Shown: one piece after another, positions 1-64,000 of the stretch
How positions within the stretch are numbered: the first letter of the stretch is position 1
How the letters are laid out: every line of letters begins with the position of its first letter
Assembly (NCBI RefSeq): GCF_937138205.1
Contig: NZ_CAKZOT010000113.1
Coordinates: 1 to 64,000 of the forward strand
From: an uncultured Rhodospira sp.
GTDB lineage: Bacteria > Pseudomonadota > Alphaproteobacteria > Rhodospirillales > Rhodospirillaceae
Length of the DNA stretch: 64,000 nucleotides
Direction: 5' to 3'
Made by a program: the position numbers and the translations under genes
The notes under the pieces: model-generated
What the model was told of the DNA's origin: nothing
Database searches by the model: none
Seen by the model: only the letters and a program-made list of their open reading frames with translations

Positions 1-1
1 C

Positions 2-712
<711 letters not shown>

Positions 713-727
713 GGGGGTGTGGCCGAA

Positions 728-1027
728 TCACGCCGCGCGCGGGCGCACTGTGGCGGCGATGTCGGCGCCGGCCTCGATCCGGGCCTTTTCCAGCTCAAAG
801 TCGCGTTGCAGGTTGAGCCAGAACTCCGCTGTCGTGCCGAAATAGCGCGCGAGGCGCAGGGCCGTGTCCCCGGTGATGGCCCGCCGTTCGCCGATGATGG
901 CCTGCACGCGGCTGACCGGCACATGGATGTCCTTGGCCAGCCGGTAGGCCGACAGACCCAGCGGCGCCATGAACTCTTCCCGAAGCTGTTCACCCGGATG
1001 CACCGGTGGCAGGTCGCGTGGGGGCAT
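728..1027 (-). CDS. higA: HigA-family antitoxin
   Basis: Antitoxin of a HigBA type II module, expected to neutralise HigB and to repress the operon. The 99-residue protein has the family opening PPVHPGEQLREEF and a helix-turn-helix of XRE type at about residues 24-46, followed by the typical RYFGTTAEFWLNLQ segment. I chose the ATG at 1027, which gives MPPRDL; longer in-frame starts would run back into higB. It lies 13 bp after the toxin gene, in the toxin-first order typical of hig loci. The gene converges on the ABC ATPase gene. Confidence 0.88.
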   Translation of the reverse strand: MPPRDLPPVHPGEQLREEFMAPLGLSAYRLAKDIHVPVSRVQAIIGERRAITGDTALRLARYFGTTAEFWLNLQRDFELEKARIEAGADIAATVRPRAA

Positions 1028-1040
1028 GGGCTGTCTCCCG

Positions 1041-1322
1041 TCAATGGTAATCCACGATCTCGACCCGCTCGGCGCCGCCATCAACCCAGACGAAGCAGAT
1101 GCGCCACTGATCGTTGATGCGGATGCTGTGTTGGCCGGCACGCTCGCCCTTCAGGGCCTCCAGGCGGTTGCCGGGCGGCACGCTGAGATCGGTCAAGGCT
1201 CCGGCGGCGTGGATCTGGCGCAGCTTGCGTTGGGCGCCGCGCTGGATGTCGCTCGGCAGCTTTCGCGCGAACCGCCCGTGAAACAGCCGCTCCGTCTCTC
1301 GGTCGGCGAAGCTCTTGATCAT
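1041..1322 (-). CDS. higB: HigB/RelE-like toxin
   Basis: Putative ribosome-dependent mRNA endonuclease of the RelE/HigB superfamily, 93 residues. It begins MIKSFADRETERLF, typical of the group, and has the conserved centre GNRLEALKGER followed by SIRINDQWRICF and a C-terminal VEIVDYH. The Arg/Lys-rich core and terminal His fit the family's nuclease surface. It is upstream of and co-oriented with higA, consistent with one transcript. The operator to which HigA would bind is expected just right of position 1322, but I see no clear palindrome there. Confidence 0.88.
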   Translation of the reverse strand: MIKSFADRETERLFHGRFARKLPSDIQRGAQRKLRQIHAAGALTDLSVPPGNRLEALKGERAGQHSIRINDQWRICFVWVDGGAERVEIVDYH

Positions 1323-1364
1323 CGGGGCAGTATACCCGCGTCGCGGTCATGGGGGAAGGTGTTC

Positions 1365-1937
1365 ATGAGCGAAACCAGCCATATTCGCACTTTGAATGAT
1401 ATGCGGCGAAAAGCCCCGCTTCACTTTCTAAATCGTGCGCGCAACGCTCGCTTTTCGGCTTGGGTCATCAAAGATGCGCAGAGCAGGAGTCTGGCGGAAG
1501 CAATTGTTACCACGAGTTATGACGGCTCTCCTTCAATCGCGCTGCACGAAAGCTTCTTGCGGGAAGCGTGTGTTTCGCTTGAGCTTATCCTCAAAGCCGT
1601 TATTGCGCGAAAAATAGAGAAACAGGTCGTGAGAATTGATGCTGTACCGGCAACACACGATCTGACCTTGCTTTGGGATAAGGCCGAGCTACCGGGACTC
1701 AACAATGAAGATCAATTGACGCTCGTGATTGGCAGCAAGATATTATATTGGGTAGGCCGATACCCGGCTCCGAAAGACGACAGGTACTTTGACGAGAATA
1801 TAAAGAAAGAAGACGCCCTTCGAGATTACGAAAAGTTTGGTTCGATGAGACTTTATAGGCCACGGGATGTGACCTGGGAGCAGTTCGATAGACTGTTCCA
1901 GAGCGCCCTTTCTGACTTTATTGCCTACTATGACTAG
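1365..1937 (+). CDS. HEPN-like domain protein, function unknown
   Basis: A 190-residue protein, clearly poorer in G+C than its neighbours. Residues around 60-120 look like a HEPN helical bundle: a long helix with FLREACVSLELILKAVI, then a THDLTLLW turn and an ILYWVGRYPAPK segment similar to HEPN proteins of the abortive-infection and nucleotidyltransferase-associated kinds. I see no RX4-6H ribonuclease motif, so it may be a non-catalytic HEPN. The start at 1365 is chosen because it is the first ATG clear of higB; ATG 1398 is an alternative. It starts 42 bp from higB on the opposite strand and sits in an accessory stretch. Confidence 0.5.
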   Translation: MSETSHIRTLNDMRRKAPLHFLNRARNARFSAWVIKDAQSRSLAEAIVTTSYDGSPSIALHESFLREACVSLELILKAVIARKIEKQVVRIDAVPATHDLTLLWDKAELPGLNNEDQLTLVIGSKILYWVGRYPAPKDDRYFDENIKKEDALRDYEKFGSMRLYRPRDVTWEQFDRLFQSALSDFIAYYD

Positions 1938-2011
1938 GGCAGCCCCCGTCCGGCCGGATTGGCACGCGCCACTCTTGCGGTGGACGGGCGAGCCGAGCGG
2001 TTTGGCGCGGC

Positions 2012-2114
2012 GTCTCTGTGTCCTCCGTGTCTCCGTGGTGTTCCACCGCAACGTTGCAAGGACTCACCACAGAGACACAAAGACCACAGAGCGAGCGTCA
2101 CCCGGCCGGACCGG
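2012..2114. repeat. Inverted pair of a CACAGAGACAC-type dispersed repeat, in the gene-free stretch 1938-2278
   Basis: The left arm (about 2012-2038, read on the minus strand) gives CCACGGAGACACGGAGGACA; the right arm (2067-2114, plus strand) begins CCACAGAGACACAAAGACCA. A further copy of the right arm lies at 32617-32664, with 8 mismatches in 48 by my count. The remaining sequence between 1938 and 2278 is GC-rich and I see no gene in it. I recall this type of near-repeat from intergenic regions of several bacteria, but not what it does. Confidence 0.6.
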
Positions 2115-2278
2115 AGGCGGACCGCCGAAGCGTCGGGAGACCAAGCGCTGGGCGGCGTCGGTCCAATGGCGGGTTGCGCCCGAGGCGCGAACCCGCCGCA
2201 GCCCTATGGGCTCCAAGGGGCAATCGGCCAATGCTTGGCCCAGCCTATAGCGCGGCGCAGGCTCGGGCTCAGGCCGGT

Positions 2279-2611
2279 TCAGATTTTGACTAGCCAACTT
2301 TCAGCTGGTCTGTGTCCTTTTTCGACAGCAATCCTGTAGTACTCCGTAAGACCTGTTATGGCTTGATCAAGCGCATATGCAGGGCAGTCTGCAAATCGTC
2401 GACTTCCAACGTAAGGTGAAATTTGTTCCGGCGTATGAATTGCGTGAGAAATCCAGAATTTTGTAAAATTGCTGTCGAGGAATCGTCCAAGCTCTATTGT
2501 TATTATTTTATTCAATGATCCGACGCGGATCTCGTATGTCCCCATTGAGTGGTCTTTGCTCAATGTGGTCACAAATTCATTATCTAGAGCTCCATCGAGT
2601 GTATGCGGCAT
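2279..2611 (-). CDS. Hypothetical protein
   Basis: A 110-residue protein of moderate G+C and ordinary amino-acid composition, which makes coding likely in a stretch otherwise empty. I do not recognise the family. It starts MPHTLDGALDNEF and ends AESWLVKI, with no membrane segment or signal peptide. A central part (VGSLNKIITIELGRFLDSNF) looks like mixed alpha/beta. The ATG at 2611 is preferred because the upstream in-frame extension to 2698 has the GC-rich, low-complexity look of noncoding sequence and touches the neighbouring gene. It may belong with the nearby accessory genes. Confidence 0.5.
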   Translation of the reverse strand: MPHTLDGALDNEFVTTLSKDHSMGTYEIRVGSLNKIITIELGRFLDSNFTKFWISHAIHTPEQISPYVGSRRFADCPAYALDQAITGLTEYYRIAVEKGHRPAESWLVKI

Positions 2612-2694
2612 AGTCTCTGCTCCAAGCGTCTTACGGCGAGCGCCTGTTGTGTGATGCAAATAATGGGGGTGGAGTGGGGCGCGTGCATACCCCC

Positions 2695-2982
2695 TCAATA
2701 CCCATTACACGCGCACCCGGGCGGGCGGTGGCAGGTATAGGCGCGGTTGATGCAGGAATCGCCACACGCCTTGCCCTTGTGGCAGATCTTGCAACAGGCG
2801 CGGGCCGTCTCGAAACCAGGGCCGTCGGTCTCGATGGGTGTGGACAGGGCAGGGGCGGGGCTGGCGGTCGTCGTCAGGACGGGTGCCGGTGAAGCGTCAG
2901 TGGCCTGGGCGGGGCCGGCGCCCCCGGCCATCAGCAGGACAGCGAGGGCGACGATGGCGGTGGCGAAGCGGGCGCGGAGCAT
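2695..2982 (-). CDS. Small secreted cysteine-rich protein
   Basis: A 95-residue protein with an N-terminal signal peptide (charged start, hydrophobic stretch to about residue 25, cleavage near AQA), a Pro/Ala/Thr-rich linker, and a C-terminal module CCKICHKGKACGDSCI followed by a TCHRPPGCAC segment holding eight cysteines. I recall such CCKICxKGKACGDSCI modules in many small exported proteobacterial proteins of unknown role; they look like metal-binding or disulfide-rich knots. A Shine-Dalgarno GGAGG lies 7 bp before the ATG at 2982. The final residues are aromatic-capped (CACNGY). Confidence 0.78.
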   Translation of the reverse strand: MLRARFATAIVALAVLLMAGGAGPAQATDASPAPVLTTTASPAPALSTPIETDGPGFETARACCKICHKGKACGDSCINRAYTCHRPPGCACNGY

Positions 2983-3229
2983 GGCCGAAACCTCCTGGCG
3001 TGGACGGGTTCGGCTCTGAGACTATACCTGGAGGCGCAAAAGAGTCCGGGTGTAAGTTCGGCGCGCACTCGCCCATTCGGCCTACGGGTTTGATCCGGCG
3101 TCCTTTTTTTTCGGTGCGGCGCGGTGGAAGCTTCTACTGCCCGTGCCGGGAGGCAGTGAACCGCGTAAACCGGGTCCGCCATTGTTCAGACAACGCCAAC
3201 AGGAAAAAAGCAGTCCCGGGTCGCAGTGA

Positions 3230-3255
3230 GACTCATAGTCTGTAGACGGATAGGC
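3230..3255 (+). promoter_or_regulatory. Candidate C-box (controller-protein operator)
   Basis: GACTCATAGTC, spacer TGTA, then GACGGATAGGC, ending 22 bp before the controller gene's ATG at 3278. This matches the two-half-site layout of restriction-modification C-boxes (GACTnATAGTC, GTG-like spacer, a second weaker site). In characterised systems the upstream site activates and the second represses. Position, symmetry and the adjacent XRE gene all agree. Confidence 0.72.
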
Positions 3256-3277
3256 GTCGCCGCGACTTCTATTCCTC

Positions 3278-3511
3278 ATGGAAAGCGAAAACACTCCAGG
3301 TCGCGGAATTGTATCCATAGTCGCCGATAATATTCGAGCGAAGAGGGAGAGTATGGGCTTATCACAGGAAGAGTTGGCTGACCGGGCCGGTTATCACAGG
3401 ACGTATATTAGCTCAATTGAACGAGGGAAAAGAAATATATCGATAGTGACCTTGGAAAAAATATCTATTGCCCTTGGCGTCTCTGTGGTTGTCCTAGTCG
3501 AAAATGAGTAG
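3278..3511 (+). CDS. Restriction-modification controller protein (C protein, XRE family)
   Basis: A 77-residue single-domain helix-turn-helix protein (HTH at about residues 27-53, with SQEELADRAG and YISSIERGKRN). Small XRE proteins of this size overlapping a restriction gene are controller proteins that time endonuclease expression after the methylase. Its stop codon region overlaps the endonuclease start by 8 nt, so the two are probably translationally coupled. A C-box-like operator precedes it. The whole locus is AT-richer than the flanking chromosome, a sign of transfer. Confidence 0.85.
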   Translation: MESENTPGRGIVSIVADNIRAKRESMGLSQEELADRAGYHRTYISSIERGKRNISIVTLEKISIALGVSVVVLVENE

Positions 3512-4262
3512 ATATATGGGAAATGATATTGATGACATTAAGACCCCAAAAGACTCCCTGTCAGAGGAGATGCTATTGCTTTGCAATTCTGTAAAGTCAA
3601 AACGCCCGCGGACCGTCATAGACCACATACTGAAGCACGGCTTCATTACTACGGACGAATTGAATGATACTTATGGCTATGATCATCCGCCCCGCGCAAT
3701 CAGAGATGTAAGAGAAAACGGAATTCCGTTACAAACGCACCGCGTCGTCAGTCCAAAGACTGGACGAAAGATCGCAGCTTATACGTTTGGGGGTGTTGGT
3801 AATATTAGGCGAGGTAGAATTGGCGGTCGCAAAGCATTCTCAAAAAAGTTTAAAAAGCTACTCATTGAAAGGTATGGTGCAAGAGATGCGTTTACAGGAG
3901 AGCCTTTGGAGGAGAGATACTTGCAGATTGATCACAGGATACCATATCCAGTCGCTGGCGAAGAGCATACTGAGAACGTAAACCAGTACATGTTGATTGA
4001 TGCGACATCGCAAAGAGCAAAAAGCTGGTCATGTGAGCACTGTGAGAATTTCCTCTCATTTAGAGGCATAGAAAACTGCAAAAGTTGTTTCTGGGCTTTT
4101 CCGGAAAGCTATACTCATATCGCAATGAAACAGAAGAGGCGGGTTGATGTAGTTTGGGAGGGAAAGGAAACATGCCATTATGACGTTATTCTTGAACGAG
4201 CTAACAAAGAGAATGTCTCTATACAGGAATATATAAAACGCCTAGTTCAAAAGCAAATCTAG
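3504..4262 (+). CDS. HNH-type type II restriction endonuclease
   Basis: A 252-residue protein. Residues about 36-95 form a winged-helix-like domain (TVIDHILKHGFITTDELN). The catalytic HNH/beta-beta-alpha-metal region follows: DAFTGEPL (129-136), QIDHRIPY (141-148, His144 as likely general base), then NQYMLIDATSQRAKSW. Two CxxC pairs (177-180 and 192-195) probably bind structural zinc. The QIDHRIPY motif with nearby CxxC pairs resembles HNH restriction enzymes such as MnlI and Eco31I. It is downstream of the C protein and converges with the methylase, overlapping it by 21 nt. Recognition sequence cannot be deduced. Confidence 0.82.
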   Translation: MSRYMGNDIDDIKTPKDSLSEEMLLLCNSVKSKRPRTVIDHILKHGFITTDELNDTYGYDHPPRAIRDVRENGIPLQTHRVVSPKTGRKIAAYTFGGVGNIRRGRIGGRKAFSKKFKKLLIERYGARDAFTGEPLEERYLQIDHRIPYPVAGEEHTENVNQYMLIDATSQRAKSWSCEHCENFLSFRGIENCKSCFWAFPESYTHIAMKQKRRVDVVWEGKETCHYDVILERANKENVSIQEYIKRLVQKQI

Positions 4263-5171
4263 TTGATCTATCTTTTGTTTTTCTCCTAGAATGACCTTGC
4301 AATCAGAAACGTCAGGGCAAAGGTGTTTCGGAACGTATAGGCTTTCGATGGTCTCCAGTCTTTTGCCGTTTAGCGTTCCCTGTGAAGAGACGCCGGCGGA
4401 GATCAAGAAATGGGACACATCAACCTCCTCGCACAGAGGTGAACCATATTGTTTATCACCGGTGTGGCCATCATATGAAAGAACATATGGAACGTTTCTT
4501 TTGTTCAGCCAACGCAAGCAAGAAACGATGGCGTCTCGTTCAAGCTGCTTTGCGTAACGCTTATCGTGCCCATATGTCGTACCTTGGTATGGTGGGTCCA
4601 TGTAGACGAAATCACTATCCGAACAATCTGCAATACAATCGCGAAAATCACCGCAAAACAAGCTGACGCGTCCTTTTAGGAGACTGCTGGCAAAACTAAT
4701 GTTGGCTCTCATACGGGCAGGCTTCATGCCATGGCGTCTTCTATCTTGAGACTGCGAAAATTGTCCGTGTCTGTTAAAGCGAATTGCGTTCTTGACGCAT
4801 CGGGCAATAAGATAAAGCAAATCAACCGGATCGCCTTCCTCGTTGTAACGAGTGCGAATAGTATTAAAGTGTTCCGCTCCCTTCTCAAATTGCTCATGCC
4901 AGATCATTTCGTATTTGAGAGACGCCTCTTCTGGCTCGAGAATTATTGTTTTCCACAATTTAATAAGAGCGGGACATACGTCACCAATAACGTAATGTTC
5001 AGCCACATCGTGGTATGCTGAGTATAAGGTAACAGCAGCAGAGCCAGCAAAGGGTTCGTAGAAAGTCTCTATTCTACTTGGAAAAAACGAACAAATACGG
5101 GGCGCAAGGATTCGCTTGCTGCCCTGATAAGGAATTGGCTGAAAACGAAGTGGGGACGTGTTGAGTATCAT
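4242..5171 (-). CDS. DNA adenine methyltransferase (MT-D12/Dam family) of the restriction-modification system
   Basis: N6-adenine methylase that would protect host DNA from the adjacent endonuclease. From the ATG at 5171 it has 309 residues: motif X PYQGSKR (14-20), SAM-binding motif I YEPFAGSAAV (38-47), a central target-recognition part, and catalytic motif IV DPPY (192-195). An in-frame TTG at 5207 would add 12 residues; neither start has a convincing Shine-Dalgarno. The gene converges on the endonuclease gene and the two 3' ends overlap by 21 nt. Its low G+C matches the other genes of the system. Confidence 0.88.
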   Translation of the reverse strand: MILNTSPLRFQPIPYQGSKRILAPRICSFFPSRIETFYEPFAGSAAVTLYSAYHDVAEHYVIGDVCPALIKLWKTIILEPEEASLKYEMIWHEQFEKGAEHFNTIRTRYNEEGDPVDLLYLIARCVKNAIRFNRHGQFSQSQDRRRHGMKPARMRANISFASSLLKGRVSLFCGDFRDCIADCSDSDFVYMDPPYQGTTYGHDKRYAKQLERDAIVSCLRWLNKRNVPYVLSYDGHTGDKQYGSPLCEEVDVSHFLISAGVSSQGTLNGKRLETIESLYVPKHLCPDVSDCKVILGEKQKIDQLDLLLN

Positions 5172-5280
5172 AATCAAAATGGTACTGAGAGTCTGCGTCC
5201 GGGACAAGGGAAAAAACCAGCCTCGGCGGGTGACGCACCCACCCGTCGGGCCTGCCCCCCGGCCCTTCGCAATCGTGCCC

Positions 5281-5299
5281 GCTGTGACTAAGTCACAGC
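5281..5299. promoter_or_regulatory. Perfect 19-bp palindrome upstream of the UbiB-family gene
   Basis: GCTGTGACT, central A, AGTCACAGC. It lies in the gap between the divergent methylase and UbiB-like genes, 55 bp before the latter's ATG. It has no following T-run, so an operator is more likely than a terminator. The binding protein is unknown. Confidence 0.45.
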
Positions 5300-5353
5300 C
5301 TCAGGCCCCACCGGCGTCTACGATCACCGCCGACCGTTTCCAAAGGACCCCCC

Positions 5354-6676
5354 ATGCCCGAGCAGAAATCCGACTCCCGCGAACTGGCCGTGCCCAGCGG
5401 GCGGTTCACGCGCTTCGCCCGCTTCGGCGGGCTGGCCTCCAACATCGCCGGTTCCATGGTGCTGAGCGGCGCGCGCGAGATCGCCCGGGGCCGGCGCCCC
5501 GAGGCGCGCGCCCTGCTCATGACGCCGGAAAACGCCCGCCGGGTGGCCGACCAACTGGCCCACATGCGCGGCGCGGCCATGAAGGTGGGCCAGCTGATCT
5601 CGATGGACGCCGGCGACATGCTGCCACCGGAACTGGCCGAGATCATGGCCCGGCTGCGCGCCGACGCGCATTACATGCCGGGCAGCCAGCTCAAACGGGT
5701 CCTGAACGACAATTGGGGTGACGGCTGGCTGAAGCGGTTCGCCAAGTTCGATGGCCGCCCCATCGCCGCCGCCTCCATCGGGCAGGTGCACCGGGCGGTG
5801 ACGGCGGACGGGCGCGATCTGGCGATCAAGGTGCAGTATCCGGGCGTGCGGCGCAGCATCGACAGCGACGTCAACAACGTGGCCGCCTTGATGCGCGTGT
5901 CGGGCGTGATGCCGCGCGAGCTCGACATCGCGCCGATGCTGGCCGAGGCCAAGCGCGAGTTGCACGAGGAGGCCGACTACGAACGCGAGGGCCGGTATCT
6001 CACCCGCTTCGGTGACCTGCTGGCGGACGCGCCGGATTTTGTGGTTTCGACGCTGCACGCCGATCTGACCACCCGCAACGTTCTGGCCATGGACTACCTG
6101 GAGGGCGTGGCCATCGACTCCCTGACCGGCGCGCCGCAGGAGACGCGAGACCGGGTGATGACCCTGTTGCTCGGGCTGGTGTTCCGCGAGCTGTTCGAGT
6201 TTCAGGTGATGCAGACCGACCCGAACTTCGCCAACTACCGCTACCAGCCGGACACGGGCCGGGTGGTGCTGCTGGACTTCGGCGCCTCGCGCGATTTCCG
6301 GCCGGAGATGCCCGAGCAGTTCCGCCGGCTGGTGAAAGCCGGCCTGGACGGCGATCGCGCGGCGGTGCGCCGCGCGATCCTGGAGATCGGTTATTTCGCC
6401 GAGGAGACGGCGGCGCACCACCAGGAGCTGATGGTCGAGATGTTCGAGATGTCGATGGAGCCGCTGAAGCATCGCGGCGCCTTCGACTTCGGCCGCAACG
6501 ACCTCGCCCTGCGGATGCGCGACGTGGGCATGGCGCTGGGCGAGGACCGCGATTTCTGGCACATCCCGCCCATGGACACGCTGTTCATGCAACGCAAGTT
6601 CGGCGGCGTCTATCTGCTCGCCAGCCGGCTGAAGGCACGGGTCGACCTGGGCGCCATCATCGCGCGGTACCTTTAG
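5354..6676 (+). CDS. ABC1/UbiB-family atypical kinase-like protein
   Basis: A 440-residue member of the ABC1/ADCK/UbiB family, which acts in ubiquinone biosynthesis or lipid homeostasis. Diagnostic features are the KxGQ motif (KVGQ, 77-80), the Ala-rich nucleotide loop AAASIGQVH (138-146) in place of a Gly-rich loop, the VAIK-type Lys in AIKVQYPGV (about 159), QTDPNFANY (287-295) and the metal-binding DFG (308-310). It lacks the C-terminal membrane helices of E. coli UbiB, so it is closer to the COQ8-like soluble branch. No other ubi gene is adjacent, so a specific role in quinone synthesis is not established. Confidence 0.88.
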   Translation: MPEQKSDSRELAVPSGRFTRFARFGGLASNIAGSMVLSGAREIARGRRPEARALLMTPENARRVADQLAHMRGAAMKVGQLISMDAGDMLPPELAEIMARLRADAHYMPGSQLKRVLNDNWGDGWLKRFAKFDGRPIAAASIGQVHRAVTADGRDLAIKVQYPGVRRSIDSDVNNVAALMRVSGVMPRELDIAPMLAEAKRELHEEADYEREGRYLTRFGDLLADAPDFVVSTLHADLTTRNVLAMDYLEGVAIDSLTGAPQETRDRVMTLLLGLVFRELFEFQVMQTDPNFANYRYQPDTGRVVLLDFGASRDFRPEMPEQFRRLVKAGLDGDRAAVRRAILEIGYFAEETAAHHQELMVEMFEMSMEPLKHRGAFDFGRNDLALRMRDVGMALGEDRDFWHIPPMDTLFMQRKFGGVYLLASRLKARVDLGAIIARYL

Positions 6677-6813
6677 GCGGGCGCGGACCAGGCGCCGCCG
6701 CTCCGGCCCACGGATCAGCCCCGGTCAATCGATTCCCGTCAATGCATCGCCAGGCGGTTTCGGGGACAGTCCTGCATTCCCTCACCCAAAGGGTCATGCG
6801 AAAGGAGTCTCCC

Positions 6814-7362
6814 ATGTCTGTCTTGGATACCAAGGCGCGCTTCGGCGCCGTGTCCGTTTTCAACCACTGGACCCTCGCCGTGCTGACCATCGGTCTGCTG
6901 GCCACCGGCCTGCTGATCGCCGAGGTCCTGCCCGAGTCCGCGCGCGAAACGCTGATTCCGCTGCACAAGCAGGTTGGAATCGTGTCCGCGATCGTTCTGG
7001 TCTGGATGGCGCTGTGGCGCTGGACCCAGAAGACGCGCCCCGGGCCGGTCGCCGGCACCAGTGCCCCCGAGGCCATGGTGCGCAACGCCATGCACGCCCT
7101 GTTGCTGGTCGGCACGGCGCTGCTGTTCGTGTCGGGGATGATGATGTCCCTGCTGAGCGGACACGAGGTCAGCCTGCTCGGCCTGTACACCCTGGCGCCG
7201 ATCGCCGATGATCCGTCGCAGGCGGCGGTGCCGCACATGGTGCATACGTATGTCGGCTGGGCGATGGTCGTCGCCGTGCTGCTGCACGCGGCCGTGGGCG
7301 TCAAGCACCACCTGCTCGACAAGGACGAGACGTTTGTCCGGATGCTGGGCCGCGGCGCCTGA
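6814..7362 (+). CDS. Cytochrome b561-type membrane protein
   Basis: A 182-residue integral membrane protein of the bacterial cytochrome b561/CybB family, a dihaem electron-transfer protein of the inner membrane. Four hydrophobic segments are visible, with likely haem ligands in FNHW (His18), LHKQVG (about 50), and the pair of histidines in VHTYVGW and LLHAAVGVKHH. The start is taken at ATG 6814, preceded by GAAAGGAG at good distance. It probably takes electrons from the quinone pool or superoxide; the partner is unknown. Confidence 0.85.
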   Translation: MSVLDTKARFGAVSVFNHWTLAVLTIGLLATGLLIAEVLPESARETLIPLHKQVGIVSAIVLVWMALWRWTQKTRPGPVAGTSAPEAMVRNAMHALLLVGTALLFVSGMMMSLLSGHEVSLLGLYTLAPIADDPSQAAVPHMVHTYVGWAMVVAVLLHAAVGVKHHLLDKDETFVRMLGRGA

Positions 7363-7415
7363 TTGCGGCTGTCCGTGCGCGGTGGCGCAGCCCAGGCCGT
7401 TGCCACCGCGTGACA

Positions 7416-7444
7416 TTGACGGGGTCGGGACCGCTCCCTAGATT
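7416..7444 (+). promoter_or_regulatory. Candidate sigma-70 promoter of hrcA-grpE
   Basis: TTGACG, 17-bp spacer, TAGATT, about 67 bp before the hrcA ATG. The hexamers match the housekeeping consensus well for such GC-rich DNA. Confidence 0.5.
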
Positions 7445-7462
7445 TCGGCTCAACCCGAAATC
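7441..7462. promoter_or_regulatory. Inverted repeat overlapping the hrcA promoter
   Basis: GATTTCGG, loop CTCAAC, CCGAAATC: a perfect 8-bp inverted repeat starting inside the predicted -10 box and covering the likely transcription start. It is well placed for an operator or a 5' RNA hairpin. It is not the classical CIRCE element (TTAGCACTC-N9-GAGTGCTAA). Confidence 0.5.
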
Positions 7463-7511
7463 GGCGCCCCGTGCTTGGGGTTGCCCCTGAGCGAGGCAAC
7501 GACAACCCCCG

Positions 7512-8564
7512 ATGGTCATGCCAGCGACGCCCCTGACCGACCTGGACGCGCGCTCGCGCGAGGTGTTCCAGCGGCTGGTCGATACGTTCGTCGAGACCGG
7601 CGAGCCGGTCGGCTCGCGCACCCTGGCGCGCAAGATGTCGGTCACCCTGTCGCCGGCCACCATCCGCAACGTCATGGCCGACCTGGAACAGGGTGGCCTG
7701 TTGTACGCCCCGCACGCCTCGGCCGGGCGGCTGCCCACCGAACTCGGCCTGCGCATGTTCGTCAACGGCCTGCTGGAGGTCGGCGCGGTCGATAGCGCCG
7801 AGCGGGCGCGCATCGAGACCATGTGCCAGGCCGCCGGGCGCAGCCTGGAGGGAATGCTGGAGGAGGCGACGACGCTGTTGTCCGGCCTGTCGCAATGCGC
7901 CGGGCTGGTGATCGCGCCGAAAAGCGACGCGCCGCTGAAGCACATCGAACTGGTGCACCTGGGGCCGGGCCGCGCCCTGGTGGTCATCGTCGCCGCCAAC
8001 GGCGTGGTGGAGAACCGGGTGGTCGAGGTGCCGCGCGGGGTGCCGCCGTCGGCGCTGGTCGAGGCCACCAACTACCTGAACGCCCGACTGGCCGAGCGCA
8101 CGCTGGACGAGGCGCGCGAGGCGATCCTCGCCGACCTGGAGGGCGACCGCAGTCTGCTCGACGACCTGTCGCGCAAGGTGGTGGCGGCCGGGCTGGCCAC
8201 GTGGTCGGACGACAAGCCGGGCGCCGCCCTGATCGTGCGCGGCCAGGGGAACCTGCTCAACGACGTCACCGCCGCCCAGGACCTGGAACGGATCCGCGCC
8301 TTGTTCGAGGTGCTGGAGACCAAGGAACAGGTGCTGCGGATGCTCGATCTTGTGATCGACGCCGAGGGCGTGCAGATCTTCATCGGTGCCGAGAACGACC
8401 TGTTCACCCTGGCCGGCTGTTCGCTCATTGTCGCGCCGTACCAGAACAGCCGCGAGGAGATCGTCGGCGCCATCGGCGTGGTGGGCCCGACGCGCGTCAA
8501 CTATCGGCGCATCGTGCCGCTGGTGGACTACACCGCGAAGGTGATCGGCCGCCTGATCGGCTGA
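7512..8564 (+). CDS. hrcA: Heat-inducible transcription repressor HrcA
   Basis: A 350-residue repressor of class I heat-shock genes, normally binding CIRCE with help from GroEL. The N-terminal winged-helix is clear: VFQRLVDTFVETGEPVGSRT, then SPATIRNVMADLE and the Gly-containing turn GLLYAPHASAGRLPT. The C-terminal dimerisation/GAF-like part includes IGAENDLFTLAGCSLIVAPY and ends GRLIG, and the length is normal. It is followed 41 bp later by grpE, the standard alphaproteobacterial arrangement. Confidence 0.95.
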   Translation: MVMPATPLTDLDARSREVFQRLVDTFVETGEPVGSRTLARKMSVTLSPATIRNVMADLEQGGLLYAPHASAGRLPTELGLRMFVNGLLEVGAVDSAERARIETMCQAAGRSLEGMLEEATTLLSGLSQCAGLVIAPKSDAPLKHIELVHLGPGRALVVIVAANGVVENRVVEVPRGVPPSALVEATNYLNARLAERTLDEAREAILADLEGDRSLLDDLSRKVVAAGLATWSDDKPGAALIVRGQGNLLNDVTAAQDLERIRALFEVLETKEQVLRMLDLVIDAEGVQIFIGAENDLFTLAGCSLIVAPYQNSREEIVGAIGVVGPTRVNYRRIVPLVDYTAKVIGRLIG

Positions 8565-8605
8565 GCCCTTCCCCTCTGGACACTTGCAATGGATATGGAC
8601 CCGCG

Positions 8606-9331
8606 ATGACTCAGACCACCGCCAAGGACCAGACCCCCGGCGAGACGCCGAACGCCGAGTCGGGGGCGCGCGAACCCGCCGAGGACATCGTCGTCGGCCC
8701 GGAGGATACGCTCACCTACGAGGACGCGCCGGACCCCGCGCCTGACGGGGCGGATGCCGCCACGGGGGGCGAGGCCGACGATCCGGCCGAGCGCATTGCC
8801 GAGCTGGAGGCCGAGGTGGCGCGCCTGAACCGCGAGTACCTGAGCGCCCTGGCCGAGGCGCAGAACACCAAGCGCATCGCCGACAAACGCATCCAGGACA
8901 ATGCCAAGTACGCGGTGTCCAACCTGGCCAAGGCCATCCTGCCGGTGGCCGACAACATGGACCGTGCCCTGGCCGCCGCGCCCGCCGAGGCTCGGGCCTC
9001 CGATCCGGCGCTCAACAACCTGGCCGTCGGCGTCGAGATGACGGCCAAGGAACTGCTGAACGCCCTTGGTCAGTACGGCGTTAAACGCATCGAGGCGATG
9101 AACCAACCGTTCGACCCCAACCTGCATCAGGCCATGCAGGAAATGGAAAACCCCGACGTCCCGGCCGGCACAGTGATCCAGGTCTACCAGGACGGCTATG
9201 TCATCCACGACCGCCTGTTGCGCCCGGCCATGGTGGTGGTCTCCAGGGGTGGGCCGAAGCGGACGGTGCCTACCGCCGAGGCCCCCGCTCCGGGTGATGC
9301 CGGCGGCCAGGGCGTGGATACAAGCGTGTAG
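8606..9331 (+). CDS. grpE: Co-chaperone GrpE, DnaK nucleotide exchange factor
   Basis: A 241-residue protein that releases ADP from DnaK. It has an acidic, low-complexity N-terminal extension (to about residue 63), a long coiled coil (RIAELEAEVARLNREYL onwards) and the beta-wing domain with GVKRIEAMNQPFDPNLHQAM and GYVIHDRLLRPAMVVVS. The extension makes it longer than the E. coli protein, as is common in alphaproteobacteria. It is the second gene of the hrcA-grpE unit. Confidence 0.96.
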   Translation: MTQTTAKDQTPGETPNAESGAREPAEDIVVGPEDTLTYEDAPDPAPDGADAATGGEADDPAERIAELEAEVARLNREYLSALAEAQNTKRIADKRIQDNAKYAVSNLAKAILPVADNMDRALAAAPAEARASDPALNNLAVGVEMTAKELLNALGQYGVKRIEAMNQPFDPNLHQAMQEMENPDVPAGTVIQVYQDGYVIHDRLLRPAMVVVSRGGPKRTVPTAEAPAPGDAGGQGVDTSV

Positions 9332-9357
9332 TTTCGGCGACACGGCGCCGGCATGGT

Positions 9358-9386
9358 TTGGGCTTGGCCCGCAAGGGGTTTATACT
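9358..9386 (+). promoter_or_regulatory. Candidate sigma-70 promoter of the AMMECR1/MEMO fusion gene
   Basis: TTGGGC, 17-bp spacer, TATACT, ending 41 bp before the ATG at 9428; GGGGAG serves as Shine-Dalgarno. A good -10 in very GC-rich surroundings. Confidence 0.5.
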
Positions 9387-9427
9387 TTCGTTCGCGTTGA
9401 CCCGAACCGCTGGGGAGAATCCGCGCG

Positions 9428-10906
9428 ATGCCTGTCGCCGCCACCCCGTCCCCGGCGCCCGCCGCCGTGCGGCCGCCGGTCATCGCCGGCGCCTTCTATG
9501 CCGGCGATCCCGACAGCCTGCGCCGTGACGTCGCGGCGTACCTGGAACAGGGCCGCGCCGCGCGTCCCCCAGGCGCGCCGGTGCCCAAGGTCGTCATCGC
9601 GCCCCACGCCGGCCACGTCTATTCCGGTCCCGTGGCCGCGCGCGCCTATGCTCGGCTGGAGCCGGCACGAGACCGCATCCGCCGCGTGGTGCTGATCGGG
9701 CCATCGCACCGCGTGCCAGTCCAGGGCGTGGCGCTGTCTGGTGCCGATGCCTGGCGGACGCCGCTGGGCGACGTGCCCATTGATCACGCCTGGGCGCGGG
9801 CGCGGCTGGCCGGACTCGCGGACGTCTCCGTCGCCGACCCGCCCCACGCGCAGGAACACTGCCTGGAGGTACATCTGCCGTTCCTGCAGGCGATGCTCGG
9901 CGCGTTCTCGCTGGTGCCGATGGTGGCCGGGCGGGGCGCGCCGGAGCAGGTGGCGCGCGTGCTGGAGGCGCTGTGGGGCGGCCCGGAAACGGCGGTGATC
10001 ATCAGTTCCGACCTCAGCCACTTCCTCGACTACCGGGCCTGCCAGTCCCGGGACGCGACCACCGCCGCCGCCATCGAGTCCCTGGACCCGGGGCGGATCG
10101 GCCCGCACGAGGCGTGCGGCTGCGTTGCCGTCAACGGACTGCTGGCGCTGGCCCGCGCGCGCGGGATCTCGGTCGAGCGGCTGGACATCCGCAACTCCGG
10201 CGATACCGCCGGAGCGCGCGACCGGGTCGTGGGGTACGGCGCCTGGGCGTTTTTCGAGCCGGTGGCGGACGGCGCGGCGGCGGACGACGCCGACCCGATC
10301 GCGGCCACCGAGGCCTTGGTGCGGGACCACGGCGACGCACTGGTGCGGCTGGCGGCGGCCGGCCTGGACCATGGGGTCCGACACGGCACGCCCCCGGGTG
10401 CGGTCGATCTGGCCAAGGTGCCGCCGCCCCTGCGCCTGCCGGGCGCCGCGTTCGTGACCCTGTCCCACATCACCGACGGCGGCCTGCGCGGCTGTATCGG
10501 CTCGGTCGAGGCACACCGCGCCTTGGCGCAGGACGTGCTGACGCACGGCTTCGACGCCGGGTTCCGTGATTCCCGCTTCCCGCCGGTGACCGCCCGGGAG
10601 TTGCCCGGCCTGGGCCTGTCGGTGTCGGTGCTGACGCCGGCCGTGCCGCTGCCGGTCACTGACCGCGATGACCTGTTGGGCAAGATGCGGCCGGGCATTG
10701 ATGGCCTGATCATCGAGGACGCAGGCCGGCGCGGCCTGTTCCTGCCGCAGGTGTGGGAGCAGGTGCCGGAGCCGGCGCGTTTCCTCGGCCATCTCATGCG
10801 CAAGGCCGGCCTGCCGGAGACATACTGGTCGGAGACCGTTCGGGTGCAACGGTTCGAAACCCGGGGGGTGAAGGCGACGCCGTGGGCGCCGAAGGACACG
10901 CCATGA
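9428..10906 (+). CDS. AmmeMemoRadiSam system protein, MEMO (AmrB) and AMMECR1 (AmrA) fused
   Basis: A 492-residue two-domain protein. Residues about 15-275 are the MEMO/AmrB domain, related to metal-dependent dioxygenases (VVIAPHAGHVYSGP, LIGPSHRVP, QEHCLEVHLPFLQ, IISSDLSHFLDY). Residues about 290-485 are AMMECR1/AmrA (SHITDGGLRGCIGS, FRDSRFPPVT, GIDGLIIEDAGRRGLFLPQVW). These proteins usually occur with a radical SAM enzyme, and their reaction is not known to me. Here no such gene is adjacent; the nearest radical SAM gene is 8 kb away. The 3' end overlaps the next gene by ATGA. Confidence 0.9.
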   Translation: MPVAATPSPAPAAVRPPVIAGAFYAGDPDSLRRDVAAYLEQGRAARPPGAPVPKVVIAPHAGHVYSGPVAARAYARLEPARDRIRRVVLIGPSHRVPVQGVALSGADAWRTPLGDVPIDHAWARARLAGLADVSVADPPHAQEHCLEVHLPFLQAMLGAFSLVPMVAGRGAPEQVARVLEALWGGPETAVIISSDLSHFLDYRACQSRDATTAAAIESLDPGRIGPHEACGCVAVNGLLALARARGISVERLDIRNSGDTAGARDRVVGYGAWAFFEPVADGAAADDADPIAATEALVRDHGDALVRLAAAGLDHGVRHGTPPGAVDLAKVPPPLRLPGAAFVTLSHITDGGLRGCIGSVEAHRALAQDVLTHGFDAGFRDSRFPPVTARELPGLGLSVSVLTPAVPLPVTDRDDLLGKMRPGIDGLIIEDAGRRGLFLPQVWEQVPEPARFLGHLMRKAGLPETYWSETVRVQRFETRGVKATPWAPKDTP

Positions 10907-11376
10907 TTCCGGAAGAACGCAGCGGCCCACCGATCTGGAAGGTGATCCTGGGAACCGCCGTGGCGCTTGGCGCCTCGGCGGCGCTGGTCACGTACCTCGA
11001 CAGCATCTCGGTCAAGACCAGCGACCACGACACCGATGGTGGCCCCGTGGTCGATGCCGACGGCTGGACCACCGACCTGCCGGACCAGTTCAAGGGAACA
11101 TGGGTGGCCGATGGCCTCTGCGACAGCGACAGTGCGCCGTTGGTTCTGTTTTCCAACGGCGGCTATCGCTGGCGTGACGGGCCGACCAACTGGGGCTTCG
11201 CGCGCGGCCATTTCAGGTACGACAGTCCCGCCACCCACCGTGTCTTTTTCCGGCTGAGCAAACTGAACAGCCCGCACGACGGCACGGCGGACTACGTCAT
11301 TACCGTGTCGGGGATCGAGTTGAACAAGTACAACCTTAAGGCCGGAACGTCGCAGTCCTACGAAAAATGCGAGTAG
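10903..11376 (+). CDS. Membrane-anchored hypothetical protein
   Basis: A 157-residue protein with one N-terminal transmembrane helix (about residues 12-33, WKVILGTAVALGASAALVTY) and a C-terminal domain probably outside the membrane. The domain pattern FKGTWVADGLCDSDSAPLVL followed by a series of short beta strands suggests a small barrel, lipocalin-like by impression only. It overlaps the preceding gene by ATGA, so the two are likely co-translated. Its last five codons belong to the left copy of a 79-bp direct repeat, so the insertion downstream arrived exactly at its 3' end. Confidence 0.7.
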   Translation: MIPEERSGPPIWKVILGTAVALGASAALVTYLDSISVKTSDHDTDGGPVVDADGWTTDLPDQFKGTWVADGLCDSDSAPLVLFSNGGYRWRDGPTNWGFARGHFRYDSPATHRVFFRLSKLNSPHDGTADYVITVSGIELNKYNLKAGTSQSYEKCE

Positions 11377-11437
11377 TGTGCGGTGGTTGCTCCGACGCTC
11401 TGGATCATCGGTGGCCCAAACGGGGTCGGCAAGACGA
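11359..11437 (+). repeat. Left copy of 79-bp imperfect direct repeat
   Basis: Begins TACGAAAAATGCGAGTAGTG and ends GGTCGGCAAGACGA. The right copy at 12646-12724 differs at 6 of 79 positions by my count. The copy covers the last codons of the membrane-anchored protein and the first codons of a P-loop kinase reading frame. Confidence 0.88.
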
Positions 11438-11475
11438 GCGTGCTACGTGCTCGGCCCGGCGTTGTGATACCTTGA
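11383..11475 (+). pseudogene. Truncated remnant of the zeta-type kinase gene
   Basis: From the GTG at 11383 the frame reads MVAPTLWIIGGPNGVGKTSV and stops at TGA 11473-11475 after 30 residues. The beginning matches the intact kinase at 12670 including Walker A, then the sequence turns AT-rich and unrelated. It is the stump left by, or copied with, the insertion. The rest of the stretch up to 11759 is AT-rich and I see no gene in it. Confidence 0.75.
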
Positions 11476-11759
11476 ATAATGTGTTCATATGTTCGTTTTC
11501 TTGTCTTGCGTTCCCGAAGATTTATTTCCAGCTATCACAATGGTTTTCCCGATATTGCTAGAATATCACTTTGATTATATTGTGGTGGTATGAGATATGA
11601 GTGAAACAAGGGCTTGTTGAGTTGGAGATAGTCGGTAAGGTTGCGACGAGAAGGATGGCTGATTTAAGCTTGACGCGTTCCTGCTCCGTTAGTAGGATTC
11701 GTTAATTATGGCACGAGAGGATTGCTGAAAATAGCAAGAGACAATTTTGGGAGGGTGGT

Positions 11760-12338
11760 GTGGAGTTGTCTGTAAGTAATACACAAGTTACTATTCAGAA
11801 GGGAAATACAATTGAACGGTTTGCTATTGGTCATATTGTTAGAACAAAAAAAATAACGAAGAAGTATGAATATAGAAAAAAAAGCAGAAAGCCTTCTCTG
11901 AAGGCATCAGTGGTGTTTGTTTTGCTTAGTTCGGTTTTATTTTTTGTTATTGAATCTGAGGGCATCGAGAGGGGCTCTTTTGCTCTCGAGTTTCTTGAAT
12001 ATTCTTTGGTTGTTTTGATTGCTTTGGCCGTTCTTTTTTTGATGGATGCGATATTCAACCCAGCCTATAGGCGGAAAAGATTTACTCTGTATTTTGGTCA
12101 GTTTGTATCGGGTGATGGTGGGCAGTACAGCATCGCTTCGCACGGCGAGAGTGTCGTTGACGATTTCTTGGATGCAATATCGAATGCAATGAAAAACGCG
12201 ATATCGAATACTTACAATGTAAACATAGACCGTTCATTGCGCGGCGAAAACATCAACATTGAGAATTTGGTTAGCAAGGACAAGAGCAACATCACTTTCG
12301 TCGAAGGGCAGATCCCGCCTGGAAAAAACGAGTCCTGA
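11760..12338 (+). CDS. Membrane protein of the AT-rich insert, possibly DUF6232-like
   Basis: A 192-residue protein. The N-terminal part (NTQVTIQKGNTIERFAIGHI) resembles the short PH-like strand pattern I associate with DUF6232, which is only a tentative match. Two transmembrane helices follow (about 49-65 and 80-97), then a soluble part with FTLYFGQFVSGDGGQYSIAS and a helix VVDDFLDAISNAMKNAISN. The Asn/Ile-rich tail (about 150-185) contains SKDKSNITFVEGQI, which recurs at the N-terminus of the next protein. The start is GTG 11760 with GGGAGG just upstream. The Shine-Dalgarno of the next gene directly follows its stop. Confidence 0.68.
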   Translation: MELSVSNTQVTIQKGNTIERFAIGHIVRTKKITKKYEYRKKSRKPSLKASVVFVLLSSVLFFVIESEGIERGSFALEFLEYSLVVLIALAVLFLMDAIFNPAYRRKRFTLYFGQFVSGDGGQYSIASHGESVVDDFLDAISNAMKNAISNTYNVNIDRSLRGENINIENLVSKDKSNITFVEGQIPPGKNES

Positions 12339-12351
12339 ACAGGAGGTGGTG

Positions 12352-12606
12352 ATGGTGAATATTAACAGCTTTGAATCTAAAGACCAAAGCACCGTGAATT
12401 TTAATGAGGGAAACATAAACAACATCAATATCGAGCTGTCTGAGCAGTTGGTCGACCAACTGAAAAAACTGGACCGCGATGTTGGGCAGGGCGCTCAGGT
12501 GTCCGAATCTCGCGTCAAAAAGGTTGCGGCTGACATTGTACAGGCCGTCGCAAAAAAGGTCGGGACCGAAAAACTGGCAGCCTACGTTGGGACGTTGTTA
12601 GGCTAA
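12352..12606 (+). CDS. Small partner protein with shared N-terminal motif
   Basis: An 84-residue protein beginning MVNINSFESKDQSTVNFNEG, followed by NINNINIELSEQLVDQLKKL and a helical, Lys/Ala-rich C-terminal half. Residues 5-22 align with residues 168-185 of the upstream membrane protein (8 of 18 identical). A strong AGGAGG sits 5 bp before the ATG. The gene starts 14 bp after the upstream stop, so the two form an operon. I do not recognise the family; the duplicated short Asn-rich motif suggests the two proteins bind each other or the same surface. Confidence 0.68.
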   Translation: MVNINSFESKDQSTVNFNEGNINNINIELSEQLVDQLKKLDRDVGQGAQVSESRVKKVAADIVQAVAKKVGTEKLAAYVGTLLG

Positions 12607-12645
12607 CCCGCTATTCCATCCCGGTTATTTCGGTTGGGTTCCAGA

Positions 12646-12724
12646 TACGAAAAATGCGAGTAAGTTGCGGTGGTTGCTCCGACGCTCTGGATCATCGGTG
12701 GTCCGGACGGGGTCGGCAAGACGA
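12646..12724 (+). repeat. Right copy of 79-bp imperfect direct repeat
   Basis: Begins TACGAAAAATGCGAGTAAGT. It contains the first 55 bases of the intact kinase gene. See the left copy at 11359-11437. Confidence 0.88.
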
Positions 12725-13248
12725 CCTATGCGCTGGCGCATCTGCGCCGCGTCGCCGGCACCATCCATTTGGTCAACGCGGACGAACTGGCGCGGGGTGT
12801 GTCGCCGCTTGATCCGGCGGCGGCGGGGCTGGATGCGGCGCGGCTGGTGTTCCAGCGCGCGCGGCACCACATGGCGCGGGCCGAGACCTTCGCCATCGAG
12901 AGCACCCTGTCCGGACGGACACACCTGCGCCTGATCGCCGAGGCGCGGGCCGCCGGGTTCGTGGTGGCGCTGTTGTACTTCTGGGTGCCGGACAGGGAGG
13001 TCACGTTGGCCCGCATTGCCCGCCGGGTGGCGGAAGGCGGGCACGATGTCGCGCGCGCCGATGTCGAGCGGCGTTGGCCACGCTCCATGGCGGGGTTCGC
13101 GCGTGTGGCGGCGGTCGCCGACCTGTGGCGCCTGTTCGATGCCACGACCCGCCCGTTCGTGGTGGCCGAGGGGAGGGGGACGGCCGTCTCCTTCCTGCGC
13201 GAGGAGGTGCCGGAGCCGTTCCGGAGATTACTGAGCGGGATCCGGTAG
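12670..13248 (+). CDS. Zeta-toxin-like P-loop kinase
   Basis: A 192-residue P-loop NTPase of the zeta toxin/UDP-GlcNAc kinase group. Walker A is GGPDGVGKTT (10-19). Then come VNADELARG (35-43), the substrate-side FAIESTLSGRTHL, and VAEGGHDV with DVERRWPRS, all in family order. Start is GTG 12670, matching the start of the truncated copy at 11383. No antitoxin of the epsilon type is adjacent. Many chromosomal zeta-like kinases of this short type stand alone and their role is unclear. The 3' end overlaps the converging BON gene by 21 nt. Confidence 0.82.
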   Translation: MVAPTLWIIGGPDGVGKTTYALAHLRRVAGTIHLVNADELARGVSPLDPAAAGLDAARLVFQRARHHMARAETFAIESTLSGRTHLRLIAEARAAGFVVALLYFWVPDREVTLARIARRVAEGGHDVARADVERRWPRSMAGFARVAAVADLWRLFDATTRPFVVAEGRGTAVSFLREEVPEPFRRLLSGIR

Positions 13249-13860
13249 CGGGGTCTGGTTCGGGATCGCCTCCCCCTTCACCCTGACGTGCGTCACCACC
13301 TGCCGCACGCCGCGCATGTCGCGGGCGTAGGAGACGGCACGCTCCAGGGTCTCGCGGTCCTGGGCGACGCCGAACAGGTAGGCGGTGCCGTTGACCACCT
13401 CGACCGTGTAGTTGATGGAGCGGATGCGCCGATCCAGCAGCAGCCGCGTCTGCAGCTTGCGGGCGATGACGTCGTCGGCGGCTTCGTCGACCAGGGTCGA
13501 GGTGTCGTCCACCTCCATCTCGTCGATCACCGCGCGGACACCGTCCGCCTGCCAGGCCAGCCGGATGGCGTCCAGCCGGGCCTGGGGCGTGGGCGCGGCG
13601 CCGGTCAGCAACACGCGGCCCTCGCGCACCGCCAGATCGACGCGGCGGTACATGGCGAAGTCATGCTCCAGCCACAGGCGGTTGATCTCGGCCTGAATGG
13701 CGACGTCATCGACGGCGCCGCCCAGGCCGCGTTCCTCTGACGCCGCCGTGGCCACGGTGGCGCCGGCGCCGACGGCCAGGCCGACCGGGCTGCAGGCCGC
13801 CACGAGGGCGGCGGCCAGCAGCGCCGGGAGCACGGCGCGGCGACGGCACGGGCGGATCAT
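13228..13860 (-). CDS. BON-domain lipoprotein
   Basis: A 210-residue lipoprotein with signal sequence and lipobox LVAAC (Cys23), followed by a Gly/Ala-rich spacer and two BON domains (about 52-118 and 125-195; for example VDLAVREGRVLLTGAAPTP and YTVEVVNGTAYLFGVAQDRE). OsmY/DolP-type BON proteins bind membranes and help envelope integrity. The ATG overlaps the stop of dctM (ATGA), so it is the last gene of the TRAP-transporter transcript, although its job is probably independent. Confidence 0.88.
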   Translation of the reverse strand: MIRPCRRRAVLPALLAAALVAACSPVGLAVGAGATVATAASEERGLGGAVDDVAIQAEINRLWLEHDFAMYRRVDLAVREGRVLLTGAAPTPQARLDAIRLAWQADGVRAVIDEMEVDDTSTLVDEAADDVIARKLQTRLLLDRRIRSINYTVEVVNGTAYLFGVAQDRETLERAVSYARDMRGVRQVVTHVRVKGEAIPNQTPLPDPAQ

Positions 13861-15221
13861 TGCGTGATCAGCTCCGGTCCCATCAGGGCGGTGGGCAGGG
13901 CGGTGGACAGCCATGGCACATAGGTGATCAGGATGAGGAAGACGAACGAAATGAGCAGGAAGGGAAGCTGTGCCTTGACCACATCGAACATGGGCATGTT
14001 CGTCACCCCCGAGGTGACGAACAGATTGAGCCCCACCGGTGGGGTGATCATGCCGATTTCCATGTTCACCACCATGATGATGCCCAGGTGTATGGGGTCG
14101 ATTCCCAGTTCCATGGCGATCGGGAAGACCAGCGGCGCGACGATGACGATCAGGCCCGACGGTTCCATGAACTGGCCGCCGATCAGCAGGATGATGTTGA
14201 CGATGACCAGGAACATGATCGGGCCCAGGCCGGCGCTCAGCATGGCCTCGGCGATCATTTGCGGAATGCGTTCCTCGGTCAGCACATGCTTCAGGATCAG
14301 CGCGTTGGCGATGATGAACATCAGCATGATGGTCAGCTTGCCGGCCTCGTAGAGGGCGTGCTGGGTGTCCTTGTGCCACAGCACGCTGAGCGCCTTCCAC
14401 GGGATCAGGCGCGCGGGGCCGAAGCCCTTCGCGAACGGTCCCATGTCCCGATAGACGAAGTTGGCGATCAGAAAGGCATATATGGCGGCCACGGCGGCGG
14501 CCTCGGTGGGCGTGAAGACACCGCCGTAGATACCGCCCAGGATGATGAAAATCAGGAACAGGCCGGCGGAGGCGTCCCAGGCCGAGGCCAGGATTTCGCG
14601 CCAGCCGGCCCAGTTCTGCGACGGCAGGTTGCGGATGCGGGCGATGATGTAGATTCCGACCATCAGCATCAGGCCTTCGATCAGGCCCGGAATGACGCCG
14701 GCCAGGAACATGCGCCCGACCGAAACGTCGACCGACGCGGCGTAGACCACCATGACGATGGACGGCGGAATCAGGATTCCCAGCGTCCCGGCGTTGGCGA
14801 TGACGCCGGCGGCGAACTCCTTCGTATAGCCGACCTGCCTCATGCCGGCGATGACGATGGAGCCAATGGCCACCACGGTCGCTGGCGACGACCCCGACAG
14901 GGCGGCGAACAGCGTGCAGGCAAAGACGCAGGCCATGGCCAGGCCGCCCCTGAAATGGCCGACGCAGGCGATGGCGAAGCGGATGATGCGTTGCGCCACG
15001 CCACCGGTCGACATGAAGGACGAGGCGAGAACGAAGAACGGAATGGCCAGCAGGGTGTAGTGGCCATCGAAGGCGGCGAACAGCGTCTGTGCGATGGAGC
15101 CCAAGGACGCGTTCGAGTAGACCAGCAGGAAGATGGTGCTCGACAGGCCGAGGGAAACGGCGACCGGCACGCCCAGCAGCATGAAGCCGATCACCATGAT
15201 GAAGAGAAGGGCGACGGACAT
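13857..15221 (-). CDS. TRAP transporter large permease (DctM)
   Basis: A 454-residue, 12-helix-type membrane protein forming the translocation subunit of a tripartite ATP-independent periplasmic transporter. Typical family segments are LLGVPVAVSLGLSS, ALSGSSPATVVAIGSIV, AGTLGILIPPSIVMVVY, GVFTPTEAAAVAAIYA and GMITPPVGLNLFV. GGGGAG precedes the start, and only 3 nt separate it from the end of dctQ. Substrates of the family are mostly organic acids; this one's is unknown. Confidence 0.94.
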   Translation of the reverse strand: MSVALLFIMVIGFMLLGVPVAVSLGLSSTIFLLVYSNASLGSIAQTLFAAFDGHYTLLAIPFFVLASSFMSTGGVAQRIIRFAIACVGHFRGGLAMACVFACTLFAALSGSSPATVVAIGSIVIAGMRQVGYTKEFAAGVIANAGTLGILIPPSIVMVVYAASVDVSVGRMFLAGVIPGLIEGLMLMVGIYIIARIRNLPSQNWAGWREILASAWDASAGLFLIFIILGGIYGGVFTPTEAAAVAAIYAFLIANFVYRDMGPFAKGFGPARLIPWKALSVLWHKDTQHALYEAGKLTIMLMFIIANALILKHVLTEERIPQMIAEAMLSAGLGPIMFLVIVNIILLIGGQFMEPSGLIVIVAPLVFPIAMELGIDPIHLGIIMVVNMEIGMITPPVGLNLFVTSGVTNMPMFDVVKAQLPFLLISFVFLILITYVPWLSTALPTALMGPELITQ

Positions 15222-15224
15222 GGC

Positions 15225-15899
15225 TCAGCGCTCCCCGTCCTGGCGTGACGCGGGCGAGGTCTGGTCCAGCGTGCCGGCGTCGGCGTCGCGTTTCATCTCG
15301 GCCAACAACTCCTCGCTTTCGGCGTCATGGCTGGCGATCAGCATCTCCCGGCGGCCTGTCGCGATCTGCCAACCGGCCTGGAGGAACCGCAGCGTCAGCA
15401 ACACCAAGCCGATGGGCAGGGCCGCGTAGGGGATGAAGCGCGGCATTTTTTCGTATTCTTCGCCTTCGTTGAACAGGTCGGCCATCAGATCGGGGAAGAA
15501 GACCATCGGAATGTCATTGACCTCGAACCAGGCCCGCGTCGTGGCGAACGGCCACCAGTACTGCCAGGCACCGGCCAGCAACAGGCCACTGAACAGCAGG
15601 CACAGGGCCACTGACAGCAGCACCATGGCCTTGCGCAAGCCGGAGGGAACCAGGTTCAGGATCAGGTCAACGCCGATATGCGCCGAGATCTTGACGCCAT
15701 GAGAGGCGCCCAGAAGGACCAGCCAGGCGAACAGGAAGACCGTGGTTTCCAGGGCCCAGAGAATGTTCGAGTTGAAGACGTAACGCGCCACGACGTTGGC
15801 GAAGGTGACCAAGGTCATCAACCCCAACACGGTGGCGATGCCGACCCGCTCGATGCTGTCGATCAGGCTGGTCGGCCGATCCGCCGCCGCTCGCTGCAT
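15225..15899 (-). CDS. TRAP transporter small permease (DctQ)
   Basis: A 224-residue, four-helix membrane protein that pairs with DctM. Helices are visible around VGIATVLGLMTLVTFANVVA, ILWALETTVFLFAWLVLLGA, the MVLLSVALCLLFSGLLLAG stretch and YAALPIGLVLLTL. GASHGVKISAHIGVDLI is the typical family sequence. I place the start at ATG 15899 because GGGAGG lies 8 nt upstream; the ATG six bases earlier is too close to it. The acidic C-terminal tail is longer than usual. Confidence 0.9.
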   Translation of the reverse strand: MQRAAADRPTSLIDSIERVGIATVLGLMTLVTFANVVARYVFNSNILWALETTVFLFAWLVLLGASHGVKISAHIGVDLILNLVPSGLRKAMVLLSVALCLLFSGLLLAGAWQYWWPFATTRAWFEVNDIPMVFFPDLMADLFNEGEEYEKMPRFIPYAALPIGLVLLTLRFLQAGWQIATGRREMLIASHDAESEELLAEMKRDADAGTLDQTSPASRQDGER

Positions 15900-15975
15900 G
15901 GCCATGTCCTCCCTTGGCCGGGGACGCGTTGCGGGTCCCCTTTCTGTTGCGTCGCAACACCGCCGTTCGCCAAAC

Positions 15976-16016
15976 GTGACAGTGGCCCGGCTGCAGGGCC
16001 GGGCCACCGCTGTCAC
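15976..16016 (-). terminator. Hairpin between dctP and dctQ (attenuator or partial terminator)
   Basis: A 10-bp perfect stem GTGGCCCGGC / GCCGGGCCAC with a 6-nt loop (15982-16007), extended by GTGACA and TGTCAC on the outside. It lies between the binding-protein gene and the permease genes, with no T-run. Such hairpins commonly give excess binding protein over permease by protecting or ending the transcript. Confidence 0.6.
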
Positions 16017-16032
16017 GCGCGTCGCGTCGTGC

Positions 16033-17049
16033 TTACTCGGCGTCGTTCATGGCCACGGCGGCGGCCAGCAGGTCCGCGCCAATGTCGTCCACGAACTGGT
16101 CCCACACCGGCTGCATGGCCTCCACCCACTTGGCGCGCTGCTCGTCGGTCAGGGTGCGGACGGTGCCGCCGGCCTCGATGATCAGGTCCTTGTTGCGCTG
16201 GTTGACGGCATAGGACTCGGCGTTGCGGGTGTCGGTGACCTCCTGAAGGATGGTCAGGAACTGCTCGCGCACGTCGGGCTCCAGACCGTCCAGCCACTCG
16301 GTGGAGGTGACCACCAGGTAGTCGAGGATGCCGTGGTTGGTCTCCGTGATGCCGTCCTGCACCTCGAAGAACTTCTGGCCGTAGATGTTGGACCAGGTGT
16401 TCTCCTGCCCGTCGACGACGCCCTGCTGCAGCGCGCCGTAAACCTCGGAGAAGGCCATTTTCTGCGGGTTGGCGCCCAGCGCCTCGAACTGCGCCTGCAG
16501 CACGTCGGACTGCTGAATGCGGAACTTCAGGCCCTCGGCGTCCTCGGGCTCCAGCAGCGGCCGGTTGGCCGACATCTGCTTCATGCCGTTGTGCCAGAAG
16601 GCAAGGCCCTGCAGGCCGCGACGCTGCATGGAATCCAGCATCGCCTGGCCGTGTTCGGAGGTCTGGAAGCGGTTGACGGCCTCGATATCCTTGAACACGA
16701 ACGGCAGGTCGAACAGGCGGAACTGTTTGGTGAACTTCTCGAACTTCGACAGCGAGGGCGCGGCGAGCTGCACGTCGCCGGCCAGCATCGCCTCCAGCAC
16801 CTTGTCGTCGTTGTACAGGGTCGAGTTCGGATAGACCTCCATGCAGGCCGTGCCGTCCATCTCGCTGTTCACGCGCTCGGCGAGCAGCGAGGCGGCAATG
16901 CCCTTCGGGTGCTTGTCGGTGTTGGTGACGTGACTGAACTTGATGACGATCTCGCCGTCATCGCAGTCCTCCGAGGCCATGGCGGGGCCGGACAGGGCGA
17001 GGCCCAGGGCAACACCGGCGGTGGCCAGGGTGGTGGCGATGGTTTTCAT
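16033..17049 (-). CDS. TRAP transporter substrate-binding protein (DctP family)
   Basis: A 338-residue periplasmic protein with a Sec signal peptide (cleavage after about residue 26, AMASED). Family hallmarks are IVIKFSHVTNTDKHPKG, the conserved Arg region FRIQQSDVLQAQFEALGANP and VYGALQQGVVDGQENTWSN, where the substrate-carboxylate Arg and the QGVVDGQE loop lie. GGGAGG precedes the ATG at 17049. It is the first gene of the dctPQM-BON operon. It resembles C4-dicarboxylate/organic acid binders; the ligand is not deducible. Confidence 0.93.
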   Translation of the reverse strand: MKTIATTLATAGVALGLALSGPAMASEDCDDGEIVIKFSHVTNTDKHPKGIAASLLAERVNSEMDGTACMEVYPNSTLYNDDKVLEAMLAGDVQLAAPSLSKFEKFTKQFRLFDLPFVFKDIEAVNRFQTSEHGQAMLDSMQRRGLQGLAFWHNGMKQMSANRPLLEPEDAEGLKFRIQQSDVLQAQFEALGANPQKMAFSEVYGALQQGVVDGQENTWSNIYGQKFFEVQDGITETNHGILDYLVVTSTEWLDGLEPDVREQFLTILQEVTDTRNAESYAVNQRNKDLIIEAGGTVRTLTDEQRAKWVEAMQPVWDQFVDDIGADLLAAAVAMNDAE

Positions 17050-17299
17050 GAAACGTCCTCCCACGGAGCTGTTGTCCTTAAATGCGCGTTTCGGCACGCA
17101 AAACACGCCTTGAGGCTCGACATCGATCGGTCTTGGGCCGGGGCTTGGGCACCACACCGCACGGCGCGGAACGCCCGGGCGCCTGCACGGCTGACTCATC
17201 GACCGTGTCACACTAATGTCGTTGTGAGGCCCGGGGAAGCAAGGATTGGCGCCAAAACGCTGAAAATTGGCGATGCCGGCCGTTCCGCCGCCGCCGGGA

Positions 17300-18475
<1,176 letters not shown>

Positions 18476-18511
18476 TTACGGTGTTTGATCGTAAATAGCA
18501 ATATGTCTTCT

Positions 18512-18535
18512 GATTCAAGAGTCTAAAAGAGATTC
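18512..18535. promoter_or_regulatory. Cluster of three GANTC sites upstream of ccrM
   Basis: GATTC (18512-18516), GAGTC (18519-18523) and GATTC (18531-18535) lie in the 122-bp rnhB-ccrM gap, which is locally AT-rich and so a likely promoter region. In Caulobacter, methylation of GANTC sites near the ccrM promoter modulates its transcription. Confidence 0.65.
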
Positions 18536-18585
18536 TCAAAGTCATATGTGAGGCTGCGTTATGTGGTCCGGTACTATGGCTAGCG

Positions 18586-19269
18586 TCATTTCGTCAGCCA
18601 TGGCCCAGGTTTGGGGTTGCCCGGATCGGCCAGCGCCAGCGCCTGTGCCGGCTCGCCCACCGCCAGCGCCGCCCGCACCGGGGCGAAAGACCGGCGGTGC
18701 TGCGGCGTCGGCCCCAGCGTCGTCAGGGCCACCAGATGCTCCGCCGTGCCGTACCCCATGTTGCGCGCCCAGCCGTATCCCGGATGGCGCACGTCCAGGT
18801 CCAACATCAGACGGTCGCGCGTCACCTTGGCGGCGATGGAGGCGGCGGCGATGGACAGGCTCTTCGTGTCGCCCTTGACCACGCAGGTGACGGGACAGGG
18901 CAGGGTGGGCGGCCGGTTGCCATCCACCAACGCCAGGGTGGGGGCGGGCTCACCCAGGGCGGCCACGGCCCGGGCCATGCCCAGCAGGGTGGCGCCCAGC
19001 ACGTTCAGGCGGTCGATGTCGGCGACGTCGACGACGGAGACGCCAAGGCGCGCCGCATCGCTGTCCTGAAGGGCGGTGAACAGCGCCTCGCGCCGTGCCG
19101 GCTTCAGGGCCTTGGAATCGTCGAGCCCGCCGCGCAGCGCGTCGGGCAGGCGGGCGCGGTCCAGGATGGCGGCGGCGGCCACCACGGGGCCGGCCAGCGG
19201 CCCCCGGCCGGCCTCGTCCACCCCGCAGACAAGGCCGGGGTGTTGGCATTCCAGGGAGAAATCGGGCAT
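18586..19269 (-). CDS. rnhB: Ribonuclease HII
   Basis: A 227-residue enzyme that removes ribonucleotides and RNA primers from DNA. The N-terminal [16 protein letters not shown] gives the catalytic Asp-Glu pair. [21 protein letters not shown] and [14 protein letters not shown] are the further conserved blocks, and the active-site Asp lies in LVDGNRPP. Length is normal. It lies upstream of ccrM on the same strand, a conserved neighbourhood in Rhodospirillales and related orders. Confidence 0.96.
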
Positions 19270-19325
19270 GGGGACGGTCCTCGGCTCGGGGGCTGGCCCA
19301 CTCTACCCCGATCGCTCGCCCTGAA

Positions 19326-20267
19326 TCAGGCCGGAACCGCGTCGCGGCCCACCTCGAACACCCGCAGGCCCAGGGTGCGGGCGTGCGACCGGGCCGCCTC
19401 CACCACATGCGGCGGGACCGAGTCCGTCATCCCCGGCACCCGGGCCGACTGATGGGCGGGCCGATAGTCGCCCAACAGGCTGACGGCCGTGTCCGGGCCG
19501 GCCAGGGCGGCCACTCTGTCGAGCATGGCCGTCACGTTGCCGGTGTCGCGCGGCAGAACGAGGTGGCGAACCAGCACACCGCGCCGTGCCAGGCCATCGT
19601 CGCCCAGGCGGAGCGGCCCGACCTGCCGCACCATTTCGGTCAGGGCCGCGGCGTTGATTGACACGTAGTCCCGCACTTTGGAACAGCGGCGGGCCGACGC
19701 GTCGTCGCCGTACTTAGCGTCGGGCGTGTAGATGTCCACGACACCGTCCAGCAACCGCAAGGTCTCGGCCGAATCATAACCGCCACTGTTGTAGACCAGC
19801 GGCAGCGTCAGGCCCCGGTCTGCGGCAATGGCCAGGGCTTCCAGGATCTGCGTGGTCACGTGGGTCGGGCCGACGAGGTTGATGTTGTGGCAGCCGCGCC
19901 CCTGAAGCTCCAGCATGGCCTCGGCCAGGGCCTGGGCGTCCATGTCCTCGCCGGCGCCGTCCATGGTGGCGTCCGCGTTCATGCAGTAGACGCAGCGAAT
20001 GTTGCACCACGAGAACACAAGGTCGCCCGACCCCCGCGCGCCGATGATTTCCGGTTCCTCGGAAAACCCCGGACCAACCGACGCCACCCGCGCGTGCCGT
20101 CCCGTGCGGCACACGGCGCCCGCCGCGACGGTGCCGCCGTTGGCACTGTGACGGTCCACCTGGCAATTCTGCGGACACAGGTCGCACGCGGCGAGCCGCT
20201 CCACGGCTGCGGCCGCGCGCCGGGCCAACGCGCCGGTCTTGTGCAGGGTCAGGTAGGCCGGTGTCAT
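19326..20267 (-). CDS. Radical SAM protein, PflA-like (COG1313 type)
   Basis: A 313-residue radical SAM protein. The [4Fe-4S] motif is CNIRCVYC (CxxxCxxC). It is preceded by a Cys-rich N-terminal LAACDLCPQNCQVDR and AVCRTGRHA, which mark the COG1313 group often annotated as pyruvate-formate-lyase-activating-like. The start is ATG 20267 with GGAAGG 5 nt upstream; an ATG 33 bp earlier is less well placed. No glycyl-radical enzyme is in the window. It could serve the AMMECR1/MEMO protein 8 kb away, but that system normally uses a different radical SAM subgroup. Confidence 0.82.
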   Translation of the reverse strand: MTPAYLTLHKTGALARRAAAAVERLAACDLCPQNCQVDRHSANGGTVAAGAVCRTGRHARVASVGPGFSEEPEIIGARGSGDLVFSWCNIRCVYCMNADATMDGAGEDMDAQALAEAMLELQGRGCHNINLVGPTHVTTQILEALAIAADRGLTLPLVYNSGGYDSAETLRLLDGVVDIYTPDAKYGDDASARRCSKVRDYVSINAAALTEMVRQVGPLRLGDDGLARRGVLVRHLVLPRDTGNVTAMLDRVAALAGPDTAVSLLGDYRPAHQSARVPGMTDSVPPHVVEAARSHARTLGLRVFEVGRDAVPA

Positions 20268-20502
20268 GTTTGCCTTCCACTGTACGGGTCCGAGTGTCAA
20301 GCGACCATGACAGTGCCGCCAGAGACAATCAAGCGTACATCTTGTGCGGAAGAACTATCTTAACGATCGACTAGTTGTATGCATTTCCCTTGGCGCGAAT
20401 GGCGCCGCCCTGGTGCGGCCCCTGGACATCGCGGCGGTGACCGCGCATACCTTGCGCGCCCAGTGATGATACTCCCCGGACTTAAAAGGAGGCGAACCGA
20501 CC

Positions 20503-21597
<1,095 letters not shown>

Positions 21598-21793
21598 GGA
21601 AAAGGCGGCTCGGCGCGCCCGCTCCGAGGAGGAGGGGAAAGGCGGACGGTGCGCGCCGGGCCGGCAAGGCTGGATGGCGGAGGCGTGAACCGCGATGGGT
21701 GCGCGGCCCCGCTTCCCTGTCGTTGCCCTCAGTGTGGGACGGCGGCGCCGCCCCGCGCATTGCGATGGCGCAACGTGAGCTGTCGAACCAGTG

Positions 21794-21834
21794 CAACCCG
21801 GACAATGCGTCCTAAGGACGCATTGTCCGGGTTG
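21794..21834. promoter_or_regulatory. Perfect long palindrome 1 upstream of the AbiE pair
   Basis: A 19-bp arm CAACCCGGACAATGCGTCC, centre TAA, and its exact reverse complement. It has no T-run downstream. It shares the core CGTCCTAAGGACG with the second palindrome at 21891-21933. The whole gap from leuB (21598-21943) contains no gene. Confidence 0.75.
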
Positions 21835-21890
21835 TAGGCCGTCTTGTCAAGTGAAGCTAAAATTGCTGTTGCCAACTCTTCGGTGATGTG

Positions 21891-21933
21891 ATAGCCATAG
21901 GCATCCGTCCTAAGGACGGATGCCTATGGCTAT
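21891..21933. promoter_or_regulatory. Perfect long palindrome 2 at the AbiE antitoxin start
   Basis: A 20-bp arm ATAGCCATAGGCATCCGTCC, centre TAA, and its exact reverse complement, ending 10 bp before the proposed abiEi ATG. A weak promoter TTGCCA-N17-TAGCCA (21869-21897) overlaps the left arm. AbiEi antitoxins are known to autoregulate by binding paired inverted repeats. Confidence 0.7.
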
Positions 21934-21943
21934 AGGGCTCGCG

Positions 21944-22846
21944 ATGCACCTTCAAAGAGCCATGACCCTGGCAATCGCCGATCTCGCGGTCCCGGTCATC
22001 ACACAGTATGATCTGGGACGGCTGGTCTATAGGCTGTATCTCGACAAGAAGTTCGGCGGCGAGACGATTGAACGCCTTCAAAAGAAGACCCCAGATATAT
22101 CAGACCTCAACGCGGTCATCGGCCGCCTTGTGGACGCTGGCGTCCTCGAGTCCCGCAAGTTGGTGGACAACGCCAACGTTTATCGAACCCTCAGCCGCGA
22201 ACACGTTTCGGACGCGGACATCGCCTGCTGCATCGATCCCTTTGCCTATGTCTCGCATCTGAGCGCGATGGAGTGGCACGGCCTGACCGATCGCATTCCA
22301 AAAATCCTGTTCATCTCCGCGCCGCCGTCCGCCGAGTGGGCGCGCCATGCCGAGGCACGGATGCGCCGCGACCTGGGGGAGGGCCATGTCGTCGACTACC
22401 TTCAGGCCGGGCTGCCCGCCCTGAAGCGATACCGCTTTACACGGATTCGCCGCACGACGGTCCACAGGCACGCCAGTGCCCACCTGGGGGCTTACATCAC
22501 GGTCAAGGGAACACCGCTACGTGTCGCCACACTTGGCCGGACGTTTCTCGACATGCTGCGGGCGCCCGATCTATGCGGCGGCATCTATCATGTGCTTGAG
22601 ATTTTTCAGGATCGGGCCGCCGGCAGTCTTGATCTGATCGTGGCTGAGTTCGACACCCACGGCCGCAAGATCGACCGCGTGCGGGCGGGGTACATTCTGG
22701 AGGAACGGCTCGGTCTGTCGCATCCCGCGTTCGACCGCTGGCTGGCCGATGTCCAACGCGGCGGGTCCCGCAGGCTTGATCCAACCACCGACTACGCGCC
22801 GCGCTACTCCGAACGTTGGTGCCTGTCCATCAATGTCGAGGGCTGA
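21944..22846 (+). CDS. AbiEi-family antitoxin / transcriptional regulator
   Basis: A 300-residue protein. The N-terminal winged-helix (about 8-90, with VITQYDLGRLVYRLYL and LVDAGVLESRKLVDN) is followed by the AbiEi C-terminal domain (ISAPPSAEWA, GTPLRVATLGRTFLDMLRAPDLCGG). It would neutralise the downstream nucleotidyltransferase toxin and repress the operon. I choose ATG 21944 (AGGG 8 nt upstream); the upstream ATGs at 21920 and 21926 lie inside a long palindrome. The toxin gene starts 6 bp after the stop. The G+C is somewhat below the flanks. Confidence 0.82.
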   Translation: MHLQRAMTLAIADLAVPVITQYDLGRLVYRLYLDKKFGGETIERLQKKTPDISDLNAVIGRLVDAGVLESRKLVDNANVYRTLSREHVSDADIACCIDPFAYVSHLSAMEWHGLTDRIPKILFISAPPSAEWARHAEARMRRDLGEGHVVDYLQAGLPALKRYRFTRIRRTTVHRHASAHLGAYITVKGTPLRVATLGRTFLDMLRAPDLCGGIYHVLEIFQDRAAGSLDLIVAEFDTHGRKIDRVRAGYILEERLGLSHPAFDRWLADVQRGGSRRLDPTTDYAPRYSERWCLSINVEG

Positions 22847-22852
22847 GTCGCC

Positions 22853-23722
22853 ATGCTCCCCATTGACGCGTGGGTCGCGGCCGACCCCGGTAGGACGACC
22901 TTTCGACAGGCTGTCCATGTCGTCCTGACCGCCATCGCGGGCACCGAGTCCCTGCGGACGACGATGGCCCTCAAGGGCGGGATGCTCATGGCCCTGGCGT
23001 TCGGCAGTTCGCGTTACACCAAGGACATCGACTTTTCGACGCGACAGGACCTGTCGGCCTTTGATCGCGACCGGTTCAAGGGCGACCTCGACGCCGCCCT
23101 GAGACGCGCCGGCGACAGCCTCGGCTACCCCATTCTGTGCGCCGTACAGACTTGCAAACAACAGCCGCCCGGGCCGGATCAAACACACCCGACCATTCGA
23201 GCCAGCGTCGGCTACGCCCGCCGGGGCAACGCGGGAGAGATGCGCCGGCTCGACGCGGGACAGGCCATCACCGTCATCCACATCGACCACAGCCTCAACG
23301 AGGTGATCGACACGGAAGACGTCTACACCCTTCAGGATCACAACCAGATCCGAACCTACGGGCTGGTCGATCTGGTCTCGGAGAAACTGCGCGCCACCTT
23401 GCAGCAGAATAGCGAAGTCCGCGTCCGAATCCGACGCCAGGACATCTACGACATCCACTTCCTGTTGCGCACCGTGCCCGAACGCTTCTACGCGCGCATC
23501 CGCGCCGACATCCTCAGGGTTTTGATCGAGAAAGCCCGAACACGAAACCTCGCCCCCACCCCTGATAGCATGAAAGACCCTGAGATCCGCGCTCGATCCG
23601 CCCGCGAATATGGTGACCTCGCCACGGAAATCGACGAGCCCTTGCCGCCGTTTGATCGCGCTTATGGGGAGGTGCAGACATTTTACGAAAGTTTGCCCTG
23701 GCCTCCCGGCGCGATGCCGTGA
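22853..23722 (+). CDS. AbiEii-family nucleotidyltransferase toxin
   Basis: A 289-residue member of the AbiEii/AbiGii toxin family (DNA polymerase beta-like fold). The diagnostic block is ALKGGMLMALAFGSSRYTKDIDFST, in which Gly-Ser and Asp-x-Asp form the nucleotidyltransferase centre (about residues 41-64). A second family block is YGLVDLVSEKLRATLQQ followed by RRQDIYDIHFLL. Together with the upstream AbiEi-like gene it forms a type IV-like toxin-antitoxin pair, known elsewhere for phage abortive infection. It converges on the rhomboid gene with a 5-bp gap. Confidence 0.85.
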   Translation: MLPIDAWVAADPGRTTFRQAVHVVLTAIAGTESLRTTMALKGGMLMALAFGSSRYTKDIDFSTRQDLSAFDRDRFKGDLDAALRRAGDSLGYPILCAVQTCKQQPPGPDQTHPTIRASVGYARRGNAGEMRRLDAGQAITVIHIDHSLNEVIDTEDVYTLQDHNQIRTYGLVDLVSEKLRATLQQNSEVRVRIRRQDIYDIHFLLRTVPERFYARIRADILRVLIEKARTRNLAPTPDSMKDPEIRARSAREYGDLATEIDEPLPPFDRAYGEVQTFYESLPWPPGAMP

Positions 23723-23727
23723 CGCCC

Positions 23728-24516
23728 TCACGGCCGTCCCGCACCCCACGGGCCGTCGGGCGGGTCCCAAGGGCCGCGCCGGCGGGTGCTGCCGTGGCCC
23801 GTGCGGGGGATGACGGTCAGGCGGGCCGCGGTCTTCTTGCGGCTGAACAGCGGAAAGCCAGGGCGGCGCAGAAACGGCGTCAGGGCCATCCCCACGGCGA
23901 ACCCGCCCAGGTGCGCCCACCAGGCGATGCCGGACTGGGCGCCGCTCGGGTCGCCGAACGCACTCAGCGCCTGACCGACGAACCACACGCCCAGCACAAA
24001 GATCGCCGGCACCCAGAAGACGAAGATGAACCCGAACCAGACGAACACGCGCGTCCACGGGAAGAGGATCAGGTAGGCGCCAAGCACCCCGGAGATGGCG
24101 CCACTGGCGCCGACCATGGGGATGACGCTGCCGGGCTCGCTCAGGGCGTGCAGATAGGCGGCGGTGACGCCGCAGATCAGGTAGAACGCCAGGAACCGCC
24201 AGTGCCCCATGGCGTCCTCGACGTTGTTGCCGAAGATCCACAGGTACAGCATGTTGCCGGCCAGGTGCAGGAGGCCGCCGTGCAGGAACATCGACGTGAC
24301 CGGCGTCACCAGCGCCGGCACCATCGCCAGCTCGCGCGGCAGGGATTCGACGCCCAGCAAAACCGCCGGAATGGCGCCCAGCGCCACCATGAAGCGACGC
24401 TCCTCCATGAACCCCAGGCCGAGCTGGTACAGAAACACCGCGACGCACAGGCCGATCAGCGTCCAGGTGACGACCGGCGTCAGGCTGGTCGGGTTGTCGT
24501 CGCGCAGGGGCAGCAT
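23728..24516 (-). CDS. Rhomboid-family intramembrane serine protease
   Basis: A 262-residue polytopic membrane protein that would cleave transmembrane substrates. The first helix is followed by SMFLHGGLLHLAGNMLYLWI (the HxxxN-containing part). The catalytic Ser138 is in GASG, preceded by VIPMV, and the catalytic His202 in WWAHLGGFAVG. Six or seven hydrophobic segments are visible. The Arg/Pro-rich cytosolic tail is atypical. Substrate unknown. It lies 72 bp after the amidotransferase gene on the same strand. Confidence 0.93.
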   Translation of the reverse strand: MLPLRDDNPTSLTPVVTWTLIGLCVAVFLYQLGLGFMEERRFMVALGAIPAVLLGVESLPRELAMVPALVTPVTSMFLHGGLLHLAGNMLYLWIFGNNVEDAMGHWRFLAFYLICGVTAAYLHALSEPGSVIPMVGASGAISGVLGAYLILFPWTRVFVWFGFIFVFWVPAIFVLGVWFVGQALSAFGDPSGAQSGIAWWAHLGGFAVGMALTPFLRRPGFPLFSRKKTAARLTVIPRTGHGSTRRRGPWDPPDGPWGAGRP

Positions 24517-24588
24517 GGGGGGCTCCGGTCGGTGACAGGGGGCTGGGCGGCCGCCGCGCAGGGATCATCCGGGCGATCGAAGGCGGTT

Positions 24589-25329
24589 TCAAGGCACCTT
24601 TGCCGCCGCCGCCGCGACGAAGGCGCGTAGGATGGCCGTGTCGGCCGGGTCGATGGCGTATTCCGGATGCCACTGCACGCCCAGGCAGAAACGCCGCGCC
24701 GGATCCTCGACGCCCTCGATGACGCCGTCGTCGGTCCAGGCGTTGACGATGATGTGCGGCGGCACGGCCTTGACCGCCTGGTGGTGGGCGCTGTTGACCG
24801 CCGCCGTCACCTGACCGGTGATGCGGGCGAGCAGCGTGTCGGGGCGGATGGTCACCGTGTGACCGGGCTCGGTGCGCGGATTGGGCTGTTCGTGGGCCAG
24901 CGCGTTCGGCACCTCGTCCGGGATGTGCTGGATCAGGCTGCCGCCCAGTGCCACGGCCAGCAGTTGCTGGCCACCGCAGATTCCCAGCACCGGCAGATCG
25001 CGGGCGAGCGATCCCTTGAGGATGGCCAGTTCGAAATCGGTGCGGCCTTCCTTGAGGACCACGCTGTCGTGGCGCGTCTCGGCGCCGAACAGGGCGGGGT
25101 CGACGTCGAACGCGCCGCCGGTGATCAAAAGGCCGTCGATCAGGTCCAGATAGCGCCCGGTCAGATCCGCCCGGTGCGGCAGGATCAGCGGCACCCCCCC
25201 GGCCGCCGCGATGGCGTCGGCGTAGTTGCAGCGCAGCGCGTACCACGGCAGCTTGGAGTAACCGCCGGCGGGCTCGGCGTCGGCGGTGATGCCGATGACG
25301 GGGGCGGGGAGGGGGGCAGTGTCGGGCAT
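24589..25329 (-). CDS. Gamma-glutamyl-GABA hydrolase family class I amidotransferase (PuuD-like)
   Basis: A 246-residue glutamine-amidotransferase-fold hydrolase. The nucleophile Cys118 is in LGICGGQQLLAV, with the His-x-Glu pair in GVQWHPEYAID. GLLITGGAFDVDPALFG and INSAHHQAV-like (VNSAHHQAV) segments are family marks. PuuD-type enzymes split gamma-glutamyl amides such as gamma-glutamyl-GABA in polyamine breakdown. No puu genes are adjacent, so the substrate is open. It starts 6 bp after the DUF2442 gene. Confidence 0.9.
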   Translation of the reverse strand: MPDTAPLPAPVIGITADAEPAGGYSKLPWYALRCNYADAIAAAGGVPLILPHRADLTGRYLDLIDGLLITGGAFDVDPALFGAETRHDSVVLKEGRTDFELAILKGSLARDLPVLGICGGQQLLAVALGGSLIQHIPDEVPNALAHEQPNPRTEPGHTVTIRPDTLLARITGQVTAAVNSAHHQAVKAVPPHIIVNAWTDDGVIEGVEDPARRFCLGVQWHPEYAIDPADTAILRAFVAAAAAKVP

Positions 25330-25335
25330 GGGTCC

Positions 25336-25599
25336 TCAGGCGGTGGTGGTGGCCGCACGCGTGTCGTCGAGCGGGACCGACCGGTCGTAGAGCGTCTCGG
25401 GCGCGATGTCGATCTCGCCGGGCCACACGACGGTGCCGTACCCAACCCGCGCCAGGGCGAAAAAGGCGGGCCGTTCCAGAGGTTTGAATACCGGATGCTG
25501 GAGGTACGGCCGCATATCGAAACGGCGCCGTTCTCCATTGGTGAACGTCACCAGCAAGTGATGGTTCTCTGTCGGCACGACGGCCTGGACACGGATCAT
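25336..25599 (-). CDS. DUF2442 domain protein
   Basis: An 87-residue protein covering a whole DUF2442 domain: LLVTFTNGERRRFDMRPYL, a VFKPLERPAFFALARV stretch, and the hallmark VVWPGEIDIAPETLYDRSVP. Function unknown; members often sit beside DUF4160 genes and have been suspected of toxin-antitoxin roles, but no DUF4160 gene is here. The ATG at 25599 has GAGGA 7 nt upstream. It is the first gene of a unit with the amidotransferase. Confidence 0.85.
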   Translation of the reverse strand: MIRVQAVVPTENHHLLVTFTNGERRRFDMRPYLQHPVFKPLERPAFFALARVGYGTVVWPGEIDIAPETLYDRSVPLDDTRAATTTA

Positions 25600-25768
25600 G
25601 GAACGGTCCTCATCGCAGGGGATCAATCCGGAACACGGGTTCGCCTTTTGCAGCCAACGCCCAGTTGGCCATCAGGTAATCGCTTCGTGGACTGCGCTTT
25701 CTTCGCACCTCTCTTCGATTCTCCGCAATAGAAGTGACGTCTGCAGATCGGTTTTCGGCTCGCTTTCG

Positions 25769-26302
25769 ATGTATTATTCACGGTACAATCGCCTCGCGTA
25801 TGAGGCAATTGGACGTGGGATGGCAATTGTGGATGACGGCATAGGCGATCATCAAGGGGAACTGGTCAAGCGATTCCTTGAAGAAGGAAAGAGACTGGAA
25901 GGTGCCCTTCATTGGAGGCCCAAGCGAACGAGAACGGACTATGTCTGGACATCCCATAGCATTGTCATCCTAAGCGGCTGCCTGGACGCCGGTATTCTGC
26001 ATCTTACGGCGCATGTTTCTCGTCTTCCTAGAAAGTCAGGCTTCAATCTCATGTGGCGCAAGGCCGTTATCCTGCGCCTTGACGTTTCACCTGGAACACC
26101 GCACTTCAATGCAAGCTCCAAGACATCCGTTGTCGGGACCCATTGGCAGCCGTGGCCGGATCACGAAGCGGAAGCGGACAGCCGGGACCTCGATCATCGG
26201 GAATGGTTGCGCGTTTTTTGTGATCGCGCCAATATCGCATTCCATGGTCGGCAATACAGACCGCCGCCATTCGCGAGGGAACAACTCGAACTGCCGCTAT
26301 GA
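25769..26302 (+). CDS. Hypothetical protein, first of an overlapping accessory pair (possibly DUF6978-like)
   Basis: A 177-residue soluble protein of lower G+C than its neighbours. It opens with an amphipathic helix (GELVKRFLEEGKRLEGALHW) and contains VILRLDVSPGTPHFNASSKT then VVGTHWQPWPD, which reminds me of DUF6978 proteins (RLDV, then H and N, then a GTH motif). This is a tentative memory-based match. The start ATG 25769 lacks a clear Shine-Dalgarno; ATG 25820 is an alternative. Its stop overlaps the ATG of the DUF1828-like gene by 4 nt, so the two are translationally coupled and probably act together. Confidence 0.6.
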   Translation: MYYSRYNRLAYEAIGRGMAIVDDGIGDHQGELVKRFLEEGKRLEGALHWRPKRTRTDYVWTSHSIVILSGCLDAGILHLTAHVSRLPRKSGFNLMWRKAVILRLDVSPGTPHFNASSKTSVVGTHWQPWPDHEAEADSRDLDHREWLRVFCDRANIAFHGRQYRPPPFAREQLELPL

Positions 26303-27045
26303 AAGAACTCGATCCAAAAACGCTGGAAGCCGCCGCTCGGGCTCTCATTTCCACCCACGAAACGGATGGCGGTGTGGAGGTCTCGCTACCGGTGGTGTAT
26401 CCGAGTGGGCAAGCCGTGTCCGTCGTTGTCACGATGGATCGGGGTGGTTACGTCGTTCACGATGCTAGTATCGGTTCAATGTATCTCACGAGCATGGGCG
26501 TCAAGATGACCAAGCGCCTACGGGAGAAGCTGGATCGTTATGCCCGAGCGTACGGTTGCGAGTTCCTGTCGGGTCGCGTCAGCACCACATGCACTGTGGA
26601 TCAGGTTGCGGTCGCCATGGTTCTGGTCGCCAACGCCTCACGCGCCATCGGTGATGAAGGCCGTGTCGCGGACGAATTGACTGCCGCCAGTTTCGATAAA
26701 AAAGTAGGTGACGCACTCCGAGAGATTGTGGGCCAACGCCTACGTGAGAGAGAGCAAATTGTTGGCAACAGCGGAAAAACATACAGGATCGGCCATGTTG
26801 TTCTCGATTCGTCCCTCTCGGAGCCGCAGATCTTCGTCGAATCAATTGCCAATGAAAGTGTTGTTCCTCAGCGGGTAGCAGAGTTTTTTGACCTGAGAGA
26901 TGAGTACCCAAGCATAGCTAGGGAAGCTGTCTACGACGATAGCAGGGATTGGGGTGCGCATCATATTGTTCTGATTGGCAAGGTTTCAAATCCTGTTCCT
27001 TTTGCCACGGCCAGCAACAGGTTCAGAGCCTTGCAAGCGGTATGA
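26299..27045 (+). CDS. DUF1828-domain-like protein, second of the accessory pair
   Basis: A 248-residue protein. Residues about 25-110 match the DUF1828 pattern: GGVEVSLPVVYPSGQAVSVV, then GGYVVHDAS and a helix ending in TKRLREKLDRYARAYGCEF. The remainder (KTYRIGHVVLDSSL, FFDLRDEYPSIAREAVYDD) looks like the DUF1829-type C-terminal domain. Function unknown; such genes occur in mobile and defence-associated regions. It overlaps both its upstream partner (ATGA) and the start of the next, GC-rich gene (ATGA), so the accessory segment ends precisely at a core gene's start codon. Confidence 0.65.
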   Translation: MKELDPKTLEAAARALISTHETDGGVEVSLPVVYPSGQAVSVVVTMDRGGYVVHDASIGSMYLTSMGVKMTKRLREKLDRYARAYGCEFLSGRVSTTCTVDQVAVAMVLVANASRAIGDEGRVADELTAASFDKKVGDALREIVGQRLREREQIVGNSGKTYRIGHVVLDSSLSEPQIFVESIANESVVPQRVAEFFDLRDEYPSIAREAVYDDSRDWGAHHIVLIGKVSNPVPFATASNRFRALQAV

Positions 27046-27737
27046 CCGCCCCCACCGCCTTGTCCCCCGTCACCGCCATTCTGCCCGTGCGCGGCACCAG
27101 CCAGCGCGTGCCGGGCAAGAACCGCCGGCCGTTGGCCGGGCGGCCGTTGTTCCACCACATCCTGACGGCCCTGCTGCGGGTGCCGGAGGTGACGACGGTC
27201 GTGGTCAACAGCGACGATCCGGCCCTGCTCGACGAGGCCGAGCGGACGTTCCCGGGCATCGTGCCGATGCGCCGCCCGGCGTCGCTGTCGGCACCGGAAA
27301 CCTCCATGAATGCGGTGCTCAGGGATGCGCTGGGTCGGGTCCCGTCGCACGGACTGATCCTGCAGACTCACGCCACCAACCCGTTCCTGGCGCCCGCCAC
27401 CATGAGCGCCGCCATCGCCGCCCTGCGCGCCGCCTGGCCCGACCACGACAGCCTGTTCACGGTCACCCGCCGCCAAGTGCGCCTGTGGGACGCCGACGGC
27501 CGGCCGGTCAACCATGACCCCGCGCGCCTGTTGCCGACGCAGGATCTGCCGCCGCTGTTCGAGGAGAACTCCTGCCTGTACCTGTTTACCGCCGAAACTC
27601 TGCGGGCGCGCCGCACGCGCATTGGCGCGCGGCCGCTGCTGTGGCCGACGCCGCCGCTGGACTCGCTCGACATCGACGAGGAGGCGGACTTCACGCTGGC
27701 CGAGGCGCTGGCGGCCTGGCGCGGTGGCCAGCGCTGA
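27042..27737 (+). CDS. Acylneuraminate/CMP-sugar cytidylyltransferase family protein
   Basis: A 231-residue NeuA/KdsB-like nucleotidyltransferase. AILPVRGTSQRVPGKNRRPL is the nucleotide-binding N-terminus, VVVNSDDPALLDEA follows, and ILQTHATNPFLAPATMSAAI and ENSCLYLFTAETL are the substrate-side segments, with DIDEEADFTLAEAL near the end. It would activate a nonulosonic or related acid sugar with CMP for surface polysaccharide. No sialic-acid-type synthase is nearby. G+C is that of the chromosome, unlike the gene whose stop overlaps its ATG. Confidence 0.85.
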   Translation: MTAPTALSPVTAILPVRGTSQRVPGKNRRPLAGRPLFHHILTALLRVPEVTTVVVNSDDPALLDEAERTFPGIVPMRRPASLSAPETSMNAVLRDALGRVPSHGLILQTHATNPFLAPATMSAAIAALRAAWPDHDSLFTVTRRQVRLWDADGRPVNHDPARLLPTQDLPPLFEENSCLYLFTAETLRARRTRIGARPLLWPTPPLDSLDIDEEADFTLAEALAAWRGGQR

Positions 27738-27783
27738 GGCGCGGCCCCCCCGACGCAAGCCTGTCCCCGCGCCGCGCCTGCGC

Positions 27784-27789
27784 TATAAT
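27784..27789 (+). promoter_or_regulatory. Consensus -10 box implying a leaderless mRNA
   Basis: TATAAT ends only 6 bp before the ATG at 27796, so transcription from it would begin at or beside the start codon. A poor -35 candidate (CTGTCC) lies 17 bp upstream. No Shine-Dalgarno sequence is present. Confidence 0.45.
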
Positions 27790-27795
27790 CGCCCC

Positions 27796-28671
27796 ATGGA
27801 ACACGCAGCCCCCTTCGCACCCTCCACCGCCGTACGTCCCGACGCGGCGGACGGTCCCCACCCGCCCGTTCTCGCGCCGCACGAGCCGCCGCCGTTCGAA
27901 GTCCTCAACGCCGAGGCCACGCGGCCCCTGCTGCTGATCTGCGACCATGCCGGCCGGCGCATTCCCGAGGCCCTTGGCACCCTGGGCCTCGACAACGCCG
28001 ACCTGCATCGGCACATCGCCTGGGATATCGGCACGGGCCCCATCACCCGTCACCTGGCTGATCGCCTGGGCGCCTGTGCGGTGCTGGGGGTCTATTCGCG
28101 GCTGGTGGTCGACCTCAACCGGCCGCCCGGGGCGCCCGACTCGATCCCGCCGGTCAGCGACGGCACGCCCGTTCCCGGCAACCAGGGCCTTACGGAAGCC
28201 GAGGAGGCGGCCCGCATCGACGCGCTGTTCAATCCGTATCACGCCGAGGTGAATCGGCGGCTGCATCACCTGTGGCGGGCCTCCGGACAGCCGCCGGTGC
28301 TGTTCTCTGTGCACTCGTTCACGCCCACCATGCGCGACGGCGGCCAGCCGCGCCCCTGGCACATCGGCGTCTTGTGGGACAGCGATGGCCGCGTCGCCGT
28401 GCCCTTGATCCGTGCCTTCGAACGCGATCCGGACCTGTGTGTCGGCGATAACGAGCCCTATTCCGGCTGGGTCGTCGGCTATTCGGTGGCCGCCCACGCC
28501 GGCAGCGCCGGGCTCGCCCGCGCCGCCGTCGAGGTCCGCCAGGACCTGATCGCCACCGAGGCCGGGGCCGCAAACTGGGCCGACCGACTCGCGGAAGCCC
28601 TGGACGGGATCCTGGCCGACCCGGCACTCTATGCGGTCCAACCGAATGCCCCGACAGACGGGCAGGAATAG
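27796..28671 (+). CDS. N-formylglutamate amidohydrolase family protein
   Basis: A 291-residue member of the N-formylglutamate amidohydrolase (HutG/FGase) family, zinc enzymes that hydrolyse N-formyl-L-glutamate in histidine degradation or act on related N-acyl compounds. Recognisable are LLLICDHAGRRIPEALGTLG, HIAWDIGTGPITRHLAD, YSRLVVDLNRPPGAPDSIPP, VLFSVHSFTPTM and GDNEPYSGW. No hut genes are nearby; this shorter branch is often next to ybdK, as it is here, 41 bp away. Confidence 0.9.
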   Translation: MEHAAPFAPSTAVRPDAADGPHPPVLAPHEPPPFEVLNAEATRPLLLICDHAGRRIPEALGTLGLDNADLHRHIAWDIGTGPITRHLADRLGACAVLGVYSRLVVDLNRPPGAPDSIPPVSDGTPVPGNQGLTEAEEAARIDALFNPYHAEVNRRLHHLWRASGQPPVLFSVHSFTPTMRDGGQPRPWHIGVLWDSDGRVAVPLIRAFERDPDLCVGDNEPYSGWVVGYSVAAHAGSAGLARAAVEVRQDLIATEAGAANWADRLAEALDGILADPALYAVQPNAPTDGQE

Positions 28672-28712
28672 CGGTGCGGACAGACGGCCGCGCGCAACGA
28701 CAGGGGGGTGCC

Positions 28713-29858
28713 ATGTCGAGCATCAGCAACGCCGAACCGGCCTTCACCATCGGTGTCGAGGAGGAATACCTGCTGGTCCACCCCGACACCGGCGACCTGG
28801 TCACCGATGTCCCGGACCCGCTGATGGAGCGCTTCGGTGACATGCCGGAGGGCGCCGCCAGCCCCGAGTTCCTGCGCAGCCAGATTGAGGTGGGCACGCG
28901 CAAGTGCGAGACGGTCGCCGAACTGGGGCAGTGTCTGCGTGCCTTGCGCCGCCGCGTCACGGACGTGGTGGGCGAGTACGGCATGGTGCCCATCGCAGCG
29001 TCGACCCACCCCTTCGCGCACTGGAGCGACCAGAAGCACACGCTCAAGGATCGCTACACCGCCCTGGCCAAGGATTACCAAGCGGTGGCGCGGCGGCTGT
29101 TGATCGGCGGGATGCACGTCCACGTCGGCATCGAGGACCCCGACCTGCGCATCGACCTGATGAGCCAGGCCGCGTACTTCCTGCCGCACCTGCTGGCGCT
29201 GTCCACGTCGTCGCCGTTCTGGCGCGGGCTGGACACCGGCCTGAAGAGCTATCGCATCAGCGTCTTCAACGAGTTGCCGCGCACCGGTCTGCCCGGGCGG
29301 TTCGACTCCTACGCCGACTACAAGCGGCACATCGAGATCATCATTCAGGCCGGCCTGATGGAGGACGCCACCAAGATCTGGTGGGACCTGCGCCCGTCGG
29401 CCACGTTCCCGACCCTGGAAATGCGCATCACCGATATCTGCACCCGGGTCGAGGACACCATTTGTCTGGCCGCCGTGTATGTCTGCATCCTGCGCATGTT
29501 GTGGCGGCTGCGGCGCTCCAACCAGCGCTGGCGCATCTATGCGCGGATGCTGGTCGAGGAGAACCGCTGGCGGGCGCAGCGCTACGGCCTGGACGAGGGC
29601 CTGGTGGACTTCGGCATCGGCCGCGTCGTGCCCATGGCCGACCTGACCGAGGAACTGATCGAACTGACGCGCGAGGACCAGAAAGTGCTCTGCTGTCGCG
29701 ACGAGGTCGAACACCTGCGCCGCATCATCGCCCGCGGCACCAGCGCGCACGCACAGCTCAAGACCTATCACGACGCCATCGATGCCGGCGCCGACGCGCC
29801 GGAGGCCCTGCGCGAGGTGGTCGCCATGCTCCAGACCGAGACCGTGGCGGGGGTGTGA
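28713..29858 (+). CDS. YbdK-type carboxylate-amine ligase (GCS2 family)
   Basis: A 381-residue ATP-grasp-like glutamate-cysteine-ligase-2 family protein. Typical segments are FTIGVEEEYLLVHPDTGDL, SQIEVGTRKCETVAEL, LIGGMHVHVGIEDPDLRIDL, SSPFWRGLDTGLKSYR and TFPTLEMRITDICTRVED. E. coli YbdK has only weak glutamate-cysteine ligase activity, so the true reaction is uncertain. The ATG at 28713 follows an AGGGGGG; an upstream GTG at 28674 is less likely. Confidence 0.9.
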   Translation: MSSISNAEPAFTIGVEEEYLLVHPDTGDLVTDVPDPLMERFGDMPEGAASPEFLRSQIEVGTRKCETVAELGQCLRALRRRVTDVVGEYGMVPIAASTHPFAHWSDQKHTLKDRYTALAKDYQAVARRLLIGGMHVHVGIEDPDLRIDLMSQAAYFLPHLLALSTSSPFWRGLDTGLKSYRISVFNELPRTGLPGRFDSYADYKRHIEIIIQAGLMEDATKIWWDLRPSATFPTLEMRITDICTRVEDTICLAAVYVCILRMLWRLRRSNQRWRIYARMLVEENRWRAQRYGLDEGLVDFGIGRVVPMADLTEELIELTREDQKVLCCRDEVEHLRRIIARGTSAHAQLKTYHDAIDAGADAPEALREVVAMLQTETVAGV

Positions 29859-30249
29859 TCCGTTCTGGTGTCGCCGGTTGCCGCTTCGTGACATCGTGGC
29901 GGCGACCACACGGCGGGGTTGCCAGCACAGTACCGATGGCTTACCGTTCCATTATGGCCTTCATTCTGCGGGTGGGCGCCAAGGCTTCGCGTCCCTTGGG
30001 GTTTGGCGCCAGGGCGTGGCGGTGCGTGCTTTTTTTCGATCGGTTTTAATGCCGTGAGGCATAAACAGGCGCCAAGCTGCGGAATGTGGGGTCAAAGGGG
30101 GCCGGAACCCGGTGGGGCGGCGACAGGGCTGGAATGGGAGACCCACAGTGGGCCAGGACTTCCGGTCGGGAACCTGTACGATCCAAACCGAACACAGGAC
30201 CGTGACGGTCCACCAAGTGTTGCTGTATGTGATCGAGGTGAGTGACGCC
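29859..30249. other. Gene-free stretch downstream of ybdK
   Basis: About 390 bp with no convincing coding sequence on either strand. It holds a short inverted repeat CCAAGG / CCTTGG near 29980-30000 without a T-run. The right part probably contains the promoter of the two following membrane-protein genes. Confidence 0.5.
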
Positions 30250-30912
30250 ATGGCCGAGGCCACCGGCGTTGATTTGGTGTCCGCCGCCAGCGCGGGTATC
30301 GACTCGGCCGGCGCCGTTGCCATCACGCGTAGCCTCGGCCTGACGGGACGCGCCTACATCAAGAACTCTGGTGGCAGAAGTTATCTGATTCTCAAGGGGA
30401 ACCCGGCCCAGCGGGCCGTCCTCAAAGGCACGCGGTACCTGACAACGAACCCCAAGGTGGCGCACATCATCATCAGCCCCAGAAGCCTTGCCCGGGGGGC
30501 CGCGCGCATGACGGGAATCGCCGTCGTCGCGTACGCGGCCCTGCGCGTCGTCGAGGCGCTGTTGCGGGACGGCGACGTCCGGTTGACGGCCTTGCTTGGA
30601 ACCGTCGCGTCCGATGTCACGAAGTTCGCCCTGGCCGCGACCGCCGGATTCCTGGCGGGTGCCGTTGTCGGCAGTTTCACGACGGTGGCGGCCGGACCGC
30701 TCGTGGCCGCCGTCTTCATTGGTGTCCTGACGTCTTTCGTGGTCGACCGGATTGACCGCAGCTTCGGTCTGACGGACAAACTGGTCCGGACCCTCGAGAA
30801 AGTCGTGGACAAGGTCGAGGGGCCCTTCGAGTGGCTGGCGCGGGAAATCGCCCGGTTCGAGCGCGGCCTCATTGATCGGGCCGTGGCCCGCTCGATGTCG
30901 TTATCCCGATGA
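30250..30912 (+). CDS. Putative pore-forming-type membrane-active protein
   Basis: A 220-residue protein. An N-terminal domain (about 25-78) has AYIKNSGGRSYLILKGNPAQ followed by GTRYLTTNPKV; I recall this block in a family of uncharacterised proteobacterial proteins. The C-terminal half is hydrophobic and Gly/Ala-rich (helices at about 87-105, 125-143 and 147-165), separated by SDVTKFALAATAGFLAGAVV, and ends in amphipathic helices (KLVRTLEKVVDKVEGPFEWL). The hydrophobic hairpin looks colicin-like. The start is ATG 30250 with GAGGTGAG upstream. It overlaps the next gene by ATGA. Confidence 0.6.
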   Translation: MAEATGVDLVSAASAGIDSAGAVAITRSLGLTGRAYIKNSGGRSYLILKGNPAQRAVLKGTRYLTTNPKVAHIIISPRSLARGAARMTGIAVVAYAALRVVEALLRDGDVRLTALLGTVASDVTKFALAATAGFLAGAVVGSFTTVAAGPLVAAVFIGVLTSFVVDRIDRSFGLTDKLVRTLEKVVDKVEGPFEWLAREIARFERGLIDRAVARSMSLSR

Positions 30913-31343
30913 GCCGGACGACGGCCACCGCGTTTCTCGGCGTCTTCGGTCTGCTGGCGTGTCTTTTGGTGGCGTGGGGTGTCACGGACATCCTGTCGTG
31001 GCGCGGCGAGATGGCCCGGTGCTCCGCGCGCGTCGACATCGATACGTCATCATGCTGGTTCGTGGGGGCTGTCGGTGTCTGCGCGTTGCCGTTGCTCGCC
31101 TTCACCCGGTCCGAACGCGCGCACGCCTGGATTTTCTCGGTTTTCGTCGCGCTGTTCCTGGTGTTGCCGGGGCTGGCCTTCATGGCCGTCAAGCAGCCGG
31201 CTGTGGAAGCCGGGTACACGAGTGAGAAGACGATTACATACATCCCGCCCGGAGCGTTCACCCTGGTCCCGACGGCGCCGGAATGCCGCCCCACGGCGCG
31301 GAGGAGTGGGCCGGCCACGGACGTCGACGGCCGGTCTCAATGA
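30909..31343 (+). CDS. Small three-helix membrane protein, possible partner or immunity protein
   Basis: A 144-residue inner-membrane protein with predicted helices at about 7-26, 49-66 and 73-95, followed by a Pro/Ala-rich soluble tail. I do not recognise the family. Its 4-nt overlap with the preceding gene and its small size fit an immunity-like or accessory membrane protein for the upstream membrane-active protein. This is inference from arrangement only. It converges on the hydrolase gene with an 8-bp gap. Confidence 0.55.
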   Translation: MSRTTATAFLGVFGLLACLLVAWGVTDILSWRGEMARCSARVDIDTSSCWFVGAVGVCALPLLAFTRSERAHAWIFSVFVALFLVLPGLAFMAVKQPAVEAGYTSEKTITYIPPGAFTLVPTAPECRPTARRSGPATDVDGRSQ

Positions 31344-31351
31344 TCGCCGAT

Positions 31352-32422
31352 CTAATAGGCCGGATCGATGGGTGTCTTCCGGGGCGTGATCTCCAGGTCG
31401 CCAGCCAGCAGCGCCCGCGCACGCGCATCTGCGCCGGAGGGCAGGGGGGCCATGGGGTCGCGGATCCAGGCGACGATGTCCTCCAGGGGCACCACCGCGC
31501 CCAGGTCGCGTAGCAGCATGTGCCAGCCGTCGAGATACAGCGCCGGCCGGCGCAGCGGGTCCGTTCCGTCGCCGACCATGGCTTTCAGCGCCTTTAGCGT
31601 CGGCGCGGCGGGGATGATGTGGTCGTTGGCGCCGGTCAGCACCAGGAACGGCGGCGGCACCCTTGGCGCGGCGGCCTGGGCGGCGTCCATCAGGTCCACC
31701 AGCCCGCTGATGGTGTCGCTGCGCGTCTCGCGGATCATCATTGGGTCGCGGCCCAAGGTGCGCAGCATGTCGATGTTGTCCGATGGCCAGATGTTCAGGC
31801 CCTTGCCGGAGACCTTGAGCCCCGGCGCAAGGGCCGTGGTGACGTCCAGCACCATGCGATAGAGCCAGGGCATGGCCGCGCGGCCCCACACGGCAGGGGC
31901 GCTGAGAACCAGGCCGTCGACATCGAGCGGGCGGCGCGGATCCGCCCGCGCCACCATGGCCACGGCGCCGCCCATGCTCTGCGCCACCATCAGCAGCCGC
32001 CGTTCGGGCCAGTGCGCGCGGGCCAGCGCCGCCAGGTCGCGCAGATCGTCCGCCATGCGCTCGGTTCCGGCCCACAAGCCTCGATGCGGCGCGCGACCGA
32101 ATCCGCGCTGGTCCGGTGCCCAGACGATCAGACCCCGGTTGGCGAGGTACGGTCCCGCCTCGCGGAAGGACCCGGAATAGTCGTTGAACCCGTGCAGGCC
32201 GATGACAATCGCCGCCGGATCGTCCGTGCGCTGCCAGCGGGTGAGGGGCAGGCGCGTGCCGTCCGAGGCGACGAACGAGTCGTCGGCCAGACTTGGTCCG
32301 GTCCCACCGCCCGGCCCCGGCGGCGCCCAGCGCGGCGCGCACGCTGCCAGCACGGCCGTGCCCGCGCCCAGCCCGAGCGCCGCGCGGCGGGTGAGGGGGG
32401 GATCAAGCATCGGACGGTTCAC
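31352..32422 (-). CDS. Alpha/beta hydrolase, lysophospholipase-like lipoprotein
   Basis: A 356-residue serine hydrolase with an N-terminal signal containing RRAALGLGAGTAVLAAC, that is, a possible Tat motif and a lipobox Cys. The catalytic triad is readable: Ser in VAQSMGGAV, Asp in GANDHIIPA, His in LDGWHMLLRD; the oxyanion-hole segment is GLHGFNDYSGSF. It resembles monoacylglycerol lipase/PldB-type hydrolases and is probably anchored at the envelope. ATG 32410 is an alternative start. Confidence 0.88.
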   Translation of the reverse strand: MNRPMLDPPLTRRAALGLGAGTAVLAACAPRWAPPGPGGGTGPSLADDSFVASDGTRLPLTRWQRTDDPAAIVIGLHGFNDYSGSFREAGPYLANRGLIVWAPDQRGFGRAPHRGLWAGTERMADDLRDLAALARAHWPERRLLMVAQSMGGAVAMVARADPRRPLDVDGLVLSAPAVWGRAAMPWLYRMVLDVTTALAPGLKVSGKGLNIWPSDNIDMLRTLGRDPMMIRETRSDTISGLVDLMDAAQAAAPRVPPPFLVLTGANDHIIPAAPTLKALKAMVGDGTDPLRRPALYLDGWHMLLRDLGAVVPLEDIVAWIRDPMAPLPSGADARARALLAGDLEITPRKTPIDPAY

Positions 32423-32616
32423 CGTGGTCGTCTCTCACACGATCGCGATCCTCAACGGCGCTGGCGCATCGGATCGAGGATGTCAATCGTCTCGACATCC
32501 CGGTCGGTGTCGGTCGCCACGACGGTCCCGGTGGCCTCGGCGACGGTCAGAGTGGCGGATGGGCGCGTCTTGGGGGCTTGGCTGGTGAATCCTACCCGCC
32601 TGACGGGATGGAACCG

Positions 32617-32664
32617 CCACAGAGACACGAAGAATACAGAGCGCTCGTCGCCCGGCCGCGCCGG
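32617..32664 (+). repeat. Second locus of the CACAGAGACAC-type repeat, in gene-free stretch 32423-32797
   Basis: Begins CCACAGAGACACGAAGAATA and continues with a GCCCGGCCG-rich tail also present at 2067-2114 (40 of 48 positions equal by my count). The rest of 32423-32797 holds no gene that I can support. Confidence 0.6.
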
Positions 32665-32797
32665 TGGCGTGCCATCGATCGCCGGGTCGTGCGTCGTGCC
32701 ACGGCTGTTTCCGAGGGAAACGCCAAGGCTTTTTCGAGATGGCCGGCGTTTCGAAAAACGCCGGCCCGAGCGCAGATGCTCCTACACCTGTCAGTAC

Positions 32798-34993
32798 CTA
32801 CGCCGCCTTGGTCGTGTACCCCATCGCCTCGTTCAGTTTGGCCATCAGGTCGATGGCGCATTCGGGGATCGAGGTGCCGGGCGGGAAGATGGCCTTGGCC
32901 CCGGCGGCGTACAGGGCGTCGAAGTCCTGCGGTGGGATCACCCCGCCGACGACGATCATGATGTCGTCGCGGCCCTGTTCATCCAGCGCCTTGCGCAGTT
33001 CCGGCACCAGGGTCAGGTGCCCGGCGGCCAGCGACGAGGCGCCAACGATGTGCACGTCGTTCTCGACCGCCTGCCGCGCGGCCTCGTCAGGGGTCTGGAA
33101 CAGCGGGCCGATGTCGACGTCGAAGCCCAGGTCGGCGAAGGCAGTGGCGATAACCTTCTGGCCCCGGTCGTGGCCGTCCTGGCCCATTTTCGCGATCAGG
33201 ATACGCGGCCGGCGGCCGTCGTTGGCCTCGAATGCCTCGACCATGGTCTTCACCCGACCCACGACGTCGGACACGGCGCTCACCTCCCTGCCGTAGACAC
33301 CGGAAATGGCGCGGATATCGGCCTTGTGGCGGCCCCAGACCTTTTCCAGCGCATCGGAAATCTCGCCCACGCTGGCCTTGGCGCGGGCGGCGTTGACGGC
33401 CAGTTCCAGCAGGTTGCCCTCGCCGTTCTCGGCCGCCTTGGTCAGCGCCTCCAGGTGCGGGCGCAGGGCCTCCGCGTCGCGCTCGGCGCGCAGGCGCTCC
33501 AGCTTCTCGACCTGCTCGCGGCGCACGGCGGCGTTCTCGACCTTCAGGACCTCGATGTTGTCCTTGCCGGTGGCGCGGTACTTGTTGACGCCCACCACGG
33601 TCTGCAGGCCGCTGTCGATGCGCGCCTGGGTGCGGGCCGAGGCCTCCTCGATGCGCATCTTGGGAATGCCGGCCTCGATGGCCTTGGCCATGCCGCCCTC
33701 GGCCTCGACTTCCTCGATGTGCGACCAGGCGCGGGCGGCCAGGTCGTGGGTCAGCCGCTCAATGTAGTAGCTGCCGCCCCACGGGTCGATGACGCGATTG
33801 GTGTTGGCCTCCTCGGTCAGGAACAATTGCGTCTGGCGGGCGATGCGGGCCGAGAAGTCGGTGGGCAGCGCCAGCGCCTCGTCCAGCGCATTGGTGTGCA
33901 GAGACTGTGTGTGGCCCTGGGTGGCGGCCATGGCCTCGATGCAGGTGCGGGCGACGTTGTTGAACACGTCCTGCGCGGTCAGCGACCAGCCGGACGTCTG
34001 GCAGTGGGTGCGCAGCGACAGCGACTTGTCGCTCTTGGGATCGAACTGCTTGATCAATCGCGCCCACAGCAGGCGGGCGGCGCGCAGCTTGGCCACCTCC
34101 ATGGCGAAGTTCATACCCACGGCCCAGAAGAACGACAGGCGCGGCGCGAAGGCGTCGATGGTCAGGCCGGCATCCATGCCGGCGCGGGCGTACTGCACGC
34201 CGTCGGCCAGGGTATAGGCCATCTCCAGGTCGGCGGTCGCCCCGGCCTCCTGCATGTGATAGCCGGAGATGGAGATGGAGTTGTACTTGGGCATGTTCCG
34301 AGAGGTATACCCGAAGATGTCCGAAATGATGCGCATGGAGGGCATCGGCGGGTAGATGTAGGTGTTGCGGACCATGAACTCCTTGAGGATGTCGTTCTGG
34401 ATGGTCCCCGCCAGTTGCTCCGGCTTCACCCCCTGTTCCTCGGCCGCGACGATGTACAGCGCCAGCACCGGCAGCACCGCACCGTTCATGGTCATCGACA
34501 CGCTCATCTTGTCCAGCGGGATGCCGTCGAACAGCTGGCGCATGTCGAGGATGGAGTCGATCGCCACGCCGGCCATGCCGACATCGCCGGCCACGCGCGG
34601 GTGATCGCTGTCGTAACCCCGGTGCGTGGCCAGGTCGAACGCCACCGACAGGCCCTTCTGCCCGGCCGCCAGGTTGCGGCGGTAGAAGGCGTTCGAGTCC
34701 TTGGCGGTCGAGAACCCGGCGTACTGGCGTATGGTCCACGGCCGCTCGACGTACATGGTCGGGTACGGGCCGCGCACGTACGGCGGCTTGCCCGGCACGG
34801 TGTCGAGGAAGTCCAGGGCGGCGATGTCCGCGCTGCTGTACAGCGGCTTGACCGGGATCTTTTCCGGCGTCTCCCAGAGCAGATGGTCGAGATGCAGGCC
34901 GGCCTCGGCATCGGCGGCGGTCCGCCAGGCGGACGCATCGCCACCGGCGCGGGGGTTCAGGTCAACACCGGAGAAATCGGGAATCGAACTCAT
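32798..34993 (-). CDS. mutB: Methylmalonyl-CoA mutase large (catalytic) subunit
   Basis: A 731-residue adenosylcobalamin enzyme interconverting methylmalonyl-CoA and succinyl-CoA. The catalytic TIM barrel shows [36 protein letters not shown] and [20 protein letters not shown]. The C-terminal B12 domain carries the base-off motif DGHDRG (606-611), with the cobalt-ligand His608, and [10 protein letters not shown]. Its ATG overlaps the stop of mutA (ATGA). Together with the downstream EMC-pathway-like genes it completes acetyl- and propionyl-CoA routes to succinate. Confidence 0.97.
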
Positions 34994-37122
34994 GGGCGGG
35001 TCACTCCCAGATCGGCGTGCAGGCCCTGCAACGTTTCGAGCACGTTGCACCCCACGTAGATGAAGGCGTCGATGCCGGCGGCCTCGTAATCCGCCTGTTT
35101 GTCGCCCGGCCGTCCGGCCAGGTAGAGGGTCTTGCAGCCGGCGGCCTTGAGGGCGCGGGCCACCGGTTCCGCCTGCTCGGCATAGATCTTGTCGGACGAG
35201 CAGATCACGGCGGCACCGGCGCCGCTGTCCTGGAACGCGGCGGCGCATTCCTCGGCGTTGGCAAAGCCGGTGTTGGTCAGGGCCTCGATGCCGCCGGCCT
35301 CGAAGAAGTTACGGGCGTAGGTGGCGCGAGCCGTGTGGTGGGCGATCGGGCCAACATTGGCCAGGAAGATCAACGGGCGCGCGCCGGTGCCCGCCAGCAC
35401 CTCGTCGGAGGCATCGCGCAGGGCCTCGAAATCCTCGGCCAGGCGGTGCGAGGGCAGCGGGCTGATCTCGATGGCGTCGGCGCCGTCCCGGGTGGAGGCG
35501 CGGACCAACTCGCCCAGCGTGGCGCCCTTGATCGCGGCCGTGGCGATCTCGGTGGGCAGCATGTCCAGTTCCTCCGCCGCGCCCTCGACCGAGAAGATAT
35601 CGCAGGTCGCGTCCTCGCGCACCGTGGCCAGCGCCGCGCCGGCGGCGGCCCGCAGGGCCTCCAGGTCCGGGTCGGCCAACTCGGGCGCCGGCTCGGCGAG
35701 GTTCGGGAACTCCGAAATGCCGGTGATGGGCGCCTTGCGCCGGGCGATGTCCTTGCGACGGGCCTCGCGCACCGAGGCGATCTGCTCGGCGATGCGGCCA
35801 GACGTCAGCGCCTCGGCCATGCCACCGCCCTTCTCGATGTCCTGGAACAAAGCCCAGGCGCTGCCGGCCAGTTCCTCGGTCAGGCGTTCCAGCGCCCAGG
35901 ACCCGCCCGCCGGGTCGATCACGCGGTTGAGCTGGCTTTCCTCCTGCAGGATCAACTGCGTGTTGCGGGCGATGCGGCGGGCCAGCGGGCTCGGCTGGCC
36001 CAGGGCGGCGTCGTGCGGCAGGATGGTGATGCTGTTGGCGCCACCGACGGCCGCCGAGAAGCAGACCATGGTGGAGCGCAGCATGTTGACCCACGGGTCG
36101 CGCCGGGTCAGCACGCGCGCCGCCGTCACGGCATGGATGCGCGCGGCCCGGGCCGGTTCGTTGGCGCCGCAGGCCTCGGCGATGCGCGCCCACATCAGCC
36201 GGGCGGCGCGCAGCTTGGCAATGTTGAGATACTGGTCGGTGCCCAGGGAGACCGAAAAGGCGATCTGGCCGCACGCCTCGTCGATGGGCATTCCGGCCGC
36301 TTCCATGGCGCGCAGGTAGGCGACCCCGGTGGCCATGGCGCAGGCCAGATCCTGGGACTCGCTGGCCCCGGCGTTGTAGTAGGCGGCCGAATCGACCGCC
36401 ACCGCCGTGACGGCGCCGCTGGGGAAGGTGCGCGCGGTCTTGTCGGCGATTGACGCCATATGCCCGAGCGCGGTGTCGAGGCTGGTGGGCAGGCGGCCGA
36501 ATTCGGCCAGCGCGCCCAGCGGGTCGATGTTGAACGCGCCCCGGGCGTCGGACTCGGTCACACCGCGCTGGCACCACAGGGCGGTCAGCATGGCCGCGAC
36601 GACGGGCGCCTGTGGACCGGCCTGCAGCGCGACGGGAACCTTGGTCAGGTCGACGTCCGACAGCAATGCGTCCCAATCGGCCATGGACGACAGCGACAGG
36701 CCGCCCTGTCCGAACAGGTCGGCGGCCTGTTCCGCGTCGGCGTCCTGGCCGGCGCGGCCGGCGGCGTCCAGGCGGATCAGCAGCGAGGTGACGCCGTTCT
36801 CCAGGTCATCGGCGATGGCCGCCTTGGTGGCCGCCAGGTCGGGGTTGGCGTGGAGCTGGCGGATGTCCCAGCCGCTTTGCGACATCCCCAAGGGGCGCGC
36901 GCCGCGCGTGAAGGGCATGGCGCCGGGCGTCCCCGATGGGTCCCCTTCCGCCGGCCAGTGTTCGCGGGAGTAGAGCGGCTGGATGGAAAAGCCCTCCAGC
37001 GTGCGCGCCACCAGTTTCTTGTCGAAGGGCGCGCCGTCGAGCGCCTTTTCCACCATGGCCATCCAGTCGGCATGGGTGGCGGCGGGAAAGTCCTCGGCGA
37101 ACCGCTGCGGAGCATCCGTCAT
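34990..37122 (-). CDS. mutA: Methylmalonyl-CoA mutase small subunit
   Basis: A 710-residue non-catalytic partner of MutB. It has the mutase barrel pattern ([40 protein letters not shown]) but lacks the DxHxxG cobalamin motif in the C-terminal domain, where [20 protein letters not shown] stands instead. The start is ATG 37122; upstream in-frame ATG 37158 is possible but unsupported. It precedes mutB with a 4-nt overlap. No meaB or epimerase gene is adjacent. Confidence 0.94.
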
Positions 37123-37373
37123 GATCGGGAACCCTGTCCAAAGGGGGAGGCCGGCCACTGTAGCAAAGGTCCGCGCACGCTTTCAACGCGGTGCCCGGGC
37201 CGGCACCGCCCCGGGAAACGTTGCGTGATTGCATTGGAATTGCAAGAGGGACGGCGCTATTCGACGAGATCAAAGCGCCGTAAGTCCTAAGCTGCGGGAC
37301 AGACGAGCCTCAAAGCCGTCCATACGCGGATCAGCACGCAGCGGTCACGCCTCTACCCCGTCGCCTCGCTGCA

Positions 37374-38039
37374 CTAGCCGCGCCACGAACGCGGCGGCCC
37401 CACATCCACATGCACGAACCCGGAGCGCGGGTAGTAGCCCACGCCGCCACGGTCCATCGCCAGAGCCAATCGGCGCAGATCGCCAAGCGAGACGCCGGGA
37501 ACGGCGATGTCGGCCGCCATGCCACGCATATGATAGCTCTTCTTGGCCACGCCGCGCCCGGCCCGGCGCATCGTCGCGTTGGTCTCCGGCGCCCGATAGG
37601 CCGAGATGATCTCGATGGGGGCGCGCGTCTCCAGCCGGGCGCTGATGTCACTCAGCAGGTTCAGCAAGGCCGGATCAATGGGGGCCACCTCGTCGGTGCG
37701 GCGGTCGCGCAGGATGTGGTTGAGGGCCCGCAGCGCATCCGGCACATAGCGGCCGTTTTCCAGGTAGGTGACGGTCAGGCGCTCGCCCGTGTTGATATTG
37801 TCCAGCGCCAGAGACCGGGTCAGCGGACCGGCGGTCGGAGCCGCCGGCACGTGGCCGGGGGGTATCGGCTTGCGGCCGAGGCGGAACAACAGCGGGACGG
37901 GCGGCTTCTCGCCTGGCGGCAACGGGACCGCAGCCAGGCTCGGCGCCAGTGGGGTCAGGGTGGCGGCGCCCAGGGCGGCGCCCGCGACCAGGACTCGACG
38001 CCGCGTCGCCGTGGGGACGGACGAGTCGGGGTTCGACAC
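37374..38039 (-). CDS. DUF882/YcbK-like peptidase M15 family protein, Tat-exported
   Basis: A 221-residue protein with a twin-arginine-type signal (TRRRVLVAGAALGAATLTPL) and a D,D-peptidase-like metal-binding domain: ISAYRAPETNATMRR, SYHMRGMAADIAVPG (His and Asp ligands) and GFVHVDVGPPRSWRG (His ligand). Members process or remodel peptidoglycan in the periplasm; E. coli YcbK/MepK cleaves cross-links. It is monocistronic here, between mutA and pdxY. Confidence 0.9.
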   Translation of the reverse strand: MSNPDSSVPTATRRRVLVAGAALGAATLTPLAPSLAAVPLPPGEKPPVPLLFRLGRKPIPPGHVPAAPTAGPLTRSLALDNINTGERLTVTYLENGRYVPDALRALNHILRDRRTDEVAPIDPALLNLLSDISARLETRAPIEIISAYRAPETNATMRRAGRGVAKKSYHMRGMAADIAVPGVSLGDLRRLALAMDRGGVGYYPRSGFVHVDVGPPRSWRG

Positions 38040-38434
38040 GGTGGGCCTCTCTCATGCTCTCTCAGGCACAGCCGGCCTCTTGCGGACCGGTTCAGGGGGG
38101 ATCGGCACCCGGCGCCATCCGAACCGGCACCGTCCCGATCCCCTTAATGCCCAGTTTTGCGCATCGGATTCAAGAAAGCGTTAACGATCTCACGAGAATT
38201 TCACGAAACATCCCGCGAAAGACAAGACAACTCGGGCGGACCAGGACGGAAACGGGACCGCAGTGCTCCCGATTATCTGGCCGGCGCGCTCCTTCGCCTA
38301 TCGGTGGCGCGACGATGCGGTCGGGACGGCAAGCCGGGTGGGATTTCAGGCTTGGCAATATTGAGTCGAGTGATTCGTGGACTGCGCGGGGCGGCTCATC
38401 TGAATCGCGGGCCGTCGACGATGCCTGCGCCCCC
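38040..38434. other. Gene-free stretch with a second GANTC cluster
   Basis: About 395 bp between the DUF882 gene (reading left) and the end of pdxY. I see no gene. GAGTC (38363), GATTC (38372) and GAATC (38402) lie within 44 bp. The left part probably holds the DUF882 promoter. Confidence 0.5.
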
Positions 38435-39316
38435 CTACAGCCGGATCGGCGGCCAGATCCGATCCGGGTTCGACAGGCGATCACCGACATCCAGCAGGGC
38501 CAGTTCGCAGCCCCCGCCGCGCAGCGTCTCCACCAGCAGGGCGAACAGGCCAGAGACCGCCGCGCTCAACGCCACCTGGGGCCGCCCGTCCAGCAGCCAG
38601 TGGTGCAGGAACAGAGCCGCCAGAACGTCTCCGGCGCCGTTGGGCGCACGCGGGAAGCGCAGGCGGGGCGTTGCCACCATCCAAACGTCGGTACCGTCGG
38701 TGACAAGGCAGCGGGCGCCGCCGGGCTCCGGGCCGTCGGGAACCTCGACACTGGTCACGACAACGATGCGAGGACCCTTCGCCCGCAACGCCATGGCGGC
38801 ATCGACAACGTCGGCCAGGCTTTCGCACATGCGGTTGGTCAACAGGCCGAGTTCGAACTGGTTGGGTTTGATGATGGTGGCGCGCGGCACCAGGCGCTCG
38901 GCGATGGCCTGGGGAATGGCGGGCTCGACATACAGACCGGGGCCGACCGGGCCGGCCAGCCCGGGACCGGTGTCTCCCATCACGGGGTCGCACAGGTACG
39001 GCAAGTCCGGTCGCCCTTTGCGCGCCCGGTCGACCGCGCCCGCGACGGCGGCCGCTGTGCCCGCCGCCCCGAGATATCCGGACAGCACGGCCTGGCATTC
39101 GGGCCACGCCACGTGTTCGGCCAGCCCCTTCAGGCAATCATCCACCAGCGTGGGATTCACAACGTGCCCGCGCAGGCTGCCGTAGCCAGGATGGTTCGAG
39201 AACAGCACGGTATGCACCGGCCAGACGCTACGGCCGAGGGCGTGCAACGCGGGCACGGCGGCGGCGTTTCCGACATGGCCGGCCGAAACGTGGCTCTGAA
39301 CGGACAGGATCGCCAT
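38435..39316 (-). CDS. pdxY: Pyridoxal/pyridoxine kinase (PdxY type)
   Basis: A 293-residue ribokinase-like enzyme phosphorylating vitamin B6 vitamers for PLP salvage. The opening AILSVQSHVSAGHVGNAAAV binds substrate; YLCDPVMGDTGPGL, IIKPNQFELGLL and the catalytic-Asp motif PNGAGDVLAALFLHH are all present. The start ATG 39316 gives the family N-terminus. It is divergent from the CitE-like lyase operon. Confidence 0.93.
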   Translation of the reverse strand: MAILSVQSHVSAGHVGNAAAVPALHALGRSVWPVHTVLFSNHPGYGSLRGHVVNPTLVDDCLKGLAEHVAWPECQAVLSGYLGAAGTAAAVAGAVDRARKGRPDLPYLCDPVMGDTGPGLAGPVGPGLYVEPAIPQAIAERLVPRATIIKPNQFELGLLTNRMCESLADVVDAAMALRAKGPRIVVVTSVEVPDGPEPGGARCLVTDGTDVWMVATPRLRFPRAPNGAGDVLAALFLHHWLLDGRPQVALSAAVSGLFALLVETLRGGGCELALLDVGDRLSNPDRIWPPIRL

Positions 39317-39375
39317 GGACGAGGACCGAGCGGGATGGGGTGAAAGGGGCCGCTTTTTGCGATGCGGCAGCCACC

Positions 39376-39403
39376 TTGCCACGGGCGGGCTTTGATTTAT
39401 AGT
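39376..39403 (+). promoter_or_regulatory. Candidate promoter of the malyl-CoA/mesaconyl-CoA operon
   Basis: TTGCCA, 16-bp spacer, TATAGT, in the pdxY divergent gap, 68 bp before the ATG at 39472. Confidence 0.45.
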
Positions 39404-39471
39404 GTGCCGCCTCGCGCCCCCCGGCGGTGGCCGGGGACGAGGACACCAGACCGTCAGGGAGGATCAGACCC

Positions 39472-40368
39472 ATGGCCGCACCCGCCCGCCCGCGCCGCAG
39501 TGTGCTCTACATGCCCGGCTCCAACACCCGGGCGCTGGAGAAGGCCAAGACCCTGGCCGCCGACGGCCTGATCCTCGACCTGGAGGACGCCGTGGCCCCC
39601 GACGCCAAGTTGGAAGCACGCGCCAACGTGGTCGCGGCCGCCGCCAGCGGCGGCTACGGCAAGCGCGAGGTGCTGATCCGCACCAACGGCCTGAACACGC
39701 CCTGGGGCTATGCCGACCTGGAAGCGGCGGCCACCAGCGGCTGCGACGGGATCCTGCTGCCCAAGGTGGAAAGCGCCGATACGGTGCGGCAGGTGGAAAC
39801 CATCCTGCAGGCCAAGGGTGCGCCCGACCGCACCCTGATCTGGTGCATGATGGAAACGCCTCTGGGGATGCTGCACGCCGCCGAGATCGCCGCCGCCTCG
39901 CCCCGTCTGGGCGGGTTCGTCATGGGCACCTCGGATCTGGCCAAGGATCTGCACTGTCATCACACGGCCATGCGCCTGCCGATGATCACCTCGCTCGGGC
40001 TGTGCCTGCTGGCGGCGCGGGCGCACGGCCTGGCCATCCTCGACGGCGTCTATCTGGACCTGCAGGACGACGAGGGCTTCGCCGCCGCCTGCCGCCAGGG
40101 CCTGGAACTGGGCTTCGACGGCAAGACGCTGATCCATCCCAAGACCGTCGGCACCGCCAACGAGATCTTCGCCCCCAGCGAGACCGAGGTGGCGTGGTCG
40201 CGCCGCATCATCGAGGCCCACGCCGAGGCCGAGAAGGAAGGCAAGGGCGTCGTGGTGGTCGACGGCAAGCTGGTCGAGAACCTGCACGTGGCCAACGCCC
40301 GCCGGCTGGTGGCGCTGGCCGAGGCCATCGACGCTTTGCAGGCCGATCTGGACACGGCCAACGCCTGA
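39472..40368 (+). CDS. CitE-like CoA-ester lyase, probable (3S)-malyl-CoA thioesterase or beta-methylmalyl-CoA lyase
   Basis: A 298-residue HpcH/HpaI aldolase family protein. Marks are RRSVLYMPGSNTRALEKAKT, GLILDLEDAVAPDAK (metal-binding Glu/Asp), VLIRTNGLNTPWGY, ILLPKVESADTVRQV, the catalytic METPLGMLHA and GFDGKTLIHPKTV. The short N-terminus and the overall sequence are nearer the malyl-CoA thioesterase (Mcl2) type than Mcl1. In the ethylmalonyl-CoA pathway these enzymes act on malyl- and methylmalyl-CoA. GGGAGG precedes the ATG. The hydratase gene follows 46 bp later. Confidence 0.85.
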   Translation: MAAPARPRRSVLYMPGSNTRALEKAKTLAADGLILDLEDAVAPDAKLEARANVVAAAASGGYGKREVLIRTNGLNTPWGYADLEAAATSGCDGILLPKVESADTVRQVETILQAKGAPDRTLIWCMMETPLGMLHAAEIAAASPRLGGFVMGTSDLAKDLHCHHTAMRLPMITSLGLCLLAARAHGLAILDGVYLDLQDDEGFAAACRQGLELGFDGKTLIHPKTVGTANEIFAPSETEVAWSRRIIEAHAEAEKEGKGVVVVDGKLVENLHVANARRLVALAEAIDALQADLDTANA

Positions 40369-40414
40369 GCGGTGCGCCCCGTTCTGTTCCCCGTCCTCCC
40401 TGGAGTGCCGCGCG

Positions 40415-41512
40415 ATGACCCCCGACGTGACCCCCAAGAGCAAGACCAACCCGGGCAACTTCTTCGAGGACTTCTACCTCGATCAGGAGATCGTGCACCC
40501 CACCCCCCGGACCGTGACCGAGGGTGATCAGGCGCTGTACATCGCCCTGTACGGCTCGCGCTTCCCGCTGCACTGCTCTGCCGATTTCGCCGCCGACCTG
40601 GGGTTCGAGGACATGCCGCTGGAGGACCTTTTGGTCTTCCACATGGTGTTCGGCAAAAGCGTGCCGGACATCTCGGTCAATGCCGTCGCCAATCTTGGCT
40701 ACGCCGAGTGCGTCTTCGGCGTGCCCGTCTACGCCGGCGACACCCTGCGCGCCGTGTCGCGGGTTATCGGCCTGAAGGAGAACTCGAACCGCAAGTCCGG
40801 GATCGTCTGGGTGCGCACCACCGGGTTCAATCAGGATGACGAAACGGTGGTCGAGTTCGTCCGCTGGGTCATGGTGCGCAAGCGCGCGGTCCCCGGCCCC
40901 GATGACGCCGACGACGAGGGCATTGAGCCGCCCGTCGTGCCCACCCTGTCGCCCGTGGTGCCCGCCGCCGATCTGATCGTGCCGGACGACCTTGACCTCG
41001 AAGACTACGACGTCGACCTGGCCGGGCAGGAGGACCTTTGGGAGGACTATCACGTCGGCGAACGCATCGACCACGGCGCCGGCATGACGATCGAGGAGGC
41101 CGAACACCAACTGGCCACGCGCCTGTACCAGAACACCGCGCGGGTGCACTTCGACAAGATCCGGATGGAAAACGGGCCGATGGGCCGACGCCTGGTCTAT
41201 GGCGGACACGTCATCAGCATGGCCCGCGCGTTGTCGTTCTACGGGCTCGCCAATGCCCTCCGCGTTGCCGCCATCAACGCCGGCGCCCACACCAACGCGG
41301 TCTTCGCGGGTGACACCATCTACGCCTGGACCGAGGTCCTGGACCGCATGGAAGTGCCGGGTCGGTCGGACGTCGGCGCCTTGCGGTTGCGCACGGTGGC
41401 GGTCAAGGACCAAGCCTGCGCCGGCTTCCCGGACAAGGACGAGGACGGCGCCTATCCGGCGTCCGTCGTGCTGAACCTGGACTACACCGTGCTGATGCCG
41501 CGCCGGATGTAG
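40415..41512 (+). CDS. MaoC-type mesaconyl-CoA hydratase
   Basis: A 365-residue double hot-dog hydratase. KTNPGNFFEDFYLDQEIVHP, PRTVTEGDQALYIALYGSRF, EDLLVFHMVFGKSVPDISVN, NLGYAECVFGVPVYAGDTL and GLKENSNRKSGIVWVRTTGF are near-diagnostic of the mesaconyl-CoA hydratase group of the ethylmalonyl-CoA pathway. It hydrates mesaconyl-CoA reversibly to beta-methylmalyl-CoA, the substrate of the lyase-type neighbour. An acidic linker near residue 170-200 joins the two halves. Confidence 0.92.
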   Translation: MTPDVTPKSKTNPGNFFEDFYLDQEIVHPTPRTVTEGDQALYIALYGSRFPLHCSADFAADLGFEDMPLEDLLVFHMVFGKSVPDISVNAVANLGYAECVFGVPVYAGDTLRAVSRVIGLKENSNRKSGIVWVRTTGFNQDDETVVEFVRWVMVRKRAVPGPDDADDEGIEPPVVPTLSPVVPAADLIVPDDLDLEDYDVDLAGQEDLWEDYHVGERIDHGAGMTIEEAEHQLATRLYQNTARVHFDKIRMENGPMGRRLVYGGHVISMARALSFYGLANALRVAAINAGAHTNAVFAGDTIYAWTEVLDRMEVPGRSDVGALRLRTVAVKDQACAGFPDKDEDGAYPASVVLNLDYTVLMPRRM

Positions 41513-41547
41513 GGCCGCCCAGCCCCCGCTCCCGCACGCGGAGGCCG

Positions 41548-41901
41548 TTACTGGACCCGTGTGCAGCGGACCTCTTCGCCCTTCAGCAGGTCGTTGAGGG
41601 CGCCCTGCAACGTCACGCCTCGGCCGCGTGGCACGTCGGCCATGCAGGTGATGCCGCCGGTGGACAGGCTGGAGCAGTCCACCCCGCGATCGAGGCTACT
41701 ATAGGCCCAGACCTGGCCGGCCATGCGGCGCAGCACCATCTCCATCCGCTGCGGTGGCATGGTCGAATGAGTGCATTCGAACACCACGCGCGGCGGATTG
41801 TCGCCGCTGCCGATCTCGCGGACCGGGTCAAGCGACTGGGCCGCGGCCGATCCGGACACGGCAAGGCCGACGAGGGCGGCAATCAGGGAAGCGCGAAGCA
41901 T
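41548..41901 (-). CDS. Secreted hypothetical protein
   Basis: A 117-residue protein with a clear Sec signal peptide (MLRASLIAALVGLAVSGSAA, cleavage near AAQS) and a mature part with four cysteines (FECTH, VDCSS, ITCMA, VRCTR), probably two disulfides. MPPQRMEMVLRRMAGQVWAY and VTLQGALNDLLKGEEV are the most structured parts. The pattern RGVTLQGALNDLL recalls secretin/STN-like short domains. No known family can be assigned. It converges on the hydratase gene. Confidence 0.75.
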   Translation of the reverse strand: MLRASLIAALVGLAVSGSAAAQSLDPVREIGSGDNPPRVVFECTHSTMPPQRMEMVLRRMAGQVWAYSSLDRGVDCSSLSTGGITCMADVPRGRGVTLQGALNDLLKGEEVRCTRVQ

Positions 41902-41967
41902 GGGCAGGGTTTCCTTCTGCTCAGTGGACAGGCGATGGCAGTATTTAGCCGCATCATCGCGGCCGAA

Positions 41968-42651
41968 TCATGACGCCGTGAGCACGGCCGCGATCCGGCG
42001 GGCCGTCTGCTCGTCGACCACGCCGTCGAGGCGGGCCGGCCGGAACCGGCGCTGGAACGCCACCACGGCGGCGCGCGGGTCGCTCAGGTCATAGCCGATG
42101 GCCGCCAGCATCGCCAGCGCCTCCGGTGCCGTCGGGGCCGAGGCGCCGTCGTCGACAGGTGGCCACAGCCCCACGCCAGCCCGCGCCAGGCGCGGCCAGT
42201 CGAACAGCTCGCCCGGGTCCTCCTTGCGCGTCGGCGCCACGTCCGCGTGGGCCACCACGTCGGCCGGCCCGAGGCCATGGCGGGCGACGATGCCCCGGCA
42301 GAGGCGTTCAACGGCGGCCATCTGCTTTTCAGGGAACGCACGATAGCCGAATTCGTGCCCGGGATTGACGATTTCGACGCCGATCGACCGCCCGTTGACG
42401 TCTGCCGCCCCGTGCCACCGCGAGACGCCGGCGTGCCACGCGCGCCGGTCCTCCGGCACCAGACGGAACACGCGGCCGTCCTCTTCCACCAGCCAATGGG
42501 CGCTGACCTTTGAGGCCGGGTCGCACAGCCGCTCCAGCGCCGCCGCGCCAGTCGGCATCCCGGTGTAATGCAGCACCAGCAGCTCGACCCGCTGGCCGGG
42601 TGGGCGGGCGTCGTGGTTGGGCGACGGGGTGTCGATCACGTCGGCGGTCAC
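41968..42651 (-). CDS. N-acetylmuramoyl-L-alanine amidase (AmiD type)
   Basis: A 227-residue Amidase_2 protein with a C-terminal peptidoglycan-binding domain. The zinc ligands are in ELLVLHYTGM (His) and VVAHADVAPTRKEDPGELFD (His and catalytic Lys/Asp). YVSAHWLVEEDGR-type substrate segment (here KVSAHWLVEEDGRVF) and RSIGVEIVNPGHEFGY are present. Residues about 175-225 (IGYDLSDPRAAVVAFQRRFR) form the PGRP-type binding repeat. It lacks a signal peptide from this start, so it probably acts on imported or cytosolic muropeptides, AmpD-like in role. Confidence 0.9.
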   Translation of the reverse strand: MTADVIDTPSPNHDARPPGQRVELLVLHYTGMPTGAAALERLCDPASKVSAHWLVEEDGRVFRLVPEDRRAWHAGVSRWHGAADVNGRSIGVEIVNPGHEFGYRAFPEKQMAAVERLCRGIVARHGLGPADVVAHADVAPTRKEDPGELFDWPRLARAGVGLWPPVDDGASAPTAPEALAMLAAIGYDLSDPRAAVVAFQRRFRPARLDGVVDEQTARRIAAVLTAS

Positions 42652-42695
42652 TTGTGCCTCCTGGGCCAGGCCGGAGCCGCCGTCCGGTGCCGCCG

Positions 42696-44711
42696 CTACG
42701 CCGCCCCGGCGGTCTTGCCGTCGTCGGCGTCCGCGTCGGTGCAGCGTGCCATGGCGATCTTTTCGGTGGAATGCTTGGCCTGCTTCTTCAGGCCCGCGAT
42801 CAGTCCGGCGATCTCGTCGGCGCTTCGGATTTGATGGCCCCGGGGGACCTCGACAATGGCCGCCGAGGCCGACAGCAATTCCAGCCGCCGTTCGACCCCG
42901 TCGCGATCCTTGGCGACGATGTAGCGGCGCGTGCGGGCCTCTTCGTCGTAGAAACTCTCCACGTCAAGGCGGAAGCGTTCCACCAAATCCTTGATCAAGA
43001 CCACCGCCTGGTCGCTCGCGATCCCCTTGAATCCAACGAAGAAATCGTCGCCACCGACATGGCCGATGAAGACATCCGGCCCGTTCAGATGCTTACGCAT
43101 CAGGTCGGCGAACAAGGTGATGGCGCGGTCGCCCTGCCGGTATCCGTAGCTGTCATTGAAGGGCTTGAAGTGGTCGAAGTCCAGATAGACTATGATGTAT
43201 GTATTGTCTTCATCCATCAGGGCTTCGGAAATGTACTCGTTGATCATCGTATTGCCCGGCAGGCGGCTGAGGGGGTTCTGGTCCCGAGCCAGGGCCAGGT
43301 TCTTTTCGTTGACGACCTTCAGCAACGAGGCCGCCGACATGAAGCCGATGTACTGGCGGTCGCGGGTGATGAGAATGCACTCGGCGCCGCTGGAGGCCGA
43401 GAAGATCTCCAGGATCTTTTCCGCCTTGGTGTTGACGTCGGCCACCGGGCAGCGGGCCACGAAGGCGTCGAGCGTTCGGCCCAACGCCCGGTTGCTCAGC
43501 AGGTCCTTGCCGTACAGGCTGTAGGTGTATTCCTTCAGGTCCAGTTCCCGGATGATGCCGGCCGGTTCGCCCGCGCCGTCGACCACGGGAAAGAAGTTGC
43601 GGTCCTTATCGTGGCGGAACCGCTCGAACACCGCGCCCATGTGGGTCCCCAGAGCGATCGGTTCCAGATACTGGGTCTCGGCGGTGATCAGGGCGGAGTC
43701 ATTGCCGACGCGCCGGTGATCGGACTCGTTGAGGGCACGAATGTCGGCGTGATCGCGGATCAGAGCCTGCGGGTCGAACACCCGCTCCCCGGCCACCTGG
43801 CCCTGGATGTAGTCGCATCCGGCCTGGCGGCAGATGTTGTATTCCTCAATCGAATGCACGCCCTCGGCCACCACCTGGCTGCCCAGCAGGTGGGCCAGAT
43901 TGGTCAGGGTATTGAGCACCAAACGGCGACCGCGCTCCTGCGCCACCGACTGGATGAAAAAGCGGTCGAGTTTGACAAGGTCAGGACGCGCCAGGGTCAG
44001 CAGCGGCAGGCTGGCGTAGCCAGCCCCGAAGTCGCCCAACGCCAGCCGCCCCGAGACGGAGCGCAACGTCTCCATCAGGGCGGCGAAGTCCCGGTTGGCC
44101 TCGGCGGGCGCCTGGGCGCTGTCGACCAGGGCCTCGGTGTTGAAGAACGGCAGGCGCTCGGACACCTCGATGACGACGTTGGCGGATCCGACGCCATGAC
44201 GCTCCAGGCGCCCCTTCAGGGCCGACACGATGGATTCGGCTTGCTCGGCCAGGCGCATGTCCAGGTTCAGGAACAGCTTCATCCCGCCGCGATCGGGGAT
44301 TTGGGCGAACAGGGCGACGGCGGCGGCGTGCGTGGCCGCCTCGACACAGGCGAGGCGGTTGTCGCACCGCAACGGATCCGTGGGATCGCCGGTATCGTGG
44401 GCGCAGTCCAGCAGGTCGTGGACGGAGGCGAATCCAATCTCGCGCGCGTTGCCAATGACCGCCTCGACGCCAAGTGTGCGGCCCGAGTGCGTGCCGACCA
44501 CCGGCTCCAGCGCCATGCGGATGCGCGGGATGATCGCATCCCACCCCAGCGCCCGCGCCGTGTCGCCACCTTCGATGACGGCGTCGTTCTGGTGGCGGCG
44601 GTGCGAGAACGTGAAGCGCGGCCTGTACCACAGGGCGTCGCCGGCGTCCTCCAGCCGTTTGGTTTCGGCGGAACCGATGTCGATCGCGTCAGCCACGCGG
44701 TCTTCGCACAT
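42696..44711 (-). CDS. Signalling protein with degenerate EAL, CBS-pair and GGDEF domains
   Basis: A 671-residue protein. The N-terminal EAL-like domain (to about 300) is altered: EAL is VEA, the DDFG metal motif is GDFG, while LNLDMRL, VKLDRFF, VVAEGVHSIEE and GCDYIQG remain. A CBS pair covers about 320-470. The C-terminal GGDEF domain has IVYLDFDHFKPFNDSYGYRQ and an active-site GGDDF (553-557). This order (EAL-CBS-GGDEF) is that of known c-di-GMP signalling proteins. Diguanylate cyclase activity is plausible, phosphodiesterase activity doubtful. No membrane segment, so it is cytosolic. Start ATG 44711 with GAGG upstream; ATG 44768 is possible. Confidence 0.86.
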   Translation of the reverse strand: MCEDRVADAIDIGSAETKRLEDAGDALWYRPRFTFSHRRHQNDAVIEGGDTARALGWDAIIPRIRMALEPVVGTHSGRTLGVEAVIGNAREIGFASVHDLLDCAHDTGDPTDPLRCDNRLACVEAATHAAAVALFAQIPDRGGMKLFLNLDMRLAEQAESIVSALKGRLERHGVGSANVVIEVSERLPFFNTEALVDSAQAPAEANRDFAALMETLRSVSGRLALGDFGAGYASLPLLTLARPDLVKLDRFFIQSVAQERGRRLVLNTLTNLAHLLGSQVVAEGVHSIEEYNICRQAGCDYIQGQVAGERVFDPQALIRDHADIRALNESDHRRVGNDSALITAETQYLEPIALGTHMGAVFERFRHDKDRNFFPVVDGAGEPAGIIRELDLKEYTYSLYGKDLLSNRALGRTLDAFVARCPVADVNTKAEKILEIFSASSGAECILITRDRQYIGFMSAASLLKVVNEKNLALARDQNPLSRLPGNTMINEYISEALMDEDNTYIIVYLDFDHFKPFNDSYGYRQGDRAITLFADLMRKHLNGPDVFIGHVGGDDFFVGFKGIASDQAVVLIKDLVERFRLDVESFYDEEARTRRYIVAKDRDGVERRLELLSASAAIVEVPRGHQIRSADEIAGLIAGLKKQAKHSTEKIAMARCTDADADDGKTAGAA

Positions 44712-45164
44712 GGGGCCCCTCGTCTTTCCGGTCCAGCAAATCCTTTGCGGACGGACAACGAACGTCACAACTCCCCCGTTTCACGACTCGCAAAACGGAT
44801 GGCAAGAAGAATGAGGGCATCCGGCGATCCGGTCAATCACTCCGAAAGTCAAGATCCGGTCCCAAAGAAGCAGGATATATTGAGAGGAATCCGGACAGTA
44901 GCGGCACATTCGGCGCGGCGGCAAGGAATCGCGAACTTTTTATTACGGTCCGTCGAACGTCATCTGACTCTGTCCGACCGGAACCGTCCGTTGCTTCCGG
45001 CCGCTCGACAACCTGAAAAAATGTACAGTATCGTGTCGGCGGGCGTAACGGCGACAAGACTCGCAAGGCCGCTCGCCCGGACGAAACACGAGCGACCCCG
45101 AGTCCCGTCGGGCCGCACGCGGCGGGGCCGGACCCCGAGCAGCTTTGCGCCGGGCGTGTCGACC
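44712..45164. other. Gene-free stretch between trpE and the EAL/GGDEF gene
   Basis: About 450 bp without a supportable gene; trpG does not follow trpE here. It should contain the trpE transcript end and the promoter of the signalling gene. Its left half is locally AT-richer than the flanks. No clear terminator hairpin with T-run was seen. Confidence 0.5.
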
Positions 45165-46664
45165 TCACCGCCCCGCGAACCTGACCGCCTGCTTGGCCGC
45201 CGCGATCAGGGCCTGGGCCTTGTTCCAGCACTCCTGGCGTTCCATTTCCGGGTCGGAGTCCGCCACGATGCCGCCGCCGGCCTGGATGTGCACCACGCCG
45301 TCCTTCACCAGCGCGGTGCGCAGGGCGATGCAGGTGTCCATGGTGCCGCCGGCCGAGATGTACCCCACCGCCCCGGCGTAGAAGCCGCGCCGCACGGTCT
45401 CCAGTTCCTCGATGATCTCCATGGCCCGCACCTTGGGGGCACCCGAAACCGTGCCGGCCGGGAAGCCGGCCATCAGCGCGTCCATGGCGTCCTGGCCCTG
45501 GCGCAGCCGGCCGACCACGTTGGAGACGATGTGCATGACGTGGCTGTAGTACTCGACAAAGAACTGGTCGGTGACGCGCACCGTGCCCACCTCGGCGACG
45601 CGACCGACGTCGTTGCGCCCCAGGTCGAGCAGCATCAGGTGCTCGGCCCGCTCCTTCGGGTCGGACAGAAGGTCGGCGGCGTTGGCCGCGTCCTCGCTGG
45701 CATTGGCGCCGCGTTTGCGGGTGCCGGCGATGGGGCGGATGGTCACCTCACCGTCCTTCAGCCGCACCAGGATCTCCGGGCTGGCGCCGACGATCTGATA
45801 GCCATCCAGATCCAGGTAGACCATGTAGGGCGACGGATTGGTGCGCCGCAGCGCCCGGTACAGGCTGAACGGCGGCAGCTTGAACGGCAGCGTGAAGCGC
45901 TGCGACAGCACCACCTGGAAGATGTCGCCGGCCATGATGTAGTCCTTGGCGCGGCGCACCTTGGCCTTGTAGTCCTCGGCGTCCATCATCGGCGTCGCCT
46001 CGGGCTCCGGGTCGGGCTCGGAGGTCAGGCGGGCCACCGGCAACGACCGTTCCAGGTCGGCGGCGACGTCGGCCAGCCGTTCGCGCGCCAGCGCCAGCGC
46101 GGCGTTGGCGTCCACCCCCGGGCGCGGCCAGACCGGCGTGGCCAGGGTCATGCGGTGCAGGATGTTGTCGAAGGCCACCATCACGGTGGGCCGCAGGAAC
46201 ACGCCGTCGGGCACGTTGATGGTGTCCGGGTTCTCGTCCGGAATCCGCTCCACCAGCCGCACCGTGTCGTAGCCCATGTACCCCACCAGCCCGGCGATCA
46301 TCGGCGGCAGTTCGTCGGGCAGGTCGATGCGGCTTTCCGCCACCACGGCGCGCAGGGAGTCGAGCGGCGGCCGGTCGTCGGGCTCGAACGTATGCAGGTC
46401 GTGGCGAGCGTCGCGGTTGATCTCGGCCTTGTCCTTGTGACAGCGCCAGATCAGGTCCGGCTTCAGGCCGAGGAAGGAATAGCGGCCGCGCACCGCCCCG
46501 CCCTCGACGCTGTCGAGAAGGAACGAATACGGCCGCGTCTCACAGATCTTCAGGAACGCCGAGACCGGGGTTTCCAGGTCGCCCACCAGATGGGTCCAGA
46601 CCACCTGGGCCCGGCCGGCCATATAGGTGGTGCGGAACGCGGCGGCGGTGGGCAAGGTTTCCAT
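45165..46664 (-). CDS. trpE: Anthranilate synthase component I
   Basis: A 499-residue chorismate-using enzyme starting tryptophan synthesis. Visible blocks are FLLDSVEGGAVRGRYSFLG (feedback-site region), AGLVGYMGYDTVRLVE, IFQVVLSQRF, IRPIAGTRKRG, LMLLDLGRNDVGRVAEVG, MHIVSNVVGRLR, TVSGAPKVRAMEIIEELE, RGFYAGAVGYISAGG and QAGGGIVADSDPEME. It begins 11 bp after ppiD on the same strand. trpG is not immediately downstream, unlike many relatives. Confidence 0.97.
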   Translation of the reverse strand: METLPTAAAFRTTYMAGRAQVVWTHLVGDLETPVSAFLKICETRPYSFLLDSVEGGAVRGRYSFLGLKPDLIWRCHKDKAEINRDARHDLHTFEPDDRPPLDSLRAVVAESRIDLPDELPPMIAGLVGYMGYDTVRLVERIPDENPDTINVPDGVFLRPTVMVAFDNILHRMTLATPVWPRPGVDANAALALARERLADVAADLERSLPVARLTSEPDPEPEATPMMDAEDYKAKVRRAKDYIMAGDIFQVVLSQRFTLPFKLPPFSLYRALRRTNPSPYMVYLDLDGYQIVGASPEILVRLKDGEVTIRPIAGTRKRGANASEDAANAADLLSDPKERAEHLMLLDLGRNDVGRVAEVGTVRVTDQFFVEYYSHVMHIVSNVVGRLRQGQDAMDALMAGFPAGTVSGAPKVRAMEIIEELETVRRGFYAGAVGYISAGGTMDTCIALRTALVKDGVVHIQAGGGIVADSDPEMERQECWNKAQALIAAAKQAVRFAGR

Positions 46665-46675
46665 GACGGGGTTCC

Positions 46676-48562
46676 CTATTGGAAGGCGGACTCGATCACG
46701 CCCCGGTTGATTTCCACGCCCTGCCGTTTCGACAGGGCATCGGTGAACTGCACGAACAGGTCCTCGGCGATGGACGCGCGCACCACCTGCGCCGTTTCCT
46801 CCCGCGTTTCGGGATTCTCGGCGGCCTGCTGGATCACCGTGTCCAGGCGCAGCACGTGGATGGTGTCCCCGGTCTCGACGACGCGTGTTTCGCCCTCCGA
46901 CATGGCGAACAGGGCGTCGATCAGCGGGCGCGGCGGCGGCGTGGCGCCGTCCTCCACCGTGCCGCCGTCGCGCCGCACGGCGGGCACCGGCCGCACCGAG
47001 GCGCTTTCGGTTTCGGCGGCGCTCTCGAACGTGCGGCCCTCGCTGGCGGCGTCGCGGATGGCCTCGGCGCGGGCGCGCGTGGCCTCCGCCTTTTGGCGCG
47101 CCACCCACAGCGCCTCGACCCGCGGGCGCACCGACTCCAGCGGGCGCGGCGCCGGCGGCGTCACGTCGTCCACGCGCAGCACGTAGTAGGCGCCCTCGGA
47201 CTCCTCCATCAGCGTCTGTTCGCCTTGTTCGGAGGTGAACGCGGTCTCAAGGAACCCGTCCACGTCGGGCAGGTCGGCAACGGGCGTGCCGTCCGGCCCG
47301 CGCCCCTGACGATCAACGGTCTCGATCCGGACCAGGGGCAGGTCCAGCGCCCGCGCCGCCTCCTCCAGCGTCGCGCCGCCGCCCAACGCGTCGTCCAGGT
47401 CCACCGACAGCTCATACAGAGCGTCCACGGCCTCTTGATCCACCAGAGTCGCCCGGACTTCGTCGCGCACGTCCTCCAGCGGGCGGACCGATCCGGGCGT
47501 GACCTCGCGCACATGGAATACATGCCAGCCGAAGGCGCTTTCGACCGGATCGCTCACCTGTCCCTCGGGCACGGCGAACACCGCCTGGGACTGCGCGTCG
47601 GGAAGCGTTTCCCGGGTGACCTCGCCCAGGGGCACGGGCGCGGGCGCGCCGGCCTCGGCGGCCGCGTCCGCCAGCGTCTGCCCGGCGCGGACCGCATCCA
47701 CGACCGCCTGGGCCGTCTGTTCATCGTCGGCCAGCACCTGGTCGACGACGCGGCGTTCCGGCGTCGCGTAGTCATCGCGGCGGGCCTCGTACTCCTCGCG
47801 GATGGCCTCGTCGCTGACCGCGACCAGCGGACGCGCCTCGTCCAGGGTCAGGACGACGGCCGTCACGGCGCGCATTTCCGGGGCGGTGAAGGCGTCGATG
47901 TTGTCCTGATAGAGCTGCTCCAGGGTGGCCTCGTCCGGCGTCGACGGCGGCGCCGGCGCGTCGGCGATGTCGAGCGACACCACGGCGCCCGCCCGGGCCT
48001 CATTGCGGTGGCGGTCAAAGTCACGCACGAGGCCGTCCGGCGCATGAGCGGCGCTGGTGACCGGCACGCTCAGGGCCGCCTGCAACAGCGAGCGGCGCAC
48101 CCGGTTGGCGTACTGATCCTCGCTCATGCCGTTGGCGGCCAGGATGCGCTGGTAGCGGTCGCGATCGAAGCGGCCGTCGGCGCCGGCGAAGGTCGGATCG
48201 GCCTTGATCGCCTGGGCCACCACGGCGTCGGGCACCACCATGCCCCAGTCGTTGGCCGTCTCGATCTGGGTGGCCTGGGTGACGACACGGCCGATGGCGC
48301 GGTCCAGGTAGCCGAACTGAATGGCCTGTTCCGTGGTGAAGTCCTGGCCGGTGCGCTCACGCAGGGCCGAAACCTCCTGGTTCAATTCCGCCCGGATCGC
48401 CGCCGTGCCGATGGCCGTGTCACCGACCGTGATGGCCGGCGTCCCCTCGCCGCCGCCGGAGATGAAATCGCCGATGCCCCAGACACCGAAGCTGAGGATG
48501 AGCAGGCCCAGAAGGGCCTTCGCGAACCAGGACTTCGACGCCTTCCGGAAACTGTCGAGCAT
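46676..48562 (-). CDS. ppiD: Peptidyl-prolyl isomerase PpiD / SurA-N domain periplasmic chaperone
   Basis: A 628-residue inner-membrane-anchored periplasmic folding factor. One N-terminal helix (about 15-33, AKALLGLLILSFGVWGIGDF) is followed by a SurA-N-like region, a parvulin domain (DSAFGWHVFHVREVTPGS-like, here ESAFGWHVFHVREVTPGS) and a second degenerate PPIC region. The start ATG 48562 gives MLDSFRKASKSW. Upstream of trpE in one operon, and divergent from tpiA, an arrangement common in alphaproteobacteria. Confidence 0.93.
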   Translation of the reverse strand: MLDSFRKASKSWFAKALLGLLILSFGVWGIGDFISGGGEGTPAITVGDTAIGTAAIRAELNQEVSALRERTGQDFTTEQAIQFGYLDRAIGRVVTQATQIETANDWGMVVPDAVVAQAIKADPTFAGADGRFDRDRYQRILAANGMSEDQYANRVRRSLLQAALSVPVTSAAHAPDGLVRDFDRHRNEARAGAVVSLDIADAPAPPSTPDEATLEQLYQDNIDAFTAPEMRAVTAVVLTLDEARPLVAVSDEAIREEYEARRDDYATPERRVVDQVLADDEQTAQAVVDAVRAGQTLADAAAEAGAPAPVPLGEVTRETLPDAQSQAVFAVPEGQVSDPVESAFGWHVFHVREVTPGSVRPLEDVRDEVRATLVDQEAVDALYELSVDLDDALGGGATLEEAARALDLPLVRIETVDRQGRGPDGTPVADLPDVDGFLETAFTSEQGEQTLMEESEGAYYVLRVDDVTPPAPRPLESVRPRVEALWVARQKAEATRARAEAIRDAASEGRTFESAAETESASVRPVPAVRRDGGTVEDGATPPPRPLIDALFAMSEGETRVVETGDTIHVLRLDTVIQQAAENPETREETAQVVRASIAEDLFVQFTDALSKRQGVEINRGVIESAFQ

Positions 48563-48766
48563 ACCGCCACCGCTGCTGTCATGACGTGGGCGCCGCTCCG
48601 GGATGGGGGAGCGGCCGAATGGCGGCGCATGATAGGGAGGCACGCTTCGCACCGCAACGGAAACGCCGCCGGCCATGACAGCGATCGTCATCAGGACATC
48701 GTTCAAAAACGCCCGTCGGCATGGTAGACAGGCGCCCGAACGTCGCCACGATCTCAGGGGGAAACC

Positions 48767-49534
48767 ATGCATGTTCGACGGCAGTTGATTGCCGGCAACT
48801 GGAAGATGAACGGCCTGCGTGCCGACGGACTGGACCTGGCCCGCTCACTGGCCGTCTGGTTGAACGGCGACGGCGCCGACGTGCGCGATCATGTCGACAT
48901 GCTGGTCTGCCCGCCGGCGACCCTGGTGGCGCCTGTGGCCGAGGCCGTGGCCGGCACGCCGCTCGGCGTCGGCGGCCAGGACTGCCACGCGGTCGAGAAG
49001 GGTGCGCACACCGGCGACGTCAGCGCCTGGATGCTGAAGGACCTGGGCGCCAGCCACGTCATCGTCGGCCACTCGGAACGGCGCACCGACCACCACGAGA
49101 CCGACGAGCAGGTGCGCGCCAAGGCCGCCGCCGCCCTAGCCGCCGGCCTGGTGCCCATCATCTGCATCGGCGAGACCGAGGGCGAACGCGACGCCGGCCA
49201 GGCGTTGGCCGTGGTGTCGCGGCAGTTCAACGGCTCGCTGCCCGAGGGGGCCAACGGGACCAACGTGGTCATCGCCTATGAGCCCGTCTGGGCCATCGGC
49301 ACCGGACGCACCCCCACCACCGAGGACGTGGCCGAGATGCACCAGCGCATCCGCGCCGACGCCCGCGAGCGCATGGGCGCCAGCGCCGAAGCCCTGGTGA
49401 TCCTCTATGGCGGTTCGGTCAAGCCGGGCAACGCGGCCGAACTGATGGCCATCGACGACGTCGACGGCGCCCTGGTCGGCGGCGCCAGCCTGAAGGCGAC
49501 CGACTTCCAGGCCATCGCCAGCGCGTGTGTGTGA
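48767..49534 (+). CDS. tpiA: Triose-phosphate isomerase
   Basis: A 255-residue TIM barrel interconverting DHAP and glyceraldehyde 3-phosphate. Catalytic residues are visible: Lys in AGNWKMNG, His in VIVGHSERR, Glu in [11 protein letters not shown], and the phosphate-binding [12 protein letters not shown] and GALVGGASL. The ATG is not preceded by a strong Shine-Dalgarno except AGGGGG at 8-13 nt. First gene of the rightward housekeeping run tpiA-secG-pyrG-kdsA-eno. Confidence 0.98.
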
Positions 49535-49763
49535 CGCGGTGTCACGGTAAGCCCGAAAAGGGGCTGGCCTTGACCGGTCCGGGCGATTACAACAGCGGGC
49601 AATCACGCGGGCGGCTGTCGTTGCCGCCCGCCCGGAACCTGTGCGACGACCACTCCGCGCCTTGATGCAGGGCGCTTCGACAGTCCACGATGCCGGCCCG
49701 GCGGAGGCAGGATCTGCCGCATCTGCCGCCGGCTTCGTGGTGTGCCGGTCTCATTGAGGAACC

Positions 49764-50150
49764 ATGATCACCGTCATTCTGGTCATTCACCTTCTGATCG
49801 CCATCGCCATGGTGGCCCTTATCCTCCTTCAGCGCTCGGAAGGCGGCGCCCTCGGCATCGGTGGCGGCGGCGGAGGCGGTGGCGGCGGCGGCCTGATGAC
49901 GGGACGCGCGGCCGGCAACCTGCTGACCCGCAGCACGGGTTTCCTGGCGGCGGCCTTCTTCGCCACCAGCATGACGCTGGCGATCCTGGCGGACAGCGGC
50001 CAGCGCGCCGGCAGCGTGCTCGATGCCGCCCCGGCGGAGGAGGAGACGGTGCCGGCGACACCGGCGATCCCCGGGCCGGAGGTGCCGACAGGCGAGAGCA
50101 CGCCGGAGGACGCCGTGCCGGCCGTTCCGGCGGCGCCGCTGTCGGAGTAA
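49764..50150 (+). CDS. secG: Preprotein translocase subunit SecG
   Basis: A 128-residue SecYEG accessory subunit. Two transmembrane helices (about 3-22 and 59-78) flank LLQRSEGGALGIGGG and a run of about eleven consecutive glycines, with STGFLAAAFFATSMTLAILA in the second helix. The Ala/Pro/Glu-rich C-terminal tail is long. The glycine run coded by GGC/GGN repeats is a possible slippage site. tpiA-secG-pyrG order is widely conserved. Confidence 0.95.
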   Translation: MITVILVIHLLIAIAMVALILLQRSEGGALGIGGGGGGGGGGGLMTGRAAGNLLTRSTGFLAAAFFATSMTLAILADSGQRAGSVLDAAPAEEETVPATPAIPGPEVPTGESTPEDAVPAVPAAPLSE

Positions 50151-50173
50151 CTCAGCCCGACTCGGCCGGAGCG

Positions 50174-51907
<1,734 letters not shown>

Positions 51908-51978
51908 CCCGCGCCCGAACCGCGCTGCCCCTCTTTCGTACAGTCGTCCAAGAGTCGAGTCCCAGGAGTCGAACCATC

Positions 51979-52851
51979 GTGTCCGAGACCGCCGCCGCCC
52001 CGGAACCCGCGCCCGCGCGCGCCATCGCCGTCGGCGACCATTTGCTGGCCAACGACCTGCCGCTGGGCCTCATCGCCGGTCCGTGCCAGATGGAAAGCCG
52101 AGACCACGCGCTGGAGGTGGCCTCGGCCCTGGTCGAGATGACGGCCGCGCTCAACATGCCGCTGATCTTTAAGGCGTCGTTCGACAAGGCCAACCGGACC
52201 TCGCTTTCTGGTCCGCGCGGCATCGGGCTGGAGGCGGCCCTGCCGGTGTTCGCCGAGATCCGGGACCGGTTCGGCTGCGCCGTGCTCACGGACGTCCACG
52301 AAACGGCGCAGTGCGCGCCCGTGGCCGAGGTGGTGGACGTGCTGCAGATTCCCGCCTTCCTGTGCCGGCAGACCGACCTGCTGGTGGCGGCGGCGGTCAC
52401 CGGCCGCATCGTCAATGTGAAGAAGGGCCAGTTCCTGGCGCCGTGGGACATGAAGAACGTGGTCGCCAAGCTTGAAGCGGCCGGCAACCGTCGCGTTCTT
52501 GTCACGGAACGGGGCGCCGCGTTCGGCTACAACACCCTGGTCACCGACATGCGCGGTCTGGTCACCATGGCGCGCGAGACCGGGTGCCCGGTCGTGTTCG
52601 ACGCCACCCATTCCGTCCAACAGCCCGGCGGACTCGGCGGCGCGTCGGGCGGCCAGCGCGAATTCGCGCCGGTGCTGGCGCGCGCCGCCGTGGCGGTGGG
52701 CATCGCCGCCGTGTTCATCGAAACCCATCCCGACCCCGACGCGGCACCGTCGGACGGCCCCGTCATGATCGCCCTGAAGGACCTGCCGAGCGTCCTGGGC
52801 GTGCTCGCCAAACTCGACCGGGTGGCCAAGGCCCATCCCGTCACGATGTAA
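51979..52851 (+). CDS. kdsA: 3-deoxy-8-phosphooctulonate synthase
   Basis: A 290-residue enzyme condensing arabinose 5-phosphate and PEP to Kdo 8-phosphate for lipopolysaccharide. Family blocks: [82 protein letters not shown] and [12 protein letters not shown]. The start is GTG 51979, preceded by AGGAG at about 11 nt; the ATG further in would cut the N-terminus. Gene order pyrG-kdsA-eno is usual in alphaproteobacteria. Confidence 0.96.
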
Positions 52852-52904
52852 CGCAACCCCCACGTCCCGCCGCGCCGCGCCGGGGCTTCACCACGGGAGA
52901 CTGA

Positions 52905-54185
<1,281 letters not shown>

Positions 54186-54253
54186 GCGTCGGGCGCGGCT
54201 GGCCGGGGTGACCCACCGGTTCGGCAGCTTGTGATCGCGACGAGCCAAGCGAC

Positions 54254-54300
54254 GAAGCAATCCAGGGCGAGAACCGATACGGTCTGCTCTGGATTGCTTC
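54254..54300. repeat. REP-like inverted repeat downstream of eno
   Basis: GAAGCAATCCAG and CTGGATTGCTTC, 12-bp arms 23 bp apart. The flanking sequence on both sides continues toward GTCGCTTGGCTCGTCGC and GTTCGCAATGACGG, resembling the GGATTGCTTCGTCGC...CGCAATGAC repeats I recall from many proteobacterial genomes. It could also end the converging eno and trxA transcripts. Confidence 0.55.
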
Positions 54301-54363
54301 ACGTTCGTGTTGCGACGGGGGTTCGCAATGACGGGTCCCTTGCCCTCCCGCTTTCGGTCGAGT

Positions 54364-54678
54364 CTAGAGCACCCCGTCCACCCAGTCGAACAGCTTGTTC
54401 TTGGGCAGGGCGCCGATCTTGGTGGCCACCACCTGGCCGCCCTTGAACACCATCAGGGTGGGGATGCCGCGCACCCCGTACTTGTTCGGCGTGCCGGGGT
54501 TCTCGTCGATGTTGATCTTTGCCACCGTGATGCGGTCGGACATGGTGGCGTCCATCTCCTCCAAGGCGGGGCCGATCTGTTTGCAGGGGCCACACCACTC
54601 GGCCCAGAAGTCCACCAGCACCGGGGTCTCGGACTTCAGAACGTCTTCGTCGAACGAAGAATCGGACACGTGCTTCAT
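54364..54678 (-). CDS. trxA: Thioredoxin 1
   Basis: A 104-residue thioredoxin: DFWAEWCGPCKQIGPALEEM with active-site CGPC (29-32), NIDENPGTPNKYGVRGIPTL with the cis-Pro, and GALPKNKLFDWVDGVL. Cytosolic disulfide reductase. Start ATG 54678. Downstream of the Smr gene and the lut genes on the same strand, but a 140-bp gap suggests its own promoter. Confidence 0.97.
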   Translation of the reverse strand: MKHVSDSSFDEDVLKSETPVLVDFWAEWCGPCKQIGPALEEMDATMSDRITVAKINIDENPGTPNKYGVRGIPTLMVFKGGQVVATKIGALPKNKLFDWVDGVL

Positions 54679-54820
54679 CGGTCGGGTTGTCCTTTGGCGG
54701 GTGTCAGGCCCCATGCCGCGCCGAATACCCGGACGGCGGTGGCGGCCATGCTGCGCCAAATCTAGGGCCGCACCCTGAGGAGCGTCAAGCCGAGCCGGCA
54801 TCGGGCGTCCGGCGCGGCCC

Positions 54821-55420
54821 TCAGCGGCGGCGGCGCAATAGGATGTAAAGCGCGCCCTCGCCGCCGTCGCGGGGCTGGGCGCGCGCCGTCGCCAGCACGA
54901 TCCGCCGCAGCCCGTCCTGCCCCAGCCAGTGCGGCACATCGCGCCTCAGCACGCCGCCGCCCTCGCGCCCGGTGCCTTTGCCGGTCACGACCAGCACGCA
55001 GCGCGCGCCGCGCTCGTGGGCGCGGTGCAGGAACACTGTGAGGGCTTGGTGTGCCCGTTCGCGGGTCATGCCGTGGAGGTCGAGCCGGCCCTCAAGGTCC
55101 ATGCGACCGCGCCGGAACCGGTCGTGGGTGCGGCGGTCGATGCCGGCGGCGTCGCCGCGCCGGGTGGCGGGCGAGGCTGGCGCATGGTCGGGACGGGCAG
55201 AGTCGCGGCCGGCCGGGCGCGATGGCGGTGGGTTGGGGGCAGGGTCGAGAGGCCGCTGCGGTGCCGCTGGGTCCGGACCGGGGTCCGGGGCCGGCGCGGG
55301 CCGGCGTCCGGCGAGGGGCGTGGCGTTGCGTGTGACTTGTTGCCACAATCTGAGGTCGTAATCCGAGATCGAGGCCTTGCCTCGGCCCCGGCCACGGTGG
55401 TTGTCAGGCTCCCTGGCCAT
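54821..55420 (-). CDS. Smr-domain protein
   Basis: A 199-residue protein with a Pro/Arg-rich, probably disordered N-terminal half and a C-terminal Smr domain (about 112-199): DLHGMTRERAHQALTVFLHR, CVLVVTGKGTG and LGQDGLRRIVLATARAQPRD. Smr proteins bind or cut nucleic acids; the stand-alone alphaproteobacterial type is uncharacterised. The start ATG 55420 overlaps the end of lutC by 17 nt. Confidence 0.88.
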   Translation of the reverse strand: MAREPDNHRGRGRGKASISDYDLRLWQQVTRNATPLAGRRPAPAPDPGPDPAAPQRPLDPAPNPPPSRPAGRDSARPDHAPASPATRRGDAAGIDRRTHDRFRRGRMDLEGRLDLHGMTRERAHQALTVFLHRAHERGARCVLVVTGKGTGREGGGVLRRDVPHWLGQDGLRRIVLATARAQPRDGGEGALYILLRRRR

Positions 55421-56099
55421 CCGCGCCGTCATCGACCAGAACGACATGCAACTGGCGCGGGCCATGGGCGCCCAGCTGCAGGGTTTGCTCGATGTCTCCC
55501 GTGCGGGAGGGGCCGGTGATCATGTGGACCGTGCGGGGCAGGCCGTCCGGGTGGGCGTGACGCAGGCGGCTCCATCCGTCCTCCAGGCCGCCAACGATGT
55601 CCGAGGCGCGGAGCACCACGATATGGGTTTCGGGCAGGACGTTGAGCGTCGCCGGGCTGGCCGGCCCGGAGGCCATGAGGATCGTGCCCGTCTCGGCAAT
55701 GCCGGCCAGGGCGTGAGCGATGCCGACGGTGTCGTCGGCGGTCGGCGCGGCGCGCCGGTCCAGGGTGAAGCGGCTGTCGCGGTCCAGTCCGTCCAGGCGC
55801 GGATCGGGGGGCACCATGGCCCGCAAGGGCAGGCCGATGCCCGCCAGATACTGGGCCACGGCATCGCCCACGTCCCCGGGCGCGCAGCGCGACACGGTGG
55901 CGGCGGCGGCCTCGGCGTTGGTGATGAACCGGGCCACCAACTCAGCGTGGGTGCCATGGGCGATGGCCGGGATCACTGGCGCCACCGGCGATCGCGCGGG
56001 CTCGGCCGCGCCTGCGTCGTCGGTCGGGTCGGGCTCCGCCGGCCGCCCCAGGGCGGCGCGGATGTTGCTCAGGATGGACTCGCGGGCTGGACTGCTCAC
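55404..56099 (-). CDS. lutC: Lactate utilisation protein C (LutC/YkgG)
   Basis: A 231-residue LUD-domain subunit of the LutABC L-lactate oxidase. It begins SSPARESILSNIRAALGR, with DTVGIAHALAGIAETGTILM and HIVVLRASDIVGGLEDGWSR and the final GPSRTGDIEQTLQLGAHGPR block that defines the LUD domain. It is separated from lutB by an extra membrane-protein gene, and overlaps the Smr gene. Confidence 0.93.
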   Translation of the reverse strand: MSSPARESILSNIRAALGRPAEPDPTDDAGAAEPARSPVAPVIPAIAHGTHAELVARFITNAEAAAATVSRCAPGDVGDAVAQYLAGIGLPLRAMVPPDPRLDGLDRDSRFTLDRRAAPTADDTVGIAHALAGIAETGTILMASGPASPATLNVLPETHIVVLRASDIVGGLEDGWSRLRHAHPDGLPRTVHMITGPSRTGDIEQTLQLGAHGPRQLHVVLVDDGADGQGA

Positions 56100-56164
56100 G
56101 CCAAAGGTCTCTGCATGGGGGTGTGCGGGATGGGTGGGCGAGGGGTGGACAAGGGCCGGGCCGC

Positions 56165-56668
56165 TCAGGGGCTGGGTTTGGGTGGCGCGGACGCCGTGTC
56201 GTCGCTGCCCAGGCCCGGCCCCAGTTCCTGGCCCGACTGGAAGCGCCGGGCGAAGGCGCGCCAGTCCCCGCGCGGCGCCACCACGCCGATGCGCGGGTTT
56301 TCCGCCAGGGTCACGACGACGCCGCCGTACGACCAGATGACCTGCCAGTTGTGCGCATTCTTGAGCAAGTTTGCAATGGTGCGGGCGCGCAGGCGCTCCG
56401 CCACCCAGGGGCGGACCAGGAACGCGTAGGCGAACATGGCGATGATCAGCGTGACAGTGCCGGCCACCAGGTTGTAGGCCATCACCAGCAGACTCCCCAG
56501 GATCAATGCCACCAGGGGGACCACGTTCTCCCAGGGGTCGAACACGGGCGAGCCGGTTCTGTTGAGCCTGTTGAAGTCCACACGGATGCGGATGCGATCC
56601 GCCATGTAGGCTTCGGTGAGACGTTCATGGAGGCGATAGTCCTGCGCCGCCTTGGAGGAACGCGCCAT
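56165..56668 (-). CDS. Hypothetical membrane protein inside the lut operon
   Basis: A 167-residue protein with two closely spaced transmembrane helices (about 48-65 and 69-86, VVPLVALILGSLLVMAYNL and TVTLIIAMFAYAFLV). A charged loop LRARTIANLLKNAHNWQVIW follows, with GVVVTLAENPRIGVVAPRGD after it and a Pro-rich tail. I do not recognise it. It lies between lutB and lutC with gaps of 59 and 65 bp, so it is probably co-transcribed; a link to lactate oxidation is inference. Confidence 0.7.
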   Translation of the reverse strand: MARSSKAAQDYRLHERLTEAYMADRIRIRVDFNRLNRTGSPVFDPWENVVPLVALILGSLLVMAYNLVAGTVTLIIAMFAYAFLVRPWVAERLRARTIANLLKNAHNWQVIWSYGGVVVTLAENPRIGVVAPRGDWRAFARRFQSGQELGPGLGSDDTASAPPKPSP

Positions 56669-56727
56669 CGTGTCTGGAAATCCCTGTTTGACGATCCGGT
56701 GCGGTCACGCCGCGCCCGGGCCCTAGT

Positions 56728-58149
56728 TTATTGCTCTTTTCCGGATTTGTAACGCGACATGAAGGAGCCGCCGGGCTCCGGCGCGGGCAGGTCGCGCACC
56801 CGCGTCCACGCACCGGCGAACGGCAGGCGGCGCACGCGGCCCCGCCGTCCGGCCATGAGCCTCAGCAGGCGGCCCGCCATGGCCGTGCCGAAGCGGTACA
56901 CCGCCGGCCGCCGCGCCGCGAAGGCCCACAGACCCAGAGCCTGCCGGGCGCTTTCCGGGGTCAGGTTGCGGTCGACTTCTTCCTCCCGCCACTGCCGCAA
57001 CATGCGCGGCAACGGGATCTTCATCGGGCACACCGCCTCGCACCGGCCGCACAGGGTCGAGGCGTTGGGCAGGCTGCCGGCCTCCTCCACCGAGGACAGC
57101 GCGGGCGTCAGGACGGATCCGATCGGCCCCGGGTAGACCGAGCCGTAGGCATGGCCGCCGACGGCGCCGTAGATCGGGCAGTGATTGATGCAGGCGGCAC
57201 AACGGATGCACCGCAGCACGTCCTGGAACGGGCTGCCCAGCAGGCGCGAGCGGCCATTGTCGACCAGCACGACGTGGAAATGCTCCGGTCCGTCCGCATC
57301 GTCGGCCCGCCGGGGACCAGTGGCCAGGGTGGTATAGGTCGACATCACCTGTCCCGTGGCCGAGCGGGCCAGCAGGCGCAGGATGGTGGCGGCGTCGTCC
57401 AGGGCCGGCACCACCTTGTCGATGCTGGCGACGACGACATGGACGCGCGGCAGGAGCTGGGTCAGGTCGGCGTTGCCTTCGTTGGTGACGATGACCGCCG
57501 AGCCGGTCTCGGCCACCAGCATGTTGGCGCCGGTGATGCCCACGTCCGCCGACAGGAACCGTTCGCGCAGCACGGTCCGCGCCTCGTCCAGCAACGCGCG
57601 CGGCTCGTCCAGAGGGCGCCCGGCGTCGAACTCCAGGTGATGCTCGCGGAACAGGTCGGCGACCTCGGCCTTCCGCACATGGATGGCGGGGGCGATGATG
57701 TGGCTGGGCTGTTCCTTGCGCAGTTGGATGATGTACTCGCCCAGATCGGTCTCAACGGAGTCGATGTCGTTCTTTTCGAGGGCGGCGTTGAGGCCGATCT
57801 CCTCGGTGACCATCGACTTGCCCTTGGTGACCAGGCGAGCGCCGTGGGCGCGGCAGATGCCGATTACCGTGCGGCAGGCGGCTTCGGCGTCGCCGGCCCA
57901 GTGCACGTGGCCGCCGCTCTCGGTGACCTTGGCCTCGAACCGCTCCAGGTAGTGGTCGAGGTGGGTGAGCGTATGATCCTTGATCGCCTTGCCGGCGTCG
58001 CGCAGGGCCTCGAACTCGGGCAGGGCCGCCACCGCCTCGGCGCGCCGGGCGCGGAAGCCGGTCTTCATGGTGGCCAGCGACTGCCGCAGGTTGGCGTCGG
58101 CGACGGCGGCGCGGGCGTTGGATCCGAACTCGCGGCTTGTTACGTGCAT
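56728..58149 (-). CDS. lutB: Lactate utilisation iron-sulfur protein B (LutB/YkgF)
   Basis: A 473-residue subunit with an N-terminal LUD-type domain (TKGKSMVTEEIGLNAALEKN, ETDLGEYIIQL, ITGANMLVAETGSAVIVTNE) and a C-terminal ferredoxin-like region with two [4Fe-4S] motifs: CIRCAACINHCPIYG and CGRCEAVCPMKIPLPRM. It passes electrons from L-lactate in the membrane-associated LutABC complex. Start ATG 58149. lutA precedes it by 31 bp. Confidence 0.95.
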   Translation of the reverse strand: MHVTSREFGSNARAAVADANLRQSLATMKTGFRARRAEAVAALPEFEALRDAGKAIKDHTLTHLDHYLERFEAKVTESGGHVHWAGDAEAACRTVIGICRAHGARLVTKGKSMVTEEIGLNAALEKNDIDSVETDLGEYIIQLRKEQPSHIIAPAIHVRKAEVADLFREHHLEFDAGRPLDEPRALLDEARTVLRERFLSADVGITGANMLVAETGSAVIVTNEGNADLTQLLPRVHVVVASIDKVVPALDDAATILRLLARSATGQVMSTYTTLATGPRRADDADGPEHFHVVLVDNGRSRLLGSPFQDVLRCIRCAACINHCPIYGAVGGHAYGSVYPGPIGSVLTPALSSVEEAGSLPNASTLCGRCEAVCPMKIPLPRMLRQWREEEVDRNLTPESARQALGLWAFAARRPAVYRFGTAMAGRLLRLMAGRRGRVRRLPFAGAWTRVRDLPAPEPGGSFMSRYKSGKEQ

Positions 58150-58180
58150 GGCGTCTCGCTCTCCGAACCGGGCGACAACA

Positions 58181-58993
58181 TCAACGGGAGTCCGGGTCTT
58201 CGCCGATGGCCGGGCCATCGGTCGCGCCGGCGAGGACCTCGGCCACATGGCGGGCCTGAACGGTGCTGCCCTGGCGTTTGAGCATCCCGGCGATGTTGAG
58301 CAGGCACCCCATGTCGCCCCCCAGGACCAGGCTGGCGCCGGTGGCTTCGATGTCCTTGACCTTGTCCGAAACCATGCTGCCGGAGATGTCCGGGTACTTG
58401 ACGGCGAAGGCGCCGCCGAAGCCGCAGCATTCCTCCGGCGCCGACACCTCGCGCAGCTCCAGCCCCTGGACCTTCGCCAGCAGGGCGCGCGGCTGAGCGT
58501 GGATGCCGAGTTCGCGCAGGCCGCTGCACGTGTCGTGGTAGGTCACGGTGGCATCCAGCCGCGCCGTGACATCCGTCCAGCCGAGCACGTCGACCAGGAA
58601 CGCGGTCAATTCGTAGGTCTTGCGCGCCAAGTGACGGGCACGCTTGGGCATCTCCGGGTCCGGGTGGGTCCGCAGCAGGGCCGGGTAGTGGTTGCGGATG
58701 TGGCTGGCGCAGGAGCCGGACGGCGCCACCACGTAGTCGACCATCTCCGCCTCCAGCGCCTCCACCATGTGCTGGGCTTGGTCGCGCGCGGCGTCGCGGT
58801 CGCCGCTGGTGAAGGCGGGCTGGCCGCAACAGGTCTGGCGCGGTGGCACCGTGACGCGGCAGCCGGCCTGCTCCAGCAGGCGCAGGGCCGCGAACGCGGC
58901 CGATGGCCGGAACAGGTCGGCCAGGCAGGTGACGAACAGGGCCACGTGGGGCGCGGTGGTGTCGGCGGTTTCGGCGGCGGGGGGCATGGACAT
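58181..58993 (-). CDS. lutA: Lactate utilisation protein A (LutA/YkgE, CCG domains)
   Basis: A 270-residue protein with two cysteine-rich CCG repeats that hold unusual iron-sulfur clusters: RQTCCGQPAFTSGDRDAARD with the earlier CLADLF, and SAPEECCGFGGAFAVKYPD with the preceding YHDTCSGLRELGI. It is first in the lutAB-(membrane gene)-lutC operon. The start is ATG 58993 (MSMPPA), with ATG 58987 equally possible. A 397-bp divergent region separates it from the histidine kinase gene. Confidence 0.94.
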   Translation of the reverse strand: MSMPPAAETADTTAPHVALFVTCLADLFRPSAAFAALRLLEQAGCRVTVPPRQTCCGQPAFTSGDRDAARDQAQHMVEALEAEMVDYVVAPSGSCASHIRNHYPALLRTHPDPEMPKRARHLARKTYELTAFLVDVLGWTDVTARLDATVTYHDTCSGLRELGIHAQPRALLAKVQGLELREVSAPEECCGFGGAFAVKYPDISGSMVSDKVKDIEATGASLVLGGDMGCLLNIAGMLKRQGSTVQARHVAEVLAGATDGPAIGEDPDSR

Positions 58994-59390
58994 CCGTACG
59001 GGTGGGGGCGACAGACGAAACGGACCACGGGAGCGCCACACGGGGGCGCCACGGCGCGGAGCCGGGGTCCGTCGACTCGTCCTTATCACCCCTGCCGGAC
59101 AGGGGAAAGGCCTCGTGCGGTGTTTGCGGTTGAGGAGGGCGCCGGCCGGGTCGAGTGGGTCCGGGCCACGGACTCAATGGATGGCTTTGTTAACGAAATC
59201 GTTCCACTTAAGCGCATATAACGCTTGATGTAGTGTGCCTGTCGGAGGTCGATGCTAGCATCAACAATTCGTCCAAAAGCCGGCGCATCGATCAGGCCGT
59301 GAGGGTGGGATCAGCCTGACCGGGCCGGGTTGGCCATGCCCGGGGCCGTCGCGTCCAAGGTATGGCCTGCACAATAAAAAAGTAGCGGGA
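58994..59390. promoter_or_regulatory. Divergent regulatory region between lutA and the histidine kinase
   Basis: No gene. It contains two short inverted repeats in an AT-richer patch: AACGA-AA-TCGTT (59192-59203) and AAGCG-N7-CGCTT (59210-59226), candidates for regulator binding. No LldR/LutR gene is in the window. Confidence 0.35.
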
Positions 59391-60944
59391 ATGGTACGGT
59401 CCTGGACCATCACCCATTGGCTGGCCGCCATCGTCATCGCCGCCGTCGTGTGCTCGGGGATCGCCGTCATCGTCCTCGTGCGATACCAGGAGGCCGCGTC
59501 CGTCGCGGCCCTTGCGGAGTCGCGGGCGCGAGCGACGTCGGAGCAGGTGTTCGAGCACGTCTATCTGTCCATGCGCCACGGGCCGACGCCGGGTGAACTG
59601 ACCGGGATCGTCGACCGCCTGAACACCAAGCTTGAGGCCGCGAGCGTCAATTTGGTGCGCAGCGAGTCCGTCGCCCTGCAATACGGGGATTCTCCGGGCG
59701 CCCGGGCCGCCCGGGCCAATGATCCGGAGATCAAACGGGTCCTGTCCTCGGGACGGGAGGAGGTGATTCGGGACGGGAACACGCTGCGCTTCCTGCATCC
59801 CCTTAAACTGGTCGAGGAATGCGCCGCGTGCCATGTCGGCACGATTGGCGAGACCGTCAACGGTGTCATGGACATCCGTTTTTCTTTGAATGTTCTGGAG
59901 CAGCCGCTGGGGTTTTTGACGGGCACGGCCTTCCTGGGCTTCCTGGGGGCCTTGTCGCTGATCTTCGGCACGCTGTTCGTGGCCGTGCGCCTGCTGGTGG
60001 TGCGCCCCATCCAGGGGCTGTCCGAGACCATGACGCGCCTTGGCACCGCGGATCGGCCCGAGGGCGCCAGTGTGGGACACCAACCGCAGGTGCGGGAACT
60101 GGCCCAGTTGACCGACGCGTTCAACACCTTGATGGACAGGGTCGCGCACCAACGCGCCGCGCTGGAGGAGCACGCGGCGGCGTTGGCCGTCGCCAAGGAC
60201 TCCGCCGAACACGCGCGCATCCAGGCGGACGCCGCCAACATGGCCAAGTCCGAGTTCCTGGCGTCTATGAGCCACGAACTGAGGACCCCGCTGAACGCGA
60301 TCCTGGGCTTTTCCGAGGTGATCCGCGACGAAGTGTTCGGGCCCCTGACCGACCCGCGATACCGGTCCTACGTGGCCGACATCCACAACAGCGGGTGTCA
60401 GTTGCGCGACTTGGTGAACGATCTGCTGGACCTGGCGCGGATCGAGGCCGGCCGATTGGAACTCGCGCCGGAGACGCTGGACGTCGCGTTCGAGGTTGGA
60501 GCCTGCGTCGATCTGTTCCGGGAGCGCGCGCGGGAAGCAGGGCTGACGCTTATTCGCGACTGGGGCCGGGACCTGCCGCCGCTGTGGGCCGATCCGCGCG
60601 CCTTGCGCCAGGCGCTCAACAACCTGATTTCGAACGCCATCAAATACACCCCAAGGGGCGGGTCCGTTCGCGTTGCCGTGCGGGCGCTTGCCGACCGCAT
60701 GGAGATCGCCGTGGCCGACACCGGCATCGGCATCGACAAGGAGTTTCACGACCTGGTGTTCTCGGCCTACGGGCGGGTGATCAATGTCGAGACCCGCAAC
60801 ATCGAGGGGACCGGGCTCGGCCTGTCGCTGGTGAAGGCACTGATGGACCAGCATGGCGGCACCGTGACCCTGGAGAGCCGGCAGGGCGAAGGCTCCACCT
60901 TTACGCTGGTGTTTCCGATGCGGCCCGGGGAGGCTGGGTCCTGA
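59391..60944 (+). CDS. Sensor histidine kinase with a CxxCH haem-binding-type motif
   Basis: A 517-residue membrane sensor kinase. Helix 1 is at about 9-30, and a periplasmic region follows (to about 172) containing EECAACHVG, with a CxxCH motif at 144-148, in the pattern of DUF3365-type haem c sensors. Helix 2 (about 176-200) leads to a HAMP-like linker (to about 255), HisKA with SHELRTP (His295, LNAILGFSE following) and the HATPase domain (NNLISNAIKYTPRGG, ADTGIGID, GTGLGLSLVKAL). No response regulator is adjacent. It probably senses redox state or a gas. Start ATG 59391. Confidence 0.9.
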   Translation: MVRSWTITHWLAAIVIAAVVCSGIAVIVLVRYQEAASVAALAESRARATSEQVFEHVYLSMRHGPTPGELTGIVDRLNTKLEAASVNLVRSESVALQYGDSPGARAARANDPEIKRVLSSGREEVIRDGNTLRFLHPLKLVEECAACHVGTIGETVNGVMDIRFSLNVLEQPLGFLTGTAFLGFLGALSLIFGTLFVAVRLLVVRPIQGLSETMTRLGTADRPEGASVGHQPQVRELAQLTDAFNTLMDRVAHQRAALEEHAAALAVAKDSAEHARIQADAANMAKSEFLASMSHELRTPLNAILGFSEVIRDEVFGPLTDPRYRSYVADIHNSGCQLRDLVNDLLDLARIEAGRLELAPETLDVAFEVGACVDLFRERAREAGLTLIRDWGRDLPPLWADPRALRQALNNLISNAIKYTPRGGSVRVAVRALADRMEIAVADTGIGIDKEFHDLVFSAYGRVINVETRNIEGTGLGLSLVKALMDQHGGTVTLESRQGEGSTFTLVFPMRPGEAGS

Positions 60945-60971
60945 CCTCCGGTGTGGCGCGAAAATGTGGGA

Positions 60972-61056
60972 TGGTGCGGGCGGCCGGACTCGAACCGGCA
61001 CGGGAAAGCCCAAGCGATTTTAAGTCGCTTGCGTCTACCTGTTCCGCCACGCCCGC
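60972..61056 (-). tRNA. tRNA-Leu (anticodon UAA)
   Basis: Read on the minus strand it starts GCGGGCGTGGCGGAACAGGT and closes with CGCCCGC plus ACCA, so the 7-bp acceptor stem is perfect and CCA is encoded. The anticodon stem-loop is AGCGACTTAAAATCGCT with TAA in the loop. A long variable arm (GGGCTTTCCC-like) and the TpsiC loop GGTTCGAGTCC are present, all typical of a class II leucine tRNA. Confidence 0.97.
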
Positions 61057-61160
61057 ATGACCCCCCAGGCGGATGGCCCGAAGGTAAAGCGGCGGACGGA
61101 ACAACGCAAGAGTGCGAATAAAGACAACGTGATCCCAGACGTGCCAACCCCTGACACGGC

Positions 61161-61742
61161 TTATCGGGGGGCGTCAATCTCTTCGGGAACACCCTGCGGC
61201 GCGAAGTCCGTCCGTCCGCGCAAGGCGCGGTGCTGGCGTAACGCCCAGGCGACGTTGGGGTAGGCGAGGTGGCCCCACGGCAGGTCGTCCCAGTCGATCA
61301 AGGCAACCTCCTGGCTTTCGGGACCCGGTTCGCACACGGGGGAGAGCATTCGCCCACGATAGACCAGATGAACCTGGCTGATGTGGGGCAGGTTGTAGAG
61401 TGCCAGAAGGTCGGTCAGTTCGACCTTGGCACGGGCTTCCTCCCAGACCTCACGGGCGGCGCCCTCCTGGGTGCTTTCGCCCAGTTCCAGGAACCCGGAC
61501 GGCAGGCACCACATCCCCTCGCGCGGCGGAATGGCCCGCCGGACCAGAAGATAGCGGTCCTCCCAGGTGCAGACCGCACCGACGATGACTTTCGGATTGT
61601 CGTAGCGGACGTACCCGCACTCGGCGCACACGAGTCGTTCCCGGTCATCGCCCTCGGGGACCATGGCCACGGTGGGACCCGTGCCACGGGCACCGCCGGG
61701 CACGGTCGTGAAATAGGTCTTGTGAATACGATCGACACTCAC
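61161..61742 (-). CDS. Nudix hydrolase
   Basis: A 193-residue nucleotide-pyrophosphatase-type protein. The Nudix box GFLELGESTQEGAAREVWEE (GX5EX7REUXEE) is intact. It is preceded by a single CxxC with YDNPKVIVGAV (LVCAECGYVRYDNPK), as in short NudC/ADP-ribose-type members that lost the full zinc ribbon. Substrate not deducible. The N-terminus up to about residue 26 may be overlong: ATG 61664 is an alternative start. Confidence 0.87.
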   Translation of the reverse strand: MSVDRIHKTYFTTVPGGARGTGPTVAMVPEGDDRERLVCAECGYVRYDNPKVIVGAVCTWEDRYLLVRRAIPPREGMWCLPSGFLELGESTQEGAAREVWEEARAKVELTDLLALYNLPHISQVHLVYRGRMLSPVCEPGPESQEVALIDWDDLPWGHLAYPNVAWALRQHRALRGRTDFAPQGVPEEIDAPR

Positions 61743-61820
61743 CGGATGGTTACCATTGCGGCGCCCCGCGCGAACGACACGGCGCGCCGAAGCCAGACCC
61801 GTGTCAGCGACACATCCCAG

Positions 61821-62054
61821 CTATACCACAATGTCCAGGTAGGTGCCACGCGGCGCCGTCGGATCCAGGTCCTGACCTTCGAAACGGATCCTGGGCGCGG
61901 GTTGGGTCTCATCCGCCGCGATGGCCGCCCGCGACGCGGCCGCCGTGGCGGCGCCCCCGCCGCGCTGGTTGCCATCGGCCGGGGCGGAGGGCCGCACGGT
62001 ATCGGTCTGCAAAGCCGACGATGTGGCTCCGGAAAGTCCCGATACTTCGCTCAT
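61821..62054 (-). CDS. Small hypothetical protein
   Basis: A 77-residue Ala/Ser/Gly-rich protein (MSEVSGLSGATSSALQTDTV... ending DPTAPRGTYLDIVV). No family is recognised. It follows the YjfB-like gene by 52 bp on the same strand, and its composition suggests a disordered protein. The C-terminal RGTYLDIVV is the only ordered-looking part, resembling tails of small flagellum-associated proteins by impression only. Confidence 0.5.
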   Translation of the reverse strand: MSEVSGLSGATSSALQTDTVRPSAPADGNQRGGGAATAAASRAAIAADETQPAPRIRFEGQDLDPTAPRGTYLDIVV

Positions 62055-62106
62055 GCTGCCCTCACTGCCCTGTCAGGGGATGTCTGGCCGCCGGCCTGAA
62101 AGACGC

Positions 62107-62319
62107 TCAGGCGGTGATGTCGACCGACGCGCCCTTGCCCGATTCGGCGACCGGCGTGACGGCCTGGGCTGGGTTCTGGGCGTTTCCGCTCGCCTGCTCC
62201 AGCAGGCCCACGACCGCCTGATCGGCCTCCGCGGACATCCGCAGCATCGCCGTTTGCGTGGACATCATGTTGGCGGCCTGGCTCAGGAGGGTTCCTCCCA
62301 CAATGGAGGCCATGCTCAT
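62107..62319 (-). CDS. YjfB-like putative motility protein
   Basis: A 70-residue helical protein: IVGGTLLSQAANMMSTQTAM, then LRMSAEADQAVVGLLEQASG. The pattern of a short helix pair with QxxMxxxxLxxA spacing matches YjfB-family putative motility proteins, whose role is unknown. GGGAG is 8 nt before the ATG 62319. It precedes the small protein at 61821-62054, and lies left of secA on the same strand. Confidence 0.6.
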   Translation of the reverse strand: MSMASIVGGTLLSQAANMMSTQTAMLRMSAEADQAVVGLLEQASGNAQNPAQAVTPVAESGKGASVDITA

Positions 62320-62597
62320 CGGTCTGTCTCCCATTCTGGGGCACGTGTCACGACTCCGGGTCCCTTGCCTTGCCCATCCACGGGTCGCGATCGAGCCGGA
62401 CCACATTCCGGCCGCGCACGCGCAAGGTCACCCGACGGGACGATGATTTCCCACGACAAAGATAGCAAATGACGGGCAGAGGGACAAGACCAGCCGTCAC
62501 AATCAAAAATTTGCACGACAATGATGCAAAAACAGGACAAGTTTTATGGAATGATCATTGGGGCGAGTCGGCGCAAAACCGCCATTGGCCCGGCCTG

Positions 62598-64000
62598 TCA
62601 GCCGACATTTCCATGGCAATGTTTGTATTTTTTCCCGGACCCGCACGGGCACGGCTCGTTGCGGCCCACCTTGCCCCAGGTCGACGGATCGGCGGGATCG
62701 CGCGACTCGGGCGCGACGACGGTCCGGACGGGCTCGGCCACCCGAAGGCCTTCGCCCTGCGGCGCGCCGGCGCCGACGGCCGGCTCCGGATTGTCATGGC
62801 GGGCCTGCATCCGCGTCGGCGCGGCGCGCGGCACCAGTTCGTCCTCGGGCGGCGCCTCGCGGATCTCGACATGCGCCAGATACTGGGTGACGCGCTCGCG
62901 CAGGGTTTCCAGCATGGCCTCGAAGAGGGCGAAGGCTTCCTGCTTGTACTCGTTGAGCGGATCGCGCTGGCCGTAGGCGCGCAACGAGATTCCCTGGCGC
63001 AGATGGTCCAGGTGCAGCAGGTGCTCCTTCCAGGTCTGGTCCAGGAGCTGCAGGAGCAGGCTTTTCTCGACCAGGCGCAACGTGTCGGCGCCGTAGCGGG
63101 CGGCCTTCTGAGCCATGGCCTGTTCGGACGCCTCCAGAATGCGCTCGCGGATTTCCTCCTCGGCGATGCCCTCTTCGTGGCGCCACTGCTCGCAGGGCAG
63201 GTCCAGGGCCAGCAGCCGCAGACACTCGTCGTGCAGGCCGGTCATGTCCCATTCGTCCGGCATGGCCTTGGGCGGCATGTGCTTCGGCACGATGTGGTCG
63301 ACCACCTCGCGGCGCATGTCGACGACGGTGTCGCGCACGTCGGTGGTGGTCATGAGGTCGCGGCGCTGTTCGTAGATGACCTTGCGCTGGTCGTTCATCA
63401 CGTCGTCGAAGCGCAGCAGGTTCTTGCGGATCTCGAAGTTGCGCGCCTCGACCTTCTGCTGAGCCTTTTCCAGCGCCTTGTTGATCCAGGGATGCTCGAT
63501 GGCCTCGCCTTCCTCCAGGCCCAGGCGGCGCAACATGCCGTCCATGCGGTCGGTGCCGAAGATGCGCATCAAGTCGTCTTCCAGCGACAGGAAGAACTGG
63601 GACGCGCCCGGGTCGCCCTGACGGCCGGAGCGGCCGCGCAACTGGTTGTCGATGCGCCGGCTTTCGTGGCGTTCGGTGCCGATGACCATCAGGCCGCCGG
63701 CCTTGAGCGCCTGCGCCTTGCGGGCCTCCACCTCGGCGCGGATGGCCTGGATGCGCTGGTCGCGCGCCTCGCCCTCCAGCTCGGCCGGGACCTCGCGGGC
63801 CAGGCGCATGTCCAGGTTGCCGCCAAGCTGGATGTCGGTGCCGCGCCCGGCCATGTTGGTGGCGATGGTCACCGCGCCGGGAATGCCGGCCTCGGCGATG
63901 ATCAGGGCTTCCTGCTCGTGGTGGCGGGCGTTCAGCACGTTGGGCTTGATGCCCTTGGTCTTGCGCAGCGTCTGCGCCAGGAATTCCGACTTTTCGATGG
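62598..64000 (-). CDS. secA: Preprotein translocase ATPase SecA, C-terminal part (truncated by window edge)
   Basis: About 467 C-terminal residues of the Sec motor ATPase. Visible: [19 protein letters not shown] with the helicase motif V/VI region, [20 protein letters not shown] and [20 protein letters not shown] (the arginine finger), the helical wing with [20 protein letters not shown], a Pro/Ala-rich linker and the C-terminal zinc motif [15 protein letters not shown], which binds SecB. The 5' end lies beyond position 64000. Confidence 0.97.

Follow-up and report, generated by a model that had tools for sequence, protein, structure and literature searches.

An AT-rich two-gene insertion between imperfect 79-bp direct repeats at a membrane-gene/kinase junction in an uncultured Rhodospira sp.

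The window analysed here comprises the first 64,000 nt of a 170-kb contig (C113) from the 4.0-Mb genome (G000, 118 contigs) of an uncultured Rhodospira sp., and the locus described below lies on its plus strand between a membrane-protein gene and a kinase gene. The membrane-anchored protein gene (10903..11376, +; 157 aa, an ORF from the ATG at 10903) stands after a Memo/AMMECR1 gene in the window and in all five congeners, where it was located by tblastn, and its product matched no family in Pfam, PHROG or NCBIfam. The kinase gene (12670..13248, +) is an intact 192-aa ORF, the last 21 bp of which overlap a convergent BON-domain ORF with its stop at 13228. The original prediction described this kinase as zeta-type; it is a P-loop kinase that passes the Pfam cutoff for AAA_33 (PF13671; 44.7 bits, cutoff 27), but Zeta_toxin (PF06414) falls below its curated cutoff (17.8 vs 22.3 bits), and the word zeta is therefore loose. 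Elsewhere in the genome there is another, distantly related kinase of this type, 30% identical and with an in-frame TAG, on the minus strand (locus L046 of contig C34, ∼3607-4089).

Two direct copies of a 79-nt block, at 11359..11437 and 12646..12724 (both +), bracket the inserted DNA with 92% identity, and differ at block positions 18, 19, 20, 57, 60 and 61, with a longest identical run of 36 nt. Each block covers the 3′ end of the membrane gene (five codons and the stop), a short spacer, and the first 55 nt of the kinase gene (18.3 codons). The coordinates, the count of six mismatches and the content of the repeats, foreseen as a membrane-gene end plus 18-19 kinase codons, all agree with the original prediction, as does the AT-rich, two-gene segment of about 1.2 kb expected between them. 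That segment (11438..12645, +) measures 1,208 bp and has a GC content of 0.434 against 0.665 for the window, although its first ∼24 nt are still GC-rich.

The repeat was the best of six matches listed in a self-search of the window (E 3e-26), and an ungapped plus-strand comparison of the left copy with the window gave 73/79 identities at the right copy and 39/79 at the runner-up. These values rule out a chance repeat. The two copies are the only ones in the 4.0-Mb assembly (141-base query, E ≤ 0.001), and their similarity was not found to extend past the 79-nt edges, as shuffled sequences equalled the observed score in 24-77% of cases when flanks of 24-39 nt were examined in six tests. The six differences fall into two tight groups (P 0.0006 vs random positions). 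An assembly chimera is unlikely because the copies differ at six positions and share identical runs of at most 36 nt, and because the inserted gene pair recurs in two other genomes.

At the left block, the kinase reading frame opens only a stub (11383..11475, +) of 30 codons followed by TGA, reading GPNGVGKTSVLRA, while the right copy opens the intact 192-aa ORF, so that the predicted contrast between a truncated left start and a whole right one was borne out. The stub had no Pfam match at E ≤ 0.001, and a degenerate DNA pattern built on it matched the window alone among the six genomes of the genus. Its likeness to the P-loop of ABC-type ATPases was also looked into. Against the PDB it drew 58 sequences at E ≤ 10, the best of them ABC-type; the top match, RNase L inhibitor, had an E-value of 0.0011, but one of 3.4 for its best single stretch. 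When the right copy and two related kinases were searched as equally long controls, they matched ABC-type proteins as well, in one search with better E-values, so the likeness is one to P-loops in general, and the idea that the stub runs into an ABC-ATPase P-loop was dropped.

The inserted segment carries two genes, A (11760..12338, +; 192 aa) and B (12352..12606, +; 84 aa), neither of which rose above the cutoff of any Pfam or NCBIfam model. Among 317 genomes searched in the order, A occurs in three, the genome of the window included, and B occurs in the same three. The other two are congeners (G001 and G005, two of the five compared), in which relatives of A and B are adjacent and in the same order at a locus different from that of the window, between an LrgA-family gene and an amidohydrolase (Pfam LrgA and Amidohydro_1 for the flanking genes in G001) that may be read as a dihydroorotase. 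The 4.3-kb loci around the dihydroorotase-like gene of G000, G002, G003 and G004 hold no A-B pair. Direct repeats flanking the pair in G001 and G005 are at most 39 nt long and 64-73% alike, no better than other repeats there. Between these two genomes identity is 45% for A and 29% for B while it reaches 86% for the amidohydrolase, which implies either rapid divergence of the pair or its replacement in situ. This shared locus (L053, 5510-6670; L054, 8100-9170) is a possible replacement site. The A-B pair constitutes an unnamed gene family, found here in one genus only and far more diverged than its locus neighbour.

Searches for A and B farther afield returned little. Plasmids and phages held no match to the A or B of the window or to the A of G001, plasmids held none to the A of G005, and viral contigs held none to A. 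A profile of A run against 385 genomes drawn from the class recovered the window and one weak partial match, in G473 (E 8.7e-4, profile positions 25-105, within a 751-aa frame), which is probably a membrane-helix match and was set aside. Similarities of A to PycTM (E 0.0065) and of B to DpdC (E 0.005), of one A member to Aa_trans (E 0.00058), and of one B member each to CopG_antitoxin (E 0.0014) and Arc (E 0.0039) were all weak and are not taken as assignments. Low-confidence structure models suggest that A has two membrane helices with strands on both sides and a helical C-terminal part, and that B is mostly helical; mean pLDDT was 57.7 for A and 63.1 for B, neither model had a Foldseek match at E ≤ 0.001, and this result was given no weight.

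In the model of A, strands are followed by two membrane helices, further strands and a helix, an order that may resemble that of DUF6232 (PF19744), a family whose layout, in outline, combines strands with two membrane helices. Unlike DUF6232, A would have an extra C-terminal part and has a partner gene, B. Alignment of A with two DUF6232 rows by hhalign covered 106 columns (E 0.00086, probability 24%), a weak match that shrank to 22 columns and a probability of 7.6% with three rows. DUF6232 was not among the seven Pfam families listed for three A members at E ≤ 5, PF19744 had no match in the genome of the window, and no literature on the family was found.

The site was compared across the five congeners (G001-G005) and G000, with one genome per species. 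The closest congener by membrane protein, G002 (77% identical), has the membrane gene, a single copy of the block, and then kinase sequence that continues as it does behind the right copy in the window. Its left flank matches the sequence upstream of the left copy and its right flank that downstream of the right copy, and both A-B and the AT-rich segment as a whole are missing. The original prediction had proposed searching relatives for just such an empty site with one repeat copy, and G002 supplies it; the opposite outcome, in which every relative carries both copies and the same genes and the arrangement is an old fixed duplication, is ruled out by the same genome. With one block copy and no A-B in G002, this is a lineage-specific insertion for which a near relative displays the pre-insertion site, a real but fairly ordinary gene acquisition. 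The membrane-gene/kinase junction accordingly predates the split between G000 and G002, and A-B and the second block copy arose in the lineage of the window.

The kinase of G002 is itself broken, as its block copy is off by one base in length and the gene is cut short into the BON-domain gene, and for this reason the kinase seems dispensable. In the window it retains its start codon and frame after the insertion, although it no longer lies directly behind the membrane gene. Four terminator-like sites were found, none of them in the interval from B to the kinase, so that transcription might read through from A-B into that gene; neither promoter-like nor terminator-like sites were clearly above chance.

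Beyond G002, no kinase follows the membrane gene in G001, G003, G004 or G005 within stretches of 5.0-6.5 kb past the gene. Genome-wide, the kinase had no match at E ≤ 0.001 in G001, G004 or G005, and a single one, located elsewhere, in G003 at the same threshold. The next sizeable ORF, chosen by third-position GC, encodes a thiolase in G003, TANGO2 in G004, DctP in G001 and a ferritin-like protein in G005, and since it differs in each of these four genomes, the DNA around the membrane gene is fluid in general. The further proposal that the boundary marks an accessory-gene exchange site was not supported, since no relative with other cargo between the repeats was found, and the presence of related A-B pairs at another locus without comparable repeats also speaks against it. 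An exchange hotspot at this boundary is thus not established.

As the original prediction had noted, no transposase or integrase is visible at the locus: A and B match no such family, and none of the ten matches to the integrase model PF00589 in the genome lies on the 170-kb contig. Of the 11 inverted pairs detected, none links one end of the insert to the other, and the duplication is 79 bp long; the terminal inverted repeats and short target duplication of an insertion sequence or transposon were not seen. No tRNA or Rfam element lies at the site, the inserted segment had no match in plasmids or phages, and the core of the junction block had no exact match in viral contigs.

A rival idea is that A-B is the remnant of a decayed site-specific integrative element, with an integrase that recognised the 5′ end of the kinase gene and an attachment block that made this end whole again. 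Target genes are often restored by a segment that the integrative element brings along, and the right block copy does restore the kinase start. The proposal nevertheless appears quite improbable when set against the lack of integrase matches on the contig and of a tRNA or Rfam element, the absence of viral, plasmid and phage matches, and the A-B pairs at the other locus, which have no comparable flanking repeats.

The mechanism is most likely ordinary host recombination, and our best explanation, which we hold with about equal measures of confidence and doubt, is that a donor fragment bearing A-B was circularised and entered by a single crossing-over inside the shared junction block. A two-gene accessory module with no recombinase of its own would thereby have been added after the lineage split from G002, at the junction between the genus-conserved membrane-protein gene and the kinase gene. 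The donor fragment would have carried A-B and a copy of only this junction, and once it had become circular, RecA-type single crossing-over within the shared block would have inserted it. The outcome would be a block copy at each end of the insert, a truncated kinase to the left, and to the right a kinase gene that is complete from its start codon. The target segment is indeed single in the empty site of G002 and present as direct copies on both sides of the insert in the window, the pattern expected of crossing-over. The original prediction had offered an integrated circle that recombined with the kinase 5′ end, which fits the anatomy, the step itself being reconstructed. Its second suggestion, that homologous exchange joined related kinase-linked cassettes, lost ground, as the donor arrangement that it requires was not found.

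A tandem duplication of junction, kinase and A-B, followed by loss of most of the left kinase and of one A-B copy, would also yield a left stub and a right whole kinase, and would do so without a circle. It requires A-B to have been linked to the kinase beforehand, together with two deletions, and in G002 the kinase remnant runs directly into the BON-domain gene with no A-B, so that this course of events is very unlikely.

Comparison of the block copies with the empty site gives some indication of their age and origin. Each window copy differs from the G002 block at 18 of 79 positions plus one gap, whereas the two copies differ from each other at only six, which places their common origin later than the split from G002. 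At the positions that G002 can polarise (18, 20, 60 and 61), the outer half of each copy retains the G002 base in four of four cases. A donor block of slightly different sequence, as the source of the inner halves, would produce this, and so would copies that were identical at birth and whose non-functional inner halves then drifted; both predict the pattern, which therefore does not decide between them. Of the three differences that fall within the kinase sequence, two lie in third codon positions, and the remaining one gives GPNG, which is present in all other compared kinases but one. The clustering of the six differences is explained by neither the donor-block nor the drift view.

Drift of the inner halves also figures in another alternative, break and capture, in which opposite-strand nicks 79 bp apart were filled in, so that the block was duplicated, and a stray fragment with A-B became inserted between the copies. 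Such an event would account for the sharp 79-bp edges with no similarity beyond them and would need no linked donor, and later drift of the inner halves would account for which copy has the derived base. It is unlikely, however, given that the differences are clustered rather than scattered and that Ku was found in none of the six genomes of the genus (the control was positive in Bacillus subtilis), so that classical end joining looks unavailable.

The main weakness of single crossing-over concerns the donor. Among the genomes compared, none was found with A-B beside the junction or linked to the block, the pairs of G001 and G005 lying elsewhere, and the donor is therefore hypothetical. There is nonetheless experimental precedent for the route. 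In E. coli, PCR yielded a product indicative of a duplication in 56 of 60 clones that had been selected as candidates for illegitimate events. The 14 that were sequenced had 109-950 bp of the homologous locus duplicated, an outcome ascribed by the authors to RecA-dependent single crossing-over of circularised fragments (PMC3240628). As in that system, foreign DNA lies here between direct duplications of part of a homologous locus with no need for an integrase; at 79 bp, with identical runs of no more than 36 nt and six differences, the shared block is shorter than the 109-950 bp reported there, and the donor is hypothetical (PMC3240628). The E. coli route is described beside homology-facilitated illegitimate recombination, as recircularisation of linear DNA followed by single crossing-over (PMC3240628).

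Homology-facilitated illegitimate recombination has itself been proposed as the means by which Vibrio T6SS gene arrays grow (PMC5361080). The present locus shares with those arrays a new module beside an older gene and remnants of the older gene left behind, and differs from them in two respects: genes of a secretion system were not identified at this site, and the kinase start was duplicated rather than displaced (PMC5361080). A literature search brought up nothing nearer than these two reports.

The locus offers a clean case of a small accessory module set beside a conserved gene with no visible recombinase, the site without the insert being present in a near relative, and the shared block is short enough to raise the question of how little homology suffices. 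In a wider and doubtful reading, A-B would be an uncharacterised membrane module of two fast-diverging genes, possibly with a role in defence or competition. Lacking its own recombinase, it would move from locus to locus within the genus by means of host recombination, using short gene junctions that are shared.

Several other features of the window deserve mention. A second AT-rich stretch at ∼3100-4800 (GC 0.41-0.49 in 500-bp windows) overlaps genes at 3504-5207, namely one for an adenine DNA methyltransferase of the D12 class (PF02086, 108.9 bits) and, convergent to it, one of 252 aa that matches a winged-helix family (PF14090) and by eye resembles an HNH-type endonuclease; the two are likely a restriction-modification pair. 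On the minus strand at 728-1322, a HigB-like toxin gene (PF05015) and a helix-turn-helix antitoxin-like gene (PF01381) likely form a HigBA pair. Finally, two near-perfect palindromes of 41 and 43 nt lie ∼60 bp apart at 21794-21834 and 21891-21933.
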